Below the pieces are notes generated by a model, which was not told the DNA's origin, did no database searches, and worked only from the letters and a program-made list of their open reading frames with translations. 64,000 nt of DNA from Granulicella sp. L46. Its GTDB lineage: Bacteria; Acidobacteriota; Terriglobia; Terriglobales; Acidobacteriaceae. The DNA lies in contig NZ_LMUT01000003.1 of NCBI RefSeq assembly GCF_009765785.1, positions 607,570 through 671,569 on the forward strand. Direction: 5' to 3'. The stretch's first letter is position 1, and each line of letters begins with the position of its first letter. The translations under genes and the position numbers were made by a program. Shown here piece by piece: positions 1 to 64,000 of this stretch.

Positions 1-1523
1 GCGAACGGCTTTGCACCGCCCTCAGCATCGCGCTTCACATACGGCCGCTTCGCTCCAAACCCGCCAGCCTTCGCCACGCGATCCTTGCTCTCATAACTCC
101 GAGGCTTGAACGTCGCCCGCTCACCACTCTCTTCGGTCCGAGGCGTATACGGCCGCTTCTCAAATGACTTAGTCGCCGACCGTGGCGGAGTCCGCCGTTC
201 CACCGGCAACCCCGCCTGCTCGCGCGCACCCAGCGGCGCACGATCCTCAGGCGCCGGCCGCCGAAACTTTGTGAACCCATCAGCCTTGGCAGGCGCCGCA
301 GCCCGCGGCTTCCGATCCTCGTCCCAAGGTTTCGTGAATGTCTTCTTCACCCCACCAGCCCGCGCCGGCGCCGCTCCATCCTTCTTGAACGGCCGACGAT
401 CCTTATCCGTCTTCCCATCCAGCCGCGCCCCAAACCGAGCCGACGGTTTCACCGGCCCAGCCCCCGGTCGCTTCGCCGCAAACCCGCCACGTCCCGCAGG
501 CTTTGCAAAACTCTTCCCAGCAGGCTTGCCCCTGAACTCGCTAGCAACCTTACCTTCGCTCGCAAAGCTCTTGATCCGTCCCGTCCCAATCTTCTTCGGA
601 CGCTCGACCACCGCAACCGGCTCTTCACCCTCCACCGCGAGCGCCTCGCCCTCAACCGCCGCAGCCACCGGCAGCCCACCAGGAATATGCAGCAGCGTCT
701 TGCCCTCGACCACCACGGTCTCCAACTGCCGCGCACCCACCAGCGCATGCAGCACCTCGCGCACGCGCGACCGCGCTGTCAATGGCGAAAGAAATGTCGT
801 CACCTCTTCTTCCGTCGCCGCAAACACCTGCGCCAAATACAACGACACCAGCGCCGACAGCGCCGTAGGCTGCCCAGCATTTGCCCCCGCCTTAATCGCC
901 TTCGTGAATCTGCGCGACGTCAACTCCCACAACGTCCCGCCGTCACCCTGTGCCAACAGCGGAATCACCCGCAGCTGCGACCAAAGCTCTGTCAGCGAGC
1001 GCAGAATCGCCGCCTCCGTAACCTCGCGTCCCAACTCCTGCGCAACCTCCGCAGCCGACACCGGCCCACGCTCCGTCACCACCTCGTACACCTTCAGCCC
1101 CAGCGGCGAAACCTTCACCGCCCCCGACGTCGACGGCGGCTGCTTCCACGCCTTATCACCCCGCATCGTGAACACAAAGCTGAACACCTGCGCGCTCACT
1201 ACGAAGTCCGGCGCATCGCCAGGCACTCCCAGCAGATTCAGCGGCAGCGCCAATCCCTCACCCACCAGCCGCGAAACCAATCCCCGCGCAACCTCTGTCT
1301 CGGCAAACGTAGGTGCAGCCTTCGCCACGCCAAGTGTAGCCTCCACCAGCGAGGGCGCCGGCACCGGCAGTTGCGAACCGCGCGGCGCAAACAGCACCAG
1401 CCCGCGTTCGTTGATCCAGTCGCGCGCCGCCTCGAGCGTCAGCAACGGCTCGCCCGTCTGCTTCCATGCTGCAGCGCGAGCAGCCTCGAGCTGCATATCG
1501 TTAAACTCCGGTGTTGTACTCAA
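1..1523 (-). CDS. Winged-helix domain protein with long basic tail (3' end outside window)
   Basis: The minus-strand frame is open from a TTG start at 1523 to the left edge, giving at least 507 residues. GAGG lies about six bases before the TTG; an ATG follows at 1496. Residues 1-290 look folded, with helical segments and a winged-helix-like stretch (LGLKVYEVVTERGPVSAAEVAQ) near residues 130-175. From about residue 310 the chain becomes low complexity, rich in Lys, Arg, Pro, Gly and Ala with repeated FKK/RPF/KPRA patterns, as in nucleic-acid-binding tails. I do not recognise a named family, so the specific function is unknown; DNA or RNA binding is inferred from the tail and winged-helix resemblance. 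It follows mutL on the same strand after a 149-base gap. A GC-rich antisense frame covers the whole gene but does not look like protein. Confidence 0.7.
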   Translation of the reverse strand, partial: MSTTPEFNDMQLEAARAAAWKQTGEPLLTLEAARDWINERGLVLFAPRGSQLPVPAPSLVEATLGVAKAAPTFAETEVARGLVSRLVGEGLALPLNLLGVPGDAPDFVVSAQVFSFVFTMRGDKAWKQPPSTSGAVKVSPLGLKVYEVVTERGPVSAAEVAQELGREVTEAAILRSLTELWSQLRVIPLLAQGDGGTLWELTSRRFTKAIKAGANAGQPTALSALVSLYLAQVFAATEEEVTTFLSPLTARSRVREVLHALVGARQLETVVVEGKTLLHIPGGLPVAAAVEGEALAVEGEEPVAVVERPKKIGTGRIKSFASEGKVASEFRGKPAGKSFAKPAGRGGFAAKRPGAGPVKPSARFGARLDGKTDKDRRPFKKDGAAPARAGGVKKTFTKPWDEDRKPRAAAPAKADGFTKFRRPAPEDRAPLGAREQAGLPVERRTPPRSATKSFEKRPYTPRTEESGERATFKPRSYESKDRVAKAGGFGAKRPYVKRDAEGGAKPF

Positions 1524-1672
1524 AATTGCCTCTATCGTTTTCTGCTACGCCTTTTACGCGCAGCTTCCGAGATACCACGCAGAGAATAGACCTCAGTTCG
1601 CAGTGCTGTCATCGGAGAAAATCCTGTAAAGTATCCGTAAAAAAATCCTGCAAGAATAGCTCTTGCTCGCGC

Positions 1673-3628
1673 CTAGATACGCTGAAACGCGCGTTGGATG
1701 TCTCTTAGAGAATACCGCAATGCGATCGGTCTGCCGTGCGGACAGCTCATCGGATGCTCAGTTTTCCCCAATTCCCGCAATAACCAGTCAATCTTCGCCG
1801 GCTCCAGCACCATATTCACCTTGATCGCCGCATGGCACGCAATCGAAGCCGCAATCCGCGTCCGACGCAGCTCCTCGTTCTCCACCTGCGCCGACTTCTC
1901 CGTCACCCCCAGCACCTCCTCCAACACCCGTTCCAGCACCTTTCCCTCCAACCCCACAGGAGTCGCCTTCACCGCCAGCGTCCGTGGCCCAAACGGCTCA
2001 GCCTCAAACCCATTCCGCTCCAGCTCCTCAGCGATCGCAGCAAACGTCACAATCTGCTCCGGCAGCAACTCCACCAGTACCGGCATCAACAGCCGCTGCC
2101 GCTGCACCGCCTCCACCTGGCGCTCGCGCAGGATCTTCTCAAACAGCACCCGCTCATGCGCCACATGCTGATCAATAATCCAAAGCCCCTCCTCATTCAC
2201 CGCCAAAATAAACGAGTCCCGCAGCTGCCCCAGCGGCTTCAACGAAGCCAGCCCATTCAACGTCGCCTGGCTTCCCACGCTCTCCTCCGCCAGCTCCGTC
2301 AGCGTCGCTCCCACGGCCTCCTCATACCCCACCGCCATCCCCGGCCCACTAAATCCCAGCCTCCCAGCCGAAGCAGGCACCAACCGCTCCCTCAACTCAA
2401 AGTTCGCCACATCGCCCGGCTCAATCGCCCCCTCACTCTCCTCCACCATCAGCGCTCGCGGCTCAAATACCGCACCATCCACACCCGGCAGCGGACTAAC
2501 ATCCACCATCAACGACTCGCTAGCCCGAGCTCCCCCGCTCAGCGCCTGAAAAAAACTAGCGGCAGGCCGCGCATTCATCAACGCCGTCCGCACCGAGTCC
2601 CTCACAAAATCATGCACAAAGCTTCCCTGCCGAAACCGCACCTCGGTCTTAGCCGGATGCACATTCACATCCACTTCCTGCGGCGGCATCTCCAGAAACA
2701 GCAGCACCACCGGAAACGAAGTCGGCGGAATGATATTTCGATAAGCCTCATTGAACGCATGCAGAATCAGCTTGTCGCGAATCAGCCGCCCATTCACAAA
2801 CACATAAATCGAGTTCCGATTCAGCTTCTGCAACTCCGGCTTACTCACAAACCCACTCAGCCGCACAAAACCCGGCTCCGGCGCCTCATAATTCTGCTCT
2901 CGCTTCCACGGCGGAGGCTCCGGCAATCCCGCCCGTGCAAAATCAATCTCCGCCGCCACCGGAATCAAACTCTCAAACGTCTCACGCCCAAAAATCTGAT
3001 AAAGTCTCTCGCCGGCATTCGCCACCGCAGGCGCAATCAACAACGCCTGAGTAGCCGAGTGCAACTCAAAATGTTTCCCAGGGTTCGCCAGCGCATAATG
3101 CGTCACCAGCGCCGCCACATGTCCCAGCTCCGTCTGCTCCGCGCGCAGAAACTTCCGCCGCGCCGGCGTATTAAAAAACAAATCCCGAACCGCAATCGTC
3201 GTCCCCTCAGGTAATCCCGCATCTTCCACGCGCAACAGATTGCCCCCCGCAATCTCCATCACCGTGCCTACTTCATCCTCCGCCGCACGCGTCTCCAAAC
3301 TCACCCGCGCCACGCTCGCAATCGAAGGCAGGGCCTCGCCGCGAAACCCCAACGTAGAAATGCTCAACAAATCATCCGACGACCTTAGCTTCGACGTAGC
3401 ATGCCGCTCAAACGCCAACAGCGCGTCATCTCTCCCCATCCCATGCCCGTTATCGACGATGCGAATCAGCTTCCGCCCGCCAGCCTCAATCTCCACCCGA
3501 ATCCGCGTAGCTCCCGCATCCAGCGAATTCTCCAGCAGCTCCTTCACCACCGAAGCAGGCCGCTCCACCACCTCGCCCGCTGCGATCTGGTTCGCTACCT
3601 GGTCCGAAAGAACGCGTATCTTGCCCAT
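1673..3628 (-). CDS. mutL: DNA mismatch repair protein MutL
   Basis: The 651-residue product is a full-length MutL, the GHKL ATPase that links MutS mismatch recognition to strand processing. The N-terminal ATPase motifs are clear: IAAGEVVERP and ELLENSLDAGA near residues 15-40, DNGHGM near 60, and GFRGEAL near 95. The C-terminal dimerisation domain has DQHVAHERVLFE at about 486, matching the metal-binding endonuclease motif DQHAx2Ex4E except for Val in place of Ala. ACHAAIK near 600 and SCPHGRP near 629 are the other conserved C-terminal motifs. MutL should therefore itself nick the daughter strand, as in bacteria lacking MutH. It follows pyk by about 50 bases on the same strand, suggesting co-transcription. 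Confidence 0.97.
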   Translation of the reverse strand: MGKIRVLSDQVANQIAAGEVVERPASVVKELLENSLDAGATRIRVEIEAGGRKLIRIVDNGHGMGRDDALLAFERHATSKLRSSDDLLSISTLGFRGEALPSIASVARVSLETRAAEDEVGTVMEIAGGNLLRVEDAGLPEGTTIAVRDLFFNTPARRKFLRAEQTELGHVAALVTHYALANPGKHFELHSATQALLIAPAVANAGERLYQIFGRETFESLIPVAAEIDFARAGLPEPPPWKREQNYEAPEPGFVRLSGFVSKPELQKLNRNSIYVFVNGRLIRDKLILHAFNEAYRNIIPPTSFPVVLLFLEMPPQEVDVNVHPAKTEVRFRQGSFVHDFVRDSVRTALMNARPAASFFQALSGGARASESLMVDVSPLPGVDGAVFEPRALMVEESEGAIEPGDVANFELRERLVPASAGRLGFSGPGMAVGYEEAVGATLTELAEESVGSQATLNGLASLKPLGQLRDSFILAVNEEGLWIIDQHVAHERVLFEKILRERQVEAVQRQRLLMPVLVELLPEQIVTFAAIAEELERNGFEAEPFGPRTLAVKATPVGLEGKVLERVLEEVLGVTEKSAQVENEELRRTRIAASIACHAAIKVNMVLEPAKIDWLLRELGKTEHPMSCPHGRPIALRYSLRDIQRAFQRI

Positions 3629-3678
3629 GGCTCGATTGTAGTCAGCGGCCCCACATCAACCCTGCGCAAATCTCGCCT

Positions 3679-5151
3679 CTATCTATCCCCCGCCCGATGT
3701 AGCCTCATGAAATTCGTCGCGCCCGTCTTCGTCGCCGTTCCCGCCACGATCCCCACAACCTGCTGCGGCTTCAGATATCCGCGCTGCTCCAGCATCTCCT
3801 CAGCCATCATCACAAGCGTGTCCGTCCCCACAAACCGCTCGCAATGAATCGCCATCGTGCCCCACAGCAACATCGCCCGATGCACCACTTCTTCAAACGG
3901 ACTCAGCGCAAAGATCGGCGCATCCGGCCTGTACTTCGACAGCAGCCGCGCCGTGTTCCCGCTCTCCGTAAAGATCGCAATCGCCGCCAGATCCAGATCC
4001 TGCGCCGAGTGCGCCATGCACTCGCAAATCGTCTCCGGCACCGTCAAATACGTTCGCTTCCCCTCGCTCACATGCCTCGGCCCAAGCCTCTGTCCCAGCT
4101 CATGCATATGCTTCTCTGTCTCGAGGATGATCTTGGCCATCATCGCCACAGCTTCCACCGGGTACTTTCCCGCCGCGCTCTCCGCAGACAGCATCACCGA
4201 ATCGCTTCCGTCATAAATCGCATTCGCAACATCTGACGTCTCTGCACGCGTCGGCCTTGGGTTCTCAATCATCGACTCAAGCATCTGCGTCGCCGTAATC
4301 ACCGGCTTCCGATACTCCGCTGCCCGCCGAATAATATGCTTCTGAATCGCCGGCACTCGCTCCGGAGGAACCTCCACGCCCAAATCGCCGCGAGCCACCA
4401 TAATCCCATCGGCCGCCTCCAGGATGCTGTCCAGGTGGTCCACCGCCTGCGGCTTCTCCAGCTTCGCAATCACCCACGCGTCCGATCCCAGTTCCTTGAT
4501 CCGCCGCTTCACGTACAACACATCCTCAGCCGTCTGCACAAACGACACCGCCACCGTGTCCGCGCCAGCCTTCAAACAAAACTCCAGGTCGATCTCGTCC
4601 TTCTCCGTCAGCGACGGCACCTTGATCGCCACGCCCGGCAAATTAATTCCCTTGTTCTCGCCCAGCATCCCGCCGTTGACGATCTCCGTCACCACATCGG
4701 CGCCGGCAATCTCCACGACCCGCAACTCGATCAATCCATCCGACAACAAAATCTGATCGCCCGACTTCAAATTCTCCGCCAGCGTCGTGAACACCGTGCT
4801 CACACGCTCCACCGTTCCCTCAACCGTCTCAGGAGTAATCACCAGCCGTTTGCCCGCCGTCAGCAGCACCGGCTTATGGTCCACCAGCTTCCCGGTCCGG
4901 ATCTTTGGCCCCTGCAGATCCGCGAGGATGCATATCGGCTTCCCCTCTTCTTTCGCTACCTTGCGCACCATCGCGATCAGCTCAGACTTCTGCTCGTGCG
5001 ATCCATGCGAGAAATTCAGCCGCGCCACATCCAACCCAGCCCGCACCAGCTCACGAAACGTAGCCTCGGTACTCGACGCAGGTCCCAGCGTTGCCACAAT
5101 CTTTGCCCGGCGTCCGCCACTCAGCGGCGTCAATCTTTCCCGTACATCCAT
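3679..5151 (-). CDS. pyk: Pyruvate kinase
   Basis: The 490-residue product catalyses phosphoenolpyruvate plus ADP to pyruvate plus ATP, the last step of glycolysis. Visible motifs are RRAKIVATLGPAS near the N terminus, RLNFSHG, LQGPKIRTG, the catalytic-loop region VIAKLEKPQAVDHLD, MVARGDLGVEVP and TATQMLESMIENPRPTRAE, with the C-terminal alpha/beta domain complete. The ATG at 5151 is chosen because AAGGAT stands about ten bases upstream. A TTG at 5175 would add eight residues not needed by the fold and has no good ribosome site. The gene sits between the YihY-type gene and mutL on the same strand. Confidence 0.96.
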   Translation of the reverse strand: MDVRERLTPLSGGRRAKIVATLGPASSTEATFRELVRAGLDVARLNFSHGSHEQKSELIAMVRKVAKEEGKPICILADLQGPKIRTGKLVDHKPVLLTAGKRLVITPETVEGTVERVSTVFTTLAENLKSGDQILLSDGLIELRVVEIAGADVVTEIVNGGMLGENKGINLPGVAIKVPSLTEKDEIDLEFCLKAGADTVAVSFVQTAEDVLYVKRRIKELGSDAWVIAKLEKPQAVDHLDSILEAADGIMVARGDLGVEVPPERVPAIQKHIIRRAAEYRKPVITATQMLESMIENPRPTRAETSDVANAIYDGSDSVMLSAESAAGKYPVEAVAMMAKIILETEKHMHELGQRLGPRHVSEGKRTYLTVPETICECMAHSAQDLDLAAIAIFTESGNTARLLSKYRPDAPIFALSPFEEVVHRAMLLWGTMAIHCERFVGTDTLVMMAEEMLEQRGYLKPQQVVGIVAGTATKTGATNFMRLHRAGDR

Positions 5152-5223
5152 TCCTGCATCATCCTTCCAGCCCAACCCCTGAGATCACATTCCCAGGACG
5201 AGGCCGCAAACGTTTTCTCTCTG

Positions 5224-6264
5224 TCAGTCAGCAATTCTACCTGTCCGGCGTCTATGCAGTCCCGGCAGCTTCCACAGGAACTCCGAAAGCTCCGGATCGC
5301 GCCTCCCTGGACCTTGCGCCGCTCGCTGCGCATTAAACTCCGCGCCCAGCAACACGCTCAGCGCAATGATGTATAGCCACGCCATCAGAGCTATCGCCGC
5401 ACCCAGCGATCCATACACCCTCGAGTAATCCGCAAAGCGCGTCACGTAATACCCAAACAGCAGCGTAGTCACCAGCCAGAACACCGTTGCCAGCGCCGCT
5501 CCCGGCAAACTCGCGCGCCAGCTCCAATCCTTGCGCAGAATCCCCCATGGCTCCCGCAGCAGCGGCTCCAGGTGCTCCCGCATATGCTTGGTCAAGTCCG
5601 TTCCCAGGTGATAGATCACCGCAATAATCCCCACACTGCCCGCAAACGCAATCGTCCACCGCATCACCGACGAGATCACCAGGACCGGCACGCGCAGCGC
5701 CGGCGTCACCTCTCCCGCGAGCCACTGCGAGATGAAATGGCCAAACACCACCAGCGCACTCGCCGCCGCCAGCGGCACCAGCGATACCGGTACCAACGCC
5801 AGCGATCGCACCCTTCGCGGCCAGAAGCTTCTCCGCGTCAACGGCAGCTCATACGCCCGCCGAAATCCTTCCATCAGCGTCCCCATCACGCTCGACGCAC
5901 CCGTCACACTCACCACCACCGCCCCCAGCAGCGCCCTCACCGTATGCGCGCTTCGATTCACCGGCGAAAAATAAATTTCCAGCAGTGGACTCACATTTGG
6001 CGGCAGCACCTGGTTGAAGAACTGCGCCATCTGCGCTCGTAGCGGCGTCGTATCCGGAACGAAGCTGATAAATGCCGCCGCCACAATCAGCGCCGGGAAT
6101 AAAGCCACCATCGCCGAATACGCTGTCGCCTGCGCCACCGTCAGCGCATCGTGCTCCAGCGCCGCGAGGGCCGCACGACGCACCATCTGCGCCGTGCGCA
6201 ACGCCGCTCCCGGCCATTGCCTCCAGCCGCGCGTGTCCAAACTCTCGCCCGTCACAACTTCCAT
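5224..6264 (-). CDS. YihY/BrkB-family inner-membrane protein
   Basis: The 346-residue product belongs to the YihY/BrkB family, polytopic inner-membrane proteins of uncertain function. Older names such as 'ribonuclease BN' for this family are misleading. The N-terminal amphipathic part ends in ALTVAQATAYSAMVALFPALIVAAAF, the hallmark first membrane helix, followed by five further hydrophobic segments. Near the C terminus YSRVYGSLGAAIALMAWLYI and LLGAEFNAQRA are the other family signatures. GAGG about six bases before the ATG supports the start. It begins 16 bases after the stop of the thioredoxin-like gene and is followed by pyk after about 70 bases, so the three may share a transcript. Confidence 0.9.
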   Translation of the reverse strand: MEVVTGESLDTRGWRQWPGAALRTAQMVRRAALAALEHDALTVAQATAYSAMVALFPALIVAAAFISFVPDTTPLRAQMAQFFNQVLPPNVSPLLEIYFSPVNRSAHTVRALLGAVVVSVTGASSVMGTLMEGFRRAYELPLTRRSFWPRRVRSLALVPVSLVPLAAASALVVFGHFISQWLAGEVTPALRVPVLVISSVMRWTIAFAGSVGIIAVIYHLGTDLTKHMREHLEPLLREPWGILRKDWSWRASLPGAALATVFWLVTTLLFGYYVTRFADYSRVYGSLGAAIALMAWLYIIALSVLLGAEFNAQRAAQGPGRRDPELSEFLWKLPGLHRRRTGRIAD

Positions 6265-6279
6265 CCGAGCCTCGTGCTC

Positions 6280-6765
6280 TTACGGCTTCCACTTGTTCAG
6301 AAACTCCGTCACCGACGAGGCCTCCATGTGCCGCATATCCGCGAACTCATTCTTCTGCGAATACAGCACCTTGCCGTGCTCATCCAGCACCACCAGTGCC
6401 GGAACACCATGCGGCATCGGTACGCCGTACTTGCTCGCAATGTCAAGATTGGCGTCCTCGCGTCCGATATTCACATCCACCAGGATGAAATTCTTTTCCA
6501 GCAACTCCGCATTCGGGCTCTGGTGAAAATAAATATTCAGCACCTGGCAATCCCCGCACCAGTCCCCACCAAAATCCAGGATCACCCGCTTATGCGTCTT
6601 ACGCGCCTCTTCCAGCGCCGCGTGAATATCCGCCTGAGCCGAATCCACCGTCGGATAGATGTGCGCATGTCCCGGCACAACCTGTGCCTCCACTCCAACA
6701 CTCAACCCCAACGCCAACGCCAAACCCGCCGCAACCAAACCCATCCGAAGCTTCCCTGCTGTCAT
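6280..6765 (-). CDS. Secreted thioredoxin-fold protein (WCGDC)
   Basis: The 161-residue product starts at an ATG with AAGGAG eight bases upstream. A signal peptide is evident (MTAGKLRMGLVAAGLALALG followed by a VEA cleavage region). The mature part has LDFGGDWCGDCQVLN near residue 75, a thioredoxin-type CxxC active site with a GD pair, then the strand FILVDVNIG and the cis-Pro loop VPALVVLDEHG. Family knowledge suggests a periplasmic disulfide reductase or isomerase; the substrate is unknown. The frame remains open upstream to 7176, but that extension is low complexity and lacks a better start. The membrane-protein gene downstream begins 16 bases later, implying an operon. Confidence 0.88.
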   Translation of the reverse strand: MTAGKLRMGLVAAGLALALGLSVGVEAQVVPGHAHIYPTVDSAQADIHAALEEARKTHKRVILDFGGDWCGDCQVLNIYFHQSPNAELLEKNFILVDVNIGREDANLDIASKYGVPMPHGVPALVVLDEHGKVLYSQKNEFADMRHMEASSVTEFLNKWKP

Positions 6766-6873
6766 CACCGTCTCCTTGTTCCAACTACATCCATCATCTG
6801 TCAGGTTGCACCAGCATCCAAGCCCTAAATCAAAAAACGCGCCCGCTTGCCCTTCCCGGGCATCCAACCCGTC

Positions 6874-7098
6874 ATGGAAATCGAGCAGCTTCCACCTAAC
6901 CAGCCCAACTTTCTGCGCGTCGTCCTTCTCTTCGGCGCCGCTTTGATCGTGTTTTTCATCCTCGCGCTTTTCTTCCTCCGCTTCGACGGAAAACACCTCA
7001 CCTTCCGCCACCACCGCGCGCACCCCACCTCGCAACTCGTTCTCCCCAAAACACCCCACACATTCGGGTTCCCCATTCATGACAGCTTCACGTCGTGA
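6874..7098 (+). CDS. Small single-pass membrane protein (putative)
   Basis: A 74-residue plus-strand frame starts at ATG 6874 and lies divergent to the thioredoxin-like gene. It has a short polar N terminus with Pro and Asn, one strong hydrophobic segment (VVLLFGAALIVFFILALFFL), then a basic tail rich in His, Arg and Thr. That organisation resembles a genuine N-out or C-out single-pass protein rather than a chance frame. No Shine-Dalgarno sequence is obvious, and a TTG at 6847 is an alternative start. I do not recognise the family. Its 3' end lies about 80 bases from the 3' end of the convergent acs gene. Confidence 0.45.
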   Translation: MEIEQLPPNQPNFLRVVLLFGAALIVFFILALFFLRFDGKHLTFRHHRAHPTSQLVLPKTPHTFGFPIHDSFTS

Positions 7099-7177
7099 GT
7101 GGGTTCGGAAGAAGCTAGTCGCGCCCATACACCACCCCGGTTGACGCAATAAAGCTGCGCCATGGAGCCCGCGCAAC

Positions 7178-9175
7178 TTACTCGTCGCTCTCCCGCAACT
7201 GCGCCAGGATGCTGAAGTCCTCCAACGTCGTCGTGTCGCCCTTCACCTCGCCCGTCGTAGCCAGCTCCCGCAGCAACCGCCGCATAATCTTTCCCGATCG
7301 CGTCTTCGGCAACCGTTGAATAAATCGCAGATCATCCGGCCTCGCCAGAGGTCCAATCTCCTTGCTCACCCACTGCCGCAGCTCCTGCTTCAACGCCTCG
7401 CTCGGCTCATGGCTTTCTTCCAGCGTCACAAACGCAGCGATCGCCTGCCCCTTCGCCTCATCCGGGCGACCCACCACCGCGGCCTCGGCCACGCTCGCAT
7501 GTCCCACCAGCGCCGACTCGATCTCCGCCGTTCCCAGTCGATGCCCGCTCACATTAATCACGTCATCGACGCGCCCCATCAGCCAGTAATACCCATCCCC
7601 ATCGCACCGAGCTCCATCGCCAGTCACATAAACGTTCTTCTCGCCCGGAAAGTACGCAGCCTCATACCCTGCAGCATTCCCCCAGATGCTTCGCGCCATC
7701 GATGGCCATGGCCGTGTAATCCTCAGCAGACCTCCATGTCCCGGCTCAACCGGCTCGCCGGTCTGCGACACAATCTCCGGCACCACTCCGAAGAATGGCC
7801 GTGTAGCCGACCCCGGCTTCGTCGCCACTGCTCCCGGAACCGGCGCCAGCATAATCGCTCCCGTCTCGGTCTGCCACCACGTATCCACAATCGGGCAGCG
7901 CTCCTTACCAATCTCGCGGTGATACCACATCCATGCCTCAGGATTGATCGGCTCGCCCACCGTCCCCAGCAACCGCAAGCTGCTCAAATCATGTTTGTGC
8001 ACCCAATCCGTGCCCCACTTAATGAACAACCGCACTGCCGTAGGCGCCGTATAAAAAATGCTCACCTTGTGCCGGTCAATAATCTTCCAGAACCGATCCC
8101 TCTCCGGAAAGTTTGGTGCCCCCTCATACATCACCACCGTCGCGCCATTCTGAAGCGGCCCATACAGCCCATAACTATGTCCCGTCACCCACCCAATATC
8201 TGCGGTGCACCAATACACATCCTCGTCCCGCAGATCGAACACATACTTGGTCGTCAGATATGTCTGCACCGCATACCCACCCGTCGTATGCACCAGACCC
8301 TTCGGCTTACCCGTCGTCCCACTCGTGTAAAGGATGTACAGCGGATCCTCTGCATCCATCCACTCCGCCGCACAATCACTCCCCTGAAACTTCAACATCT
8401 CCGCATCCAACCAGTGGTCACGCGTCGGATGCATCGCGATTGGCGTTCCCGTACGCCGATGGACAAGAATATTCTCAACGGTCGGGCACAGGGCGACGGC
8501 CTCATCCACAATCGACTTCAATTTGATCTCAGTTCCGCGACGATATAAACCGTCTTGGCTGATGACCAACCTGCATTGGGCATCATTGATACGATCCGTC
8601 AGCGCCTGCGCACCGAACCCACCAAACACGACCAGGTGCACCGCGCCAATCCGCGCACAGGCAAGCAGCGCGATCGCAAGCTCTGGGCACATCCCCATAT
8701 AAATGGCGACCCGATCCCCCTTCCGAACCCCCATCGATCGCAACACATTGGCAAATGCCTGCACCTGCTCATGCAACTCCCCATAGGTCAGCCGTCGCAC
8801 CTCGCCACCGCCGCCCTCGGAAACCGGCTCACCCTCCCACACCAGCGCAACCTTATCCCTGCGCGCACCCTTCGCATGACGATCCACACAGTTGTGCGAA
8901 AGGTTCAGTTTCCCGCCGGTAAACCACTGCGCGTGCGGCCCACTCTCATCCAACACCCGCTCCCACGGCGCAAACCACTCCAGCTCCCCCGCCGCATCTC
9001 CCCAGAACCCCTCCGGGTCTTCCACACTGCGCGCATACATCCGTTCATACTCTTCCATGCTTCCCACGCGCGCTTTCGCCGAAAACTCGGCCGGCGGAGG
9101 AAACACACGCAACTCATGCATGTGCGTTTCGAACAAATCTGTATTCAAATTTAAAGTCACGACATCCTGCGGCAT
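7178..9175 (-). CDS. acs: Acetyl-CoA synthetase
   Basis: The 665-residue product activates acetate to acetyl-AMP and then acetyl-CoA with ATP and CoA. It has the acs-specific N-terminal domain ([20 protein letters not shown]), the P-loop-like [21 protein letters not shown], the hinge region [21 protein letters not shown] and, near the C terminus, [14 protein letters not shown] containing the conserved acetylatable catalytic lysine. Length and domain order match the family. AGGAT eight bases before the ATG supports the start. With isocitrate lyase at 45.7 kb it suggests growth on acetate or C2 units, although malate synthase is not in the window. Confidence 0.97.
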
Positions 9176-9352
9176 CGTCTCAATCCTACTGGAGTCCGAA
9201 TCGCGAGCAGGATCGCGACACTCGGCACAGCACCCAACATCCTTAAATTACCCCAGAAAAGTCCCTCCAACTTCCCGGAAATAACTTATCCTGCGGCTGC
9301 TAGAACGAGCCGGCCTAGCCCTGCAGAGCACAGGGCATACCATTGCTTCATC

Positions 9353-9559
9353 GTGGACTTCTTCTCCAGCTCGCTCATCGGCGTCTTCCTTGGCTTCGTC
9401 TTCGGCGTCGGCTGCGCCCTGGCCGTCATGTACTCCATCTTCATGGGAGGCTACCGCGCCGCCATCAAAGACGCGCACCTGCCCTCGCCCCCAAAACGTC
9501 TCGTCGCCGCCCGCGCCAAATACCTTCCCACCCCAGCGCCGACCCCACCCAATGACTAG
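9353..9559 (+). CDS. Small membrane protein (putative)
   Basis: A 68-residue frame starting with GTG is placed between the divergent acs gene and the convergent DUF421 gene. It begins with a hydrophobic segment (LIGVFLGFVFGVGCALAVMY) containing small-residue GxxxG spacing. A short polar region AAIKDAHLPSPPKRLVAARAK and a proline-rich end follow. This is a plausible single-pass membrane peptide, but I know no family for it. The ribosome site is weak, so the start is uncertain. It ends 12 bases from the stop of the gene on the other strand. Confidence 0.45.
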   Translation: MDFFSSSLIGVFLGFVFGVGCALAVMYSIFMGGYRAAIKDAHLPSPPKRLVAARAKYLPTPAPTPPND

Positions 9560-9570
9560 GCCGCCCGCAA

Positions 9571-10167
9571 CTAGCCCTGCGCCGCGACTTCCCGCCTCAG
9601 TGCCTGCACCTCCGCCGTCAATGCCGCCAGCGCCTTCATAATCTCCCCCCGCTGTAAGTCATCGCTCGACAGTTTCTTCCCCTCCACGAAGAACGTCCCA
9701 TTCGGCTCCAGCACGCACGTGTGCACGTCCCCCAGATCGTTAAACCCATTCTTGTTCAGCACCGAGATCAAATCCTCGTGCGTCAACGACTGGTTCTTGA
9801 GCTCCGCCTCGTCCACCACTCCGTCCCGTATCAGTGTCGCCGGATGCCCCGACAGCAGTACCGTAGCCTTCGGAGCACGATATAACACCCACGCCAGCAC
9901 CCAGTTGATCGCCAGCAGCGAGAATGCCCCCACCAGCCCGCCCGAGACCGAGTTATCGTCCCCAATCATGGCATTCTGTACCGTGTTGGACAAACTCAGC
10001 AGTACCACCAGATCGAACGGGTTCAACTGCGCCAGCTCCCGCTTCCCGAAGATCCTCAGAAACACCACCAGGAACAGGTAGACAATCACCGGGCGAAGAA
10101 TCTTCTCCGCCAACGGAAGCGGCATCAAAAACATGTCGTGGGACAGCGTATGCGTTAGCTCGTGCAT
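9571..10167 (-). CDS. DUF421/YetF-family membrane protein
   Basis: The 198-residue product has three N-terminal membrane helices followed by a cytoplasmic domain. RIFGKRELAQLNPFDLVVLLSLSN is the signature of the DUF421 (YetF) family, and the second half has the usual LIRDG and LTHEDLISVLNKNGF segments. Members are widespread; their molecular role is poorly defined. The ATG at 10167 has GGAG nine bases upstream; a TTG at 10182 overlaps that ribosome site and is unlikely. The last 20 residues form a helical, charged tail. Confidence 0.88.
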   Translation of the reverse strand: MHELTHTLSHDMFLMPLPLAEKILRPVIVYLFLVVFLRIFGKRELAQLNPFDLVVLLSLSNTVQNAMIGDDNSVSGGLVGAFSLLAINWVLAWVLYRAPKATVLLSGHPATLIRDGVVDEAELKNQSLTHEDLISVLNKNGFNDLGDVHTCVLEPNGTFFVEGKKLSSDDLQRGEIMKALAALTAEVQALRREVAAQG

Positions 10168-10594
10168 CGATAGTATCTCCAATGGCTACAGGCCTATTTC
10201 AGACCCACCCCGGGATTAATCCGCCGGTACCTTTGTGCTATCCTAACCGCGACGGTGATCGCGCCTGTGAATCATTCCGGTCCGCCGTTCGACCTGCTGT
10301 ATTTCTTCTCCTGTACGCGCTAGCCAAGTAAAGTCTCCGACCACGGAGCGCCTATATCCTACTTATTCGCCTCGCGATTCTTTCCGTATGCGATGAGTTA
10401 CTTTTGGATCAGCTGCGTTCATGCTAGTAGCTAACTCGCCAATGAGAAGAAAGATGCACAGTGCCCACATACACTAGAACTTCAATCTTCGCAGTGATGG
10501 TTAGCGAAATTCTTCTGCTATGCTCTGGATACTCTTTTCCATGAGTGCTACCCCCTGCACCCCTATTAGTGCAAGTTTGAGGACCGAATTCTAA
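10168..10594. other. Intergenic region, divergent promoters expected
   Basis: This 427-base stretch separates the divergent DUF421 and TonB-family genes. It is visibly less GC-rich between about 10330 and 10580 than its surroundings, as expected for promoter DNA. Frames crossing it lack protein character. I could not assign a specific promoter; GCTATGCT near 10517 is a possible minus-ten element for the downstream gene. No tRNA, repeat or terminator was recognised. Confidence 0.4.
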
Positions 10595-11689
10595 ATGGCT
10601 AAGCCACTTCGTAGCGACGATCCCAATCCACCTAGTGTCCAGTTCCGGGACTTCGGTGTTCTTAACGACGGCCAGCGCAGCAAGGGTGCTGCCGCAGCCT
10701 CCATTGCGATCAATGTTACCCTCCTGGCCCTGGTGGTCATCTTGGGCATTGTCATTAAGACCAGCCCCGCGGTCGCCAAAGAGGTTGCTGTCCTGACCCT
10801 GCCCCCTCCGCCTCCCCCGGAGAAGCCGATCCCCAAGCCGCCACCCATCAAGATCAAGCCGGCGCCGCCCATGCCAGTGCCGCCACCCAAGATCAAGCTG
10901 CCCACGCCGCCGCCCATGCCGGTTCCCCCCGATATGAAGCCGCTGCCCACGCCGCAGCCCAAGCCCGTCCTCGCCCCACCGACACCGCCCAAGGCGGTCA
11001 CGCCCCCACCCGCGCCGGTCAAAGTCAATCTCGGCGTCGCTTCGGCGGCCTCAGTTCCCAATCATGACCTTCACCCCAGCGCTGTCCGGCTTGGTGTAGC
11101 TACCAATCCCCTCAAAACCCTTGATGGTCCCGCCGTATCCAATGTCAACCTCGGCAATGCAGGCATGCCGGGTATGAACAAAGGCAATACAGGCAACGGC
11201 CCCCCAGCGACTGCCGTAAACCTCGGTTCCGGTTCACCCAACGGCAAGATGGGTGGCAAGGATAACGCCGCCCAACCCGTTCGCGGAGTCGCACTGGGCT
11301 ATGGAACCGGCCCTGTTGGCGCCAAGAACTACGCCGCGGTCAAGCCCGTCGGTCTTGGGACCCCTCCGCCAGCGGCCGCCGAACGGCCCGCTATGAGTGC
11401 TTCTTCGATTTCGGCTGCAACCCCGCCAAAGGTCACCTTCAAGCCTGAGCCCGTCTATACCCAGGAAGCCAAGGACCACCACGTCGAGGGAGATGCAGTC
11501 GTCAAGGTCATCTTCCGTGCCAACGGCACGATCGAAGTCATCGGCCTGGTCCGCGGCCTCGGTTATGGTCTCGACGAACCGGCCCTCCAGGTTGCGCGAG
11601 GTATCCGCTTCCACCCCGCGCTCAATGCGGCTGCCGAGCCGGTCGACTTCCCCACCAACGTCATCATTCACTTTGTGATTAATAACTAA
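10595..11689 (+). CDS. TonB-family energy-transducing protein
   Basis: The 364-residue product has a cytoplasmic N terminus, a single signal-anchor helix near residues 30-55 (ASIAINVTLLALVVILGIVI), and a long Pro/Lys periplasmic spacer from about 67 to 150. The C-terminal domain from about residue 275 is of TonB type (PEPVYTQEAKDHHVEGDAVVKV, then a GYGLDEPAL helix region). TonB proteins couple the proton-motive force to outer-membrane receptors. Between spacer and C-terminal domain lie about six degenerate copies of a V-x-LG unit. GAGGA lies about 12 bases before the ATG. The gene is followed by a secreted M48-like gene on the same strand; no ExbB/ExbD genes are adjacent. Confidence 0.9.
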   Translation: MAKPLRSDDPNPPSVQFRDFGVLNDGQRSKGAAAASIAINVTLLALVVILGIVIKTSPAVAKEVAVLTLPPPPPPEKPIPKPPPIKIKPAPPMPVPPPKIKLPTPPPMPVPPDMKPLPTPQPKPVLAPPTPPKAVTPPPAPVKVNLGVASAASVPNHDLHPSAVRLGVATNPLKTLDGPAVSNVNLGNAGMPGMNKGNTGNGPPATAVNLGSGSPNGKMGGKDNAAQPVRGVALGYGTGPVGAKNYAAVKPVGLGTPPPAAAERPAMSASSISAATPPKVTFKPEPVYTQEAKDHHVEGDAVVKVIFRANGTIEVIGLVRGLGYGLDEPALQVARGIRFHPALNAAAEPVDFPTNVIIHFVINN

Positions 11690-11861
11690 CCGGTATGCCG
11701 ACGATACTATTCGGTAGCAAGCTTTTAAAACTTCAGGATATTCTAAAGTCGTATCAGCACAATAGCCCGACAGGCGTACCTGATCAAACGTAGTCTTTTC
11801 CAGAATTTAGAAAGGGTCACCCGCAGGGGTGACCGCACTAGCCAAGGAGCCCCCGAATCCT

Positions 11862-13631
11862 ATGAACCTCCCGTCAAAACTGACCGCCGCCGTGGCTCTC
11901 ACCGTCCTGGTCGCATCGGCCCTGCCCGCTGCAGCCTTCAAACCCAAGAAGGCAGATGCGGACTCCCCCTTTGCGCGCAAGCTCACGCCGACCCAGAATG
12001 AACTGGTCAATAAGGCCATCGCCCGCGAGGCCGTCATCATCAAGACCCTCCGCGAGCGCAGCCCCATCGTCGAGACCTATATCCAGAACATGCGTCCCGA
12101 CCCCGTCATGGGCCAGACCGTAGATAGCGATGCCCATTTCCTGGCACGCGTCGACTTCGGCAAGGTCATCGGTGAGAGCGGCTTCCTCACAGGCAATGAG
12201 GCGAAGCAAGGCCGCTTCAAGCACTCCCTCAGCTACGTTACCGGCCTCTCCAAATCGCTGCGTCTCAACTTCAACGAAGCCGGCTTTGTGCGCATGATCG
12301 TCATCGATAGCACCGGCTTCGATCGCCAGCACTACAACTTCGCCTTCCTGCGCAACGACTTCCTCGGCACTGTTCCCACCGTGGTCTTCGATGTCGCCCC
12401 CATCAAGAAGGTTCCGGGTCGCTTCTTCGGCCGTATCTGGGTTGAGCGCAACGGCGGCAACATCGTCCGTTACGACGGCGACCTGGCCGGCGGCGAGAAA
12501 GACAATATCAACGAGTACTTCCACTTCAACTCCGTCCGCACCAACGTTCAGGATGGCCTCTGGCTGCCCACCGCCTCCTATATCGAAGAAACCGACCCCA
12601 AGAGCCCGTCTCACAGCCTCAAGTTCAAAGCCATCAACCAGATCTGGGGCTACTCTCTGAAGGTTCCTGCCAAGGAAGAGGACCAGGCAGACATCGAAGT
12701 CGAAGGTGCAACCGACGAGAGCTCGCAGAACGGCAACCTGAGCCCCCTCGCCGCCCAGCGCCAGTGGATTCAGCAGGCTGAGGACAACGTCATCGACCGC
12801 CTCTTCTCGGCCGGTCTCATCGACGCCCCCAGCGACTTCGACAAGGTGCTCGCCCTGTTGGCCAACAACATCCTGGCCTACAACCAGATCCCCATCGATC
12901 GTCCCATCCGCGTTCGTACCCTGCTCACCGCGCCTCTGGAATCAGTAGCGGTCGGCAACACCATCCTGATCTCTAAAGGTATGGTCGACACCACCGCTGT
13001 AGTCACCGCGGACGGCGCCCAACAAATGGGTAACCTCAATGCCCTGCTGGCCTTCCAGACCGCCCACATCGTCCTCGGCCATCACATCGACACCAAGTTC
13101 GCCTTCAGCGATCGCCTGCTCTTCCCACCTGAGTCGGCCTTCGCCCGCCTTCCGCTCCAGCACACCGATGCCGATGACACCGAAGCCTCGAAAAAAACCC
13201 TCGAGCTCCTCAGCGTCAAGGATTTGGCCGACGGACAACAGTACTTCGGCCTTTACCTGCAGCAGTTGCAGGCTCGCGAGAAGGGTCTCAAGGCCCTCAC
13301 TACCCCGCAACTCGGCGATAGCCTGGTCAAGACCGACGGAACCTTCTGGTTGCAGGCAATCATCTCCAAGTCTCCCAAGCTCAACAACACCGACCTCAAG
13401 CAGCAGGCTGCTGAGCCTCTCAACGCCTACCTTCGTAATGATCCCTGGACCGATCAGGTCATCAAGCTGAATGCAGCCGTTGAGCCGCTCCTCAGTGCCC
13501 GCGACAAGCTGCCCTTCGAGATCACGCCAGTCTCGGTGAACCTTGCCTACTGGAAGCCGGCCGCTGATCCCGATGCAACCTCCGGCGCCGCCGCACCCGC
13601 AGCTGCTCCTGCTGCTCAGCCCCAGCCCTGA
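11862..13631 (+). CDS. Secreted M48-like protein lacking the HExxH zinc motif
   Basis: The 589-residue product has a signal peptide (MNLPSKLTAAVALTVLVASA, cleavage near LPAAA). The ATG at 11862 has AAGGAG 12 bases upstream; an in-frame GTG at 11829 would bury the signal peptide. The N-terminal half resembles an outer-membrane-lipoprotein-sorting-like beta domain (HYNFAFLRNDFLGTVPTVVFDV). The second half has the M48 layout: NTILISKGMVD, then LNALLAFQTAHIVLGHHI around residues 392-410. Where M48 enzymes read GHExxH, this reads AFQTAH (F398, Q399, H402), so the first zinc His and the catalytic Glu are missing. An enzymatically inactive role, such as an envelope assembly factor, is inferred. A strong terminator follows. 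Confidence 0.8.
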   Translation: MNLPSKLTAAVALTVLVASALPAAAFKPKKADADSPFARKLTPTQNELVNKAIAREAVIIKTLRERSPIVETYIQNMRPDPVMGQTVDSDAHFLARVDFGKVIGESGFLTGNEAKQGRFKHSLSYVTGLSKSLRLNFNEAGFVRMIVIDSTGFDRQHYNFAFLRNDFLGTVPTVVFDVAPIKKVPGRFFGRIWVERNGGNIVRYDGDLAGGEKDNINEYFHFNSVRTNVQDGLWLPTASYIEETDPKSPSHSLKFKAINQIWGYSLKVPAKEEDQADIEVEGATDESSQNGNLSPLAAQRQWIQQAEDNVIDRLFSAGLIDAPSDFDKVLALLANNILAYNQIPIDRPIRVRTLLTAPLESVAVGNTILISKGMVDTTAVVTADGAQQMGNLNALLAFQTAHIVLGHHIDTKFAFSDRLLFPPESAFARLPLQHTDADDTEASKKTLELLSVKDLADGQQYFGLYLQQLQAREKGLKALTTPQLGDSLVKTDGTFWLQAIISKSPKLNNTDLKQQAAEPLNAYLRNDPWTDQVIKLNAAVEPLLSARDKLPFEITPVSVNLAYWKPAADPDATSGAAAPAAAPAAQPQP

Positions 13632-13681
13632 TCCCTGGGCATCCCCGCCGGGTCCAGGTAACTAATCAGTCACTCCAACCA

Positions 13682-13713
13682 ACGGCACTCACCCTTCCAG
13701 TGAGTGCCGTTTT
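13682..13713 (+). terminator. Intrinsic terminator after the M48-like gene
   Basis: ACGGCACTCAC and GTGAGTGCCGT form a perfect 11-base-pair stem with a seven-base loop, followed by TTTT. It lies 50 bases after the stop of the preceding gene and points in its direction. Confidence 0.88.
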
Positions 13714-13920
13714 CCGATAGGATCACCACAACCCTCTTCGCACGAGGAGCGTCTTAGCTCCTAAGAGAAGCTTCAACTAACAACAATTGTGTCTCCTTCA
13801 GGTTCGTCCAAACTACTGGAATCATGAGGATATCCTCAAATAATGCTGGTATTTCCAGCACAACTTCAACTACACTGAAGTCGAACCCGATACCATACCC
13901 CGGCCAATGGAGGCCATCCA

Positions 13921-14523
13921 TTGAAACGAATTGTTCTCATTCTGGCTATGTTGGCTGCTAGCTCCTCTTTTGCTCTCGGACAGGCTATACCCGGTGCCAC
14001 CCGCAGGATTGATATTCAGGCGGGCGGCCTGTTTACCTACGCCGTCCCCGACTACACTCCGCAGAACGCCATAGGCTATGGCATCTTCGGGGATATAGAT
14101 ATTACCCCCCACTGGGGCGCCGAATTGGCGTTCAATTCGATCGACATCCTCCAGCACTCCCCTGCAAAAGAGTGGACGTTTGAGTATGGTGTCCGTTACC
14201 ACCGTGACTACGGTCGATTTAGTCCCTACGCCAAACTCTCTGCCGGTCGCGGTACGTTCGATTCCATCCCCCTGTTCTATCAAGGCAACCGGTCTCTGGG
14301 CTATAACATGATCGTGTTTGGCGGTGGCACTGACTTCGCTATCAACAACCGCTTCAGCGTTCGCGCCGGTGCTGAGTATCAGGACTGGTTCACGGGCGGC
14401 CTCAAAGGCGCGGAGGGCGTTGGTGGACCTGGTCAAGACGTCTACCTGCCCCATGGACTAACGCCGTTCCTCGTTCAGGTTGGCATAGCCTACCACTTCA
14501 CGGGTAGCGAAAAGATTCAGTAG
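13921..14523 (+). CDS. Outer-membrane beta-barrel protein
   Basis: The 200-residue product begins at TTG with GGAGG eight bases upstream. It has a signal peptide (KRIVLILAMLAASSSFALGQA), then alternating aromatic/hydrophobic strands such as WGAELAFNSIDI, WTFEYGVRYHRD and FVVQVG-like ends, finishing in an aromatic strand (AYHFTGSEKIQ). This is the pattern of a small OmpA- or OmpW-like eight-stranded barrel. The ligand or role is unknown. Its promoter region (13715-13920) contains two short dyads, GCTGGtatttCCAGC near 13845 and ACTTCA...TGAAGT near 13863, which could be operators. Confidence 0.75.
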   Translation: MKRIVLILAMLAASSSFALGQAIPGATRRIDIQAGGLFTYAVPDYTPQNAIGYGIFGDIDITPHWGAELAFNSIDILQHSPAKEWTFEYGVRYHRDYGRFSPYAKLSAGRGTFDSIPLFYQGNRSLGYNMIVFGGGTDFAINNRFSVRAGAEYQDWFTGGLKGAEGVGGPGQDVYLPHGLTPFLVQVGIAYHFTGSEKIQ

Positions 14524-14871
14524 TTGCACCCTCACCCATTTGCCTGGATAGCCGGGACGGATGATTTGCACGGGCTTACCCACGCAAATCCCTCCACCCC
14601 CGCTCTCCAGGCATTTGCCGTTTCTAAGCCGACCCAGCATCTTGCCCACCGAAGGACATCCTTCTCACCGCAAATGCTCAACCCTCCCGGCCGGCCCACC
14701 AGGAGACCGTCAACATTCCCGTCAGCATCGAGCCCCCAGCCTCATCGCCCTCGCCTCTAGCCCTCCTATACCGCCTCCCGCGTAGCGGCTCGGGCCTGTA
14801 TCTTTCCCTCTCCCCCACCAAACAAAGCGGCCCAGCCATAAGGCTGGGCCGCTTGCGTCCTTCCCATCGAA
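14524..14871. other. Intergenic region with no recognised gene
   Basis: The 348 bases between two convergent barrel genes contain several chance frames without protein character. Only the strong hairpin at 14825-14854 is recognisable. I see no RNA gene or repeat. Confidence 0.4.
14825..14854 (-). terminator. Intrinsic terminator of the minus-strand barrel gene
   Basis: AAGCGGCCCAGCC and GGCTGGGCCGCTT form a perfect 13-base-pair stem around a four-base loop. Read on the minus strand it is followed by TGTTTGG and lies about 17 bases after the stop at 14872. It may also stop readthrough from the plus strand. Confidence 0.82.
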
Positions 14872-15483
14872 TTAGAAGTGGTAGGCAACACCAATCGACG
14901 GCGTCATTAAGATGTAGTAACGGTTGGTGGTAAACAGACCATCCGTTGCGCCAAACGTCGGTGCCTTCATGATGAAGCCGCGATACTCTGTCCGAATGTC
15001 CCAGCTCGGGCTCAGTTCATACGCCACTCCACCGCCAAACAGGCCGCCAATCTGCAGATCCTGCTTCAGGCCCTTCTGGGTCGTCCCGTTGTCCAGGATT
15101 GGCGTAAAGATTTCCACGCCAACGCCGCCTTCCAGAAACGGGTTCCACCGCTTGTACGTCCGCTGGTATACATAAGCGCCGCTAAGCTCCTGCGCGCGCG
15201 AGTGTACCCGGCTGTTGGGCTGCGAAATCGGGTTGTACTTAATCGAGTTCTGGAAAAAGGTGTAGTTCAACTCCACAGCGCTGCGGGGTGTCAGCAAATA
15301 ACGGTAGCTCGCCAGGAAGCCTCCGGTGTGCGTCGTCACCATTGGATGAATATTCAGTCCATAAACGTCTGGTGCCAAAACCCCGAAAAAGCTGATGCTG
15401 GCGTCTTGCCGGCTCTCTTGTGCGTGTCCCACGGCGGCGATGCACAACGTCATCAGTGCACCGAGCAAAATTCTTTTCTTCAT
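14872..15483 (-). CDS. Outer-membrane beta-barrel protein
   Basis: The 203-residue product has a signal peptide (MKKRILLGALMTLCIAAVGHAQ) and alternating amphipathic strands ending in the aromatic terminal strand MTPSIGVAYHF. Motifs such as WNPFLEGGVGVEIF and YELSPSWDIRTEYRGF are typical of small acidobacterial outer-membrane beta-barrel proteins. The terminal GVAYHF resembles the GIAYHF end of the convergent neighbour at 13.9 kb, so the two may be distant paralogues. The function is unknown. Confidence 0.75.
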   Translation of the reverse strand: MKKRILLGALMTLCIAAVGHAQESRQDASISFFGVLAPDVYGLNIHPMVTTHTGGFLASYRYLLTPRSAVELNYTFFQNSIKYNPISQPNSRVHSRAQELSGAYVYQRTYKRWNPFLEGGVGVEIFTPILDNGTTQKGLKQDLQIGGLFGGGVAYELSPSWDIRTEYRGFIMKAPTFGATDGLFTTNRYYILMTPSIGVAYHF

Positions 15484-15712
15484 GCTTGCTGAAATCCCTT
15501 CGCATGCTCACCACGGCCCAAAAACTCCACACGTCTCTCGTTGTGGTCGTCCAGCCGGTAACCGCGGCGCGCTATTGTCTTATTGTACCTGTACGCGACG
15601 CCGTAACGCGCATCACGCCTCATTCTGGCCCGCATCCTTGCTTGTTTCTTCCTTAAGTTTGTTCTTCCGGTAGTGTCTAAATCATTTTCTGGTGGTCTCC
15701 CTATAGACGAAA

Positions 15713-15742
15713 CAAGCCCCGTTCCGTGATCCGGAACGAGGC
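15713..15742 (-). terminator. Intrinsic terminator of the CpxP/Spy-like gene
   Basis: On the minus strand GCCTCGTTCCG pairs with CGGAACGGGGC, including one G-T wobble, around a five-base loop, and is followed by TTGTTTCG. It lies 26 bases after the stop at 15768. Confidence 0.72.
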
Positions 15743-15767
15743 CTCTTCGCTTGCTTTTTGCTCTCTC

Positions 15768-16289
15768 TTACGCCTGCGGGCTTCCTGACGGTGGAGGAGG
15801 CACAGGCGCGCCCTGCCCTCCCTCATCGCCATGACGCTCCCGCATCCTCGCCTGCATCGCGTCAAACTTCGCCTGCTGATCCGGCGTTAGCACCGCGCGA
15901 ATCCTCGCCTGCTCACCCTGGTGCAGCGTCATCATCTGCGCCCGCCGATCCCCTGGCGCCAGCGACGCATTCGACCGTATCGTCTCCATCTGTGCATGCG
16001 ATTCCGTGAAGATCTGCCGCACCTGCGCCGTCTGGCTGTCATTCAGATTCAGCCGCTGCTGCATCATCTCCACGCGCCGCTCCGGATCCATGTGGCGCGG
16101 TCCCTGCATCTGCCCGTTCGGCGGCGGCCCTTGCTGTTGCTGATCCGGCGGTGGTGGAGGCGCCGTCTCCTGTTGCGCTACCGCCGCGCTCAAACCCAGC
16201 CCGGCACTACACAGCACGACCGCTGCTGCACGAAACATCCTGCTCTTTGCAAAGTTTTCCATCGCCTGTACCCTGCTCTCTCGAAGCAT
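15768..16289 (-). CDS. Periplasmic CpxP/Spy-like LTxxQ protein
   Basis: The 173-residue product has a signal peptide ending near SAAVAQ, a Pro/Gln-rich linker, then the helical DPERRVEMMQQRLNLNDSQT and RAVLTPDQQAKFDAMQARM. These two segments match the LTxxQ repeats of the CpxP/Spy family of periplasmic chaperones and metal or stress sensors. ATG 16289 is chosen because AAGGAT precedes it by seven bases; ATG 16262 is an alternative. The frame runs upstream to 16553, but that part encodes repeat DNA. A role in envelope stress is inferred from family. Confidence 0.75.
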   Translation of the reverse strand: MLRESRVQAMENFAKSRMFRAAAVVLCSAGLGLSAAVAQQETAPPPPPDQQQQGPPPNGQMQGPRHMDPERRVEMMQQRLNLNDSQTAQVRQIFTESHAQMETIRSNASLAPGDRRAQMMTLHQGEQARIRAVLTPDQQAKFDAMQARMRERHGDEGGQGAPVPPPPSGSPQA

Positions 16290-16627
16290 CGCTGCATCCT
16301 TTCGCTGCGCTGCCGTCACCAGTACAAACGCGACTTCCCGCAAAATGTTCTGCCTTCCCTTCGAGATTCTTTCGCTGAAACTTTCCCCAATCACCCGCGT
16401 CTTAAGCCGGCCCGCCCCCCTCAATTTCGCACCTGCACTTTCCTCTCTGGCTGTCATCCCACAGGGATCTCCCTTTGCTCTTGCTCTTGCTTTTCTAGCT
16501 GTCATCCCGCAGGGATCTGCCTTTGCATTTGCGCTTGTTTTTCTGGCTGTCATTCCGAGCGGAGCGAGGAACCTGCTCCTCGCGCGAAGCGCGCCGGTTC
16601 TCCCCTACCCATGACTCCAACCCCGCC
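16290..16627. repeat. Intergenic region with three GTCAT-headed hairpin elements
   Basis: No gene is evident. Elements begin at 16453, 16501 and 16549. The first two have cores ATCCC-aca/gca-GGGAT and end in ATCTCCC/ATCTGCC. The third has TTCC...GGAA arms around GAGCGGAGCGA and ends ACCTGCTCC. Between them run TTGCTCT/TTGCATT-type hexamer tracts. These are the leftmost members of the family that recurs to 58.9 kb. Confidence 0.75.
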
Positions 16628-17542
16628 TCAGCCCTTCTCGACCACAAAACTAAATGGCTTTCCATGCTCCACCGCATGCGCCTGCACCACGCGCAGAAAC
16701 TCTCTCGCCGCATGGCTCAACGCCGCGCCCCGCCGATGCACCAGCCGCAGCTTCCGCTCCATCTGCAGCTCAGGAACCTCCACCGCCACCAGCGTCCCAC
16801 TCTCCAGCTCTCCCTCCACCGTCAAGCGCGGCACCAGCGCCACACCATTTCCCCGTTGCACAAACCGCTTGATCGCCTCCAGCGACGGCAGCTCCACCTC
16901 CATCTGCAGCGGAATCTTCCGCCGCGCAAACGTCTCAATCACCTTCTGCCGCAGCGGCGACGGCACGTTATGCGCCACAAACGTCTCCTTCCCCAGCCGC
17001 GCCACCGTCACCTTTCCCGCCTTCGCCAGCGCATGCCCCGGACTCATCACGCACACCAGCTCATCCGTATACACCAGCGTCGACACCACCTGCGGATCCG
17101 CCGGCCGAAAACTCACCACCCCAATCTCCACCGAGTGCGACTGCACCTCGTCCGCAATCCGGCTAGCCAGCGTCCGCTGCACCGCTACCTTGATCCGCGG
17201 ATGCTCCCTCCGGAACGCATCCAGCACCGGCAACAAATAAAGACACGTGTACTCATTCGCCGCTAGATCCAGCCGTCCCCGATGCAGCGACCTCAAATCC
17301 ACCAGCGCCGCACCCGCATCCTTCCGCAGATTCAGCATCTTATGCGCGTACTCCAGCAGCACCTTGCCGGCGTCGGTAGGCTGTCCCGCCGACCGTTCCA
17401 GCAGCGTCTCCCCCAGCTCCGCCTCCAACTTCGCAATTACCTGGCTCACCGCCGGCTGCGTACGGTGCAAACGTGCCGCCGCTCGTGAGAAACTTCTCTC
17501 CTCAGCGACGGCAACAAATGTCTCGAGCTGAAATAAATCCAC
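16628..17542 (-). CDS. LysR-family transcriptional regulator
   Basis: The 304-residue product starts with GTG and has the LysR N-terminal winged helix-turn-helix (LETFVAVAEERSFSRAAARLHRTQPAVSQVIAKLE), followed by the two-lobed effector domain (LYLLPVLDAFRREHPRIKVAV, VSTLVYTDELVCVMSPGHAL). LysR proteins usually bind upstream of a divergent target and respond to a pathway metabolite. Its start lies about 120 bases from leuA on the opposite strand, so control of the leucine/isoleucine-valine cluster is a reasonable inference. The effector cannot be read from the sequence. Confidence 0.9.
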   Translation of the reverse strand: MDLFQLETFVAVAEERSFSRAAARLHRTQPAVSQVIAKLEAELGETLLERSAGQPTDAGKVLLEYAHKMLNLRKDAGAALVDLRSLHRGRLDLAANEYTCLYLLPVLDAFRREHPRIKVAVQRTLASRIADEVQSHSVEIGVVSFRPADPQVVSTLVYTDELVCVMSPGHALAKAGKVTVARLGKETFVAHNVPSPLRQKVIETFARRKIPLQMEVELPSLEAIKRFVQRGNGVALVPRLTVEGELESGTLVAVEVPELQMERKLRLVHRRGAALSHAAREFLRVVQAHAVEHGKPFSFVVEKG

Positions 17543-17574
17543 GCGCCCCCACTCAGATTCCGTGCTTCGATCTG

Positions 17575-17640
17575 ACCTATAGGATCATTAGAATGCACAA
17601 TACATCTGGTTCTGAGCATAAGGGTACGTTATGATCCTGT
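17575..17640. promoter_or_regulatory. Putative leuA promoter and LysR operator
   Basis: In the divergent lysR-leuA region, GGATCAT at 17582-17588 and ATGATCC at 17631-17637 are an exact inverted pair. TATGAT at 17630-17635 overlaps the right arm and is a good minus-ten hexamer about 30 bases before the leuA ATG. A minus-35 element is not convincing. Regulator binding here is inference. Confidence 0.35.
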
Positions 17641-17663
17641 CTAGACGGAAAGGTCTTCAATCT

Positions 17664-18848
17664 ATGGCTACCGACACCCAGCTCGTCATCTTCGACACCA
17701 CCCTCCGCGACGGCGAGCAGTCTCCCGGCTGCACCATGCACCACGCCGAAAAGCTGCGCTTCGCCCACCAGCTCGCCTCCCTCGGCGTCGACATCATCGA
17801 AGCCGGCTTCGCCATCGCCTCCCACGGCGACTTCAACTCCGTCCATACCATCGCCCGCGAAGTAAGTGGTCCGCGCATCGCCTCCCTCGCCCGCTGCAAA
17901 CGCGAGGACATCGAAGCCGCCGCCCGTGCCGTCGAGCCCGCCGCCAAGAACCGCATCCACGTCTTTCTCGCCAGCTCCGACCTCCACCTCGAAGCCAAGC
18001 TAAAAATCACCCGCGCCCAGGCCCTCGACAATGTCGCCACCGCCGTCGCGCTCGCCCGCACCTTCGCCGACGACGTAGAGTTCTCCACCGAAGACGGCAC
18101 CCGTTCCGACCTCAACTTCCTCGTCGAAATGGTCAACGTCGCCGTACAAGCCGGCGCCACCACCATCAACATCCCCGACACCGTCGGCTACACCACCCCC
18201 GCTGAGTACAAGCAGCTCTTCGAAACCGTCCGCCTCCGCGTTCCCGGCAGCGAGAAAATCATCTTCTCCACCCACTGCCACGACGACCTGGGCATGGCCG
18301 TAGCCAACTCCCTCGCCGGAGTAGAAGGCGGAGCCCGCCAGATCGAGTGCACCATCAACGGCATTGGCGAACGCGCCGGCAACGCCGCCCTCGAAGAGAT
18401 CGCCGCGGCCATCGCCACCCGCCACGACCGCTACCCCTACACCACCAACCTCGTCATGACCGAGCTCTACCCCACCTCCCACATGCTCGGCGAGATCATC
18501 AGCTTCACCTGCCCGCCCAACAAAGCGGTCGTCGGGAAAAACGCCTTCGCCCACGAGTCCGGCATCCACCAGCACGGCGTCCTCTCCAACCCCCTCACGT
18601 ACGAAATCATGACACCAGCCTCAGTAGGCTTCTCCGGCCAGAACATCGTGCTAGGCAAACACAGCGGGCGCAAAGCCTTAGAGTTCCGCCTCAAAGAACT
18701 AGGCCACACCCTCTCCACCGAAGAACTCAACGCGGTCTACCACCGTTTCACCGAACTAGCCGACCGCAAGAAGAACATCTACGACCAGGACATAGTAGCC
18801 CTACTCCACGCCCCAACCACTGAACCCCTGGTCACCAACGTCCCGTAG
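17664..18848 (+). CDS. leuA: 2-isopropylmalate synthase, short form without regulatory domain
   Basis: The 394-residue product condenses acetyl-CoA with 2-oxoisovalerate, the first committed leucine step. The TIM barrel is complete: FDTTLRDGEQSPG near residue 10, the metal-binding HCHDDLGMAV near 205, GIGERAGNAALEE, and the communicating segment HESGIHQHGVLSNPLTYE. It stops after LADRKKNIYDQDIVALL, so the roughly 110-residue leucine-binding domain of classical LeuA is missing. The following DNA is repeat-rich and contains no frame for that domain. Homocitrate or citramalate synthase is possible, but the leuBCD neighbours favour LeuA. The ATG at 17664 gives the conventional N terminus. Confidence 0.92.
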   Translation: MATDTQLVIFDTTLRDGEQSPGCTMHHAEKLRFAHQLASLGVDIIEAGFAIASHGDFNSVHTIAREVSGPRIASLARCKREDIEAAARAVEPAAKNRIHVFLASSDLHLEAKLKITRAQALDNVATAVALARTFADDVEFSTEDGTRSDLNFLVEMVNVAVQAGATTINIPDTVGYTTPAEYKQLFETVRLRVPGSEKIIFSTHCHDDLGMAVANSLAGVEGGARQIECTINGIGERAGNAALEEIAAAIATRHDRYPYTTNLVMTELYPTSHMLGEIISFTCPPNKAVVGKNAFAHESGIHQHGVLSNPLTYEIMTPASVGFSGQNIVLGKHSGRKALEFRLKELGHTLSTEELNAVYHRFTELADRKKNIYDQDIVALLHAPTTEPLVTNVP

Positions 18849-19194
18849 CTCGCCACTGAGTTGTCGTACGCCACAGATTTGTCATCCCGCGCGGCAGGCG
18901 GAGGACCTGCTTCAAGGTTTTGTCGTTGCCTTGCTTTCGCCTTTGCTAGTTTTTCGTCGTTGCCTTGCTTTCGCCTTTGCTAGTTTTTCGTCGTCGCCTT
19001 GCTTTCGCCTTTGCTAGTTTTTCGTCGTCATCCTGAGCGAAGCGAAGGACCCCCGTATTGTCTGTTGCGCTTGCAGTTGTCGTTGCGCTTGCAGTTGTCG
19101 TTGCACTTGCTTTTCTGTCTGTCATTCCGAGCGAAGCGAGGAACCTGCTTCCTCCCGTTCTTCACTAACACTAGCCACTAATCACTGGACGCCC
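18849..19194. repeat. leuA-leuB spacer filled with repeats
   Basis: No gene is evident. GTCAT-headed elements begin at 18881 (ends CCTGCTTC), 19027 (CCTGAGCGAAGCGAAGGA core, ends CGTATT) and 19121 (TTCC...GGAA core, ends CCTGCTTC). A three-copy tandem repeat separates the first two, and a TTGCGCT/TTGCAGT hexamer tract separates the last two. Confidence 0.8.
18923..19024 (+). repeat. 34-bp tandem repeat, three copies
   Basis: The unit starting TCGTTGCCTTGCTTTCG and ending GCTAGTTTTTCG occurs at 18923-18956, 18957-18990 and 18991-19024 with one substitution in the third copy. There are no spacers, so it is not a CRISPR array. The T-rich unit ends may pause or terminate transcription, but no stem precedes them. 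Confidence 0.85.
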
Positions 19195-20313
19195 ATGAAC
19201 CTCAAGATCGCAATCCTCGCCGGCGACGGCATCGGCCCCGAAGTCACCCACGAAGCCGTCAACATCCTCCAGGCAGTAGCCGAAGCCGGCGGCCACGACT
19301 TCACCTTCACCGAAGCCCTTCTCGGCGGCGTAGCCATCACTGCCAAGGGCACGCCCCTCCCGCAGGAAACCATCGACATCGCGCTAGACTCCGACGCGGT
19401 GCTCCTCGGCGCGGTAGGCGACAACAAGTTCAACGCGCTCTCCCCCGACAAGCGCCCCGAGTCCGGCCTCCTGCAAATCCGCCAAATCCTCGGCGGCTTC
19501 GCAAACCTGCGCCCCTCGGTCGCGTACCCCGCGCTCAGCGAAAATTCCCCCCTCCGCCCCGAAGTCACCAAAGGCGTCGACATCCTCTTCGTCCGCGAAC
19601 TCCTCGGCGGCCTCTACTTCGGCCAACCCCGCAGCTGGAACAAGGACGCATCCGCCCCCGGCGGCGGCGAAGCCATCAACACCATGCGCTACACCCGCGA
19701 CGAAGTAGTCCGCGTAGCCCGCATAGCCTTCGAGCTAGCCGGCAAGCGCCGCAAGAAACTCACCTCGGTAGACAAGGCCAACGTCCTCGAGTGCTCCCAA
19801 CTCTGGCGCGCAACCGTCGACTCGCTCAAGTCCGACTACCCCGACATCACCGTCGAGCACCAGCTAGTCGACTCCATGGCCATGCACCTCATGAACGTCC
19901 CCCGCAACTTCGACGTAGTACTCACCGAAAACCTCTTCGGCGACATCCTCTCCGACGAATCCGGCATCATCACCGGCTCCCTAGGCATGCTCCCCTCAGC
20001 CACCATCGGCGGCAAAGTAAATCTCTACGAACCAGTCCACGGCTCTGCCCCAGACATAGCCGGCACCGGCAAAGCGAACCCCCTGGGCGCGATCCTCACC
20101 GCAGCCATGGTCCTCCGCCACTCGGCAAATCTCGAGCAGGAAGCCCTCGCGATCGAAGCAGCAGTACAGCAAGTCCTAACCGCCGGCCACCGCACCGCCG
20201 ACATAGCCCGCGGCAACATATCAGCAACGGTCACCACCCAACAAATGGGCAAGCTAGTCCACAGCGCCCTAGCCGAATCCATCGACCGCAGCCAATCCCT
20301 CCACGCCGTCTAG
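19195..20313 (+). CDS. leuB: 3-isopropylmalate dehydrogenase
   Basis: The 372-residue product oxidatively decarboxylates 3-isopropylmalate with NAD+. Motifs include ILAGDGIGPEV at the N terminus, the substrate-binding LRPSVAYP, VRELLGGLYFGQPR, the catalytic KANVLECSQLW region, TENLFGDILSDESG and the NAD-specific LYEPVHGSAPDIAG. The length is typical. It is preceded by the repeat-filled leuA spacer with no strong ribosome site immediately upstream, so expression may differ from leuA. Confidence 0.97.
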   Translation: MNLKIAILAGDGIGPEVTHEAVNILQAVAEAGGHDFTFTEALLGGVAITAKGTPLPQETIDIALDSDAVLLGAVGDNKFNALSPDKRPESGLLQIRQILGGFANLRPSVAYPALSENSPLRPEVTKGVDILFVRELLGGLYFGQPRSWNKDASAPGGGEAINTMRYTRDEVVRVARIAFELAGKRRKKLTSVDKANVLECSQLWRATVDSLKSDYPDITVEHQLVDSMAMHLMNVPRNFDVVLTENLFGDILSDESGIITGSLGMLPSATIGGKVNLYEPVHGSAPDIAGTGKANPLGAILTAAMVLRHSANLEQEALAIEAAVQQVLTAGHRTADIARGNISATVTTQQMGKLVHSALAESIDRSQSLHAV

Positions 20314-20576
20314 CAACGTCGTTGCTTTTGTCTTTCTGGTTGTCATCCCGTAGGGATCTGCTTCTGTCGTTGCAATTGCTGTTGTCGTTGCTTTTGTTCT
20401 TGTCGTTGCTTTTGCTCCTGTCGTTGCTTGTTTTTCGCCGTCATCCTGAACGAAGTGAAGGACCCCCGTATTTGCTTTTGTGGTTGTCGTTGCTCTTGCT
20501 CTTGCTCTTGCTCTTGCTCTTGCTCTTGCTTTTCTAGCTCACATCCCGCAGGGATCTACTTCCGCTCTTTCCGACA
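20314..20576. repeat. Repeat-filled spacer after leuB
   Basis: GTCAT-type elements begin at 20342 (ATCCC-gta-GGGAT core) and 20440 (CCTGAACGAAGTGAAGGA core); a variant starting ACATCCC lies at 20541. Between them run TTGCTGT and TTGCTTT hexamers, including about six perfect copies of GCTCTT near 20491-20532. No gene is visible. Confidence 0.75.
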
Positions 20577-21317
20577 ATGCGCACAAACCTCCAACTCGCC
20601 GCCACCCTCCTCCTCTCCATCGGAGCAGCGACGACCACCCGCGCCCAAGTCTCCGACCCCAACAAACTAATCGCCCCACCGCCCCGCAATCCCGCGCTCC
20701 AGCACACGGCACCCGCCGACAACCTCCAGTACCTCTGGCAATTCACCCACCCCGCCCCCCTCGGCGAAGCGGCCAACCTCCGTGTCGACGCCCGCTTTCA
20801 ATCCTTCCTCCGCGACGCCTTCCCCCAGCCCCAATCCATGTGGGGCCCGCCCAACAGCAATGAGCCCCTCGCCACCATCATCCCGCTCTTCCTCACCCAA
20901 TACGGAGCCGTCACCGCCACCGACAACCGCTACATCACTATCGACGGCTGCGTTCCATCCTTCTGCGCCGCCTCCGGCCTCCTCTGGATAGACCTCGGCC
21001 GCCCCCACCCCCTGGCCGTCTTCGCCGCCGTCAACTGGAATCCCGAAGACCACACCACCGACCAACCTCAGGCCGACTACAACCTCTGGCTCTTCGCCAA
21101 CCACCAGCTCGACGCAGACGCCCTCCCGCTAGCCCTAACCCAAGCCATCGCCCACTGGAACATCCGTCTCGCCACAGCGCACCGCCTGGTCCCCCACATC
21201 GCCCACGCCCTCCTCGTCGAGCCCGACGGCACTCCGCTCGCCCTCAACCCCGAACAAGCCGGCGCCAACACCATAGCCCCTCAACCCGACACCACAACGC
21301 AAGCCGCAGCCAACTGA
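20577..21317 (+). CDS. Secreted protein of unknown function
   Basis: The 246-residue product has a signal peptide (MRTNLQLAATLLLSIGAATT, cleavage near TRAQ). The mature part contains two cysteines in GCVPSFCAASGLLWIDLG, likely a disulfide loop, and Trp/Tyr-rich stretches such as LAVFAAVNWNPED and DYNLWLFANHQ. The C-terminal 30 residues are low complexity. I do not recognise the family. It interrupts the leuB-leuC order and its start is embedded directly after a hairpin repeat, so its relation to leucine synthesis is probably only positional. Confidence 0.65.
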   Translation: MRTNLQLAATLLLSIGAATTTRAQVSDPNKLIAPPPRNPALQHTAPADNLQYLWQFTHPAPLGEAANLRVDARFQSFLRDAFPQPQSMWGPPNSNEPLATIIPLFLTQYGAVTATDNRYITIDGCVPSFCAASGLLWIDLGRPHPLAVFAAVNWNPEDHTTDQPQADYNLWLFANHQLDADALPLALTQAIAHWNIRLATAHRLVPHIAHALLVEPDGTPLALNPEQAGANTIAPQPDTTTQAAAN

Positions 21318-21345
21318 CATTTCGCACTTCAACTGACAACGAAGA

Positions 21346-21361
21346 ACTGACAACTGAGAAC
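21346..21361 (+). repeat. ACTGACAACTGAGAAC block before leuC
   Basis: The 16-mer ACTGACAACTGAGAAC ends eight bases before the leuC ATG; a diverged half copy (AACTGACAACGAAGA) precedes it. Exact copies lie before ilvN and ilvC, and related sequence lies before the gene at 60.1 kb and inside ilvB. Confidence 0.8.
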
Positions 21362-21369
21362 TAATCCCC

Positions 21370-22866
<1,497 letters not shown>

Positions 22867-23094
22867 TCAAACCGCCGCCGTTGCTGTTGTCGTTGCGTTT
22901 GCTGTTGTCGCGCCGGTCGTTCGCGTCACCCAAACTCTCGTCATCCTGAGCGGAGCGAATGGACCCCTGTAGTTGTCGTTGCTGTTGCTGTTGCCTGTTT
23001 CACCGGATTAGCGGCGGGCTTTAGCCCGCGGTACCACCACCAAATGAAGAGGGGCTTTAGCCCCGGGCCTTTCGCCCCTCGAGGTACGAACCCA
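22867..23094. repeat. leuC-leuD spacer with GTCAT element and GGGCTTTAGCCC hairpins
   Basis: A GTCAT element begins at 22941. GCGGGCTTTAGCCCGC lies at 23014-23029, GGGGCTTTAGCCCC at 23051-23064 and GGGCctttcGCCC at 23065-23077. The last hairpin ends three bases before the GAGG ribosome site of leuD, so it could affect leuD translation. No gene is visible. Confidence 0.75.
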
Positions 23095-23730
23095 ATGCGA
23101 CCCATCAACACCCTGACCTCCACCGCCGCCCCGCTCCCGCTCCCCAACATCGACACGGACCAAATCATCCCCAAGCAATTCCTAAAACGCATCGAGCGCA
23201 CCGGCTACGAAAACTTCCTCTTCTACGACTGGCGCCGCCTCCAGGAAGGCCCTGACGCCGGCCAGCCCAACCCCACCTTCGTCCTCAACAAGCCCGAGTA
23301 CAAGGGCGCCGAAATCCTCCTCGCCGAGCGCAACTTCGGTTGCGGCTCCTCGCGCGAACACGCCGCCTGGGCCATCAACCAGTACGGCTTCCGCGCCGTC
23401 ATCGCCCCCTCCTTCGCCGACATCTTCTTCTCCAACGCCGGCAAGAACGGCATCATCCTCGTCCGCCTCACGAACGCTGAAGTCGAAACCCTCATCCAGC
23501 GCAGCACCGCCAACCCGCAACACAAACTAACCATCTCGCTGGAAGACCAAACCGTCACCGACGCCGAAGGCTTCCACGCGACCTTCGACATCGACCCCTT
23601 CCGCAAGCACTGCCTCTTGAACGGTCTCGACGACATCGGCCTAACCCTTCTCCACGAAGACAAACTAAACGCCTACGAATCCAACCACCAAAAAGAATTC
23701 TGGCTCTCCCCGAAAGCAAACATCGCCTAA
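23095..23730 (+). CDS. leuD: 3-isopropylmalate dehydratase small subunit
   Basis: The 211-residue product is the swivel-domain partner of LeuC. Signatures are LPLPNIDTDQIIPKQFL at the N terminus, LLAERNFGCGSSREHAAWAI, and IAPSFADIFFSNAGKNGI. The C terminus DPFRKHCLLNGLDDIGLTL is typical of the roughly 200-residue LeuD type. ATG 23095 follows GAGG by about ten bases. The upstream open frame to 23044 is encoded by palindromic repeat DNA and is not part of the protein. Confidence 0.96.
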   Translation: MRPINTLTSTAAPLPLPNIDTDQIIPKQFLKRIERTGYENFLFYDWRRLQEGPDAGQPNPTFVLNKPEYKGAEILLAERNFGCGSSREHAAWAINQYGFRAVIAPSFADIFFSNAGKNGIILVRLTNAEVETLIQRSTANPQHKLTISLEDQTVTDAEGFHATFDIDPFRKHCLLNGLDDIGLTLLHEDKLNAYESNHQKEFWLSPKANIA

Positions 23731-23736
23731 CACCCA

Positions 23737-24942
23737 ATGCCGACGCCCCTCCATCTCGATCGCCGCACCCTCCTCAAGTCGCTAGCCTTCGCAGCGGCTG
23801 CGAGTTCCTTCGGCGTAGCGTTCGGCGATGATCAGCTTCACCAACCTCTCCCCGCCTGGACCGAAGGCCACTTCGACATCCACCACATCGACACCGCCCG
23901 CGGCAACTCCGCGCTCCTCATCTTCCCCGACGGCACCACCATGCTCATCGACGCCGGCGACGTCACCAACGCACCTGCCGACACCATCAACCCCGCCCGC
24001 CCCAACGCCTCCCGTCGCGCCGGCGAATGGATCGCCCGTTACATCCTCGCCCACTCCCCCAAGCCCACCCTCGACTACTTCCTCGCCACCCACATCCACG
24101 GCGATCACATCGATGGCCTCCCCGACGTAGTCACACAAGTCCCGATCACCACCTGCATCGACCGCGCCTTCCCCAACTACGCGCCCAACCAACTCCCCGC
24201 CACCGCCCCCTTCGCGCAAAACTATCTCACCTACCTCCGCACCCGCACCAGCAACAACCAGTCCGTTGAAGCCGCGCAAGTAGGTTCCACTACGCAAATC
24301 CGTCAGCACCTTCACCCCGAAAAATATCCCACCTTCAGCGCCCGCATCCTCTCCGCCAACGGCAACATCTGGAACCCCACCACCAACGCAGTCGACGCGC
24401 ACCTCGCCAACATCCCCCACGCCTACGAGAACAACTTCTCCATCGCCACGCGCTTCACCTACGGCGCCTTCAGCTACTTCACCGGAGGCGATCTCAACTG
24501 CGACACCTTCGATGGCCGCGTCCCCGAGCTCGACACAGAATCCCCCGTAGCCCGCGCCGCCGGCCGCACCGAAGTCGCCGTCGCCGACCATCACGGCTAC
24601 TTCGACGCCTGCGGCCCCGCCTTCACCAACTCCCTCAACGCCCAGGCCTACATCATCCCCTCATGGGACATCGGCCACCCCGGCAGCGCCCAAATGCAGC
24701 GCATGCTCGGCGCCTGGAACGACAACAACGGCAAAGCCACGCACGACGTCTTCGCCCTCGAGCTCCTCCCCGCCAACGCCCTCCTCAACCGCCGCTTCGC
24801 CCCGCAACTAAAATCGCAAACCGGCCACGTAGTAGTCCGCGTAGCCCCCGGCGGCAGCACCTACACCATCCACACCCTCGACGCCACCACCGAAAACGGC
24901 ACCATCACCGGCACCTTCGGTCCCTACCAATGCAGAGCCTAG
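23737..24942 (+). CDS. Tat-exported metallo-beta-lactamase-fold hydrolase
   Basis: The 401-residue product begins seven bases after leuD. The N terminus has a twin-arginine signal (LDRRTLLKSLAFAAAASSFG), implying folded export. The mature domain resembles ComEC-type beta-lactamase folds: GNSALLIFPDGTTMLIDAGD, the zinc motif THIHGDHIDG, then YFTGGDLNCD and VADHHGYFDACGPAF. The substrate is unknown; phosphodiester or ester hydrolysis is only family-level inference. Tight spacing suggests co-translation with leuD, though the function looks unrelated to leucine synthesis. Confidence 0.85.
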   Translation: MPTPLHLDRRTLLKSLAFAAAASSFGVAFGDDQLHQPLPAWTEGHFDIHHIDTARGNSALLIFPDGTTMLIDAGDVTNAPADTINPARPNASRRAGEWIARYILAHSPKPTLDYFLATHIHGDHIDGLPDVVTQVPITTCIDRAFPNYAPNQLPATAPFAQNYLTYLRTRTSNNQSVEAAQVGSTTQIRQHLHPEKYPTFSARILSANGNIWNPTTNAVDAHLANIPHAYENNFSIATRFTYGAFSYFTGGDLNCDTFDGRVPELDTESPVARAAGRTEVAVADHHGYFDACGPAFTNSLNAQAYIIPSWDIGHPGSAQMQRMLGAWNDNNGKATHDVFALELLPANALLNRRFAPQLKSQTGHVVVRVAPGGSTYTIHTLDATTENGTITGTFGPYQCRA

Positions 24943-24959
24943 ACCATCAAGGGAACACG

Positions 24960-25478
24960 ATGACCAACACCACGAGCAAGCTCAACTCGAATACCTTTAC
25001 CCAACGCGCAATCCTCGCGCTCACCCTGCTCCTCGCCATCACTCCGCACCTGCGCGCGCAAGCAACCGCCTCCGCACCACTCCCCGCGCAACTCACCACC
25101 GCGACCACCGCCTTCCTCGCCAACGCCGGCCTCGACAACGCCACCAGCACCCAGGCCTACAACACCTTCTACCAGGGCCTCTACACCTGGAATCACTACC
25201 AGATGAAGCCCACCCCCGCAGCCGCTGAACTTACCTTCGAGCTCTCCATCAACAGCCTCGTCACGAACGTCAACAACGGCTCCTCCTTGAACGACACGTA
25301 CCTACGCCTCGTCATTCGCGATACCAAAACGGGCGCCCTCCTCTGGAGCCTCTCCGAAAATATCCGCCCCGCCGCTCGCCAAAAAACCTTGGACACAAAC
25401 CTCAACGACGCCGCGACGAAACTCCTAGCCGATCTAAAAGCCGTGACCTCATCCTCCACTGCTTCTGCACCGCGGTAA
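24960..25478 (+). CDS. Secreted protein of unknown function (paralogue A)
   Basis: The 172-residue product has a signal peptide (AILALTLLLAITPHLRAQA). The mature part shares an ordered pattern with the next gene: P-x-Q, a helix ending AFLANAG/VFLSNN, Y-x-G, a PxAAxL/PQTADLL strand, and DTKTGALLWSLS/DPKTQVILWSVS. This indicates a tandem duplication. The strands resemble a small secreted alpha/beta domain, but I know no family. GGGA lies before the ATG. The C terminus is a Ser/Thr-rich tail. Confidence 0.65.
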   Translation: MTNTTSKLNSNTFTQRAILALTLLLAITPHLRAQATASAPLPAQLTTATTAFLANAGLDNATSTQAYNTFYQGLYTWNHYQMKPTPAAAELTFELSINSLVTNVNNGSSLNDTYLRLVIRDTKTGALLWSLSENIRPAARQKTLDTNLNDAATKLLADLKAVTSSSTASAPR

Positions 25479-25501
25479 CGCACAAAATCATCAAGGACCC
25501 A

Positions 25502-26026
25502 ATGACAAACACCGGCAAGACCCACAGCAACGCACTCACCGAAGGCCCCTCCCGCGCCGCAGCATTTTTCCTCTGCATCGTTGGTGCTCTCCTTCTTGCG
25601 GTCGCACCCAGGCTGTCCGCGCAGGCAACTCCGTCGCACATTCCGACGCAGATCGCCTCGGCCAAAACAGTTTTCCTCTCCAACAATCTCGGAGCGCCGC
25701 TGGCCGACACGGACAAAATCTTCAATGAGATCTATGCAGGAGTTCAACAGCAGAACCGATTCACTATCGTCACCGACCCGCAAACCGCCGATCTTCTCTT
25801 GCAATTCAGCCTCGTCAACAGTGGGGGTGCTGGCGTAGTTCAAACCATCACGCTGCAAATCATCGACCCCAAGACGCAGGTGATTCTCTGGTCCGTCAGC
25901 GACGCGGGACAGACAAAGGCTATCTATGGCTCCAAAGATAGAGACCTCAATAAGTACGACGTCGTGGATAGCGTCCTCGCCTATCTCAAAATCATCTCTG
26001 GACCGCAACCCACAACTTCGTACTAG
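25502..26026 (+). CDS. Secreted protein of unknown function (paralogue B) with ilvD-derived N terminus
   Basis: The 174-residue product is a paralogue of the preceding gene. Its first 21 residues (NTGKTHSNALTEGPSRAA) are instead the N terminus of IlvD, encoded 540 bases downstream. The DNA is identical over 56 bases (25508-25563 and 26048-26103). The hydrophobic core FFLCIVGALLLAVAPRLSAQ follows directly, so the signal peptide still has a positively charged n-region, but an unusually long and polar one. The mature region is intact. Recombination or replication slippage at the ilvD start is the likely origin. Confidence 0.65.
   Translation: MTNTGKTHSNALTEGPSRAAAFFLCIVGALLLAVAPRLSAQATPSHIPTQIASAKTVFLSNNLGAPLADTDKIFNEIYAGVQQQNRFTIVTDPQTADLLLQFSLVNSGGAGVVQTITLQIIDPKTQVILWSVSDAGQTKAIYGSKDRDLNKYDVVDSVLAYLKIISGPQPTTSY
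25508..25563 (+). repeat. 56-bp exact copy of the ilvD 5' end
   Basis: Bases 25508-25563 match 26048-26103 exactly, starting at codon 3 of both genes; codon 2 differs (ACA and GCC). The match stops abruptly where paralogue B's hydrophobic core begins. Confidence 0.92.
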
Positions 26027-26041
26027 GGAGAAAGCATCCTC

Positions 26042-27757
26042 ATGGCCAACACCGGCAAGACCCACAGCAACGCACTCACCGAAGGCCCCTCCCGCGCCGC
26101 AGCCCGCGCCATGCTCCGCGGCGTCGGCTTCTCCAAAGAAGATCTCCACAAACCCATCATCGGCATCGCCAACACCTGGACCGAAATCGGCCCCTGCAAC
26201 TTCCACCTCCGCGATGTAGCCGAGGCCGTCAAGCAAGGCATCCGCGAAGCCGGCGGCACGCCTATGGAGTTCAACACCGTCACCATCTCCGACGGCATCA
26301 CCATGGGCACCGAAGGCATGAAAGCCTCACTCATCTCCCGCGAAGTCATCGCCGACAGCATCGAATTAGTCGCCCGCGGCAACTCCTTCGACGGCCTCGT
26401 CTGCATCGCCGGTTGCGACAAAAATATGCCCGCCGCGATCATGGCCCTCGCCCGCCTCAACATCCCCGGCCTCATGCTCTACGGCGGCTCCATCGCCCCC
26501 GGCCACATGCACGTAGGCGCCGACAACAAGACTCCCGACCCCACCTCCACCAAGACGATCGACATCACCATCCAGCAAGTCTTCGAAGCCATCGGCTCCC
26601 ACGCCGCCGGCCGCATCACCGACGCCCAACTAGAAGAAGCCGAAGCCACCGCCTGCCCCGGCCCCGGAGCCTGCGGCGGCCAGTTCACCGCCAACACCAT
26701 GGCCATGGCCGGCGAGTTCCTCGGCATCTCCCCCATCCAACTTACCGGCGTCCCCGCCATGTCCGCAGAAAAACACGAAGCCTCCCGCGCGGCTGGTCGC
26801 TTAGTAATGGACCTGGCCCGCTCCGGCCTCACCCCCCGCAAAATCATGACGCGCGAGTCCCTCGACAACGCCATCGCCGCCGTCTGCGCCTCAGGAGGCA
26901 GCACCAACGCAGTCCTCCACTTAATCGCCATCGCCAGCGAGCTAGACATCCCTCTCACCGTCGAGGACTTCGACAACATCAGCGAAAAAACTCCCTTCAT
27001 CTGCGACCTCCAGCCCGGCGGCAAGCTCGTCGCCAAGGACTACCAGGACGCCGGCGGCTCCCGCGTCCTAGCCGCCCGTCTCCTCGAGCGCGGTCAACTG
27101 AATAACACTTCTACCGTCTCCGGCAAAACCCTCCACGAAGAGGCCGCGCTCGCCGTCGAAACCCCCAACCAGCAAGTCATCCACCCCTGGTCGAACCCGC
27201 TCAAGCCAACCGGCGGCCTGGTCATCCTCAAAGGCAACCTCGCCCCCGAAGGCTGCGTAGTAAAAGTAGCCGGCCACGAGCGCATTCACCACACCGGCAC
27301 CGCCCGCGTATTCGACAGCGAAGACGCCTGCTTCCACGCCGTAGAAGCCGGCCTCATCAACCCCGACGACGTCTTAGTCATCCGCTACGAAGGCCCCCGC
27401 GGAGGCCCCGGCATGCGCGAAATGCTAGCCGTCACCGCAGCCATCAAAGGCATCCCCGAACTCTCCAAAACCGTAGCCCTCTTAACCGACGGCCGTTTCA
27501 GCGGAGCCACCCACGGCCTAATGGCCGGTCACGTAGCTCCCGAAGCCCAGCTAGGCGGCCCCATCGCCGCCGTCCACGAAGGCGACACCATCACCTTCGA
27601 CATCCCCAACCGCAAACTAACCCTCAACGTCTCCGACGAAGAAATAGCCGCCCGCCTAAAAACCATCAAGCCCCCACCTCCGCGCTACAAGCGAGGCGTC
27701 TTCGCCAAATACACCAACTCCGTAAGCGGCGCCAGCCAGGGCGCCGTCACCAACTAA
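26042..27757 (+). CDS. ilvD: Dihydroxy-acid dehydratase
   Basis: The 571-residue product dehydrates dihydroxy-isovalerate and dihydroxy-methylvalerate to the valine and isoleucine keto acids using an Fe-S cluster. Motifs are IANTWTEIGPCN, the cysteine-bearing VCIAGCDKNMPAAIM and CPGPGACGGQFTANTMAM, and, near the C terminus, LTDGRFSGATHGLMAGHVAPEA. Length and domain order are normal. Its 5' end has been copied into the preceding gene. It lies in the middle of the branched-chain amino-acid cluster. Confidence 0.97.
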   Translation: MANTGKTHSNALTEGPSRAAARAMLRGVGFSKEDLHKPIIGIANTWTEIGPCNFHLRDVAEAVKQGIREAGGTPMEFNTVTISDGITMGTEGMKASLISREVIADSIELVARGNSFDGLVCIAGCDKNMPAAIMALARLNIPGLMLYGGSIAPGHMHVGADNKTPDPTSTKTIDITIQQVFEAIGSHAAGRITDAQLEEAEATACPGPGACGGQFTANTMAMAGEFLGISPIQLTGVPAMSAEKHEASRAAGRLVMDLARSGLTPRKIMTRESLDNAIAAVCASGGSTNAVLHLIAIASELDIPLTVEDFDNISEKTPFICDLQPGGKLVAKDYQDAGGSRVLAARLLERGQLNNTSTVSGKTLHEEAALAVETPNQQVIHPWSNPLKPTGGLVILKGNLAPEGCVVKVAGHERIHHTGTARVFDSEDACFHAVEAGLINPDDVLVIRYEGPRGGPGMREMLAVTAAIKGIPELSKTVALLTDGRFSGATHGLMAGHVAPEAQLGGPIAAVHEGDTITFDIPNRKLTLNVSDEEIAARLKTIKPPPPRYKRGVFAKYTNSVSGASQGAVTN

Positions 27758-27962
27758 CCCGAGGCCAAACCACCGTCCTCCAACCGCCGTCATCCTGACC
27801 GTAGTGAAGGATCCCTGCATTGCTATTTGTCGTTGCACTTGCTGTTGCACTTGCCTTTCTTTCTGTCATTCCCTCTGGGAATCTGCTTCCGCTCTTGCAC
27901 CTGTATTTGCATCTGCCCTTGTCGTTGTATTCAACACGCAACGCCATGAAAGGTTTTTAACC
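27758..27962. repeat. Repeat-containing spacer before the acyltransferase gene
   Basis: GTCAT elements begin at 27789 (CCTGACCGTAGTGAAGGA core) and 27866 (ATTCCC-tct-GGGAAT core). TTGCACT/TTGCTGT hexamers run between and after them. A four-codon ATG AAA GGT TTT TAA frame at 27947 ends just before the acyltransferase GTG. Confidence 0.75.
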
Positions 27963-29063
27963 GTGAAGACGACAAGACTCACCACCTCCGAATCGTTGGC
28001 GCTCGACGTCATTCGCGTAGTGGCGTCTGCGGTCGTGGCGTTTGGTCACCTCACCCAGTCTTATTTCTCCACTGGCTGGCGAGACTACACCTACCTGGCG
28101 CAGGACTCCGTAGCAGTCTTCTTCGTACTCTCCGGTTTTGTCATCCGTTACGTCACCTGCAGGCGAGCCGGCACCTTCGGCGGCTACCTCAGCGATCGAG
28201 CCTCGCGAATTTATTCCGTTGCCATACCGGCACTGCTCTTCACCGCCCTCATCGTCCCTATCGTTCTTCGCTACGACCCGGCCCTGTACAACAGCATTCC
28301 CAAAAGTTCCGGCTCGACGGCATACCAGCTTGCGATCAACCTCGCTTTCCTTGGTCAGCTTCCATTCCATGCGACCGAAGCGCTCATCAATCTTCCGTAC
28401 TGGTCCGTGACCTACGAGGTCGCCTATTACGTTCTCTACGGCTGCTTCTTTTATCTCTCCGGCAAAACGCGCTGGCTTTCGCTTCTATTCCTCGCCCTCC
28501 TCGCAGGCACAGCCGTCCTCTATCTCTTCCCTTTGTGGATCGCCGGCTGCATTACCCATGATCTTTACCAACGCTGGAACGAAGAAGGCACAACTCTCAG
28601 GAACCTCCTTCGCGCCACATTGATCAGCGTGATCGCGCTAGGGATCGCAATCCTCCTGCTAAAGCATTTTCATTTAGCCGGCCAGCTTAGCCATTACCGC
28701 CCGTCCAGTGTCGGCGATCGACTCCCCATCACTAGTTATGCGTTTGGCGGATTCTCGGCCATCGCGTTTATTGCCATCCTCTCCTTCGCTCGTCGATTCG
28801 CGATCAGCTCGGAATCAACCTTCGTCAAAGTCACCCGCTTTATCTCCGAAGGCACCTTCCCCCTCTACCTCTTGCATTTCCCACTGTTGGTGTTAATCGC
28901 AGCCTGTATTCCTTATAACCACGCCGCAGTCATTCCTAAATTAGCCATCTTCTTCTTCGTCCTGCTTGCCGGCATCCTTGCAGGACATCCGTGCAATCTC
29001 TTAAAGGACCGACTTCGCAACCTATTTCAGTACGCCCTGTCTCGCCCCGCTACTTCAAGCTAG
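27963..29063 (+). CDS. Acyltransferase-3 family integral membrane protein
   Basis: The 366-residue product belongs to the OafA/acyltransferase-3 family, which transfers acyl groups to surface sugars or lipids. The first helix carries LDVIRVVASAVVAFGHLTQ with the conserved catalytic His. Further signatures are DSVAVFFVLSGFVIRY, the R-rich loop DRASRIYSVAIPALL and FPLYLLHFPLLVL near the C terminus, within about ten hydrophobic segments. GTG 27963 is chosen for AAAGG ten bases upstream; the open frame before it is repeat DNA. Codon use is less GC-rich than in the flanking ilv genes, a possible sign of separate origin. Confidence 0.82.
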   Translation: MKTTRLTTSESLALDVIRVVASAVVAFGHLTQSYFSTGWRDYTYLAQDSVAVFFVLSGFVIRYVTCRRAGTFGGYLSDRASRIYSVAIPALLFTALIVPIVLRYDPALYNSIPKSSGSTAYQLAINLAFLGQLPFHATEALINLPYWSVTYEVAYYVLYGCFFYLSGKTRWLSLLFLALLAGTAVLYLFPLWIAGCITHDLYQRWNEEGTTLRNLLRATLISVIALGIAILLLKHFHLAGQLSHYRPSSVGDRLPITSYAFGGFSAIAFIAILSFARRFAISSESTFVKVTRFISEGTFPLYLLHFPLLVLIAACIPYNHAAVIPKLAIFFFVLLAGILAGHPCNLLKDRLRNLFQYALSRPATSS

Positions 29064-29093
29064 CTTGCGTTACTACTTACGAGGACCATTCGC

Positions 29094-30875
29094 ATGTCAA
29101 CTAACACCAACCAACACCCCACCCTAACCGGCTCCGAAATCCTCTGGGCCACCCTAGCCGGCGAAGGCACCACCACCGTCTTCGGTTACCCCGGCGGCGC
29201 CATCCTCCCGATCTACGATGCGCTGAGAAAATTCCCCACCATCCATCACGTTTTGGTCCGCCACGAGCAAGGCGCCGCCCACATGGCCGACGGCTACTCC
29301 CGCGCCTCGGGCCGCGTAGGCGTCTGCATGGCCACGTCCGGCCCCGGTGCCACCAACCTCGTCACCGGCCTCGCCACCGCCATGCTCGACAGCATCCCCA
29401 TCGTCGCCATCACCGGCCAGGTCTCCTCCAAAGTCCTCGGCAGCGACGCCTTCCAGGAGATCGACATCACCGGCATCACCCTCCCCGTCACCAAGCACAA
29501 CTTCCTCGTCACCCGCGCGGAAGACATCGCCCCCGCCGTCCGCGAGGCCTTCCAGATCGCCCGCTCCGGCCGCCCCGGCCCCGTCCTCGTCGACATCACC
29601 AAGGACGCCCAACAAGCCTCCGCCCTCTTCGACTTCGATGCCGCCAAGCCCCACGCCTACCGCCCCCACCCCATGCTGCGCGCCGAGTCATCCTCCATCC
29701 GCGAAGCCGTAGAGCTCATCCAGCAATCCCAGCGCCCCATCATCCTCGCCGGCCACGGCATCGTCGAGAGCGGTGCCGAAAAAGAAGTCATCGCCTTCGC
29801 CGAAGCCCACCAAATCCCCATCGCCAGCACCCTCCTCGGCCTCGGCGCCATCCCCGCCGCCCACCCTCTCTCCCTCGGCATGATGGGCATGCACGGCGAG
29901 AGCTGGGTCAACAACGCCATCCAGCAAGCCGACCTCCTCCTCGCCTTCGGCATGCGCTTCGACGACCGCGTCACCGGCAACCTCACCAAGTATTCCCCCA
30001 ACTCCAAAAAGATCCACGTAGAAATCGACCCCTCCGAGATCAACAAAAACGTCCGCGTAGATGTAGCCCTAATCGGCGACCTAAAAGAAGTCCTAAACCT
30101 CTTACAGCCGTTGCTTTCAACTGACAACGGACAACTAACAACTGAGAACCCCACCCACCAGTGGCTGGATACCATCAATCAGTCCAAAGGCACCGCCGCA
30201 GTCCGCGACATCATCAACCTCCCCGACAACGGACACCTCTACGCCGCGCACGTCATCAACGACATCTGGCACGAAGCCGCCGCCGCCGGCCGCCTCGAAC
30301 AAACCATCATCGTCACCGACGTAGGCCAGCACCAGATGTGGGAAGCCCAATACTTCAAGCACGAAGCCCCCCGCTCCCTCATCACCTCCGGAGGCCTCGG
30401 CACGATGGGCTTCGCTCTCCCCGCAGCCATCGGTGCGAAGACTGCCTGCCCCGACAAAGACGTCTGGGTCATTGCCGGCGACGGCGGCTTCCAGATGACC
30501 GCCGCCGAGCTCTCCACCATCGTCCAGGAAAACCTCGCCATCAACATCGCGGTCATCAACAACGGCTTCCTCGGCATGGTCCGCCAGTGGCAGGAGACCT
30601 TCTACGACAAAAATTATTCTGCGTCCCCCATCCTCTCTCCCGACTTCGTCCTCTTAGCCGCAGCCCACGGAATAGCCGGCGCCAACGTAAGCAAGCGCTC
30701 TGACGTGACGCCCACAGCCACCAAAGCCCGCACCTCCAACCAGCCATTCTTAATTAACTTCCAAGTAGAAAAAGAAGACGGCGTCTACCCCATGATCACC
30801 CCCGGCTCTGCCCTCCACGAAATGGTCCGCCGCCCCACCAACGACCCCCTCCTCGAACTCCCGGAGGAAGATTAA
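29094..30875 (+). CDS. ilvB: Acetolactate synthase large (catalytic) subunit
   Basis: The 593-residue thiamine-diphosphate enzyme forms acetolactate or acetohydroxybutyrate. It shows VFGYPGGAILPIYDAL, the catalytic Glu in VRHEQGAAHMADGYSR, GPGATNLVTGLATA, the FAD-domain GMRFDDRVTGN and the ThDP motif GDGGFQMTAAELSTIVQENL...NNGFLGMVRQWQ. Between the middle and C-terminal domains, about 12 residues (LSTDNGQLTTEN) are encoded by an ACTGACAAC/ACTGAGAAC repeat at 30113-30152, apparently an in-frame insertion in a linker. AGGA precedes the ATG. The small subunit is not adjacent: two unrelated genes intervene. Confidence 0.96.
   Translation: MSTNTNQHPTLTGSEILWATLAGEGTTTVFGYPGGAILPIYDALRKFPTIHHVLVRHEQGAAHMADGYSRASGRVGVCMATSGPGATNLVTGLATAMLDSIPIVAITGQVSSKVLGSDAFQEIDITGITLPVTKHNFLVTRAEDIAPAVREAFQIARSGRPGPVLVDITKDAQQASALFDFDAAKPHAYRPHPMLRAESSSIREAVELIQQSQRPIILAGHGIVESGAEKEVIAFAEAHQIPIASTLLGLGAIPAAHPLSLGMMGMHGESWVNNAIQQADLLLAFGMRFDDRVTGNLTKYSPNSKKIHVEIDPSEINKNVRVDVALIGDLKEVLNLLQPLLSTDNGQLTTENPTHQWLDTINQSKGTAAVRDIINLPDNGHLYAAHVINDIWHEAAAAGRLEQTIIVTDVGQHQMWEAQYFKHEAPRSLITSGGLGTMGFALPAAIGAKTACPDKDVWVIAGDGGFQMTAAELSTIVQENLAINIAVINNGFLGMVRQWQETFYDKNYSASPILSPDFVLLAAAHGIAGANVSKRSDVTPTATKARTSNQPFLINFQVEKEDGVYPMITPGSALHEMVRRPTNDPLLELPEED
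30113..30152 (+). repeat. ACTGACAAC...ACTGAGAAC block inside ilvB
   Basis: The sequence AACTGACAACGGACAAC followed by TAACAACTGAGAACCCC is the repeat found before the start codons of leuC, ilvN, ilvC and the gene at 60.1 kb. Here it is translated in frame within the ilvB interdomain linker. Confidence 0.75.
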
Positions 30876-30877
30876 TT

Positions 30878-31267
30878 ATGCCGCGACTTTCCGCACGAAA
30901 TATCCTGATGACAATTTGTTTTCTGGCGGCAGGCTATTGCCTGATTCAGTCGATTTTTTGGCACGTGATGGCAGCCCTGCCGGGGCTCTACGGGCTCACG
31001 TGGGGGAAAATTTCCGGCCTTTTGCTAATTGCTGAAATCATCTCGCTCGCGCTCTTCTTCAAGTGGCCGATTGCACTCCTTACGTTCACCACACTGCGAC
31101 TCGCGCTGTCCGCCTTTCGCTTTTTCCCATGGGATGGCGCCGGACCGAAGGCCTTCACTACGCAGCATGCATGGACCCTCGCGCTTTTTTTTGTGACGAT
31201 TTCCGCCACATTCATTTCGCTCATGCCGGACCGGCCTCAACTGCACCCTCGCAGCTCCACCACGTGA
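30878..31267 (+). CDS. Small polytopic membrane protein of unknown function
   Basis: The 129-residue product starts three bases after ilvB with GGAGG overlapping the ilvB end. It has four hydrophobic segments (ILMTICFLAAGYCLIQSIFW, ISGLLLIAEIISLALFF, PIALLTFTTLRLAL, ALFFVTISATFISL) and a short polar tail. It is less GC-rich than ilvB. I do not recognise the family. Its stop overlaps the GTG of the next gene (GTGA), implying translational coupling between the two genes that separate ilvB from ilvN. Confidence 0.7.
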   Translation: MPRLSARNILMTICFLAAGYCLIQSIFWHVMAALPGLYGLTWGKISGLLLIAEIISLALFFKWPIALLTFTTLRLALSAFRFFPWDGAGPKAFTTQHAWTLALFFVTISATFISLMPDRPQLHPRSSTT

Positions 31268-31830
31268 CGACCACCCTCCAACTCGCCACCCCCCGCCTCC
31301 TCCTCCGCCCCTGGCAGGACCGCGACCGCGCGCCCTTCGCCACCATGAACGCTGATCCCGAAGTCATGCGCTACTTCCCCACCCTGATGACGCAGCAAGA
31401 AACCGACGACGCAGCCGATCGCTACAACCAGCAACTCGACCGCGACGGCTTCACCATGTTCGCCGTCGAAGACCGCACCGACCAATCCTTCCTCGGCGTA
31501 CTCGGCGCGCAAACCATGCGCTTCGAAATCCCCAACCTCCCTCAACCGGCCGTAGAAATCGGCTGGCGTCTAGCCTCACAAGCCCAAGGCCGCGGCCTCG
31601 CCACCGAAGGCGCCCACGCCATCATTAACCACCTCCGCAACGAAACCACCATCCGTGAAGTCGTAGCCATCACCACCCCCGACAACCTCGCCTCGCAAAA
31701 CGTCATGCGCAAACTAAACATGACCGTCCGCCCAGAGCTCACCTTCGACCACCCGCTCATCGCCGCCGACCATCCACGCCGCCAACACGTCCTCTACAAC
31801 CTGGACCTCTCTTCGCCCTATGCCAAATAA
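31264..31830 (+). CDS. GNAT-family N-acetyltransferase (RimJ/RimL-like)
   Basis: The 188-residue product begins at a GTG that overlaps the previous stop as GTGA. It has the RimL-type N terminus (LATPRLLLRPWQDRDRAPFATMNADPEVMRYFP), the acetyl-CoA-binding region IGWRLASQAQGRGLATEGA (R-x-x-G-x-G/A) and VAITTPDNLASQNVMRKLNM. Members acetylate protein N termini, amino-sugars or small molecules; the substrate is unknown. The upstream open frame overlapping the membrane gene is not supported. Confidence 0.87.
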   Translation: MTTTLQLATPRLLLRPWQDRDRAPFATMNADPEVMRYFPTLMTQQETDDAADRYNQQLDRDGFTMFAVEDRTDQSFLGVLGAQTMRFEIPNLPQPAVEIGWRLASQAQGRGLATEGAHAIINHLRNETTIREVVAITTPDNLASQNVMRKLNMTVRPELTFDHPLIAADHPRRQHVLYNLDLSSPYAK

Positions 31831-31878
31831 TCTTCAGCCACGGATTCTCCTGCCAACACCTCTACACCGCGCCAACTA

Positions 31879-31894
31879 ACTGACAACTGAGAAC
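31879..31894 (+). repeat. ACTGACAACTGAGAAC block before ilvN
   Basis: An exact copy of the 16-mer ends 11 bases before the ilvN ATG, occupying the usual ribosome-site position. Confidence 0.8.
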
Positions 31895-31905
31895 GGACAA
31901 CCAAC

Positions 31906-32535
31906 ATGCTCCATACCTTCGTCGCATTAGTCCAAGACAAACCCGGCGTCCTCACCCGCGTCGCCTCCCTCTTCCGCCGCCTCAACATCAACATCGTCTC
32001 GCTCACGGTAGGCGAGTCCGAGCGCGCCGACACCTCGCGCATGACCATCGTCGCCGACGCACCCGAGAACGCCGCGCATCGCATCCGCGCCTCCCTCTAC
32101 AAGCTCGAAACCACCATCGACGTCGATGAGGTCAACCGCTCCGAAGCCGTCGTCCGCGAGCTCTGCCTCATCAAGGTAGCCGCCGGCCCCAACCAGCCCC
32201 ACGGCCTCCACTCCCGCTCCCAAATCTTCGAGCTAGCGCAAGTCTTCCGCGCCCGCGTCGTCGACCTCGCTCCCGAATCCATCATGCTCGAAATGACCGG
32301 CAGCGCCTCCAAAATCGAAGGCCTCCTGCAAGTCCTCCGCGAAAGCTCCTACACCGTCCTCGAGGTCTCCCGCACCGGCCGCATGGCCATGCGTCGCGGC
32401 CACCACACCACCCGCGTCCTCAAGGCCCTCGGCACCCCTGGCAACAATCCCTCGGCCCCTACAGAAAATCCCTCGCCGTCCGCGCAGGACCTAACCGACG
32501 ACGAAATCCTCCCCACCGAATTTGACGAAGAGTAG
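31906..32535 (+). CDS. ilvN: Acetolactate synthase small (regulatory) subunit
   Basis: The 209-residue product has the N-terminal ACT domain (HTFVALVQDKPGVLTRVASLF, NIVSLTVGESE) that binds valine for feedback control, and the C-terminal ALS-ss domain (RELCLIKVAA, ESIMLEMTGSASKIEGLLQVL, VLEVSRTGRMAMRRG). The last 45 residues are an acidic, low-complexity tail carrying PSAQD, encoded by the dispersed 15-mer CCGTCCGCGCAGGAC at 32476. The usual ribosome-site position holds the ACTGACAACTGAGAAC repeat, so initiation may be weak or structured. Confidence 0.96.
   Translation: MLHTFVALVQDKPGVLTRVASLFRRLNINIVSLTVGESERADTSRMTIVADAPENAAHRIRASLYKLETTIDVDEVNRSEAVVRELCLIKVAAGPNQPHGLHSRSQIFELAQVFRARVVDLAPESIMLEMTGSASKIEGLLQVLRESSYTVLEVSRTGRMAMRRGHHTTRVLKALGTPGNNPSAPTENPSPSAQDLTDDEILPTEFDEE
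32476..32490 (+). repeat. CCGTCCGCGCAGGAC element in ilvN
   Basis: One of six exact copies in the window. Here it encodes PSAQD in the acidic C-terminal tail of IlvN. Confidence 0.85.
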
Positions 32536-32587
32536 GAACGCCGTTCCGAGTCACGCCTACGATTCCCAAAACTTCCCTAAACTAATA

Positions 32588-32603
32588 ACTGACAACTGAG
32601 AAC
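32588..32603 (+). repeat. ACTGACAACTGAGAAC block before ilvC
   Basis: An exact copy of the 16-mer lies between ilvN and ilvC, followed by a conventional AAAGG ribosome site and the ilvC ATG at 32626. Confidence 0.8.
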
Positions 32604-32625
32604 GAACAACCGAAAGGCATCTCTA

Positions 32626-33651
<1,026 letters not shown>

Positions 33652-33673
33652 CCAACCCGCACCAAACCGGGTG

Positions 33674-33710
33674 CCCCATGTCTCGCTTCTGAGACATGGG
33701 GTTTCTCTTT
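33674..33710 (+). terminator. Intrinsic terminator of ilvC (GGGTGCCCC-type repeat)
   Basis: CCCCATGTCTC and GAGACATGGGG form an 11-base-pair stem with a GCTTCT loop, followed by TTTCTCTTT. The stem and loop recur at 52.75, 53.8, 58.0 and 60.5 kb, so this terminator belongs to a dispersed family. Confidence 0.8.
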
Positions 33711-33721
33711 GCGCACCATTT

Positions 33722-35542
33722 TCAACCAGTCTTCCGCGGAGGCTCCGCCGCACTCCCCCGCAACCGCCCACTCTTCAGCTTCCAGCTAAACTGCCGCTTC
33801 CTCAACATCGCCCCAAACTGTTCCGCCGGCACCGGCGAGCTAAAGTAAAACCCCTGCGCCTCATCACAATCCTGGGCTCGCAAAAACTTCATCTGCTCGA
33901 GAGATTCGACGCCCTCGGCCACCACTCGCAGTTTCAGGCTCCGTCCCATACGAATGATCGCCACCGCGATCGACGTGTCGTCCAACTGCTCCTTCAGCGG
34001 GCGCAGGAACGACCGGTCGATCTTCAAAATATCCACCGGCAGCCTTTTCAGGTGACTCAAGCTCGAGTAGCCTGCGCCAAAATCATCAATCGACACCTTC
34101 ACGCCCATCCCTCTTAAATGCTGCAGCACCGCCAGCGCTCGCTCCGGCAGATTCATCAGCACTGTCTCCGTCACCTCCAACTCCAGCGACGCAGGGCTCA
34201 GCCCCGTCTCTTCCAGCACCCGGCACACCTCGTTGCGAAAGTTAGCATCCTGCAGTTGAATTGCCGAAGCATTCACAGCCATACTCACCGCCGGCAGCCC
34301 TTCGTCCAACCAACTCGCCGCCTGCCTGCACGCCTCGCGCAGCACCCATGAGCCAATCGGCAACATCAGCCCACTCTCTTCCGCCACAGCAAGGAAGGTC
34401 TCCGGAGTCACTACCCCGCGCGAGCCGCTGGTCCACCGCAGCAACGCCTCCACCCCCGCGATCGCACCTGTCTTCAGATCAATCGTCGGCTGATAATGCA
34501 GCTGAAACTCATTCCTCCCCAACGCCCGCCGCAGGTCCTCTTCGATTGACCGCCGATACACCGCCCGTGCATTCATCGCCGGCTTGAAAAACTTCACGCA
34601 CCCGCGCCCACTCGCCTTCGCCTGGTACAGCGCCGTATCGGCATGCTTCACCAGCGTCTCTGCGTCCACTCCATCCGCCGGATAGCGGCTTACCCCAATG
34701 CTCGCCGTCAGGTAAAGCTGGTTCTCCCCAATCGAGTGCACGCTAGCGACCGCGTCCAGAATTCTCTTCGTCACCACCTGCGCGTCTGCCTTGGTCTTCA
34801 CCTCCTGCAGCAGCACTACGAACTCATCGCCGCCCTGCCGGCTCACCGTGTCCGGCGTCCGTACCTGTTCCTGCAGCCGTTCTGCAACCGACTGCAGCAG
34901 CTTGTCCCCTACCAAATGTCCCAGCGAATCATTCACCTGCTTAAACTGGTCCAGGTCGATATACAGCACCGCCACTTCACCCGAGTGCCTCTCCGCCAGC
35001 GCAATCGCCTGCCCCAGCCTGTCCTCCAGCAGGAGCCGATTCGGCAGCCCCGTAAGAAAATCATGCTGCGACGCATGCATCATCTCTTCCGCCACGCGCC
35101 GCGCCTCGCTCACATCCCGAAACACGATCACCGACCCGGTAACCTTCCCACCCCGACCGTGAATCGGTGCCGTCGAGTCCTCAATGTAAATCTCTCCCCC
35201 ATCCCGGCGAATCAAAATACAACACCCCGGCAGATGCCCCGGCCGGTGTTGCTGTCTCGACGACTCCATCGGATCTGGAATGCTCTCCCGCGTCGTCGCA
35301 TCCACGACCTTAAACACCTCTTCGATCGACCGGCCGCGCGCCTCCCTCACCGGCCACCCTGTTAATCTCTCCCCCACCACGTTGAGAAACGTAATCTTCG
35401 CCTCGCGGTCCGTACTGATCACAGCTTCGCCAATCGACTCCAGTGTCACCTGGGCGCGATCCTTCTGCTCAACGTTTACTCTCTTGATTCCAGCTTTAGA
35501 CACTTCACCCAACTTCTTGACGGGACTAACCCCGGCAACCAT
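33722..35542 (-). CDS. PAS-GGDEF-EAL cyclic-di-GMP signalling protein
   Basis: The 606-residue product combines a PAS sensor (about 30-150), a GGDEF domain (about 155-320) and an EAL domain (about 335-585), with no membrane segment. The cyclase site RQGGDEF is intact, and RTPD lies five residues upstream, matching the RxxD inhibitory site. The phosphodiesterase motifs are complete: EALLRW, VNASAIQLQD, ELEVTETVLM, DDFGAGYSSL, KIDRSF and VAEGVES. Both activities are therefore possible, with PAS input selecting between them. The gene faces ilvC convergently. Confidence 0.93.
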   Translation of the reverse strand: MVAGVSPVKKLGEVSKAGIKRVNVEQKDRAQVTLESIGEAVISTDREAKITFLNVVGERLTGWPVREARGRSIEEVFKVVDATTRESIPDPMESSRQQHRPGHLPGCCILIRRDGGEIYIEDSTAPIHGRGGKVTGSVIVFRDVSEARRVAEEMMHASQHDFLTGLPNRLLLEDRLGQAIALAERHSGEVAVLYIDLDQFKQVNDSLGHLVGDKLLQSVAERLQEQVRTPDTVSRQGGDEFVVLLQEVKTKADAQVVTKRILDAVASVHSIGENQLYLTASIGVSRYPADGVDAETLVKHADTALYQAKASGRGCVKFFKPAMNARAVYRRSIEEDLRRALGRNEFQLHYQPTIDLKTGAIAGVEALLRWTSGSRGVVTPETFLAVAEESGLMLPIGSWVLREACRQAASWLDEGLPAVSMAVNASAIQLQDANFRNEVCRVLEETGLSPASLELEVTETVLMNLPERALAVLQHLRGMGVKVSIDDFGAGYSSLSHLKRLPVDILKIDRSFLRPLKEQLDDTSIAVAIIRMGRSLKLRVVAEGVESLEQMKFLRAQDCDEAQGFYFSSPVPAEQFGAMLRKRQFSWKLKSGRLRGSAAEPPRKTG

Positions 35543-35741
35543 CTCAGCGTCCGCAGGAAAATCGCCTATCCTTCATCAGACACCTCCGCGGCCCTCGGCG
35601 TTGCATTGAGCACACACCTTGCGCCGCAAAGCCCATTCCTGTCTATCCCTTCACCTTCCGCGGCGTCCGAATACCGCCGCCACCTCCCGCCCCCCAAAGC
35701 ATCTGATCCCTATAAGCCCCACCCGACCCAAGGAGCACCGC

Positions 35742-36761
35742 ATGTCCGCCACCGCCCTCCGCCTGAACGCCTTTGGTCTCGACAACCTCTCGCTCGAACC
35801 CCTCGCCCTCCCTGACCCCGGCCCCACCGAAATCCTCGTCGATCTCCACGCCGCCAGCCTCAACTACCGCGACCTCATGGTCATCCTTGGCACCTACAAC
35901 CCTAAGCAGGCTCTCCCTCGCATCCCCGGCTCCGACGCCGCCGGCATCGTCACCGCCATCGGCTCGGCAGTCACCCGCTTCAAAGTAGGCGACCACGTCA
36001 CCAGCCTCTTCTTCCAGGACTGGCTCGACGGCCCCATCCAACCCACCACCGGCAAGTCCGCGCTAGGCGGCCCAATCGACGGCGTCTTCTCCACCCAGCA
36101 CCTCTTTCCCGAAACCGGCCTCATCCACGCCCCCGCCGGCTTCACCCACGCAGAAGCCGCGACCCTCCCCTGCTCCGCCCTCACCGCCTGGAACGCCCTC
36201 GTCGAAAAAGGAAATCTCCACGCCGGCCAGACCGTCCTCCTGCTCGGCACCGGCGGCGTTTCGCTCTTCGCCCTGCAGATCGCCAAAGCCCACGGCGCCC
36301 GCGTCCTCATCACCAGTTCCTCCGACGAAAAACTAGCCCGCGCCCGCACCCTCGGCGCCGACGACGTCATCAACTACCGCACCACCCCCGACTGGGACCG
36401 CGAAGTCTTCCGCCTCACCGCGAACCGCGGCGTCGACCACATCGTAGAAGTCGGAGGAGCCGGCACCCTCCCTCTCTCCCTAAAAGCCGTAACCCCCGGC
36501 GGCCACATCTACGTCATCGGCGTCCTCGCTGGCAAAGGCCAGCTCATCGACCCCACGCCCATCCTCGCCAAGGCCATCCACGTCCAGGGCGTCTACGTAG
36601 GCAGCCGCGCCATGTACGCCCGCATGAACGCCGCCATCGACACCAACCACCTCCACCCCGTCATCGACAGTACGTTCCCCCTCACCCAGGCCCGCGAAGC
36701 TCTCACCCACATGCAGTCAGCCAACCACTACGGCAAAATCGTCCTCAACCTAAAAGCCTGA
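35742..36761 (+). CDS. Zinc-independent quinone oxidoreductase / MDR-family dehydrogenase
   Basis: The 339-residue product is a medium-chain dehydrogenase/reductase. It has the GroES-like N-terminal domain (ILVDLHAASLNYRDLMVILG, IPGSDAAGIVTAIG, FKVGDHVTSLF) and the NADPH Rossmann domain (TVLLLGTGGVSLFALQIAKAHGARV). The structural and catalytic zinc cysteines of alcohol dehydrogenases are absent, favouring a quinone oxidoreductase-type reaction. AAGGAG lies six bases before the ATG, which fixes the start. The substrate is unknown. Confidence 0.88.
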   Translation: MSATALRLNAFGLDNLSLEPLALPDPGPTEILVDLHAASLNYRDLMVILGTYNPKQALPRIPGSDAAGIVTAIGSAVTRFKVGDHVTSLFFQDWLDGPIQPTTGKSALGGPIDGVFSTQHLFPETGLIHAPAGFTHAEAATLPCSALTAWNALVEKGNLHAGQTVLLLGTGGVSLFALQIAKAHGARVLITSSSDEKLARARTLGADDVINYRTTPDWDREVFRLTANRGVDHIVEVGGAGTLPLSLKAVTPGGHIYVIGVLAGKGQLIDPTPILAKAIHVQGVYVGSRAMYARMNAAIDTNHLHPVIDSTFPLTQAREALTHMQSANHYGKIVLNLKA

Positions 36762-36838
36762 CCCTCCGGAACGGTAGTCAGAGAACGGGCAAACCTATCC
36801 GCGATTCAGCCATCTTAGACGAACGAGGAGATATCGCT

Positions 36839-37090
36839 ATGAACCGCAAATTGTTAGTTGGGCTGTTGGGATTAGGGATTGTATTGAGCGCGCCGCTGGT
36901 TGCGCAGAACACCGCGGATACCACGACGGCAAAGAAGCAGCTCAAGAGCGACCAAAAGGTAGACAAGCAGCAAGCCAAGGCGGACAAGGCGGAGAGAAAG
37001 GCACTCGGCACCAAACAGCAGAAGAAGGCTGATAAGGCTCAGGACAAGGCAAACAAGCAGGCCGAGAAAGCCTCCGATCCACAGGGTTAA
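36839..37090 (+). CDS. Small secreted Lys/Gln-rich protein
   Basis: The 83-residue product has GAGGAG about eight bases before the ATG and a clear signal peptide (MNRKLLVGLLGLGIVLSAPL, cleavage near VAQ). The mature 60 residues are almost entirely Lys, Gln, Ala and Asp (KADKAERKALG, KKADKAQDKANKQ), predicting a single charged helix or disordered chain. No cysteine or enzyme motif is present. Such peptides occur in acidobacterial genomes, but I know no function; binding to envelope polymers or nucleic acid is only a guess. Confidence 0.65.
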   Translation: MNRKLLVGLLGLGIVLSAPLVAQNTADTTTAKKQLKSDQKVDKQQAKADKAERKALGTKQQKKADKAQDKANKQAEKASDPQG

Positions 37091-37099
37091 CCAGCGAAC

Positions 37100-37939
37100 C
37101 TAGCGACTCCGAACCATCGCCAGCGCCGTCATGTCTTCCGGCACCGTCTTGCGCCAGAACGCCAGCCGACCCCACCGGCCCTGCTGAAACAAATGCGCCG
37201 CCTCCAACACCTCGCGGCACACTTCCGCTGCCGACTCCTGCTTCGAACTTCGCAGCACCTCCATAACCCGCTCAGCACCAAACGGAGTGTTGCCGCGCAT
37301 GCTCTGCGTCACTCCTTTGGTGACGATCAGAAGCACCGCACCCGGCTCAAACGCCTGCATCGAAGCGTCATAGATCAAACGCGTAAACAGGCCGAGCGGC
37401 ATTGCCACGTCGGGCAAAAGTCGCGTCCCCTCCGAATCCCGTATTGCCGCCGTCTGCCCGCCCGCGTTTACATACGCGAGTATCCCAAGCTGCACATCGT
37501 AGCAACCCACCATCGTCGGAGCGAAACGAATCTCCTTTGCGGGCCCCGTAATCCCTTCGTTGATCGCCTGCACCAGTAGCTCCGTGCCTTCCATCAAATT
37601 CACATCGCCGGCACCGAACAACTCAACGGCCTTCGCTCGAAACACCTCCTGCGCGCGCGCCGCGACTGGGCTGGCCTCGCCTCGTCTGCCCGCAATATCA
37701 CTCAGGAGAAACACAACCCGCGAGCCCACGCGCACCGCATCAAAAAAGTCCCCGCCTGTGCGGTCAACATAATACTGGGCATGAAGATCAAGCCCATCGA
37801 CGATCCCCAACTCCGCTCGCCGCGGCTCTTGATCGGATGCAGCCAGCTTCGTATCGACACCAGGCATAACACTCTCCACGATCGTTTGCTTTGTGAGATT
37901 GTAGTCCGGGTCACGCCCTTCGCGTGCTTTAACTTGCAT
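37100..37939 (-). CDS. SpoIIE/PP2C-like phosphatase domain, degenerate active site
   Basis: The 279-residue product resembles RsbU/SpoIIE-type PP2C phosphatases that control anti-sigma cascades. It shows GGDFFDAVRVGSRVVFLLSDIAGRRGE, the NAGG(Q) turn and EDMTALAMVR at the C terminus. The segment usually reading YTDGVTE is here VTKGVTQ, so one metal-binding Asp is replaced by Lys, and DD before MT is ED. Activity may be weak or lost. The start is uncertain: ATG 37939 was chosen; TTG 37963 would add eight residues and bring the gene within 14 bases of the frameshifted radical-SAM gene upstream. Confidence 0.7.
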   Translation of the reverse strand: MQVKAREGRDPDYNLTKQTIVESVMPGVDTKLAASDQEPRRAELGIVDGLDLHAQYYVDRTGGDFFDAVRVGSRVVFLLSDIAGRRGEASPVAARAQEVFRAKAVELFGAGDVNLMEGTELLVQAINEGITGPAKEIRFAPTMVGCYDVQLGILAYVNAGGQTAAIRDSEGTRLLPDVAMPLGLFTRLIYDASMQAFEPGAVLLIVTKGVTQSMRGNTPFGAERVMEVLRSSKQESAAEVCREVLEAAHLFQQGRWGRLAFWRKTVPEDMTALAMVRSR

Positions 37940-37977
37940 AGCGTTCAGATTTGCTTCCGCCAAGCCCTGGCATGCTC

Positions 37978-39313
37978 TTACGACGCCATCCTGCGAGGCA
38001 TCAACGCTATGCTTTCGAGACCCTTCCCCACAGCGCAGCTTCTTCCTTCCGTGCCGTCTTCAGGAGTCAGGGACTGCCGAGCCTGATCGCGGAATTCGTT
38101 GATCCCGATAAAAAATTCGCGCATCATCACGACAAAAAGATACTTCCCCCTGGTCGTCAATCGGATCACCGCAGAATCTGAAAAATCCAAGGCTCCATTC
38201 ACCGTAAAGTAGGACAACTCCATAGCGAGTCCAAGCTCAACCGGCACCCCGAACCGGTCACGAAATTGCCTTCGGTCCAGCCCGGAGCCGAACAAATCCA
38301 TCAAAAAATGGTAACGCATCTGATTATGGTGACTATACGATTTCGATCCCATCACCGGCCTCCGCCCACCCTGAATTTTCTTCTGTATAGCTCTTCAACG
38401 AAAAAGTGTTGACGTAGATGGTCCCATCCAAATAACTGAATGCCCCTGAGCCGATGCCGACGTACTCCTCCGTATCCACGATGTATTCATCGATTAAGCT
38501 GCCATTTTTGCGGGAAAACGCCCAACCAGTCGTTTGTTCAAACTCTCCAGCCATCTTTTCCAGGATCAACTGATAATCCTCGTACTCGCAATCGTAAGTA
38601 ACAACGCCGACAGTTTGTTTCAGCGACTTCACGACCGACGATGGGCTCATCAATGGATAAAACGTGATCTGATTCGCGCCCGACCCCGACGCCAACTCGA
38701 TATCCCTCAGCAGCACCTCTCTCGTTTGACCAGGAAAATTAAAGATGATGTCCACGTTCAGCGATTGAAACATTCCCTCTACGCTATGAATTCTTTTTAA
38801 TATCTGCTCGCCGTCCCCGAAGCGCTCCAACCGGCTCACTTTATGAAGTAGCGCGTTATCAAAACTCTGGACCCCAACCGACATCCGCTGAACTCTTCCC
38901 GCCAATCTCTCAGCCAGGGCTGGCTCCAATTGATTGGGATTGGTCTCACAAGAGATATCTGTAATTCCAAAGAGTTCTTTAGCCAGATCAATTGTCGTTA
39001 TCAATTCATCCAGCAGAATCGTGGGCGTCCCTCCGCCAAAATACAAAGACTGGAACTTGTAACCCAATGCGGCCGTCATGCGCATCTCATCGCGCAAGCT
39101 TACAAAGTAAGTTCTCGCTGCCGGCTCCTTATAAGCGAAGCGGTTGAATGAACAATACGGACACAGAACATCACAGAACGGTATATGGATATACAGCATG
39201 TAGCGTCGATCTAGCTTTGGACCAGGCAGGCTGGTTGCGCCGCTTTTCTCCAGTTGAAATGCATCTCGAGTGACAAACCGAAGCAGTGGCGTAAGAATTT
39301 TTTCCGATAGCAT
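37978..39313 (-). pseudogene. HemN-like radical-SAM gene interrupted by a frameshift
   Basis: Two overlapping frames together make one HemN/HemW-type protein of about 440 residues. The first (39313 to 38333) has IPFCDVLCPYCSFNR (CxxxCxxC), the GGGTPT motif, NPNQL and VGVQSFD, and runs to NTFSLKSYTEEN. The second (38355 to 37978) supplies the expected C-terminal domain: MGSKSYS, QMRYHFLMDLFG and VVMMREFFIGINEFRD. In the second frame the codons just before ATG 38355 read RRPVMGSK, the usual continuation, so the shift of one base lies between about 38355 and 38392, in the run GGGTGGGCGGAGG or nearby. It could be a mutation, a sequencing error or recoding. The intact family binds 4Fe-4S and S-adenosylmethionine. 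Confidence 0.8.
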
Positions 39314-39710
39314 GGTGCGTACCTCAGGCGATTCCGGCAGACTGTCTTCGCAGCTCGAAGCTCCGTCCTTGATTCACGCTGCCATGGATCCTGACAAGCT
39401 GTTCGTTCTAAGCCTGACCCGAGTGTATGCCGTTCCATCGTGACCGCCATCACAGCAGCGCCACAATCCCCGCTTGTAGGGTTACACCCAGCACGATGAC
39501 GAAGGGAGTAGTTTGTGGACTCCGGTTCAAGTGTGTTGGTAACAGATACCTCACGTCGAGCAGTCCTCTGTCTTTCAGCGGCTCCTACCTCTCCCTCCTT
39601 CCCATGCACCACAGCCAAACGGCTGAAGATTCGTACAATTCAGCTCGTTAACAGAGCCCTCACCGCGCCCTAATTTCACGGCAACGCGCGCACAGGCGAG
39701 AGGAAGCATC
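39314..39710. other. Intergenic region with no recognised gene
   Basis: This 397-base divergent region precedes the oxidase operon. Short frames exist on both strands but lack codon bias or family resemblance. A GGTTCAAGT near 39532 recalls a tRNA T-loop, but the flanking bases cannot pair. Promoters for both sides are expected here; I could not place them. Confidence 0.4.
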
Positions 39711-41294
39711 ATGAACTACCCAATCTGGGACGTATCCTTTGGCGCAGGTTTACTCATAGCGCTCGTAGCCGGACTCCACGTCTTCGTCTCCCACTTCGCC
39801 GTCGGCGGCGGCCTCTTCCTTGTCCTCACCGAGCGCAAGGCCATCAAGAACCACGACCACGCCCTGCTCAATTGGCTTAAGGCCCACACCAAATTCTTCG
39901 TCCTTCTCACCGTCGTCTACGGAGCGGTCAGCGGCGTCGGCATCTGGTTCACCATCGGCCTCATCTCCCCCACCGCCACCAGCGACCTCATTCACATCTT
40001 CGTCTGGGGCTGGGCCATCGAGTGGGTTTTCTTCTTCGTCGAAATCACCGCCGCCCTTCTCTACCTCGCCGGCTGGGACAAGCTAAGCCCCAAACTCCAC
40101 CAGTGGTACGGCTGGATCTACTTTTGGGCCGCCTTCGCAAGCCTCGTCGTCATCAACGGCATCATCACCTTCATGCTCACGCCGGGCAGCTGGCTCGACG
40201 TCCACAAGTTCTGGATCGGCTTCTTCAACCCCACCTACTGGCCATCCCTCTTCTTCCGCAGCGCCATCTGCATCGCCCTCGCCGGCATCTACGCCCTCAT
40301 CACCGCAAGCGTCCTGAAGGACAAAGACCTCAAAGCCCGCATCGTCCGCTGGGGCGCTCTCTGGACCATCCCATCCCTACTCGCCCTCATACCCTTCGGC
40401 TATTGGTACATCCGCGAAGTCCCCGCCGCGCTCTTCCTCAGCGCCCGCGGCCTCATGCCCACCGCCACCCACTACGCCTTCCTCGCGTGGAGCCTCCTCG
40501 CCGTCACCTTCATCCTGATGCTGCTCGCCCTCTTCACCCCGCGCCGCATGCACCTCGTCTTCGCTCTTGTCATCGGCCTCGTCGCCCTCGGTGCGATGGA
40601 CTCCTTCGAGTTCGTCCGTGAAGACGTCCGCAAGCCCTTCGTCATCGAAAACTACCTCTACGACAACTCGCTCTACGCCGCTGCCATGCCCGGCGACGGC
40701 GGCTTCACCGTCGACAACCTCAACACAGTCGGCGTCCTCCACTCCGCCGCCTGGATCGACCAACGCACCATCACCGCCGAAAACCAAATCGCCGTAGGCC
40801 ACGAGATCTTCCGTGTCGAATGCCAGGCCTGCCACACCGCCAACAGCTACCGAGGCATCCATCAACTCCTCGAGCAGCGACAGTGGGATCCCACCACCAC
40901 CCGCGCCATGCTCAGCGGTCTCGCCCTCATGCACAACGGAGTCATGCCACCCTTCGCCGGCACCGACCCCGAACGCGACGCACTAGCCGCCTACCTCAAC
41001 ACTCTCCAGACCATCACGCCCACACCCGCCACCGACGGCAAACTGATCTACCAGAACAACTGTTCCATGTGCCACCAGGATCATCCCAACGACCAGTTCT
41101 TCACCAGCATCGTCACCGACCCCAAGGCCGCCGCTGACTCCTTCAAGGACCTCACCAGCATCTTCCCCCTCATGCCCGACATCAAGTTGAACGAGCCCCA
41201 GCGCACCGCCCTCGTCCAGTACCTCAACACCCAGCGCCCACCCGCCCAGCACGCCCAGAATCAACCCAGCCCCGCAGCCGAAGGAGGCAAATAA
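39711..41294 (+). CDS. Cytochrome bd-like oxidase subunit I with two c-type haem sites
   Basis: The 527-residue product has about nine membrane helices followed by a periplasmic domain. The first helix carries LHVFVSHFAVGGG, aligning with the CydA high-spin haem His region. The segment AIEWVFFFVEITAALLYLAGWD aligns with the CydA proton-path glutamates and GWD. The position of the low-spin haem His (PRFVH in CydA) reads PSLFFR, so that ligand seems absent. C-terminal CQACH (Cys371) and CSMCH (Cys451) are covalent haem-c sites not found in quinol-type CydA. This fits a cytochrome-c-linked branch of the bd superfamily. The partner gene starts two bases later. Confidence 0.82.
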   Translation: MNYPIWDVSFGAGLLIALVAGLHVFVSHFAVGGGLFLVLTERKAIKNHDHALLNWLKAHTKFFVLLTVVYGAVSGVGIWFTIGLISPTATSDLIHIFVWGWAIEWVFFFVEITAALLYLAGWDKLSPKLHQWYGWIYFWAAFASLVVINGIITFMLTPGSWLDVHKFWIGFFNPTYWPSLFFRSAICIALAGIYALITASVLKDKDLKARIVRWGALWTIPSLLALIPFGYWYIREVPAALFLSARGLMPTATHYAFLAWSLLAVTFILMLLALFTPRRMHLVFALVIGLVALGAMDSFEFVREDVRKPFVIENYLYDNSLYAAAMPGDGGFTVDNLNTVGVLHSAAWIDQRTITAENQIAVGHEIFRVECQACHTANSYRGIHQLLEQRQWDPTTTRAMLSGLALMHNGVMPPFAGTDPERDALAAYLNTLQTITPTPATDGKLIYQNNCSMCHQDHPNDQFFTSIVTDPKAAADSFKDLTSIFPLMPDIKLNEPQRTALVQYLNTQRPPAQHAQNQPSPAAEGGK

Positions 41295-41295
41295 C

Positions 41296-42468
41296 ATGAT
41301 CGACCCCAGCATCGTTCCCATCGTCGACCCCAATCCGCTCCCCGCTCCCTACTGGCTCTTCAAGCTGCTGCTGCTCGTCACCTTCACCCTGCACATCATC
41401 GCGATGAACTTCATGCTCGGCGGTGCCTTCCTCGCCGTAGTCGCCCGCTTCACCTCAAAGGGAAAAGAGTTTCGCAACCGCATCTTCCTCGACCTAGCCA
41501 AGAAAGTTCCCGTCTTCCTCGCGGCCACGATCACGATTGGCATCGCGCCGCTACTCTTCGTACAGGCCATCTACGGCCAGTACTTCTACACCTCGACCAT
41601 CCTCATCGCCTGGCCCTGGTTCCTAATACTGGTCCTCCTCTGCATCGCCTACTACGGCTTCTACTACGTCGTCTACAACGGCCAGCGCCGCCCCGGTCCC
41701 GCCGGCATCGTCCTTCTCGTCAGCCTCACGTTCGTCCTAATCGTCGGCTTCATCCAATCCAACAACGTCACCCTGATGCAGACCCCGGCCCACTGGGCAG
41801 CCAAGTACTTCGCCTCCCCCACCGGCTGGAGCAACAACCTCTCGGACCCCACGCTAATCCCGCGCTACCTGCACTTCGTCACCTCCGCGATCGCCGTCGG
41901 CGGCATGCTTCTTGTGCTCCTCGCACTGGCCCGCTGGAAGAGCGATCGTGAGTACGCCACTTACCTCTTCCAGTACGGCGGCAAGTCCTTCATGTACGCC
42001 ACCATGGCCCAGTTCATTATCGGCACCTGGTTCCTCGTCACCATTCCACGCAACCTCCGCATGATCTTCATGGGCGACAACCCGCTCGCCTCGGTACTTT
42101 TCATCATCGGCATTCTCGGCACCATCGCCGCCATCTTCCTCATGTCCAACGCCATCCGAAAGCAGAACATCCGCGTCGCCGCTTACGGTGTCTCAGGGCT
42201 CCTCGCCGTGGTCATCATCACCATGATCATCATGCGCGACATCCTGCGCGACGCCTATCTCGAACCCTACTTCCACCCCCACCAATTCGCCGTGAAAACC
42301 CAATGGGCAGTCCTGCCAGTCTTCCTCGTACTCTTCCTCGCCGGCGTCGGCCTCTGGCTTCTCATGCTCAAGCGCTACGGCCTCTTCAGCGGCAACAAGC
42401 CTCCTCTAGCTGACACTACCCCAACGGCAAACGCGGCAGCCGAAACCGAAGTCGAGCTAGTCCACTAA
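41296..42468 (+). CDS. Cytochrome bd-like oxidase subunit II (CydA-related)
   Basis: The 390-residue product has about nine membrane helices and is separated from the first subunit by one base. It looks like a second CydA-type chain rather than CydB: LHIIAMNFMLGGAFL in the first helix matches the subunit I motif, and DPTLIPRYLHFVTSAIAVGGM matches the CydA segment carrying the low-spin haem His. Conversely, the glutamates and GWD of subunit I are missing (WPWFLILVLLCIAYYGF). Ligands thus appear divided between two related chains, as proposed for CydAA'-type enzymes. It ends in an acidic tail before a bidirectional terminator. Confidence 0.78.
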   Translation: MIDPSIVPIVDPNPLPAPYWLFKLLLLVTFTLHIIAMNFMLGGAFLAVVARFTSKGKEFRNRIFLDLAKKVPVFLAATITIGIAPLLFVQAIYGQYFYTSTILIAWPWFLILVLLCIAYYGFYYVVYNGQRRPGPAGIVLLVSLTFVLIVGFIQSNNVTLMQTPAHWAAKYFASPTGWSNNLSDPTLIPRYLHFVTSAIAVGGMLLVLLALARWKSDREYATYLFQYGGKSFMYATMAQFIIGTWFLVTIPRNLRMIFMGDNPLASVLFIIGILGTIAAIFLMSNAIRKQNIRVAAYGVSGLLAVVIITMIIMRDILRDAYLEPYFHPHQFAVKTQWAVLPVFLVLFLAGVGLWLLMLKRYGLFSGNKPPLADTTPTANAAAETEVELVH

Positions 42469-42481
42469 AACTTCCTCCTGG

Positions 42482-42520
42482 AAACAGAAAAAGGAGCCAT
42501 CACCGGCTCCTTCTCTGTTT
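42482..42520. terminator. Bidirectional terminator between the oxidase operon and mbfA
   Basis: AAGGAGCC and GGCTCCTT pair around ATCACC, and the stem is extended by AAACAGA with TCTGTTT. A and T runs on both sides suit termination from both convergent genes (stops at 42468 and 42535). Confidence 0.78.
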
Positions 42521-42534
42521 AACCCCCCTCGCCC

Positions 42535-43719
42535 TCAGGCAAATCGTCCAATCCCAATCCCAATCACGTACGTCACGACGCCCTCCAGCAGTCCAACAAA
42601 CGTCATCTCCAGCCCACTACTCCACCACGACCGAATCGTAATCAGCGACTTCGCCGCGCCCACCGCAAAGTGCGCCAGCAGCGAAACAATCGCCGCCACC
42701 AAAATCGCCGGATATCCCGCCAGGAAGAAAAACGGAATCACCGGCACCAGCGCACCCACCGCCGTCGACAACGCAGCCGTCGTGGCCGACACCCAAGGTT
42801 TGCTCAATCCCTCTTCACTCACATGCAGCCGCTCCCTCGCCAGCGCCTCCACCAGCTGCTCTTTCTTCTCCGCAATGTGTCCCACAAAATGGTCCGCATC
42901 TTCAGCCGACAGCCCCCGCACCTGGTACGTCAGCGACAGCAACTCTCGCGCCTCAGCCTCGTTGTTCTCCACCGCATCCCGCTCGCGTGCAAACTCCGCC
43001 TCATAAATTTCGCGCTCACTCTTCGCCGCCAAATACGCGCCCGACCCCATCGAGAGTGCGCTAGCAAACATTCCTGCCAGCCCCGCAATCAGCACAAACT
43101 TGCTGTTCCCCAGCGTCGCTCCCGACACGCCCGACACAATCCCGAAGATCGCGCCCAACCCATCATTCACGCCGTAGATTGCATCACCAATCCAGCTCGC
43201 GGCCCGCGGTTGACCCTTCTCGCGCTCGGCCACCAGCTCATCCAGCGCCTGCTGCGCCGCCTCCGGCCCCAGCGGCTCAGCCGGCAGATGATGACGAATC
43301 AACCCACCCAGCGTAAGGTAGTGATCCGCCTCATCCGAAATCACCTCTTTCAGAATCGCAATGCTCTCCTCATCGCCCAGCTCGCGAATCTGTTTTCCAT
43401 AGCGCGCAATATCGCGACTCTCGTCCAGCTCCAGTCGCCGCAGTGCAAGATCCTGTCCGCCCACCCTCGTTGCCAGCGATCCAGCCTCACCCGACTCCGG
43501 CCCGTCGTATTTTGGGATCGCAGCACCCAGCACCGTCAGCCGCGTCGCCCACAGATCCGCATGGTGTTTCTCCGCCAGCGCCAGGTTGCGCAGCGTCCGC
43601 CGCCGCTGCAAGTCGCTCTCCTGGTCAGACAGTGCCTGATACGTGTGAAATCCCCGCATCTCCGCCTGCCAGTTGCTGGCCAGCGCTTCAATTAAATGTG
43701 CAGCGTCCTTGCTATTCAT
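42535..43719 (-). CDS. mbfA: Ferritin-like/VIT1 fusion, MbfA-type iron exporter
   Basis: The 394-residue product fuses an N-terminal ferritin-like (rubrerythrin) four-helix domain to a C-terminal CCC1/VIT1 membrane domain. The ferritin part has the Glu and ExxH pattern in AEMRGFHTYQAL, LALAEKHHADLW, LELDESRDIARY and VISDEADHYLTLGG. The VIT domain has GDAIYGVNDGLGAIFGIVSGVSGA, MGSGAYLAAKSEREI and five hydrophobic segments. This architecture is that of MbfA, which exports iron and protects against peroxide in alphaproteobacteria. Iron regulation is expected, but I see no clear Fur or Irr box. Confidence 0.88.
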   Translation of the reverse strand: MNSKDAAHLIEALASNWQAEMRGFHTYQALSDQESDLQRRRTLRNLALAEKHHADLWATRLTVLGAAIPKYDGPESGEAGSLATRVGGQDLALRRLELDESRDIARYGKQIRELGDEESIAILKEVISDEADHYLTLGGLIRHHLPAEPLGPEAAQQALDELVAEREKGQPRAASWIGDAIYGVNDGLGAIFGIVSGVSGATLGNSKFVLIAGLAGMFASALSMGSGAYLAAKSEREIYEAEFARERDAVENNEAEARELLSLTYQVRGLSAEDADHFVGHIAEKKEQLVEALARERLHVSEEGLSKPWVSATTAALSTAVGALVPVIPFFFLAGYPAILVAAIVSLLAHFAVGAAKSLITIRSWWSSGLEMTFVGLLEGVVTYVIGIGIGRFA

Positions 43720-43782
43720 GAAAGTCTCTCATTCGTTTTCCCAATTCTCGCTTAACCCTCCGCTTTACGCTGTGACGGCCGT

Positions 43783-45435
43783 TCACGCTCTACCCTTCCC
43801 CAACCCCGCAACCGGCACCCCCGCCATCGACGACCGCTTCACCAGCCGCCTAACCTTCTGCGGCGACATTGCCAGCTTCTTCGCCACCCTCGAAATCTTG
43901 CACTCCTCCCGCATCCACACCCGCGGAATCACCAGCTGCGCAAACTGCTCCGTCACCTCCTGAAAACTCTTGCCCGTAATAATCCCCTGCGACCACGCCC
44001 GCAGCGTATCTTCAATCCCCACCACCTTCAGCAGCCGAGCCTTCAGCACATTCAACTCATCCACCGCATAGTCTGCATCCTGCGGGTCCAGCAGCGCCGA
44101 CGCCGCATCCACACACCGCTGCGCCAGCTCATAATCATGAAAGAAATTATTCGCCGCCGTCTCCCCCAGCGCCACATAGGCATTCAGCAGCACGCGCTTA
44201 TTCTCCATCGACTGCGCCAGCGTCACTGCCTCCATGCAATGCTGCTTTGCCAGCCGCGCATACACCGGAATCTCCTCAGCCGATCCCAGCAGCTCCTCCA
44301 CCCGCGCATTCTCAATCATCCCCATCAGCGTGCACGCCCTCGCCCGCAGCAGCACATTATGATGTGCCTCCGCAATCTCCAGCGCCTGCGCCGCCTCCTT
44401 CGCCGACATCCCCAAATCACCGACATCCAAATGCAGATACCCCGCATTCAGCAGCGCCGACCCCAACCCGCCATGCTCCCCATGCAGCGTACAAATCTCC
44501 TTCGCGCGCTCCAGTTCCAAAATCGCGCTCCGATAAAGCTCCTGATACTGGCGATGAAACTCCCTCAGTCGCGACTCGCCAGACTTCCCCGCATCGCCCT
44601 TGCCGGTCTTCCGCGCCGCCGTCACATCAATATGCTTCTTCAACTGCGCCGCAAGCAGCCGCTTCACAAAACTTAAATTCGTAACTGCGCGCGCCAGGTT
44701 TGTATGATCTGGATGGCTGATCTCATACAGCGCCACGGCGCGCTCAAAGTGTGTCGCCGCCAGCGCATAGTCGCCATGCCTGCGCACAATCCGACCTCGC
44801 GCGCTCTCAATATTCCCCAGCGCAATCCAATGGTCCGTCTTCTTCAACTCCTTTTCGGCCTCGCTCAGCATCTGCAGCGCGCCCGCACTATCGCCATTCT
44901 GAAACACAATCCACGCCTGCTGAATCTTGATGATCGCCACCAGCGCCTCCGACCCCGGCATCGCATGTGCAATCGTGAGCGCCGCCAGTAGATGGTCTCG
45001 CGCCATGTCGTAGTCCGCCTTCTTGCGATGCGCGCGCGCCTTCCACAGATTTGCCAGCGCCTTCAACTCCGCATCCTGAAACACATCCTCCATCTGCAGC
45101 AGCCCACCCAATATCCGGATCGCCCCGTCCGCATCATTGGTCGACAGCGCATAGAACGCCTCCGTCATCCTCACCCGCACATACGCCGCCACACCCATCT
45201 GCTCCCGCTGCGCAGCCGTCAGCCGATCCAGCCTCTCGCGCAACAACTGCGGCTCGCGATACCCCACATCCACCCACTGCGCCAGCATCAACAAAACCTC
45301 TGCCCCATGCCGGTCATTCAACTCCAACGCCTTCCACGCCGGCTCCGCTCGATCCAGCAGCTTGATCCCTTCCGCAATACTCCGCCGCCGCAGGCAATCC
45401 ATCATCGCGATCAGCCACTCGCGATCCGCCGCCAC
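43783..45435 (-). CDS. TPR-repeat protein with C-terminal helix-turn-helix
   Basis: The roughly 550-residue product consists mostly of tetratricopeptide-like helical pairs (AEVLLMLAQWVDVGY, DGAIRILGGLLQMEDVFQ, YALAATHFERAVALYE, AKEAAQALEIAEAHH). It ends with CKISRVAKKLAMSPQKVRRLVKRS, a Fis/HTH_8-like DNA-binding helix pair. A regulator sensing a protein or peptide partner through TPRs is plausible. The start is ambiguous: GTG 45435 has AAAGG about eight bases upstream; ATG 45405 and 45459 are alternatives. The frame runs to 45570, but there it translates two GTCAT-type repeats antisense, so that extension is probably not native. Confidence 0.72.
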   Translation of the reverse strand: MAADREWLIAMMDCLRRRSIAEGIKLLDRAEPAWKALELNDRHGAEVLLMLAQWVDVGYREPQLLRERLDRLTAAQREQMGVAAYVRVRMTEAFYALSTNDADGAIRILGGLLQMEDVFQDAELKALANLWKARAHRKKADYDMARDHLLAALTIAHAMPGSEALVAIIKIQQAWIVFQNGDSAGALQMLSEAEKELKKTDHWIALGNIESARGRIVRRHGDYALAATHFERAVALYEISHPDHTNLARAVTNLSFVKRLLAAQLKKHIDVTAARKTGKGDAGKSGESRLREFHRQYQELYRSAILELERAKEICTLHGEHGGLGSALLNAGYLHLDVGDLGMSAKEAAQALEIAEAHHNVLLRARACTLMGMIENARVEELLGSAEEIPVYARLAKQHCMEAVTLAQSMENKRVLLNAYVALGETAANNFFHDYELAQRCVDAASALLDPQDADYAVDELNVLKARLLKVVGIEDTLRAWSQGIITGKSFQEVTEQFAQLVIPRVWMREECKISRVAKKLAMSPQKVRRLVKRSSMAGVPVAGLGKGRA

Positions 45436-45738
45436 CGCTCTTGCCTTTCTTTCTGTCATTCCCTCTGGGAATCTGCTTCTGGTTTTGCTCTTGTCTTTCT
45501 TTCTGTCATTCCCTCTGGGAATCTGCTTTTGACTTTGCTCTTGCCTGTCTCTCGCACTCTTCGCAGTCATCCGAACCTCCGCTTGCTCACCAGTCTCCAG
45601 TGTCCTCTACCTCCACGTCTGTGTTCTGGCACACTTCGTTCACTAGCACGGTTCGTACCACCCCACCTTGCCATCGCGCTCGCAATCCACTCTACTCCGA
45701 AATAAGGCAACCACCCCACTGGAACCAAGGAGTAGAAA
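45436..45738. repeat. Divergent spacer with two GTCAT elements
   Basis: Elements begin at 45455 and 45505, each with ATTCCC-tct-GGGAAT cores and CTGCTT ends. They form a direct repeat of about 40 bases with 50-base periodicity, including the preceding CTTTCTTTCT. The rest precedes aceA and must hold its promoter; none was assigned. Confidence 0.75.
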
Positions 45739-47055
<1,317 letters not shown>

Positions 47056-47064
47056 CCAACCCAC

Positions 47065-47108
47065 AGTGCGCCCCGAATCGCAGGGGCGCACTTGCACTTG
47101 CCTTTTTT
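47065..47108 (+). terminator. Likely intrinsic terminator of aceA
   Basis: AGTGCGCCCC and GGGGCGCACT form a perfect ten-base-pair stem with an eight-base loop, starting ten bases after the stop. The T-run (CTTTTTTG) follows after about nine bases, slightly farther than ideal. Confidence 0.65.
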
Positions 47109-47522
47109 GCACTTGCCTTTGTCGTTGCAGTTGCAAGTTCTTCGCCGTCATCCTGAGCGGAGCGAAGGATCCCTGTATTTGTATTTGCATTTGCACTTGC
47201 GCTTGCCTTTCTTCAACAATTTCTAAAAGAAATTGTCATTCCGAGCGCAGCGAGGAACCTGCTGTCTTCCGTTCTTGCCTTTGCCTTCCTTTCGACCCTC
47301 CCCAAGCCACCCCAGGCCCTCACGCCAAGGGTGGCTTCTTTCAAGCGCCGCAGATCCAAGCCCCTAAGTCATCACGATCTCGAAGGGGCACGGCTTCAGC
47401 CGTGCCATAAACCTGTTCCTACCCATCGGCTTGAGCCGCCGAGGGTAGCCAGGCAATCTTTACCATCCCCACAATCCTCATCCCCCAGATAAATTCCCTC
47501 GCACCCAAGTAAAATAAACAGT
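47109..47522. repeat. Repeat-bearing spacer before dxr
   Basis: GTCAT elements begin at 47147 (CCTGAGCGGAGCGAAGGA core, ends CTGTATT) and 47235 (TTCC...GGAA core, ends CCTGCTG), separated by TTGCATT/TTGCGCT hexamers. GGCACGGCTTCAGCCGTGCC at 47387-47406 is a perfect palindromic hairpin. No gene is visible. Confidence 0.72.
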
Positions 47523-48698
47523 GTGAAGAAGATCGCCGTCCTCGGCTCAACCGGCTCCATCGGCCAGAGCACCCTAAGCATCTGCGAGTCCCACCCCGAC
47601 CGCTTCCATCCCATCGCGTTCGCCGCCGGCTCCAACCTCGACATCGTCTTCGAGCAGTGCCAGCGCTGGCGCCCACAGATAGTCTCCGTCGCCACCGAAC
47701 CCCTGGCAGACAAGCTCTCAACCCGCCTCAAACAAAACGGCCTCACCGGTATAGAAGTCGTCCACGGCACGGCCGGCACAGTCCGCGTCGCCACCCTCCC
47801 CGCCGTAGACTTTGTAGTCGCGGCCATCGTGGGAGTAGCCGGCCTCGAAGCCACCTACGCCGCCGTTCTCTCCGGCAAAACGGTAGGCCTCGCTAACAAG
47901 GAATGTCTCGTAGCCGCCGGCGACCTAATCCTCGCCGCCGCCCGCGAACACAACGTAGACCTACTCCCCATCGACTCCGAGCACAACGCCATCCACCAAT
48001 GCCTCCGCGCCGGCACCGCCGCCGAAGTCAAACAAATCTGGCTAACCGCATCCGGCGGCCCCTTCCGCAACACCCCGCTAGCCGACTTCGACCGCATCAC
48101 CCCCGCCCAGGCCCTCAAGCATCCCACCTGGGTCATGGGCCAGCGCATCACGATCGACTCCGCCACCATGCTCAACAAGGGCCTCGAAATCATCGAAGCT
48201 TGCCGCCTCTTCAACCTTCCTCCCTCGCGCGTCAAGGTAACCGTCCACCCCCAATCCACCATCCATTCCTTAGTCGAGTACATCGACGGCAGCATCCTCG
48301 CCCAAATCTCCGTCACCGACATGCGCCTCCCCATCCTCTACGCCCTCTCCTGGCCCGACCGCGTCGCCAGCGACCTCACCTTCGACCTCGCCCATCTCTC
48401 CCAACTCGACTTCCAGACCCCCAACTTCGCCCGCTTCCCCTGCCTCCGCCTCGCCTACGAAGCCGCCGCAGCCTCGCAGAATCACTGCATTGCCCTCAAC
48501 GCAGCCGACGAGATCGCCGTAGCCGCCTTCCTCAACGGTCAACTCTCCTTCAACGGCATTCCGCGTACAATCGAAAGGGTGCTGGCGCTAACCACTAGTG
48601 GTTCTCCTGCGTCCATCCCGGAGGTCCTCGCCGCCGATCTCCTTGCCCGCGAACAAGCCTCCGAGCTCGTCGCGAATTCTCAAGTTTTTTCATCCTGA
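47523..48698 (+). CDS. dxr: 1-deoxy-D-xylulose 5-phosphate reductoisomerase
   Basis: The 391-residue product makes MEP, the committed step of the non-mevalonate isoprenoid pathway. Motifs are VLGSTGSIGQSTL for NADPH, IVGVAGLEATYAA, the metal/substrate segment LLPIDSEHNAIHQCL, TASGGPFR, and ITIDSATMLNKGLEIIEA with VHPQSTIHS. The usual NKES sequence reads NKEC, a conservative change. It starts with GTG. rseP follows after 60 bases, the common dxr-rseP pairing, and a prenyl synthase that uses the pathway's products lies at 59 kb. Confidence 0.97.
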   Translation: MKKIAVLGSTGSIGQSTLSICESHPDRFHPIAFAAGSNLDIVFEQCQRWRPQIVSVATEPLADKLSTRLKQNGLTGIEVVHGTAGTVRVATLPAVDFVVAAIVGVAGLEATYAAVLSGKTVGLANKECLVAAGDLILAAAREHNVDLLPIDSEHNAIHQCLRAGTAAEVKQIWLTASGGPFRNTPLADFDRITPAQALKHPTWVMGQRITIDSATMLNKGLEIIEACRLFNLPPSRVKVTVHPQSTIHSLVEYIDGSILAQISVTDMRLPILYALSWPDRVASDLTFDLAHLSQLDFQTPNFARFPCLRLAYEAAAASQNHCIALNAADEIAVAAFLNGQLSFNGIPRTIERVLALTTSGSPASIPEVLAADLLAREQASELVANSQVFSS

Positions 48699-48758
48699 TC
48701 AAAGGAATATTTCGCTCAACCTGCCGATCTTCTTCTCTAAGGTTCCCGCGTAGTCCGC

Positions 48759-50132
48759 ATGCATATTCTCCTCGTCATCATTGAATTCGCTATCGTCCTT
48801 GGATTCCTCGTCCTGATTCACGAGCTCGGCCACTTCATCGTTGCCAAGCTCTGCGGCGTCCGCGTTGAAACCTTTTCCATCGGCTTCGGCCCCCGCCTCG
48901 TCGGCTTCCGCTACGGCGACACCGACTACCGCATCTCCATCCTCCCCGTCGGCGGTTACGTCAAAATGGCCGGCGAACTCGGCGGAGACGGCGATGTCTT
49001 GCATGCTGGCATTCAATCTCTCCCGCCCGTGCCCGACGACCTCACCTCCAAGCCCCGCTGGCAAAGAGTCCTCATCGCCGTCGCTGGCCCCATCTCCAAC
49101 TTCCTCGTCGCCTTTGTCCTGCTCTTTGTAGTAGCCCATTACCACCACGAAGTCGACCAGTACCTCACCGGCGCCGCAATCGTCGACTATGTCCCCCAAG
49201 GAACCGCCGCAGCCAGCGCCGGCATCACCGCAGGCGACGTCATCACCCGCTACAACCGCATCGCCAATCCCAACTGGGAACAGATCCTCGAAGAGTCCGC
49301 CCTCAACCTCAACCGGCCCCTTCCCATCGCCTTCAACCACAACGGCCAGACCCTAACCAGCACCCTCACCATCACCGTTCCGCCCAATACCGAGTTTGGT
49401 GTAGACGACGTCGCCAACGTAGGCCTCATCCCTCGCATGGATCCCGGCCCCATCAACGTGCTCTCCGTAACCGGGGGAACTCCCGCCGATCGCGCCGGGC
49501 TGCAGGCTGGCGACCAACTCCTCACCATCAACGGGTTTCGCCCCCACTCGGTCTACGCCCTGCTGGCCTACCTCAAGGACAACAAGGGCGCCGCCGACAC
49601 CCTCGGCATCCTCCGCAACGGCCAGCCCCTTACCCTCACCGCCACTCCTGAAAAGATGGAAACCCCAGGCGCCGCCGATCAATACCGCCTGGGCTTCACC
49701 TATCGCCCGCCACCGGCCGACATCGAACACCTCCCCGTCGGCATGGCCATGGAGCAGTCCCTCAAGGACAATCGCGAAGGCTCCATGCTCATCCTCCGCG
49801 TCATCAAGGGCCTCTTCACCCGCCACGTAGCCGTCAATCAAATGATGGGTCCGGTCGGCATGGCGCAACAGATCGACATCGCCACCCAGATGGGGATCTG
49901 GCCGCTGCTCAACCTGGTCAGCATCATCTCCCTCAACCTCGGCATCTTCAACCTGATGCCCTTCCCCCTCCTCGACGGCGGCATGATCCTCTTCCTCATC
50001 GTAGAAAGCATCATGCGCCGCGACGTCAATCAGCAGTTCAAGGAAATCGTCTACCAGGTAGCCTTCGTCTGCATCATCCTCTTCGCCTTCTTCGTAATCT
50101 TCAACGACATCACCAAGCTCCACCTGCACTAG
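48759..50132 (+). CDS. rseP: Site-2 protease RseP
   Basis: The 457-residue intramembrane zinc protease cleaves anti-sigma factors and remnant signal peptides. The first membrane helix carries H21-E22-L-G-H25 (IHELGHFIVAK). The two PDZ domains lie near 150-225 and 240-320 (GGTPADRAGLQAGDQLLTING). The last helices carry NLMPFPLLDGGMIL, the NxxPxPxLDGG motif with the third zinc ligand. Four membrane segments are present and the length is normal. It follows dxr closely and may share its promoter. Confidence 0.96.
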   Translation: MHILLVIIEFAIVLGFLVLIHELGHFIVAKLCGVRVETFSIGFGPRLVGFRYGDTDYRISILPVGGYVKMAGELGGDGDVLHAGIQSLPPVPDDLTSKPRWQRVLIAVAGPISNFLVAFVLLFVVAHYHHEVDQYLTGAAIVDYVPQGTAAASAGITAGDVITRYNRIANPNWEQILEESALNLNRPLPIAFNHNGQTLTSTLTITVPPNTEFGVDDVANVGLIPRMDPGPINVLSVTGGTPADRAGLQAGDQLLTINGFRPHSVYALLAYLKDNKGAADTLGILRNGQPLTLTATPEKMETPGAADQYRLGFTYRPPPADIEHLPVGMAMEQSLKDNREGSMLILRVIKGLFTRHVAVNQMMGPVGMAQQIDIATQMGIWPLLNLVSIISLNLGIFNLMPFPLLDGGMILFLIVESIMRRDVNQQFKEIVYQVAFVCIILFAFFVIFNDITKLHLH

Positions 50133-50465
50133 CAGCCAGCGCCTAACTTTTAGATCTGGCTTCGCGCCCACGAACTCCGAACACCGAGCTTCGAGCTTCG
50201 AGCTTCGAGCTTCGAGCTTCGAGCTTCGAGCTCTTTAGATCAAACCGCGTGCCTCCACCGATGCCGTCATCCTAGAGCGAAGCGAAGGATCCCTGTATTG
50301 GCTGTTGCTGCCCTTGCCGCTGCTTCTGAGATAGGTCCGGGCTTCAGCCCGGACACTAACGGAACACCCAACCACCGGGCTTTAGCCCCTGGGACATTCC
50401 CTCTATCCTCGCTGCCAGTCAGTCCGCAGCCGGGCAATGGAATCTGCCGTTGCCTTAGCTAAGAC
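50133..50465. repeat. Intergenic region with heptamer array, GTCAT element and twin hairpins
   Basis: GAGCTTC is repeated six times in tandem at 50186-50227. A GTCAT element begins at 50266 (ends CTGTATT). GTCCGGGCTTCAGCCCGGAC at 50335-50354 is a perfect palindromic hairpin, followed by a second GGGCTTTAGCCCC near 50376. The same twin-hairpin order occurs near 56.4 kb. No gene is visible. Confidence 0.75.
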
Positions 50466-51473
50466 CTAGGCGCCGCTCTTCTCCAACTCCGCCACAATCT
50501 CCCCCACCGCCGCTCTAGCCTCATCTTCCTTATCCACCGCGAAGCTGATCGCCCCCACGCGCGCGTGTCCCCCGCCCCCATACCGCTCGCAGATCGCCGC
50601 AATATTCGCCAACTCTCCCACATCCTTCGTCGTCCAGGGATTCGTCCCCACGCTCACCTTCGTCCGAAAGCTAGACTTCGACAGCCCCACGTTATACGTC
50701 CCCTCCGGAAACAAATAGTACGGAATAAATTTGTTATATCCCTCCGTAGGCTGGTCCGTAATATCAAAACGAATCACGCCGCGCTCACACACCGCCCGCT
50801 CGCGAATCAACTCCAGCACCGCAAAATGCTGCTCCAATAACGGCCCCAGCAACTCCTGCACAAACGGCTGATCAAGCACCTGTTGCAACGGCATCTCGGT
50901 CAGCAGCGGAATAAATTTCTTCGAGACCGATTCCCCATCCTCATCCGGCGCGCTCTCAATCACCATGGTCAACTTCATCGCCGGCTCGGCCATCTCCACC
51001 GCGGCCTTCGCGCTCTCATACTTCGCGCCGTCCACGATATTCGCCCAATAGATCAGCTCCCGAAACGGCACCATATCCATCCCGAACTTCGTCTGCGCCA
51101 CATGCGCAATCAAGCCTGTACAGCTCGTGTACGCAGGATCGAAGAACTGCCGCATCGTCTCGGACCCATCCATCTGCCCACGCCGAAACCTCTCCTCATC
51201 CTTCACCGTCATAAACGCCGACAGATGATGATCGAACCACCAGGTCAGCTTCGGTGACGCCGAGTACTTGAAATCCACAATCGCATTCTCACCCCGCGCC
51301 TCAAACCAACTCTCCTCAAACAACGACCCCGCACGATGCACCAACCCCTGGTACGCATAGCGCCACGCGGACCCGTCCGCGGCCTTCACGCACTCCGTGT
51401 GGAACCGTGTAAACATCGCCGCCGAACAAGCGCCGTCAAAACATTTATCGTGATAAAAAACTCTGCAGTTCAC
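50466..51473 (-). CDS. DHH-like phosphoesterase
   Basis: The 335-residue product has FYHDKCFDGACSAAM at the N terminus, AIVDFKYS, WWFDHHLSAF (the DHH motif) and GGGGHARVGAISF at the C terminus, the layout of DHH/DHHA1 phosphoesterases such as nanoRNases and oligoribonucleases. Acidic and His residues in these motifs bind Mn2+. The substrate is unknown; nucleotide phosphodiesters are likely from family. GTG 51473 directly precedes NCRVFYHD and has GGGGCGAC upstream. The frame extends to 51536, but the added residues do not look native. The gene is divergent from the CPBP protease gene. Confidence 0.78.
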   Translation of the reverse strand: MNCRVFYHDKCFDGACSAAMFTRFHTECVKAADGSAWRYAYQGLVHRAGSLFEESWFEARGENAIVDFKYSASPKLTWWFDHHLSAFMTVKDEERFRRGQMDGSETMRQFFDPAYTSCTGLIAHVAQTKFGMDMVPFRELIYWANIVDGAKYESAKAAVEMAEPAMKLTMVIESAPDEDGESVSKKFIPLLTEMPLQQVLDQPFVQELLGPLLEQHFAVLELIRERAVCERGVIRFDITDQPTEGYNKFIPYYLFPEGTYNVGLSKSSFRTKVSVGTNPWTTKDVGELANIAAICERYGGGGHARVGAISFAVDKEDEARAAVGEIVAELEKSGA

Positions 51474-51610
51474 GTCGCCCCGCCCCTCTGGATTTCCGAA
51501 TACACCCACAGCATATCTGACCCACCACGAAACCATCGCGCTCCCCCACGCGTATCATCGTGAACATCTTCATCTCTCCACCACAAACCCACTCCAGAGA
51601 AACCCCACGC

Positions 51611-52711
51611 ATGGACATGACACCCCCGCAACACCCCTCCGACCCGACAACCATCCCCCTCCCGCCGTCCGCGCAGGACGTGACGGTTGCACCCAAACCG
51701 AACACGATATTCTTTGGCCGCTTCGGCCTTCGCGCCGGATGGTCGATCGCAATCTTCGTCATCATCGTCGCCATCGTCGTCACCCTCAGCGGCATCTTCT
51801 CTGTCGCCGCCACCGGCCAGCTCAAAGAGATGATCGCCGCCCGCGCTCAAGCACAAGCGCATCCCCAGGCGCACCCCGTCCACCCAACCGTCCCCTTTCA
51901 GCCAACGCTGGTCATCGTGAATGACGGCCTCACCTTCCTCGGCATGCTCGGCCTCTGCTGGTTCTTCTCCCGCGGCGAGCGCCGCCGCCTCGGCGTCTAC
52001 GGCATCGGAGCTTCTCGCCGCAGCGACTTCTTCTTCGGAGCCTTTTGGGGCCTCGTCGCTCTCTCCGCTCTTGTCCTGCTCCTTCATTCCCTCCACCTGC
52101 TGTACTTCGATGCGCGCCTCCTCACCGGCACCGCCCTCTGCCTCTACGCCGCCAAGTGGCTCTTCGCCTTTCTCCTCGTCGGCTTCTCAGAGGAGTACAT
52201 GCTCCGCGGTTACCTTCAATTCACCCTCACCCGCGGCGTCTTCGGCCTCGCCGAAAAAATCTCTCCCACCCACGCACGCCTCGTCGCTTTCTGGATCGCC
52301 GCCATCATCATGTCGCTCCTCTTCGGTGTCCTCCACCTCGGCAACTCTGGCGAGAACGCCCTCGGTATCGGCCAGGTCGTCCTCTTCGGCCTCATCTTCA
52401 GCTACACCCTCTGGCGCACCGGCTCCCTCTGGTGGGCCATCGGCTTCCACATGGCATGGGACTGGGCACAGAGCTTCCTCTACGGTGTCCCCGACAGCGG
52501 CAACCTTTCCGTCGGCCGCCTCTTCCAAACCCACGTCGCCGGCAGCCCTCTCCTCTCCGGAGGAGTCGACGGCCCCGAAGGCAGCGTCCTCTGCATCCCC
52601 GTCCTTCTACTCGTCGCCCTTGTCGTTCGCTTCACCACCCGGCCCGGCACACAGCCTCCCCTCGAACCCGACTTCGACCCACTATCCATGCCCGTTCCTC
52701 CGTCCTTCTAA
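51611..52711 (+). CDS. CPBP-family intramembrane metalloprotease
   Basis: The 366-residue product has about seven hydrophobic segments and the CPBP (Abi/CAAX-protease) motifs: GFSEEYMLRGYLQ (EExxxR), FGVLHLGNSGEN (FxxxH) and HMAWDWAQS. Such enzymes process prenylated or other membrane substrates; the target is unknown. The N-terminal cytoplasmic tail contains PSAQD, encoded by the dispersed 15-mer CCGTCCGCGCAGGAC at 51665. ATG 51611 is preferred; an in-frame GTG at 51560 would add 17 residues. Confidence 0.86.
   Translation: MDMTPPQHPSDPTTIPLPPSAQDVTVAPKPNTIFFGRFGLRAGWSIAIFVIIVAIVVTLSGIFSVAATGQLKEMIAARAQAQAHPQAHPVHPTVPFQPTLVIVNDGLTFLGMLGLCWFFSRGERRRLGVYGIGASRRSDFFFGAFWGLVALSALVLLLHSLHLLYFDARLLTGTALCLYAAKWLFAFLLVGFSEEYMLRGYLQFTLTRGVFGLAEKISPTHARLVAFWIAAIIMSLLFGVLHLGNSGENALGIGQVVLFGLIFSYTLWRTGSLWWAIGFHMAWDWAQSFLYGVPDSGNLSVGRLFQTHVAGSPLLSGGVDGPEGSVLCIPVLLLVALVVRFTTRPGTQPPLEPDFDPLSMPVPPSF
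51665..51679 (+). repeat. CCGTCCGCGCAGGAC element in the CPBP protease gene
   Basis: Exact copy of the 15-mer, in frame as PSAQD within the cytoplasmic N-terminal tail. Confidence 0.85.
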
Positions 52712-52732
52712 TCACCACCGTCCCAGCCCCCG

Positions 52733-52791
52733 CCGTCCGCGCAGGACTTGGGTGCCCCATGTCCCGTTTCTGGGACGTGGGCTCGCACGAT
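52733..52791 (+). repeat. Adjacent 15-mer and GGGTGCCCC hairpin, intergenic
   Basis: CCGTCCGCGCAGGAC (52733-52747) is followed at once by TTGGGTGCCCC and the hairpin CCCATGTCCC-gtttct-GGGACGTGGG. This is the only non-coding copy of the 15-mer and shows the two families side by side. It lies between the protease stop and the acylase start and could act as a weak terminator. Confidence 0.8.
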
Positions 52792-52857
52792 GTCCGCCCA
52801 GCACCACCAACCTCGCCTCACCTCCAACGCCGGCGTGACCTAGAATCGCTCTAGACC

Positions 52858-55800
52858 ATGTATCCCTCCGACTCCGATAACCCAGACGACTCCGCACCCC
52901 TCCGCCACCGCACAAGCTCCCATCTCTCGCCGTCCGCGCAGGACCCGTCCGCGCAGGACCTTGACGACGCCCGCTCGCTAAGGACCACGCGCCTGAGACG
53001 CTGGCTCGGCCGCGTCGCGTTCACCTTCAGCATCCTGCTCGTCCTGTTATTCGTCGCGCTCGCAATAATCGCCGTCTCCCTCCGCCGCGACATGCGCGCC
53101 AACCTCCTCACCAACCAGGGCCTCCTAGACGGCAACGTCCCAGTCTCCGGCCTCTCCGCGCCCGTCACCATCACCCGCGACGCGCAGAGCGTTCCCTCCA
53201 TCCACGCCGCCAACCTCGACGACCTGCTCTTCGCCCAGGGCTACATCACCGCTGCCGACCGTCTCTTCCAGATGGACGCCCTCCGCCGCCACGGTGCCGG
53301 CACCTTAGCCGAGATCCTCGGCCCCTCCCTCATCCAGCACGATCGCGAACAGCGCATCCTCCAGCTCCGCGCCGCCGCCGACCGCGCCGTCGCCGTCCTT
53401 CCCCCCGACCAGCTCCACCAACTCCAGGCCTACGCCCGCGGCATCAACGCCTACATCTCCACCCACAGCGGCGCCAACACGCCGAACACCCTCCCCGTCG
53501 AGTTCCACATCCTCCACTACTCCCCTGAACCCTGGCAGCCCCGCGACTCCATCCTCATCGGCATCATCATGGCCCAGGACCTATCCACCGAATTCCCCAC
53601 CAAGCTCAACCGCGAAGCCTTCTCCGCCAGCCTTCCGCCCAACCTCGTTCCCGATCTCTACCCCGTAGGCTCCTGGCGCGACCATCCCCCCACCCAGCAG
53701 CCGCCAGATCTAACCGCCCCCTCAGCCCCCGTAGAGCAAATCCCCCTCGACCCCACCCAATCCTCCATCAACCCTCAAACCGGGTGCGACCGAGTCCCGC
53801 GTTCCACCAACAAAATCGGGTGCCCCATGTCCCGCTTCTGGGACATGGGTTTGCAGAACGCCAGCAATCTCCCACCAACTCTCGAACCCCCACCGAACCC
53901 AACTCCCGCCGCTCACGCAGGACTAGCATCCCCGCAAGACCTCCTCCGCATTTACGCCGACCTCCGCGCCCACCAATGCAACGGCTGCCGCGACGGCTCC
54001 AATAACTGGGTAGTCGCCGGCAACCACACCGCCACCGGCGCCCCCCTCCTCTCCAACGACATGCACCTCGGCCTAACCGCCCCCGACATCTGGTACGAAG
54101 CCGCCCTCCACGCCGACGGCCCCACGCCTCTCGCGGTCGAAGGCTTCACCCTCCCCGGCGTTCCCTTCGTCATCGTAGGCCGCAACGCCAACATCGCCTG
54201 GGGCTTCACCAACTCAGGCGCCGACGTCCAGGACGTCCTCATCGAGCACCTCCGCAAGAGCGGCTCCGAAACCGAGTACGAGCATCCCGACCACACCTGG
54301 TCCCCCGTCGCCCATCACACCGAACTCATCCACGTTCGCGCCGGCCGCGACGTCACCCTCGACGTCCTCACCACCACCCACACCATCGGCACCACCAACA
54401 TCCAAACCCCGATCATCTCTGCCCTTTATCCCACCGAACACCGCCCCCTCGCTCTAGCCTGGACCGTCTACGATCCCTCCACCCAAACCGCGCCCTTCCT
54501 CGCCATCAACACCGCCACCGACGCCGCCTCCCTCGTCGCCGCCTTCGCCAGCTTCAGCAGCGTCTCGCAAAACCTCGTCTACGCCGACGCGCACCACATC
54601 GGCTACCACCTCCTCGGCCGCATCCCCATCCGCGGACCCGCCACCCAGCGCCCCCGCACCACCCAACCCTTCATCCTACCCAACACCACCCCCCCTCAAG
54701 ACGAACAAGACGAGTCCGGCGACAACCCCTCCGCCTCCCTCCCCCACCCCCAAGCCATCCTCGCCTCTTTCTCCCCCACAATGTCGTCATCTCGACCGAA
54801 GCGCGCAGCGCGTAGTGGAGAGACCCCTGTATTTGCACTCGTCAGCACCCCGCAGCAATCTCCGTCATCTCGACCGGAGCGCGCAGCGCGTAGTGGAGAG
54901 ACCCCTGTATTTGCACTCGTCAGCACCCGCAATAACGCTGTCATCCTGAGCGCAGCGCAGCGCAGCCGAAGGACCCCGAAGATTCCAGTCCCACCCACGC
55001 CCTCGACCCCTTCCACCACGACGGTCCCCACAACCCCCACCGTCGCCTACACCATCGGCTCTCCCCTCTCCCCCATCCCCGTCGACGCCCTAGACCTCAC
55101 CCAATCCTGGTCCGGCTACATCCCCTACGACGCCCTCCCCTCCGTCCTAGACCCCACCTCCGGCATCCTCGCCACCGCCAACGCTCGCATCGCCCCCGAC
55201 GACTACCCCTACTACATCTCCAACAACTGGGCCGATCCCTACCGCGTCGAGCGCATCAACCACCTCCTCGACGCCAGCGTCACCGCCAACCACCCACTAA
55301 CCCCCGCCGACATGCTCCGCATCCAGATGGACGTCCACTCCGAGTTCGATCTACTCGTAGCCCAGCGCCTCGCCTACGCCCTCGACCACAGTTCGCTAAC
55401 CCACAAGGACGCGCGCCTCTTACAAGCCGCCAACATCCTGCGCGGCTGGAACGGCGACGTCTCCGCCGACTCCCCCGCCGCCGCCATCACCTCCGCCGCC
55501 TATCACGAGATCTGGTCCATGCTCCTCGCGCCCCAACTCCGCGACTACGCCAACGCCCGCTACCACCTCAAGCTTGACGACGTACGGTTGACGCGCATCC
55601 TCAATCTCTACACCTGGGACGAAGACCGCACCGCCCTCGAGCAGCTCCTCCAGAACACCCCCGCCCGCTGGCTCCCGCAAGGCTACTCCAACTGGAACGA
55701 TCTCCTCGCGATCTCCGTAGAACGCGGCCTCCACTTCATGAACGCGCCTCGCGACCTCTCTACCCTCACCTACGGCTCCGCGCACCCCATCGACATCGCT

Positions 55801-56112
55801 CACCCCATCTTCGGCAGCCACAGCCCCATCAGCACCATGCTCGGAGTAGCCACCGGCTCCGGCTTCCATCCCAACGGCGGCGACTCGACGACAGTCAAAG
55901 CGGCAGGCCTCCACTTCGGCCCCAGCGAGCGCTTCACCGCCGACCTCGCCGACCCCGATAACACCCACGCCAACATCCCCACCGGCGAATCCGGCAACCC
56001 AGCCAGCCCCTCGTTCCTCGACCAATTCCAACCCTGGCTCCAGGGCACCACCTTCACCCTCCCCCTAACCCACCCCACCATCCAACACACCCTAACCCTA
56101 ACGCCGCAGTAG
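52858..56112 (+). CDS. Penicillin-acylase-family Ntn hydrolase with repeat insertions
   Basis: The 1084-residue product is longer than the usual 750-850. A cytoplasmic N terminus and one membrane anchor (VAFTFSILLVLLFVALAIIAV) precede the alpha-chain region (SVPSIHAANLDDLLFAQGYI...ADRLFQMDALRRHGAGTLAEILG). The autocatalytic Ser381 lies in CRDGSNNWVVAG, with LLSNDMHLGL after it, so self-processing and amide hydrolysis are expected. Non-family segments are encoded by dispersed repeats: PSAQDPSAQD at residues 25-34, a GGGTGCCCC hairpin around 321-333, and a 64-base direct repeat plus a GTCAT element around 643-708. The natural substrate could be an acyl-homoserine lactone or acyl peptide. Confidence 0.9.
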   Translation: MYPSDSDNPDDSAPLRHRTSSHLSPSAQDPSAQDLDDARSLRTTRLRRWLGRVAFTFSILLVLLFVALAIIAVSLRRDMRANLLTNQGLLDGNVPVSGLSAPVTITRDAQSVPSIHAANLDDLLFAQGYITAADRLFQMDALRRHGAGTLAEILGPSLIQHDREQRILQLRAAADRAVAVLPPDQLHQLQAYARGINAYISTHSGANTPNTLPVEFHILHYSPEPWQPRDSILIGIIMAQDLSTEFPTKLNREAFSASLPPNLVPDLYPVGSWRDHPPTQQPPDLTAPSAPVEQIPLDPTQSSINPQTGCDRVPRSTNKIGCPMSRFWDMGLQNASNLPPTLEPPPNPTPAAHAGLASPQDLLRIYADLRAHQCNGCRDGSNNWVVAGNHTATGAPLLSNDMHLGLTAPDIWYEAALHADGPTPLAVEGFTLPGVPFVIVGRNANIAWGFTNSGADVQDVLIEHLRKSGSETEYEHPDHTWSPVAHHTELIHVRAGRDVTLDVLTTTHTIGTTNIQTPIISALYPTEHRPLALAWTVYDPSTQTAPFLAINTATDAASLVAAFASFSSVSQNLVYADAHHIGYHLLGRIPIRGPATQRPRTTQPFILPNTTPPQDEQDESGDNPSASLPHPQAILASFSPTMSSSRPKRAARSGETPVFALVSTPQQSPSSRPERAARSGETPVFALVSTRNNAVILSAAQRSRRTPKIPVPPTPSTPSTTTVPTTPTVAYTIGSPLSPIPVDALDLTQSWSGYIPYDALPSVLDPTSGILATANARIAPDDYPYYISNNWADPYRVERINHLLDASVTANHPLTPADMLRIQMDVHSEFDLLVAQRLAYALDHSSLTHKDARLLQAANILRGWNGDVSADSPAAAITSAAYHEIWSMLLAPQLRDYANARYHLKLDDVRLTRILNLYTWDEDRTALEQLLQNTPARWLPQGYSNWNDLLAISVERGLHFMNAPRDLSTLTYGSAHPIDIAHPIFGSHSPISTMLGVATGSGFHPNGGDSTTVKAAGLHFGPSERFTADLADPDNTHANIPTGESGNPASPSFLDQFQPWLQGTTFTLPLTHPTIQHTLTLTPQ
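52930..52959 (+). repeat. Two tandem CCGTCCGCGCAGGAC copies in the acylase gene
   Basis: The 15-mer occurs twice back to back (52930-52944 and 52945-52959), giving PSAQDPSAQD in the cytoplasmic N terminus. Confidence 0.88.
53818..53859 (+). repeat. GGGTGCCCC hairpin inside the acylase gene
   Basis: GGGTGCCCC leads into CCCATGTCCC-gcttct-GGGACATGGG and the tail TTTGCAGAACGCC, shared with the copy at 58.03 kb. It is translated as GCPMSRFWDMGLQN. Confidence 0.85.
54786..54980 (+). repeat. 64-bp direct repeat plus GTCAT element inside the acylase gene
   Basis: Bases 54786-54849 and 54864-54927 are 64-base direct copies with one mismatch. Each starts GTCATCTCGACCG, has an AGCGCGCAGCGCG core and TCTC/GAGA arms, and reads through CCCCTGTATTTGCAC. 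A further GTCAT element runs 54939-54980. All are translated, giving Arg/Ser-rich segments foreign to the family. Confidence 0.88.
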
Positions 56113-56642
56113 CAAGCTCCTAGCTTCCAGCTCTTCGCTCGTCGCTTCTAGTTGTTATCGCCGCCCAGAATCCCGTCATCCTCGAGCGAAGCGAAGGACC
56201 CCTGTATTGGTCGTTGCAGTTGCGTTTGCTCTTGCTCAGGCAGCTGCATTTCCGGCAGTCATCTCGCGGGATCCGCTTCTTCTCTTACCCTTGCCCGTGC
56301 TTCTTCTTTACCTCGTCCTTGCTCTCCTTTGCCCTCGCCGTTGCCTCTTCTTTCGCCCTTGCCCTTGCCTCTGAGATAGGTCCGGGCTTTAGCCCGGACA
56401 ATCACCGCTCACCTAGACAAAGGGCTTTAGCCCCGGGCCGTTGTCCTTGCCTTTCTTTCTGTCATTCCCTTTGGGAATCTGCTTCTTCTTTTGCCTTTGC
56501 CCCCGGCTGTTGCTCTTGCCCTAGCTTTTCTGGCCGTCATTCCGACCCTGAGCGAAGCCGAAGGGGAGGAACCTGCTTCTCGCTCGCGCAGCGAGCGCCC
56601 GTTCTCGCCTTAGCCAGAGCTAAGAGCTAAACGCTTTCTCGA
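56113..56642. repeat. 530-bp intergenic repeat mosaic
   Basis: No gene is visible. GTCAT elements begin at 56175 (CTCGAGCGAAGCGAAGGA core), near 56258, at 56461 (ATTCCC-ttt-GGGAAT) and at 56536 (CCCTGAGCGAAGCCGAAGGG inner arms). GTCCGGGCTTTAGCCCGGAC at 56380-56399 and GGGCTTTAGCCCC at 56422-56434 are the twin hairpins also seen at 50.3 kb. TTGCCTT-type hexamers fill the gaps. Confidence 0.78.
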
Positions 56643-58691
56643 ATGCAACAATACCTAATGCCCGCCGCCGCGCCATCCCCCGCACCGAAGCGCGCATTCA
56701 TCCTCATCCCCTTCGCCGTACTCCTGGTCCTCCACCCCCTCCTAATTCACGGCCCCTCCTGCGGCCAGGACCTCGCCTTCCACGTCCAAAGCTGGCTCGA
56801 CGCCGCGCACCAACTCCGCCACGGCACCCTCTACCCCCACTGGGACGCAACCGCCGCCTGGAACGCCGGCGAACCCCGCTTCCTCTTCTACCCCCCAATC
56901 TCCTGGCTACTCGGCGCCGTCCTCACGCTCATCTTTCCCACCATCCTCTGCCCAACAATCTTCATCGCCATCGCTCTCCTCGCCTCCGGCTTCACCTTCC
57001 ACAAACTAGCCAGCGAGTTCGCAAGCCCCAACGCCTCCCTCATCGCCTCCACGCTCTACCTAGCCAACCCCTACATGCTCTTCACGGCTTTCGAGCGCTC
57101 TGCCCTGGCCGAACTCCTAGCCGCCGCCTGGATCCCCCTCCTACTACTAGCCATCCTCCGCTCACGGCCCACCATCCGCGCCATCGCAATCCCGCTAGCC
57201 CTCCTCTGGCTAACCAACGCCCCCGCCGCCGTCATCGGCAGCTACACCCTCGCCCTCCTCGCAACCCTCCGCATCGTCTCTTCTTTCGCAACAAAGAAAG
57301 CCCGTCATCCTGAGCGGACCCTTCACACCGTGAAGGGGGAGTCGAAGGACCCCGAAACCTATAGCCAACCCCTCTCGCCCATCCCTTTTCAACCGCGATC
57401 ACCCAGTCCCCTCCAACTCGCCCTCACTTACCTCGCCGGCACGATCCTCGGTCTAACTCTCCCGGCCATCTACCTGCTCCCCGCGGCCTACGAGCGCAAG
57501 TACATCCAGACAGCCATGGCCCTCCTCCCCAACATGCGCTACCAGGACAACTTCCTCTTCACCCACACCACCGACGCCGCCCACAACGCTGTCAACCACT
57601 CCATCAGCCTCCTAGCCCTGACCCTCCTGCTCCTAGCCGCTGCCTCCTTTCTAACCTTGCTCCTCAAAAAACCCCTCACCCGAAAAAACTTCGCCGCAAA
57701 AAAGCCCGTCCCCTTGCGCTCCCAAGAATCTGTCATCCTGAGCGAAGTCTCTCGCAGCAACGCGCGAGAGACGCAGCCGAAGGACCCCGAAGCCCTCAAC
57801 CCCACCGATATAGCCGGCCCCTTCTCAACCAATACCCCCGCGACCCTCACTTACACCCTCGCTCTCCTCACCATCGCGATCGCGATCCTCCTCACCCCCG
57901 TCTCCGCCCCCATCTGGCACCATCTCCCCAACCTCGCCTACCTCCAATTCCCCTGGCGCCTCCTCACACTCCTAACCCCGATCCTCGCCCTAACTATCGC
58001 CCTACTCCTCGACACACCCAAAATTATGGGTGCCCCAGGTCTCGCTTCTGAGATCTGGGTTAGCAGAACGCCGAGCGGCCTCACCACCGCCCTGTCTCTC
58101 CTCCTCCCGCTAGCCCTAGCCGTCCCCGCCTACCGCCTCTACCACCAACCCTGCGATCCCACCGACGACCCCAAGCACCTCGCCCAACTCTTCACCACCC
58201 ACCACGGCTTTCCCCCCACCGACGAGTACACCCCCACCCTCGCCGACAACGACCCCCTCCGCTCCAACAACCCCGCCTACTGGCTAGCCCCTTCCCCCAA
58301 CGACCCCGCGCCCAACACCACCCCCACCGCCTCCGAACTCAACCCCTCGCTCGACACTGACGACACCCCCATCCCCGACACCGAAACCCTCTCCACCCCA
58401 GGCCCCCACCACTTCCAAATCCACGCCCCCACCCCCAGCTATCTCATCCTCAATCTCCGCGACTACCCCAACTGGCGAATCACCACGACTTCAAAACCCT
58501 CGCCGTCCGCGCAGGACCCCGCCCACATCCCCCGCCCTGACGGCCTCATCGCCATCTCCCTCAATCATGCCGACGACTACACCATCAACATCACCTGGCA
58601 CCGCACCCTCGATCAGCAGCTAGGCCTGGCCCTCACCACCCTCGCCTTCATAGCCCTCGCCCTCACCTACCGCCGCAAACCGAACACATAA
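56643..58691 (+). CDS. Large GT-C/YfhO-like membrane protein with repeat insertions
   Basis: The 682-residue product has about eleven hydrophobic segments and a periplasmic C-terminal domain. An early loop CGQDLAFHVQSWLDAAHQL contains the acidic/His pattern, and YPPISWLLGAV resembles GT-C glycosyltransferases or YfhO-like proteins, so transfer from a lipid-linked sugar is possible but unproven. Four segments are repeat-derived: KARHPERTLHTVKGESKDPE (57304), SQESVILSEVSRSNARETQP (57732), GAPGLASEIWVSRTPS (58028) and PSPSAQDP (58503). They fall in loops between predicted membrane helices. The C-terminal domain is Thr/Pro-rich before LILNLRDYPNWRI. Confidence 0.75.
   Translation: MQQYLMPAAAPSPAPKRAFILIPFAVLLVLHPLLIHGPSCGQDLAFHVQSWLDAAHQLRHGTLYPHWDATAAWNAGEPRFLFYPPISWLLGAVLTLIFPTILCPTIFIAIALLASGFTFHKLASEFASPNASLIASTLYLANPYMLFTAFERSALAELLAAAWIPLLLLAILRSRPTIRAIAIPLALLWLTNAPAAVIGSYTLALLATLRIVSSFATKKARHPERTLHTVKGESKDPETYSQPLSPIPFQPRSPSPLQLALTYLAGTILGLTLPAIYLLPAAYERKYIQTAMALLPNMRYQDNFLFTHTTDAAHNAVNHSISLLALTLLLLAAASFLTLLLKKPLTRKNFAAKKPVPLRSQESVILSEVSRSNARETQPKDPEALNPTDIAGPFSTNTPATLTYTLALLTIAIAILLTPVSAPIWHHLPNLAYLQFPWRLLTLLTPILALTIALLLDTPKIMGAPGLASEIWVSRTPSGLTTALSLLLPLALAVPAYRLYHQPCDPTDDPKHLAQLFTTHHGFPPTDEYTPTLADNDPLRSNNPAYWLAPSPNDPAPNTTPTASELNPSLDTDDTPIPDTETLSTPGPHHFQIHAPTPSYLILNLRDYPNWRITTTSKPSPSAQDPAHIPRPDGLIAISLNHADDYTINITWHRTLDQQLGLALTTLAFIALALTYRRKPNT
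57304..57354 (+). repeat. GTCAT element with CCCTTCAC/GTGAAGGG arms inside the membrane-protein gene
   Basis: The element starts GTCATCCTGAGCG, has CCCTTCAC-acc-GTGAAGGG as inner hairpin and ends GTCGAAGGACCCCG. It is translated in frame in a loop. Confidence 0.85.
57732..57789 (+). repeat. GTCAT element with GTCTCTCGC/GCGAGAGAC arms inside the membrane-protein gene
   Basis: The element starts GTCATCCTGAGCGAA, contains GTCTCTCGC...GCGAGAGAC and ends GCCGAAGGACCCCG. It is read in a different frame from the copy at 57304. Confidence 0.85.
58028..58072 (+). repeat. GGGTGCCCC hairpin inside the membrane-protein gene
   Basis: CCCAGGTCTC-gcttct-GAGATCTGGG forms a stem with one G-T wobble, followed by TTAGCAGAACGCC. 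Its reading frame differs from that of the acylase copy. Confidence 0.82.
58503..58517 (+). repeat. CCGTCCGCGCAGGAC element in the membrane-protein gene
   Basis: Exact copy of the 15-mer, again in the PSAQD frame, within the periplasmic domain. Confidence 0.85.
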
Positions 58692-59055
58692 ATCCCCCCA
58701 CCCCGAACATCGTCATCTCGACCGAAGCGCACAGCGCGTAGCGGAGAGACCCCTGTATTGGCACTTGCCTTTGCATTTGCATTTGCATTTGCACTTGCCT
58801 TTGCCTTTGCCTTTGCCTTTGCACTTGCCTTTGCCTTTGCCTTTGCACTTGCCTTCGCACTTGCCTTCGCACTTGCCTTTGCACTTGCTGTTGTTCTTGC
58901 TTTTCTGGCTGTCATTCCGAGCGCAGCGAGGAACCTGCATCTCGCGCGAAGCGCGCCCGTTCCCGCCTCTGCCTTTGCTAGACGCTAGAAGCTCACCCAC
59001 GATCCCAACTCCCGCCGCCCGCTCAGGACCGCAGGACGTAGAATCAACAGTGACC
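58692..59055. repeat. Composite repeat: GTCAT element, TTGCNT array, GTCAT element
   Basis: A GTCATCTCGACCG element (58712) ends CTGTATT. An array of about 20 TTGC-headed hexamers (TTGCCT, TTGCAT, TTGCAC) follows from about 58760 to 58895. A TTCTGGCT link and a second GTCAT element (58911, TTCC...GGAA core, ends ACCTGC) complete it. A partial PSAQD-like sequence precedes ispA. The array is open in several frames but encodes only Leu-Ala-Phe repeats, so no gene is called. Confidence 0.82.
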
Positions 59056-59991
59056 ATGAACCCTGAAGTGCAGAACATCCTAACCTCTGGCGTCACCCTC
59101 ACCGACGCAGCGCTCGAGCGCCTCCTCCCCTCGGCCACCACCGAACCCCACTCCATCCACCGCGCCATGCGCCACAGCACCTTCGCCGGCGGCAAGCGCC
59201 TCCGCCCCATCCTCTGCATGGAAGCCGCACGCATGGTAGCCGGCACCGGCCAGATCCCCGAAGGCGCAGCCGACCTCGGAGCCGCCATAGAAATGGCCCA
59301 CACCTACTCCCTCATCCACGACGACCTCCCCGCCCTCGACAATGACGACCTCCGTCGCGGCAAGCCCACCTGCCACGTAGCCTTCGGTGAAGCCATCGCG
59401 ATCCTCGCCGGCGACGCCCTGCAGAACCTAGCCTTCCAGGTCATCTCGAATCTCCCCGCCCCACCCGCCACCATCGTCGCCATCCTCCACGACTTCGCCC
59501 TCGCCATCGGCACCGGCGTAGGAGCCCCCACCGGAATCCCTCCCGGCATGATCGGAGGCCAGGTCGTCGATATCGAATCCGAGCACCACAAGCCCACCCC
59601 CGAGCTAGTCGAGCGCATCCACCGCGCCAAGACCGGCGCCCTCATCACCACCAGCATCGTCTGCGGTGGCCTGCTCGGCATGGCCTACGCGCCCGTCCAA
59701 CGCTCGCCCTCCGCGCAGGAGCTCCGCACCTTCGGCGAAAGTGCCGGCCTGGCCTTCCAGATCGTCGACGACATCCTCGACATGACCCAAACCTCTGCCG
59801 AGCTAGGCAAGACCGCCGGCAAAGACACCGCCTCCGACAAAGCCACCTGGCCCGCCGTCTACGGCATCGAGCAATCCAAAAAAGACGCCGCCTCCCTCAT
59901 CGCCGACGCCTTCGCCGCCCTCGAACCCTTCGGCGAATCCGCCACCCCCTTAAAATCCTTAGCCCAATATCTAGTCGACCGCACCCACTAA
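59056..59991 (+). CDS. ispA: Polyprenyl (farnesyl/geranylgeranyl) diphosphate synthase
   Basis: The 311-residue product condenses isopentenyl diphosphate with allylic diphosphates. It has FAGGKRLRPIL, the first aspartate motif HDDLPALDNDDLRRGKPT, GDALQNLAFQV and the second motif FQIVDDILDMT, with GKDTASDKATWPAVYG near the C terminus. The two-residue insertion in the first Asp motif is typical of bacterial farnesyl diphosphate synthases; exact chain length cannot be read. ATG 59056 is chosen; a GTG lies six bases earlier. The open frame upstream is the hexamer repeat array. Confidence 0.94.
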   Translation: MNPEVQNILTSGVTLTDAALERLLPSATTEPHSIHRAMRHSTFAGGKRLRPILCMEAARMVAGTGQIPEGAADLGAAIEMAHTYSLIHDDLPALDNDDLRRGKPTCHVAFGEAIAILAGDALQNLAFQVISNLPAPPATIVAILHDFALAIGTGVGAPTGIPPGMIGGQVVDIESEHHKPTPELVERIHRAKTGALITTSIVCGGLLGMAYAPVQRSPSAQELRTFGESAGLAFQIVDDILDMTQTSAELGKTAGKDTASDKATWPAVYGIEQSKKDAASLIADAFAALEPFGESATPLKSLAQYLVDRTH

Positions 59992-59995
59992 CCGC

Positions 59996-60089
59996 GTTGT
60001 CAGTTCTTAGTTCTCAGTTATCAGTTTCCCTCCATGGAGTCCTGAGAACGAACAACTGAGAACTGACAACTAACAACTGAGAACCGACA
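59996..60089. repeat. ACTGACAAC-type inverted repeat before the 60.1-kb gene
   Basis: GTTGTCAGTTCT (59996-60007) and AGAACTGACAAC (60059-60070) are a perfect 12-base inverted pair. GTTCTCAG and CTGAGAAC nest inside. A further ACAACTGAGAAC ends about seven bases before the ATG at 60093. It may terminate ispA transcription or control the next gene. Confidence 0.75.
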
Positions 60090-60092
60090 CCC

Positions 60093-60512
60093 ATGAATCT
60101 CCGTCCCCGCCACTACATCCTCCTCGCCGTCGTCATCGGCCTTTTCATCTTCAACATCGTCCGCCATCGCCGCGACCAGCGGAACCTCACCTCGACCAAC
60201 AACACCCCCGCGCCGGTCGTCATGACCACGCCGCGCATCAACACCCCCGCCTGGGTAGCCTTCGACCACGCCGCCTCCCTTCGCGACGATCCCCCCGCCA
60301 CCTTCAGTCCCGCTCTCCACGATCTACAGCAGCTCATTCCCGTCGACCCCAACCAGAAGGACGGCCACATCGAAGACATCAATGGCTGCCTCACCTGGCT
60401 CGAGTTCTACCGCCAGGGCGCCCAACCAATCCACCCCGACCCCACCATGAAAGACCGCGCCATCCGCCACATCGACGACTGCGTAAAGCTCCACAAGGAC
60501 AGCGGCAATTAG
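60093..60512 (+). CDS. Small membrane-anchored protein of unknown function
   Basis: The 139-residue product has one N-terminal anchor helix (YILLAVVIGLFIFNIV) with positive residues on both sides, then a periplasmic or cytoplasmic domain. The latter contains PAWVAFDHAASLRDDPPATF and DINGCLTWLEFYRQGA...IRHIDDCVKLHKD. Two cysteines could form a disulfide. I do not recognise the family. The ATG is preceded by the ACTGAGAAC-type repeat rather than a standard ribosome site. Confidence 0.6.
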   Translation: MNLRPRHYILLAVVIGLFIFNIVRHRRDQRNLTSTNNTPAPVVMTTPRINTPAWVAFDHAASLRDDPPATFSPALHDLQQLIPVDPNQKDGHIEDINGCLTWLEFYRQGAQPIHPDPTMKDRAIRHIDDCVKLHKDSGN

Positions 60513-60534
60513 CTAACCGCCCGACCACCGATCC

Positions 60535-60570
60535 GGGCGCCACCTATCTCGCTTTTGAGATGTGGGTTTC
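60535..60570 (+). repeat. Diverged GGGTGCCCC-type hairpin
   Basis: GGGCGCCACCTATCTC-gctttt-GAGATGTGGGTTT is a weaker member of the hairpin family. It lies between convergent genes and may help terminate the small anchored gene. Confidence 0.65.
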
Positions 60571-60607
60571 CACCGATCCCCACCCACTGCGAACTAACGA
60601 TTCAGCC

Positions 60608-62815
60608 TTACTGCGATGTACTCCCCGGCTGGACTGTACCTCCCGGTGAGACCGTACCACCCTCCGGCAGCGTACCCCGAATCGCGTCATCCAGCTCCAC
60701 GTGGTTCTTCTCCAACAAATCTCCCAGCGCATAATCCAGACTGATCCGCGCCTTCATCCAGTTTGACCGCGCCGCAATCTCGGTCGACTTCGCCTGCGCC
60801 AAATACGCCTCGTTCTGCAATACCAGCAAATCCGTCGACTGCCCCACCGACAACTTATCTCTCTCCGCATCCAGCAGCTGCCCCTGGTAGTCCCTGCTCT
60901 GCGACGCCGCCTCGTAAGCCGCCTGCGCCGTCTGCAACGCCACCACCGCCGTCTCCACATCCTCGCGAATCTGAGCCGCCATCTTCTCCGTGCGCGCCTG
61001 CACCTGCCGCAGCTGCACCGCATCCCGAGCCGCATCCGCCTGCGCCACACGGTTGCGCAGCGGCAGCGTCAACTGCAGCCCGCCTTGATAAATTGTCGAC
61101 ACCCTCAGCCCGCCCAGCGCCAGATCCTGCGGCGTCGTTGGCAATCCCGTCCCCGGCGACCCCAGCTGTTCATACGGCTGCTCCGTCGCTCCCCGCGTCT
61201 GCGCATTCGCATACAGATTCAACTGCGGCCGCGCGTTGTTGCGACTCGCCTCCACGCTGATCTTCCCTGTCTCCACCTGCAACTGCGCCTGCGCCAGATC
61301 AGGCCGCTGCGATAACCCCTGCCCCACCAGGTCCGGAACATCCAGGTCCTCCAGCTTATCCGGCACCACAATCCGATCCGTCGGCACAATCTCGTCGAAC
61401 TGCGCCGTGAACACCGGCGACGCCGTCCGCACCAACTGGTTGCGCAGAATAATCTCTTCCTGCTTGTACAGTCCCTGCGCCTGGATCAGCGCAAACCGGC
61501 TCGAGCTCTCCAGCGCCTTCGCCTGCGTCAATTGAATCGGCGCCAGCGTCCCCATCTCCTCCTGGTTCTCGTAATCCTGGCGCTGCTTCGTCGCCGCGCG
61601 CAGCGACTCCGTCTTCACCAGCACATCCTCACCCAGCGACACCAAATCAAAATACAGCCGCGACGTCCCGTAGATCGTTTGCAGCACCTGTTCCTCAAAC
61701 AGCAGTCGCGAAATCCTCTGGTCCACGCGCGCAATCCTCAGATAGCGCAGGTTCACTCCCCGCCCAAACCCCCGCAACAATGGCTGCGTCAGCGTCACAG
61801 AGGTGCTCGGCGTCGAAAACGGATTCAGCTGCGAAGCCGACCCGTACTCCACCGACGACGCATTGTTCCCAATCGCCACCAGCTGCAACCCTGTCGAAAA
61901 CCCCTGCATGTACGCCACATTCGCCGCAACAAAATTCATCGGCCCCGTGCTCGCCGTCGTCCCAGTTCCGGTCGTCGTCGTCCCCGTCCCCGTCGTCGTC
62001 GTGCCTTCCAGCGTCACCGAATCCGATCGCCGCAGATACCCCACATCGCCAATCAGCTGCGGATCAAACAGCGGCACCGACGGCCCCAAAGAATACGTAA
62101 ACCCCGTCGACAGCTGCGATAACGACTGCTGTATCTGCGTCGTCGAATTCAGCGACGTCAAATCCGTGACCGCCGGCGTCGTCGGATTGCTGTTCACCGT
62201 CACCGCATTCAACAGCGGCGATCCCGGCCCGCCCACCCCGTTCTGCGGCAGCTGCGCCGTGAAGTCGAGACCGCGCGTGCTCCCGCCCCCCGCGGCCCGC
62301 ACTGCATCTGTTCCCGCCAGCGTAATGTTGTAGCGCTCCGTCTCCACATCCAGATTATTTTCCAGTGCCAGCGCAATCGCATCCTGCAACGTCAGGTAAA
62401 GCTTCCCGTCGCGGATCAACCCATCCAGCCGCGTAGCATCCCCTTGAAACAGTGGTGGTACCGTCGGCCGCCGAAACGGCCCCAGGAACCCCAGAAAATC
62501 CGGCCGCAATCCAGTCACGCCCTCACGCTGCGGCTCCGTCTTCGAATCCTCTGCCTGCTGCAACTGCGGCTCCGGCGCATTCGGCGGCGGCACATGTCCA
62601 TCCAACGGCGAGATCTGCGGCACCCGCATCTTTGTCCCCGCATCCGTTCCCGTCACCGGCCCCGGCGGCACTGACCTCTGCGTCGGCTCAGGACTCAGCG
62701 CCGGTGTATTCTGCGGCGTCAGTGGCGGCGAAGGCGACTGCCCCCACACCACACCCGCAGCCGCCAGCAGCAGCAACGCAACTCCCTCGCTCCAACTCCG
62801 CCTCGCCCGCCTCAT
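60608..62815 (-). CDS. TolC-family outer-membrane efflux protein
   Basis: The 735-residue product has a signal peptide (EGVALLLLAAAGVVWGQ) and a Pro-rich extension of about 100 residues. Two TolC-type repeats follow (LTLQDAIALALENNLDVETERYN; LVGQGLSQRPDLAQAQLQVETGKISVEASRNNARPQLNLYA), with long coiled helices near the C terminus. It is about 250 residues longer than typical TolC, partly through a Thr/Gly-repeat loop near residue 280. It would form the outer-membrane duct for an RND pump. Its ATG overlaps the stop of the adaptor gene (ATGA), indicating translational coupling. Confidence 0.9.
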   Translation of the reverse strand: MRRARRSWSEGVALLLLAAAGVVWGQSPSPPLTPQNTPALSPEPTQRSVPPGPVTGTDAGTKMRVPQISPLDGHVPPPNAPEPQLQQAEDSKTEPQREGVTGLRPDFLGFLGPFRRPTVPPLFQGDATRLDGLIRDGKLYLTLQDAIALALENNLDVETERYNITLAGTDAVRAAGGGSTRGLDFTAQLPQNGVGGPGSPLLNAVTVNSNPTTPAVTDLTSLNSTTQIQQSLSQLSTGFTYSLGPSVPLFDPQLIGDVGYLRRSDSVTLEGTTTTGTGTTTTGTGTTASTGPMNFVAANVAYMQGFSTGLQLVAIGNNASSVEYGSASQLNPFSTPSTSVTLTQPLLRGFGRGVNLRYLRIARVDQRISRLLFEEQVLQTIYGTSRLYFDLVSLGEDVLVKTESLRAATKQRQDYENQEEMGTLAPIQLTQAKALESSSRFALIQAQGLYKQEEIILRNQLVRTASPVFTAQFDEIVPTDRIVVPDKLEDLDVPDLVGQGLSQRPDLAQAQLQVETGKISVEASRNNARPQLNLYANAQTRGATEQPYEQLGSPGTGLPTTPQDLALGGLRVSTIYQGGLQLTLPLRNRVAQADAARDAVQLRQVQARTEKMAAQIREDVETAVVALQTAQAAYEAASQSRDYQGQLLDAERDKLSVGQSTDLLVLQNEAYLAQAKSTEIAARSNWMKARISLDYALGDLLEKNHVELDDAIRGTLPEGGTVSPGGTVQPGSTSQ

Positions 62816-64000
62816 TGTTTACTCTCACTACTCTTCTGCTTACTCGGGCCCTGCTGCTTGCTTTTGCCCCCCTGGTTCTGCTGCCCTTGCTGCCCTTGCA
62901 GATTCTGGTCCGTAATATTCGCATTGCCATACTGCGTACTTCCGCCCAGCGGCACATTCTGCTTCGGCGCAGTCGACTGCTCCTCCGAACCCTTCGCCAT
63001 GTGCATCTCCACCGCCGCGCCCTCGACCACCTCATCGGTCACATCCGTCACAATGACGTCGCCGGCCTTCAACCCATTCACGATCTCCGTCTCGCTACCG
63101 AAGTCGCGCCCAATCGTCACCGGCACCCAGTGAATCTTCCCATCCACCACTGTCGCCACCATCGACGTATTCTTGCGAATCGCAATCGCGTCTCCGGTAA
63201 TCACCAGCGGCGCCTGCACTCCCGCCGCCGGCGGGAACGTCACCACCACGTACATGCCCGAGATCAGCTTGCCCGCCGAATTATCAATCTGCAACTCCGT
63301 CAACATCGTCCGTGTGTTCGCATCAATCGAATTCGCCGTCCGCGTTACCTCGGCAAACAATGGCGCGCCCTGATACTCTTGCACCTCAATCGGCGCCTTC
63401 AATCCCGGATGAATCACCGGCGCATACCCCTCCGGCACCGACACCAGAATTCGCAGCCGCTGCATCTGCGAGATCCCAAACAGCGGCCCACCCTGCCCCG
63501 GCGACTGCGCCGACACAGCCGACGTCGGCCCACTTCCCGAGCTGCCCGAACTATTCGACGCTCCCGCCTGCGTCGTTCCCCCGGCACTCGAGTTCTGCCC
63601 CTGTGGCGCCGGCGAACCCTGCGCCCCCGAGCTCGCCCCAGCCGCCGAAATCAGCGCCCCCACATCCACATCGCGCTCCGTAATCACGCCCGCAAACGGA
63701 GCCCGCACCTGCTCATAACTCTGCAGCGCCAACTGATGTTCTAGATTCGCGTTGAACGCATCCACGTTGCGCTGCGCCGCCTGCACATTCGCCACCTGCG
63801 ACCCGTAGTTCGCCTCCTGCGTGTCCCCGTCTTGCCGCGAAAAAACACCCTTCGCCACCAGCACCCGATAGCGCTGCACCGTCACCGTGTTCAGCGCCAA
63901 CTGAGACTTCTGCTGGTCCAGCTGCCGCTCCGCCTGGAACACCTGCTGCCGCGCCTGCGAAACCTGCGCATCCAAATCCGGCGCATCGATCACCGCCAGC
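62812..64000 (-). CDS. RND efflux periplasmic adaptor (5' end outside window)
   Basis: The frame is open to the right edge (at least 396 residues), so the GTG at 63993 need not be the start. The visible part begins in the first lipoyl half-motif (AVIDAPDLDAQVSQARQQ), continues through an alpha-helical hairpin and closes the lipoyl domain at YEQVRAPFAGVITERDVDVGALIS. The beta-barrel and membrane-proximal domains follow (ANTRTMLTELQIDN, VDGKIHWVPVTIG). A Gly/Ser/Gln-rich insert of about 55 residues sits just after the lipoyl motif, and the C-terminal 50 residues are Gln/Lys-rich. It overlaps the TolC-like gene by four bases. Confidence 0.9.
   Translation of the reverse strand, partial: LAVIDAPDLDAQVSQARQQVFQAERQLDQQKSQLALNTVTVQRYRVLVAKGVFSRQDGDTQEANYGSQVANVQAAQRNVDAFNANLEHQLALQSYEQVRAPFAGVITERDVDVGALISAAGASSGAQGSPAPQGQNSSAGGTTQAGASNSSGSSGSGPTSAVSAQSPGQGGPLFGISQMQRLRILVSVPEGYAPVIHPGLKAPIEVQEYQGAPLFAEVTRTANSIDANTRTMLTELQIDNSAGKLISGMYVVVTFPPAAGVQAPLVITGDAIAIRKNTSMVATVVDGKIHWVPVTIGRDFGSETEIVNGLKAGDVIVTDVTDEVVEGAAVEMHMAKGSEEQSTAPKQNVPLGGSTQYGNANITDQNLQGQQGQQNQGGKSKQQGPSKQKSSESKQ

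Follow-up and report, generated by a model that had tools for sequence, protein, structure and literature searches.

The window, which is the whole stretch of 64,000 nucleotides analysed here (Granulicella sp. L46, contig NZ_LMUT01000003.1), contains two genes on the + strand whose open reading frames lie one base apart. A sequence-only reading of this DNA took both to encode CydA-type proteins, which is borne out by Pfam for the first gene (chain I) and by alignments and the AF2 fold for both the first and the second (chain II). The features are listed below, with fractions giving rows of the conservation alignments; rows of at least 95% identity and short rows were removed from these, leaving 129 of 136 rows for chain I and 114 of 123 for chain II. 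A joint alignment was also made of chains I and II with E. coli CydA plus five further CydA sequences.

39711..41294, + strand: chain I, 527 aa, a CydA-like, putatively catalytic chain followed by two C-terminal c-type cytochrome domains
39777..39779, + strand: chain I H23, in the column of E. coli CydA H19 (125/126 rows; alignment)
40020..40043, + strand: chain I E104 and E111, in the columns of E. coli E99 and E107 (128/129 and 127/129 rows)
40254..40259, + strand: chain I F182-R183, the column of the low-spin haem His followed by an invariant Arg (alignment, conservation)
40608..40631, + strand: chain I E300, R303, E304 and R307, at the end of transmembrane helix 8 (129/129, 129/129, 127/129 and 129/129 rows)
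40821..40946, + strand: first c-haem of chain I, CQACH at 371-375 with Met412 as likely axial ligand (conservation, fold match)
41061..41075, + strand: second c-haem motif of chain I, CSMCH at 451-455 (sequence)
41296..42468, + strand: chain II, 390 aa, a second chain with the CydA fold (AF2 model, VIA-align)
41392..41394, + strand: chain II H33, in the column of E. coli H19 (112/112 rows; alignment)
41863..41874, + strand: chain II R190 and H193, the latter in the column of the E. coli low-spin ligand H186 (113/114 and 111/114 rows)
42223..42249, + strand: chain II M310 (putative second haem ligand), R314, D315 and R318 (conservation, and for M310 co-loss with H193)

Pfam matches residues 15-231 of chain I to Cyt_bd_oxida_I (PF01654, 1.9e-11), and also matches the cytochrome c domains. 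The AF2 model of chain I (pLDDT 93.8, from an alignment of 100 sequences) has eight predicted transmembrane helices with the c domains after them. It matches ten bd-oxidase CydA chains in VIA-align at Z 29.9-32.6, over 307-316 residues at 2.7-3.1 Å, all within residues 4-321. The next matches, for this model and for that of chain II, are the membrane chains of alternative complex III and polysulfide reductase, at Z 15-19.

In E. coli CydA, H186 and M393 are described as holding the low-spin haem b558, with E99 and E445 adjoining haems d and b595, and the displaced position of Glu99 is ascribed to insertion of Leu101 (PMC6853902). The paired glutamates are kept in chain I as the sequence-only reading had it, seven residues apart and without a Leu101-type insertion, and E304 aligns with E445 at the end of helix 8, where a GRQPW-like motif is also present (P309 in 129/129 rows). 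Two details of that reading need correction: the GWD motif is not strictly conserved, residue 122 being W in 94/129 rows and residue 123 D in 51/129, and the helix-1 motif, which both chains do share, is spaced LH-x5-F-x2-GG and not x4. One chain I relative, L086, lacks H23, E104 and E111 in the alignment and may have lost the site.

The low-spin haem ligand is missing from chain I, as had been claimed. Residue 182, which falls on H186, is F, L, I, V, A, M, S or T, and none of the 129 rows has a His at 181-184; the register at this point is that of the joint alignment, in which N173-R183 is free of gaps. A low-spin His in chain I would have refuted the sequence-only reading, and this check leaves it standing. 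The residue that follows, R183, is Arg in 129/129 rows. Both of the predicted C-terminal motifs, CQACH and CSMCH, are in place. For the first, C371, C374 and H375 are each kept in 129/129 rows and M412 in 127/127, and its domain has a cytochrome c6-like fold (VIA-align Z 8.2 over 76 residues). Two c-haem motifs occur in 70/136 chain I rows, and up to eight c-haems are fused in relatives.

Chain II has no match in Pfam or NCBIfam at E<=1. When 96 of its relatives were run against both libraries, there were only isolated weak matches of single members (best 0.0055 in Pfam and 4.9e-4 in NCBIfam), and beyond these its membrane core lies outside any family of either library. The AF2 model (pLDDT 93.6, from an alignment of 96 sequences) has nine predicted transmembrane helices, and matches CydA chains in VIA-align at Z 26.3-30.3 over 342-351 residues at 3.2-3.9 Å. 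Profile comparison matches chain II to CydA at 1.2e-7, with H193 placed on H186, and to chain I at 3.1e-13. The expectation that chain II keeps the low-spin His and lacks the glutamates is upheld: no row of 114 has a Glu in columns 111 and 118, which align with the glutamates of chain I, and the complementary arrangement of ligands stands. Of the helix 8 residues, M310 is kept in 110/113 rows and R314 and R318 each in 111/112, while residue 315, at which D315 falls on E. coli E445, is D in 61, H in 38, E in 6, and others besides. Neither chain has a Q-loop: only 13-14 residues separate helices 6 and 7 in both models, and the profile alignments contain no stretch of chain I or chain II aligned with the E. 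coli Q-loop. Judged by its conservation (R183 in 129/129, H193 in 111/114, CXXCH in 129/129 rows), the ligand pattern of the pair is not due to chance.

The pair is widespread. Chain I finds matches at E<=0.001 in 104 of 297 genomes drawn from the phylum, 67 of them strong (E<=1.3e-32) and 37 weak (E>=2.2e-11); among the weak matches are canonical CydA and an OR-N-like kind. In a collection of 84,980 species genomes, at least 577 of 588 candidate stretches encode a relative. By their record titles, the best 80 relatives, which were read, come from Acidobacteriota, Thermodesulfobacteriota, Myxococcota, Zixiibacteriota, Armatimonadota, Calditrichota, Ignavibacteriota, Verrucomicrobiota and others. 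The nearest named relatives, among the matches listed, are 84-85% identical and carry the names 'Acidobacteria bacterium' and 'Granulicella sp.'. Within the window's own family the distribution is patchy, with chain I in 19 of 150 genomes. A search of viral contigs with chain I residues 1-330 as query gave no relative.

Chains I and II travel together. The pairing set has 136 chain I rows, some genomes being present twice, and eight of these end no more than 264 bases from the end of a locus or contig. For 127 of the 128 rows with room, chain II is in the same co-directional cluster. It is no more than 200 bases away on the same strand in 119, it lies on the same strand across a Rieske/cytochrome b gene pair in seven, and in one (L158) the row is the leading copy of a tandem chain I pair with chain II behind it. 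In the remaining genome (G041) chain II is on another contig, and its relative G068 is like it. Mirror-tree comparison gives r=0.828 for 112 pairs, part of which is explained by shared species history, against a maximum of 0.106 in 1000 permutations.

Fourteen genomes of the window's phylum have the gene order II-Rieske-cytochrome b-I, referred to here as bc-type operons. Pfam confirms both inserted genes in five of these genomes (PF00355 at 5e-14 to 2e-12, PF00033 at 5e-48 to 1e-39), and profiles built from these five find Rieske and cytochrome b in all 14. Neither a Rieske nor a cytochrome b gene adjoins the pair in the window itself. In 14/14 bc-type operons chain I keeps its ligands, R183, one CXXCH and M412, and in 14/14 the gaps between the operon genes contain no open frame bearing a CXXCH, so the chain I c-haem is the natural receiver of the Rieske electrons, as inferred from gene order. 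These operons thus point to electron entry through the chain I c-haem, and provide the best evidence for its direction. Three operons, those of G426, G192 and G443, contain gaps of about 450-560 bases that are unaccounted for.

It is in these operons that H193 is most often lost. The count was made on 129 chain II rows plus two unlinked rows, 131 in all. H193 is present in 115, of which 114 have M310 and one has a gap, and it is absent in 16, of which 14 also lack M310. The 16 are made up of 13 of the 14 bc-type rows together with G092 (which has masked letters near the site), G041 and G068. A first count (110 rows with both, 7 with neither, 1 gap) had suggested a strict linkage of H193 and M310, but in this wider set G388 and G447 keep M310 without H193. 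One bc-type operon, that of G265, keeps both residues. Fisher values for H193/M310 and for bc take no account of kinship, and no weight is given to them. A chain II tree, made by a quick method on 75 rows with seven of the 14 bc-type genomes, places six H193-less bc-type rows in one supported group and G265 elsewhere, which suggests that the low-spin haem was lost in a small number of events. A proposal that H28 of chain I tracks the chain II haem was dropped, since L063, L055 and L158 have Gln there with no bc operon in view.

The sequence-only reading took the complementary loss to suggest an obligate heterodimer. In that form it finds no support: to judge from the missing H193, the split of the low-spin haem appears not to be obligatory, and the putative haem of chain II can seemingly be dropped. 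Its loss in bc-type members suggests that transfer from the c-haem to the active site can do without it. Since the 13 bc-type operons and the three other genomes without H193 still have a chain II gene, chain II must also do something else, and a CydB-like structural partner is the simplest guess.

M310 is likely to be the partner ligand of H193, because 14 of the 16 rows without H193 are also without M310. In the chain II model H193 is in helix 5 and M310 in helix 8. These are the helices that line the b558 pocket in CydA, and a single low-spin haem may therefore be placed between the two residues. The helix 7 region of chain II that corresponds to M393 (columns 262 and 266-271) has no conserved Met or His, so the proposed Met would come from a different helix than in E. 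coli, and this lowers our confidence in the best explanation slightly. In the alignment M310 falls on G440 of E. coli and on F299 of chain I, beside E300. The invariant R183 and E300 of chain I are thus each one residue from a ligand column, which suggests that an ion pair between them probably closes the helix-5/helix-8 pocket of chain I, in place of a haem.

The window genome (5.48 Mb) has three haem-copper oxidase subunit I genes above cut-off. The absence of a CydB-like neighbour, already claimed from the sequence, extends further: at E<=1 PF02322 (CydB) matches nothing in the genome, in which no further CydA-family match was found either, so the pair is the only bd-superfamily enzyme found in this genome, and an accessory oxidase. 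In the window's family the pair has no association with canonical CydAB (Fisher p=1): CydB occurs in 100 of 150 genomes, and of the 19 that have chain I it occurs in 13, if both draws of 150 are identical. The genes that flank the pair in the window lie on the opposite strand, one for a radical SAM protein and one for a VIT1/rubrerythrin protein; these were considered as functional clues and rejected, having no link to the pair. Apart from the bc-type operons, the neighbourhood of the pair yielded no recurrent donor gene, no Pfam family occurring in more than three of 74 co-directional neighbours. The 74 are taken from 95, leaving out bc-operon genes and fragments of chain II in L053, L058, L061, L066, L068 and L069, an open frame of L045 lying over chain II, the three neighbours of L129, whose genome stretch is that of L042, and a single neighbour from each of L137 and L169.

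Compared with the CydA of canonical CydAB (qOR), chain I has the same fold, with counterparts of H19, E99, E107, E445, R448 and P450. It differs in having no low-spin haem His and no Q-loop and in carrying fused c-haems, and its partner is a second CydA-type chain, not CydB. In the archaeal CydAA' of Caldivirga two CydA paralogues, as here, reportedly form one enzyme; that enzyme is said to be a quinol oxidase, and unlike chain I it has, to our knowledge, no fused c-haem. The 2021 classification of Murali, Gennis and Hemp reportedly divides the bd superfamily into qOR, OR-C and OR-N, and OR-C is said to be a branch without a quinol site and associated with haem c. On this description OR-C is the likely place of the present pair. 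In the literature, OR-C appears as a named subfamily (PMC13189123), in a passing mention (PMC10839748) and as an HMM profile (PMC11707229).

From Nitrospirota and Nitrospinota there are descriptions both of bd-like proteins that lack quinol sites and of CydAA' pairs for which cytochrome c is the presumed donor (PMC10839748, PMC6606698, PMC3578206, PMC12342949). The OR-N CydAA' (bd-like) proteins of these phyla have no Q-loop, and both paired CydA-type chains and cytochrome c as the donor are proposed for them (PMC10839748, PMC3578206, PMC12342949). OR-N5 pairs are found downstream of alternative complex III (PMC12342949), and the long bd-like proteins have 14 helices, three of them in place of the Q-loop (PMC3578206). 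The likeness to OR-N CydAA' is that two CydA-type chains are encoded together and have no Q-loop; the difference from the long OR-N protein is that chains I and II have eight and nine predicted helices, not 14. In the window's phylum there are proteins of about 560-660 aa that we call OR-N-like, a label of our own and not that of a published profile. In these, His and Arg together occupy the 182/183 columns, and the E99 column contains no Glu. In a tree of the joint alignment the chain I, chain II, qOR-like and OR-N-like rows each form one group. Chain II and the OR-N-like group have long branches that meet in this tree, which does not fix the order of the two. For five acidobacterial strains, caa3, cbb3 and CydAB enzymes are described, and the c-fused pair is not mentioned in the accessible part of that source (PMC8407424). 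No laboratory study or assay of such a two-chain, c-fused enzyme was found in the open-licence literature. There is a risk that the pair is a known OR-C member.

The explanation that we favour, with a probability of roughly 60%, is that the pair forms a heterodimer which belongs to the cytochrome bd superfamily and reduces O2 with electrons from cytochrome c. Chain I would be the catalytic chain, its first four helices and helix 8 holding two high-spin haems (H23, E104, E304). Electrons would enter at the periplasmic C-terminal c-haems of chain I and pass to the high-spin haems, where O2 would be reduced with cytoplasmic protons arriving by way of E111, as in CydA; its counterpart E107 is on the proton route of the E. 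coli enzyme. Chain II would fill the place of CydB and, in most members, would bind one low-spin b haem between H193 and M310. Support comes from sequence, gene order and single-chain models, and from these we infer complex formation, haem occupancy, the R183-E300 ion pair, O2 as the acceptor and the direction of electron flow. Against this explanation stand the want of a recurrent donor gene beside the pair outside bc-type operons, the apparent dispensability of the chain II haem in bc-type members, the retention of M310 without H193 in G388 and G447, and the loss of the three chain I residues in L086.

Electron entry of a cytochrome c type had been proposed from the sequence to the exclusion of quinol. 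The first part fares well, given a c-haem in 129/129 rows, the missing Q-loop and the bc genes; the exclusion of quinol does not, as the quinol pool might yet be accessible to a low-spin b haem in chain II. It can indeed be argued that chain II is the quinol side, its H193/M310 haem being like b558 and taking electrons from quinol. The two-gene form would then be a quinol oxidase, or would link quinol with the periplasmic c-haems in either direction, and in bc operons the bc complex would have taken over and the haem been lost. H193 does occupy the b558 ligand position, and its absence from 13/14 Rieske/cytochrome b operons against 3/117 other rows is what such a replacement would give. This loss fits equally well with a low-spin haem that relays electrons from the c-haem and one that collects them from quinol. 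We consider a quinol side unlikely, though it is the chief rival, as neither chain has a Q-loop or a stretch aligned with one, the c-haem is invariant in two-gene forms too, with up to eight c-haems fused, G265 keeps H193 and M310 within a bc operon, H193 is missing from G092, G041 and G068, where no bc genes are seen next to chain II, and the six H193-less bc rows that form one clade may represent a single event.

Less probable still is that the pair is not an O2 reductase, and that its dihaem site serves NO reduction, peroxide removal or electron transfer alone, between the c-haems and another pool. By record titles the carriers include Desulfobulbaceae, Geobacter and Desulfuromusa, which are groups known as anaerobes, and the window genome is already supplied with three haem-copper oxidase subunit I genes. 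Yet H19, E99, E107 and E445 all have near-invariant counterparts in chain I, and anaerobes are described as using bd oxidases against O2 (PMC10564751). A reading of the pair as a plain CydAB, with a divergent CydB as chain II, is highly improbable. Foldseek alone does not separate the two, matching the chain II model to CydB (9r2g_D, TMt 0.70) as well as to CydA (9r2g_A, TMt 0.69), and the VIA-align tables give one chain per entry, so that CydB rows are not visible in them. We reject it on the profile comparison, which matches chain II to CydB at only 0.024 (2% probability, with a CydB profile of three sequences), far from the values for CydA and chain I given above, and the near-invariant H33 and H193 align with H19 and H186 of CydA.

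Building on the cytochrome-c-fed O2 reductase, we tentatively suggest, at somewhat less than even odds, that a cytochrome c oxidase evolved within the bd superfamily, its low-spin haem having moved to a second CydA-type chain. In Acidobacteriota it would then have linked up functionally with Rieske/cytochrome b as a quinol:O2 super-oxidase, the chain I c-haem replacing cytochrome c1, and the moved haem would then have been discarded. The bd oxidases of known structure among our structure matches are CydAB enzymes, which use quinol. The present analysis predicts which chain holds which haem, two residues as low-spin ligands, and natural members without that haem. Since the chain II core has no Pfam or NCBIfam family, such pairs probably stand in many genomes as a single 'subunit I' with an unnamed neighbour. 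If the cytochrome c-fed branch is real, a bc complex would sit upstream of the enzyme, and the energy balance that a 'bd oxidase' gene leads one to expect would change accordingly.

The genes flanking the pair in the window, that is the CydA-like putative catalytic chain I with its C-terminal c-haem domains and its putative partner, the CydA-fold chain II, are as follows.

38333-39313, minus strand: PF04055 radical SAM protein, transcribed divergently from chain I
42535-43719, minus strand: VIT-family transporter, facing the pair

The radical SAM protein looks HemN-like, a candidate resemblance, and the transporter has a weak rubrerythrin match at its N-terminus, below the Pfam cut-off.

Chain II, too, terminates with a cytochrome c domain (PF00034/PF13442) in one distant subgroup within the phylum to which the window belongs.

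L082, 1603-2922: chain II with C-terminal cytochrome c domain
L085, 3914-5206: chain II with C-terminal cytochrome c domain

The phylum's genomes also encode CydA relatives of approximately 560-660 residues without CXXCH (L087, L088, L089, L097, L098), with His-Arg in the low-spin columns and no Glu in the E99 column (E. coli CydA positions); these are probably of the kind labelled OR-N in this analysis, a bd-superfamily branch without the quinol site.

Two tandem chain I genes precede a single chain II gene at L158:5001-8729. At L086:2814-4340, chain I lacks the dihaem-site residues H23, E104 and E111 in the alignment and retains R183, the invariant Arg beside the low-spin haem His column, and the c-haem; judged from its sequence, it is possibly a non-catalytic member.

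Eight CXXCH motifs are present in the chain I ORFs of L145, L166, L167, L170, L171, L172, L176, L177 and L179, which are 843-880 residues long and come from Desulfobulbaceae and some others; the truncated ORF of L173 has six. The gene order in these multihaem, Desulfobulbaceae-type loci is II-I. The L145 protein, the sole multihaem chain I scanned, contains an MtrC/MtrF-like stretch (PF22113, 1.2e-8). By its predicted sequence features, the multihaem chain I combines a bd core and a multihaem wire in one fused protein.
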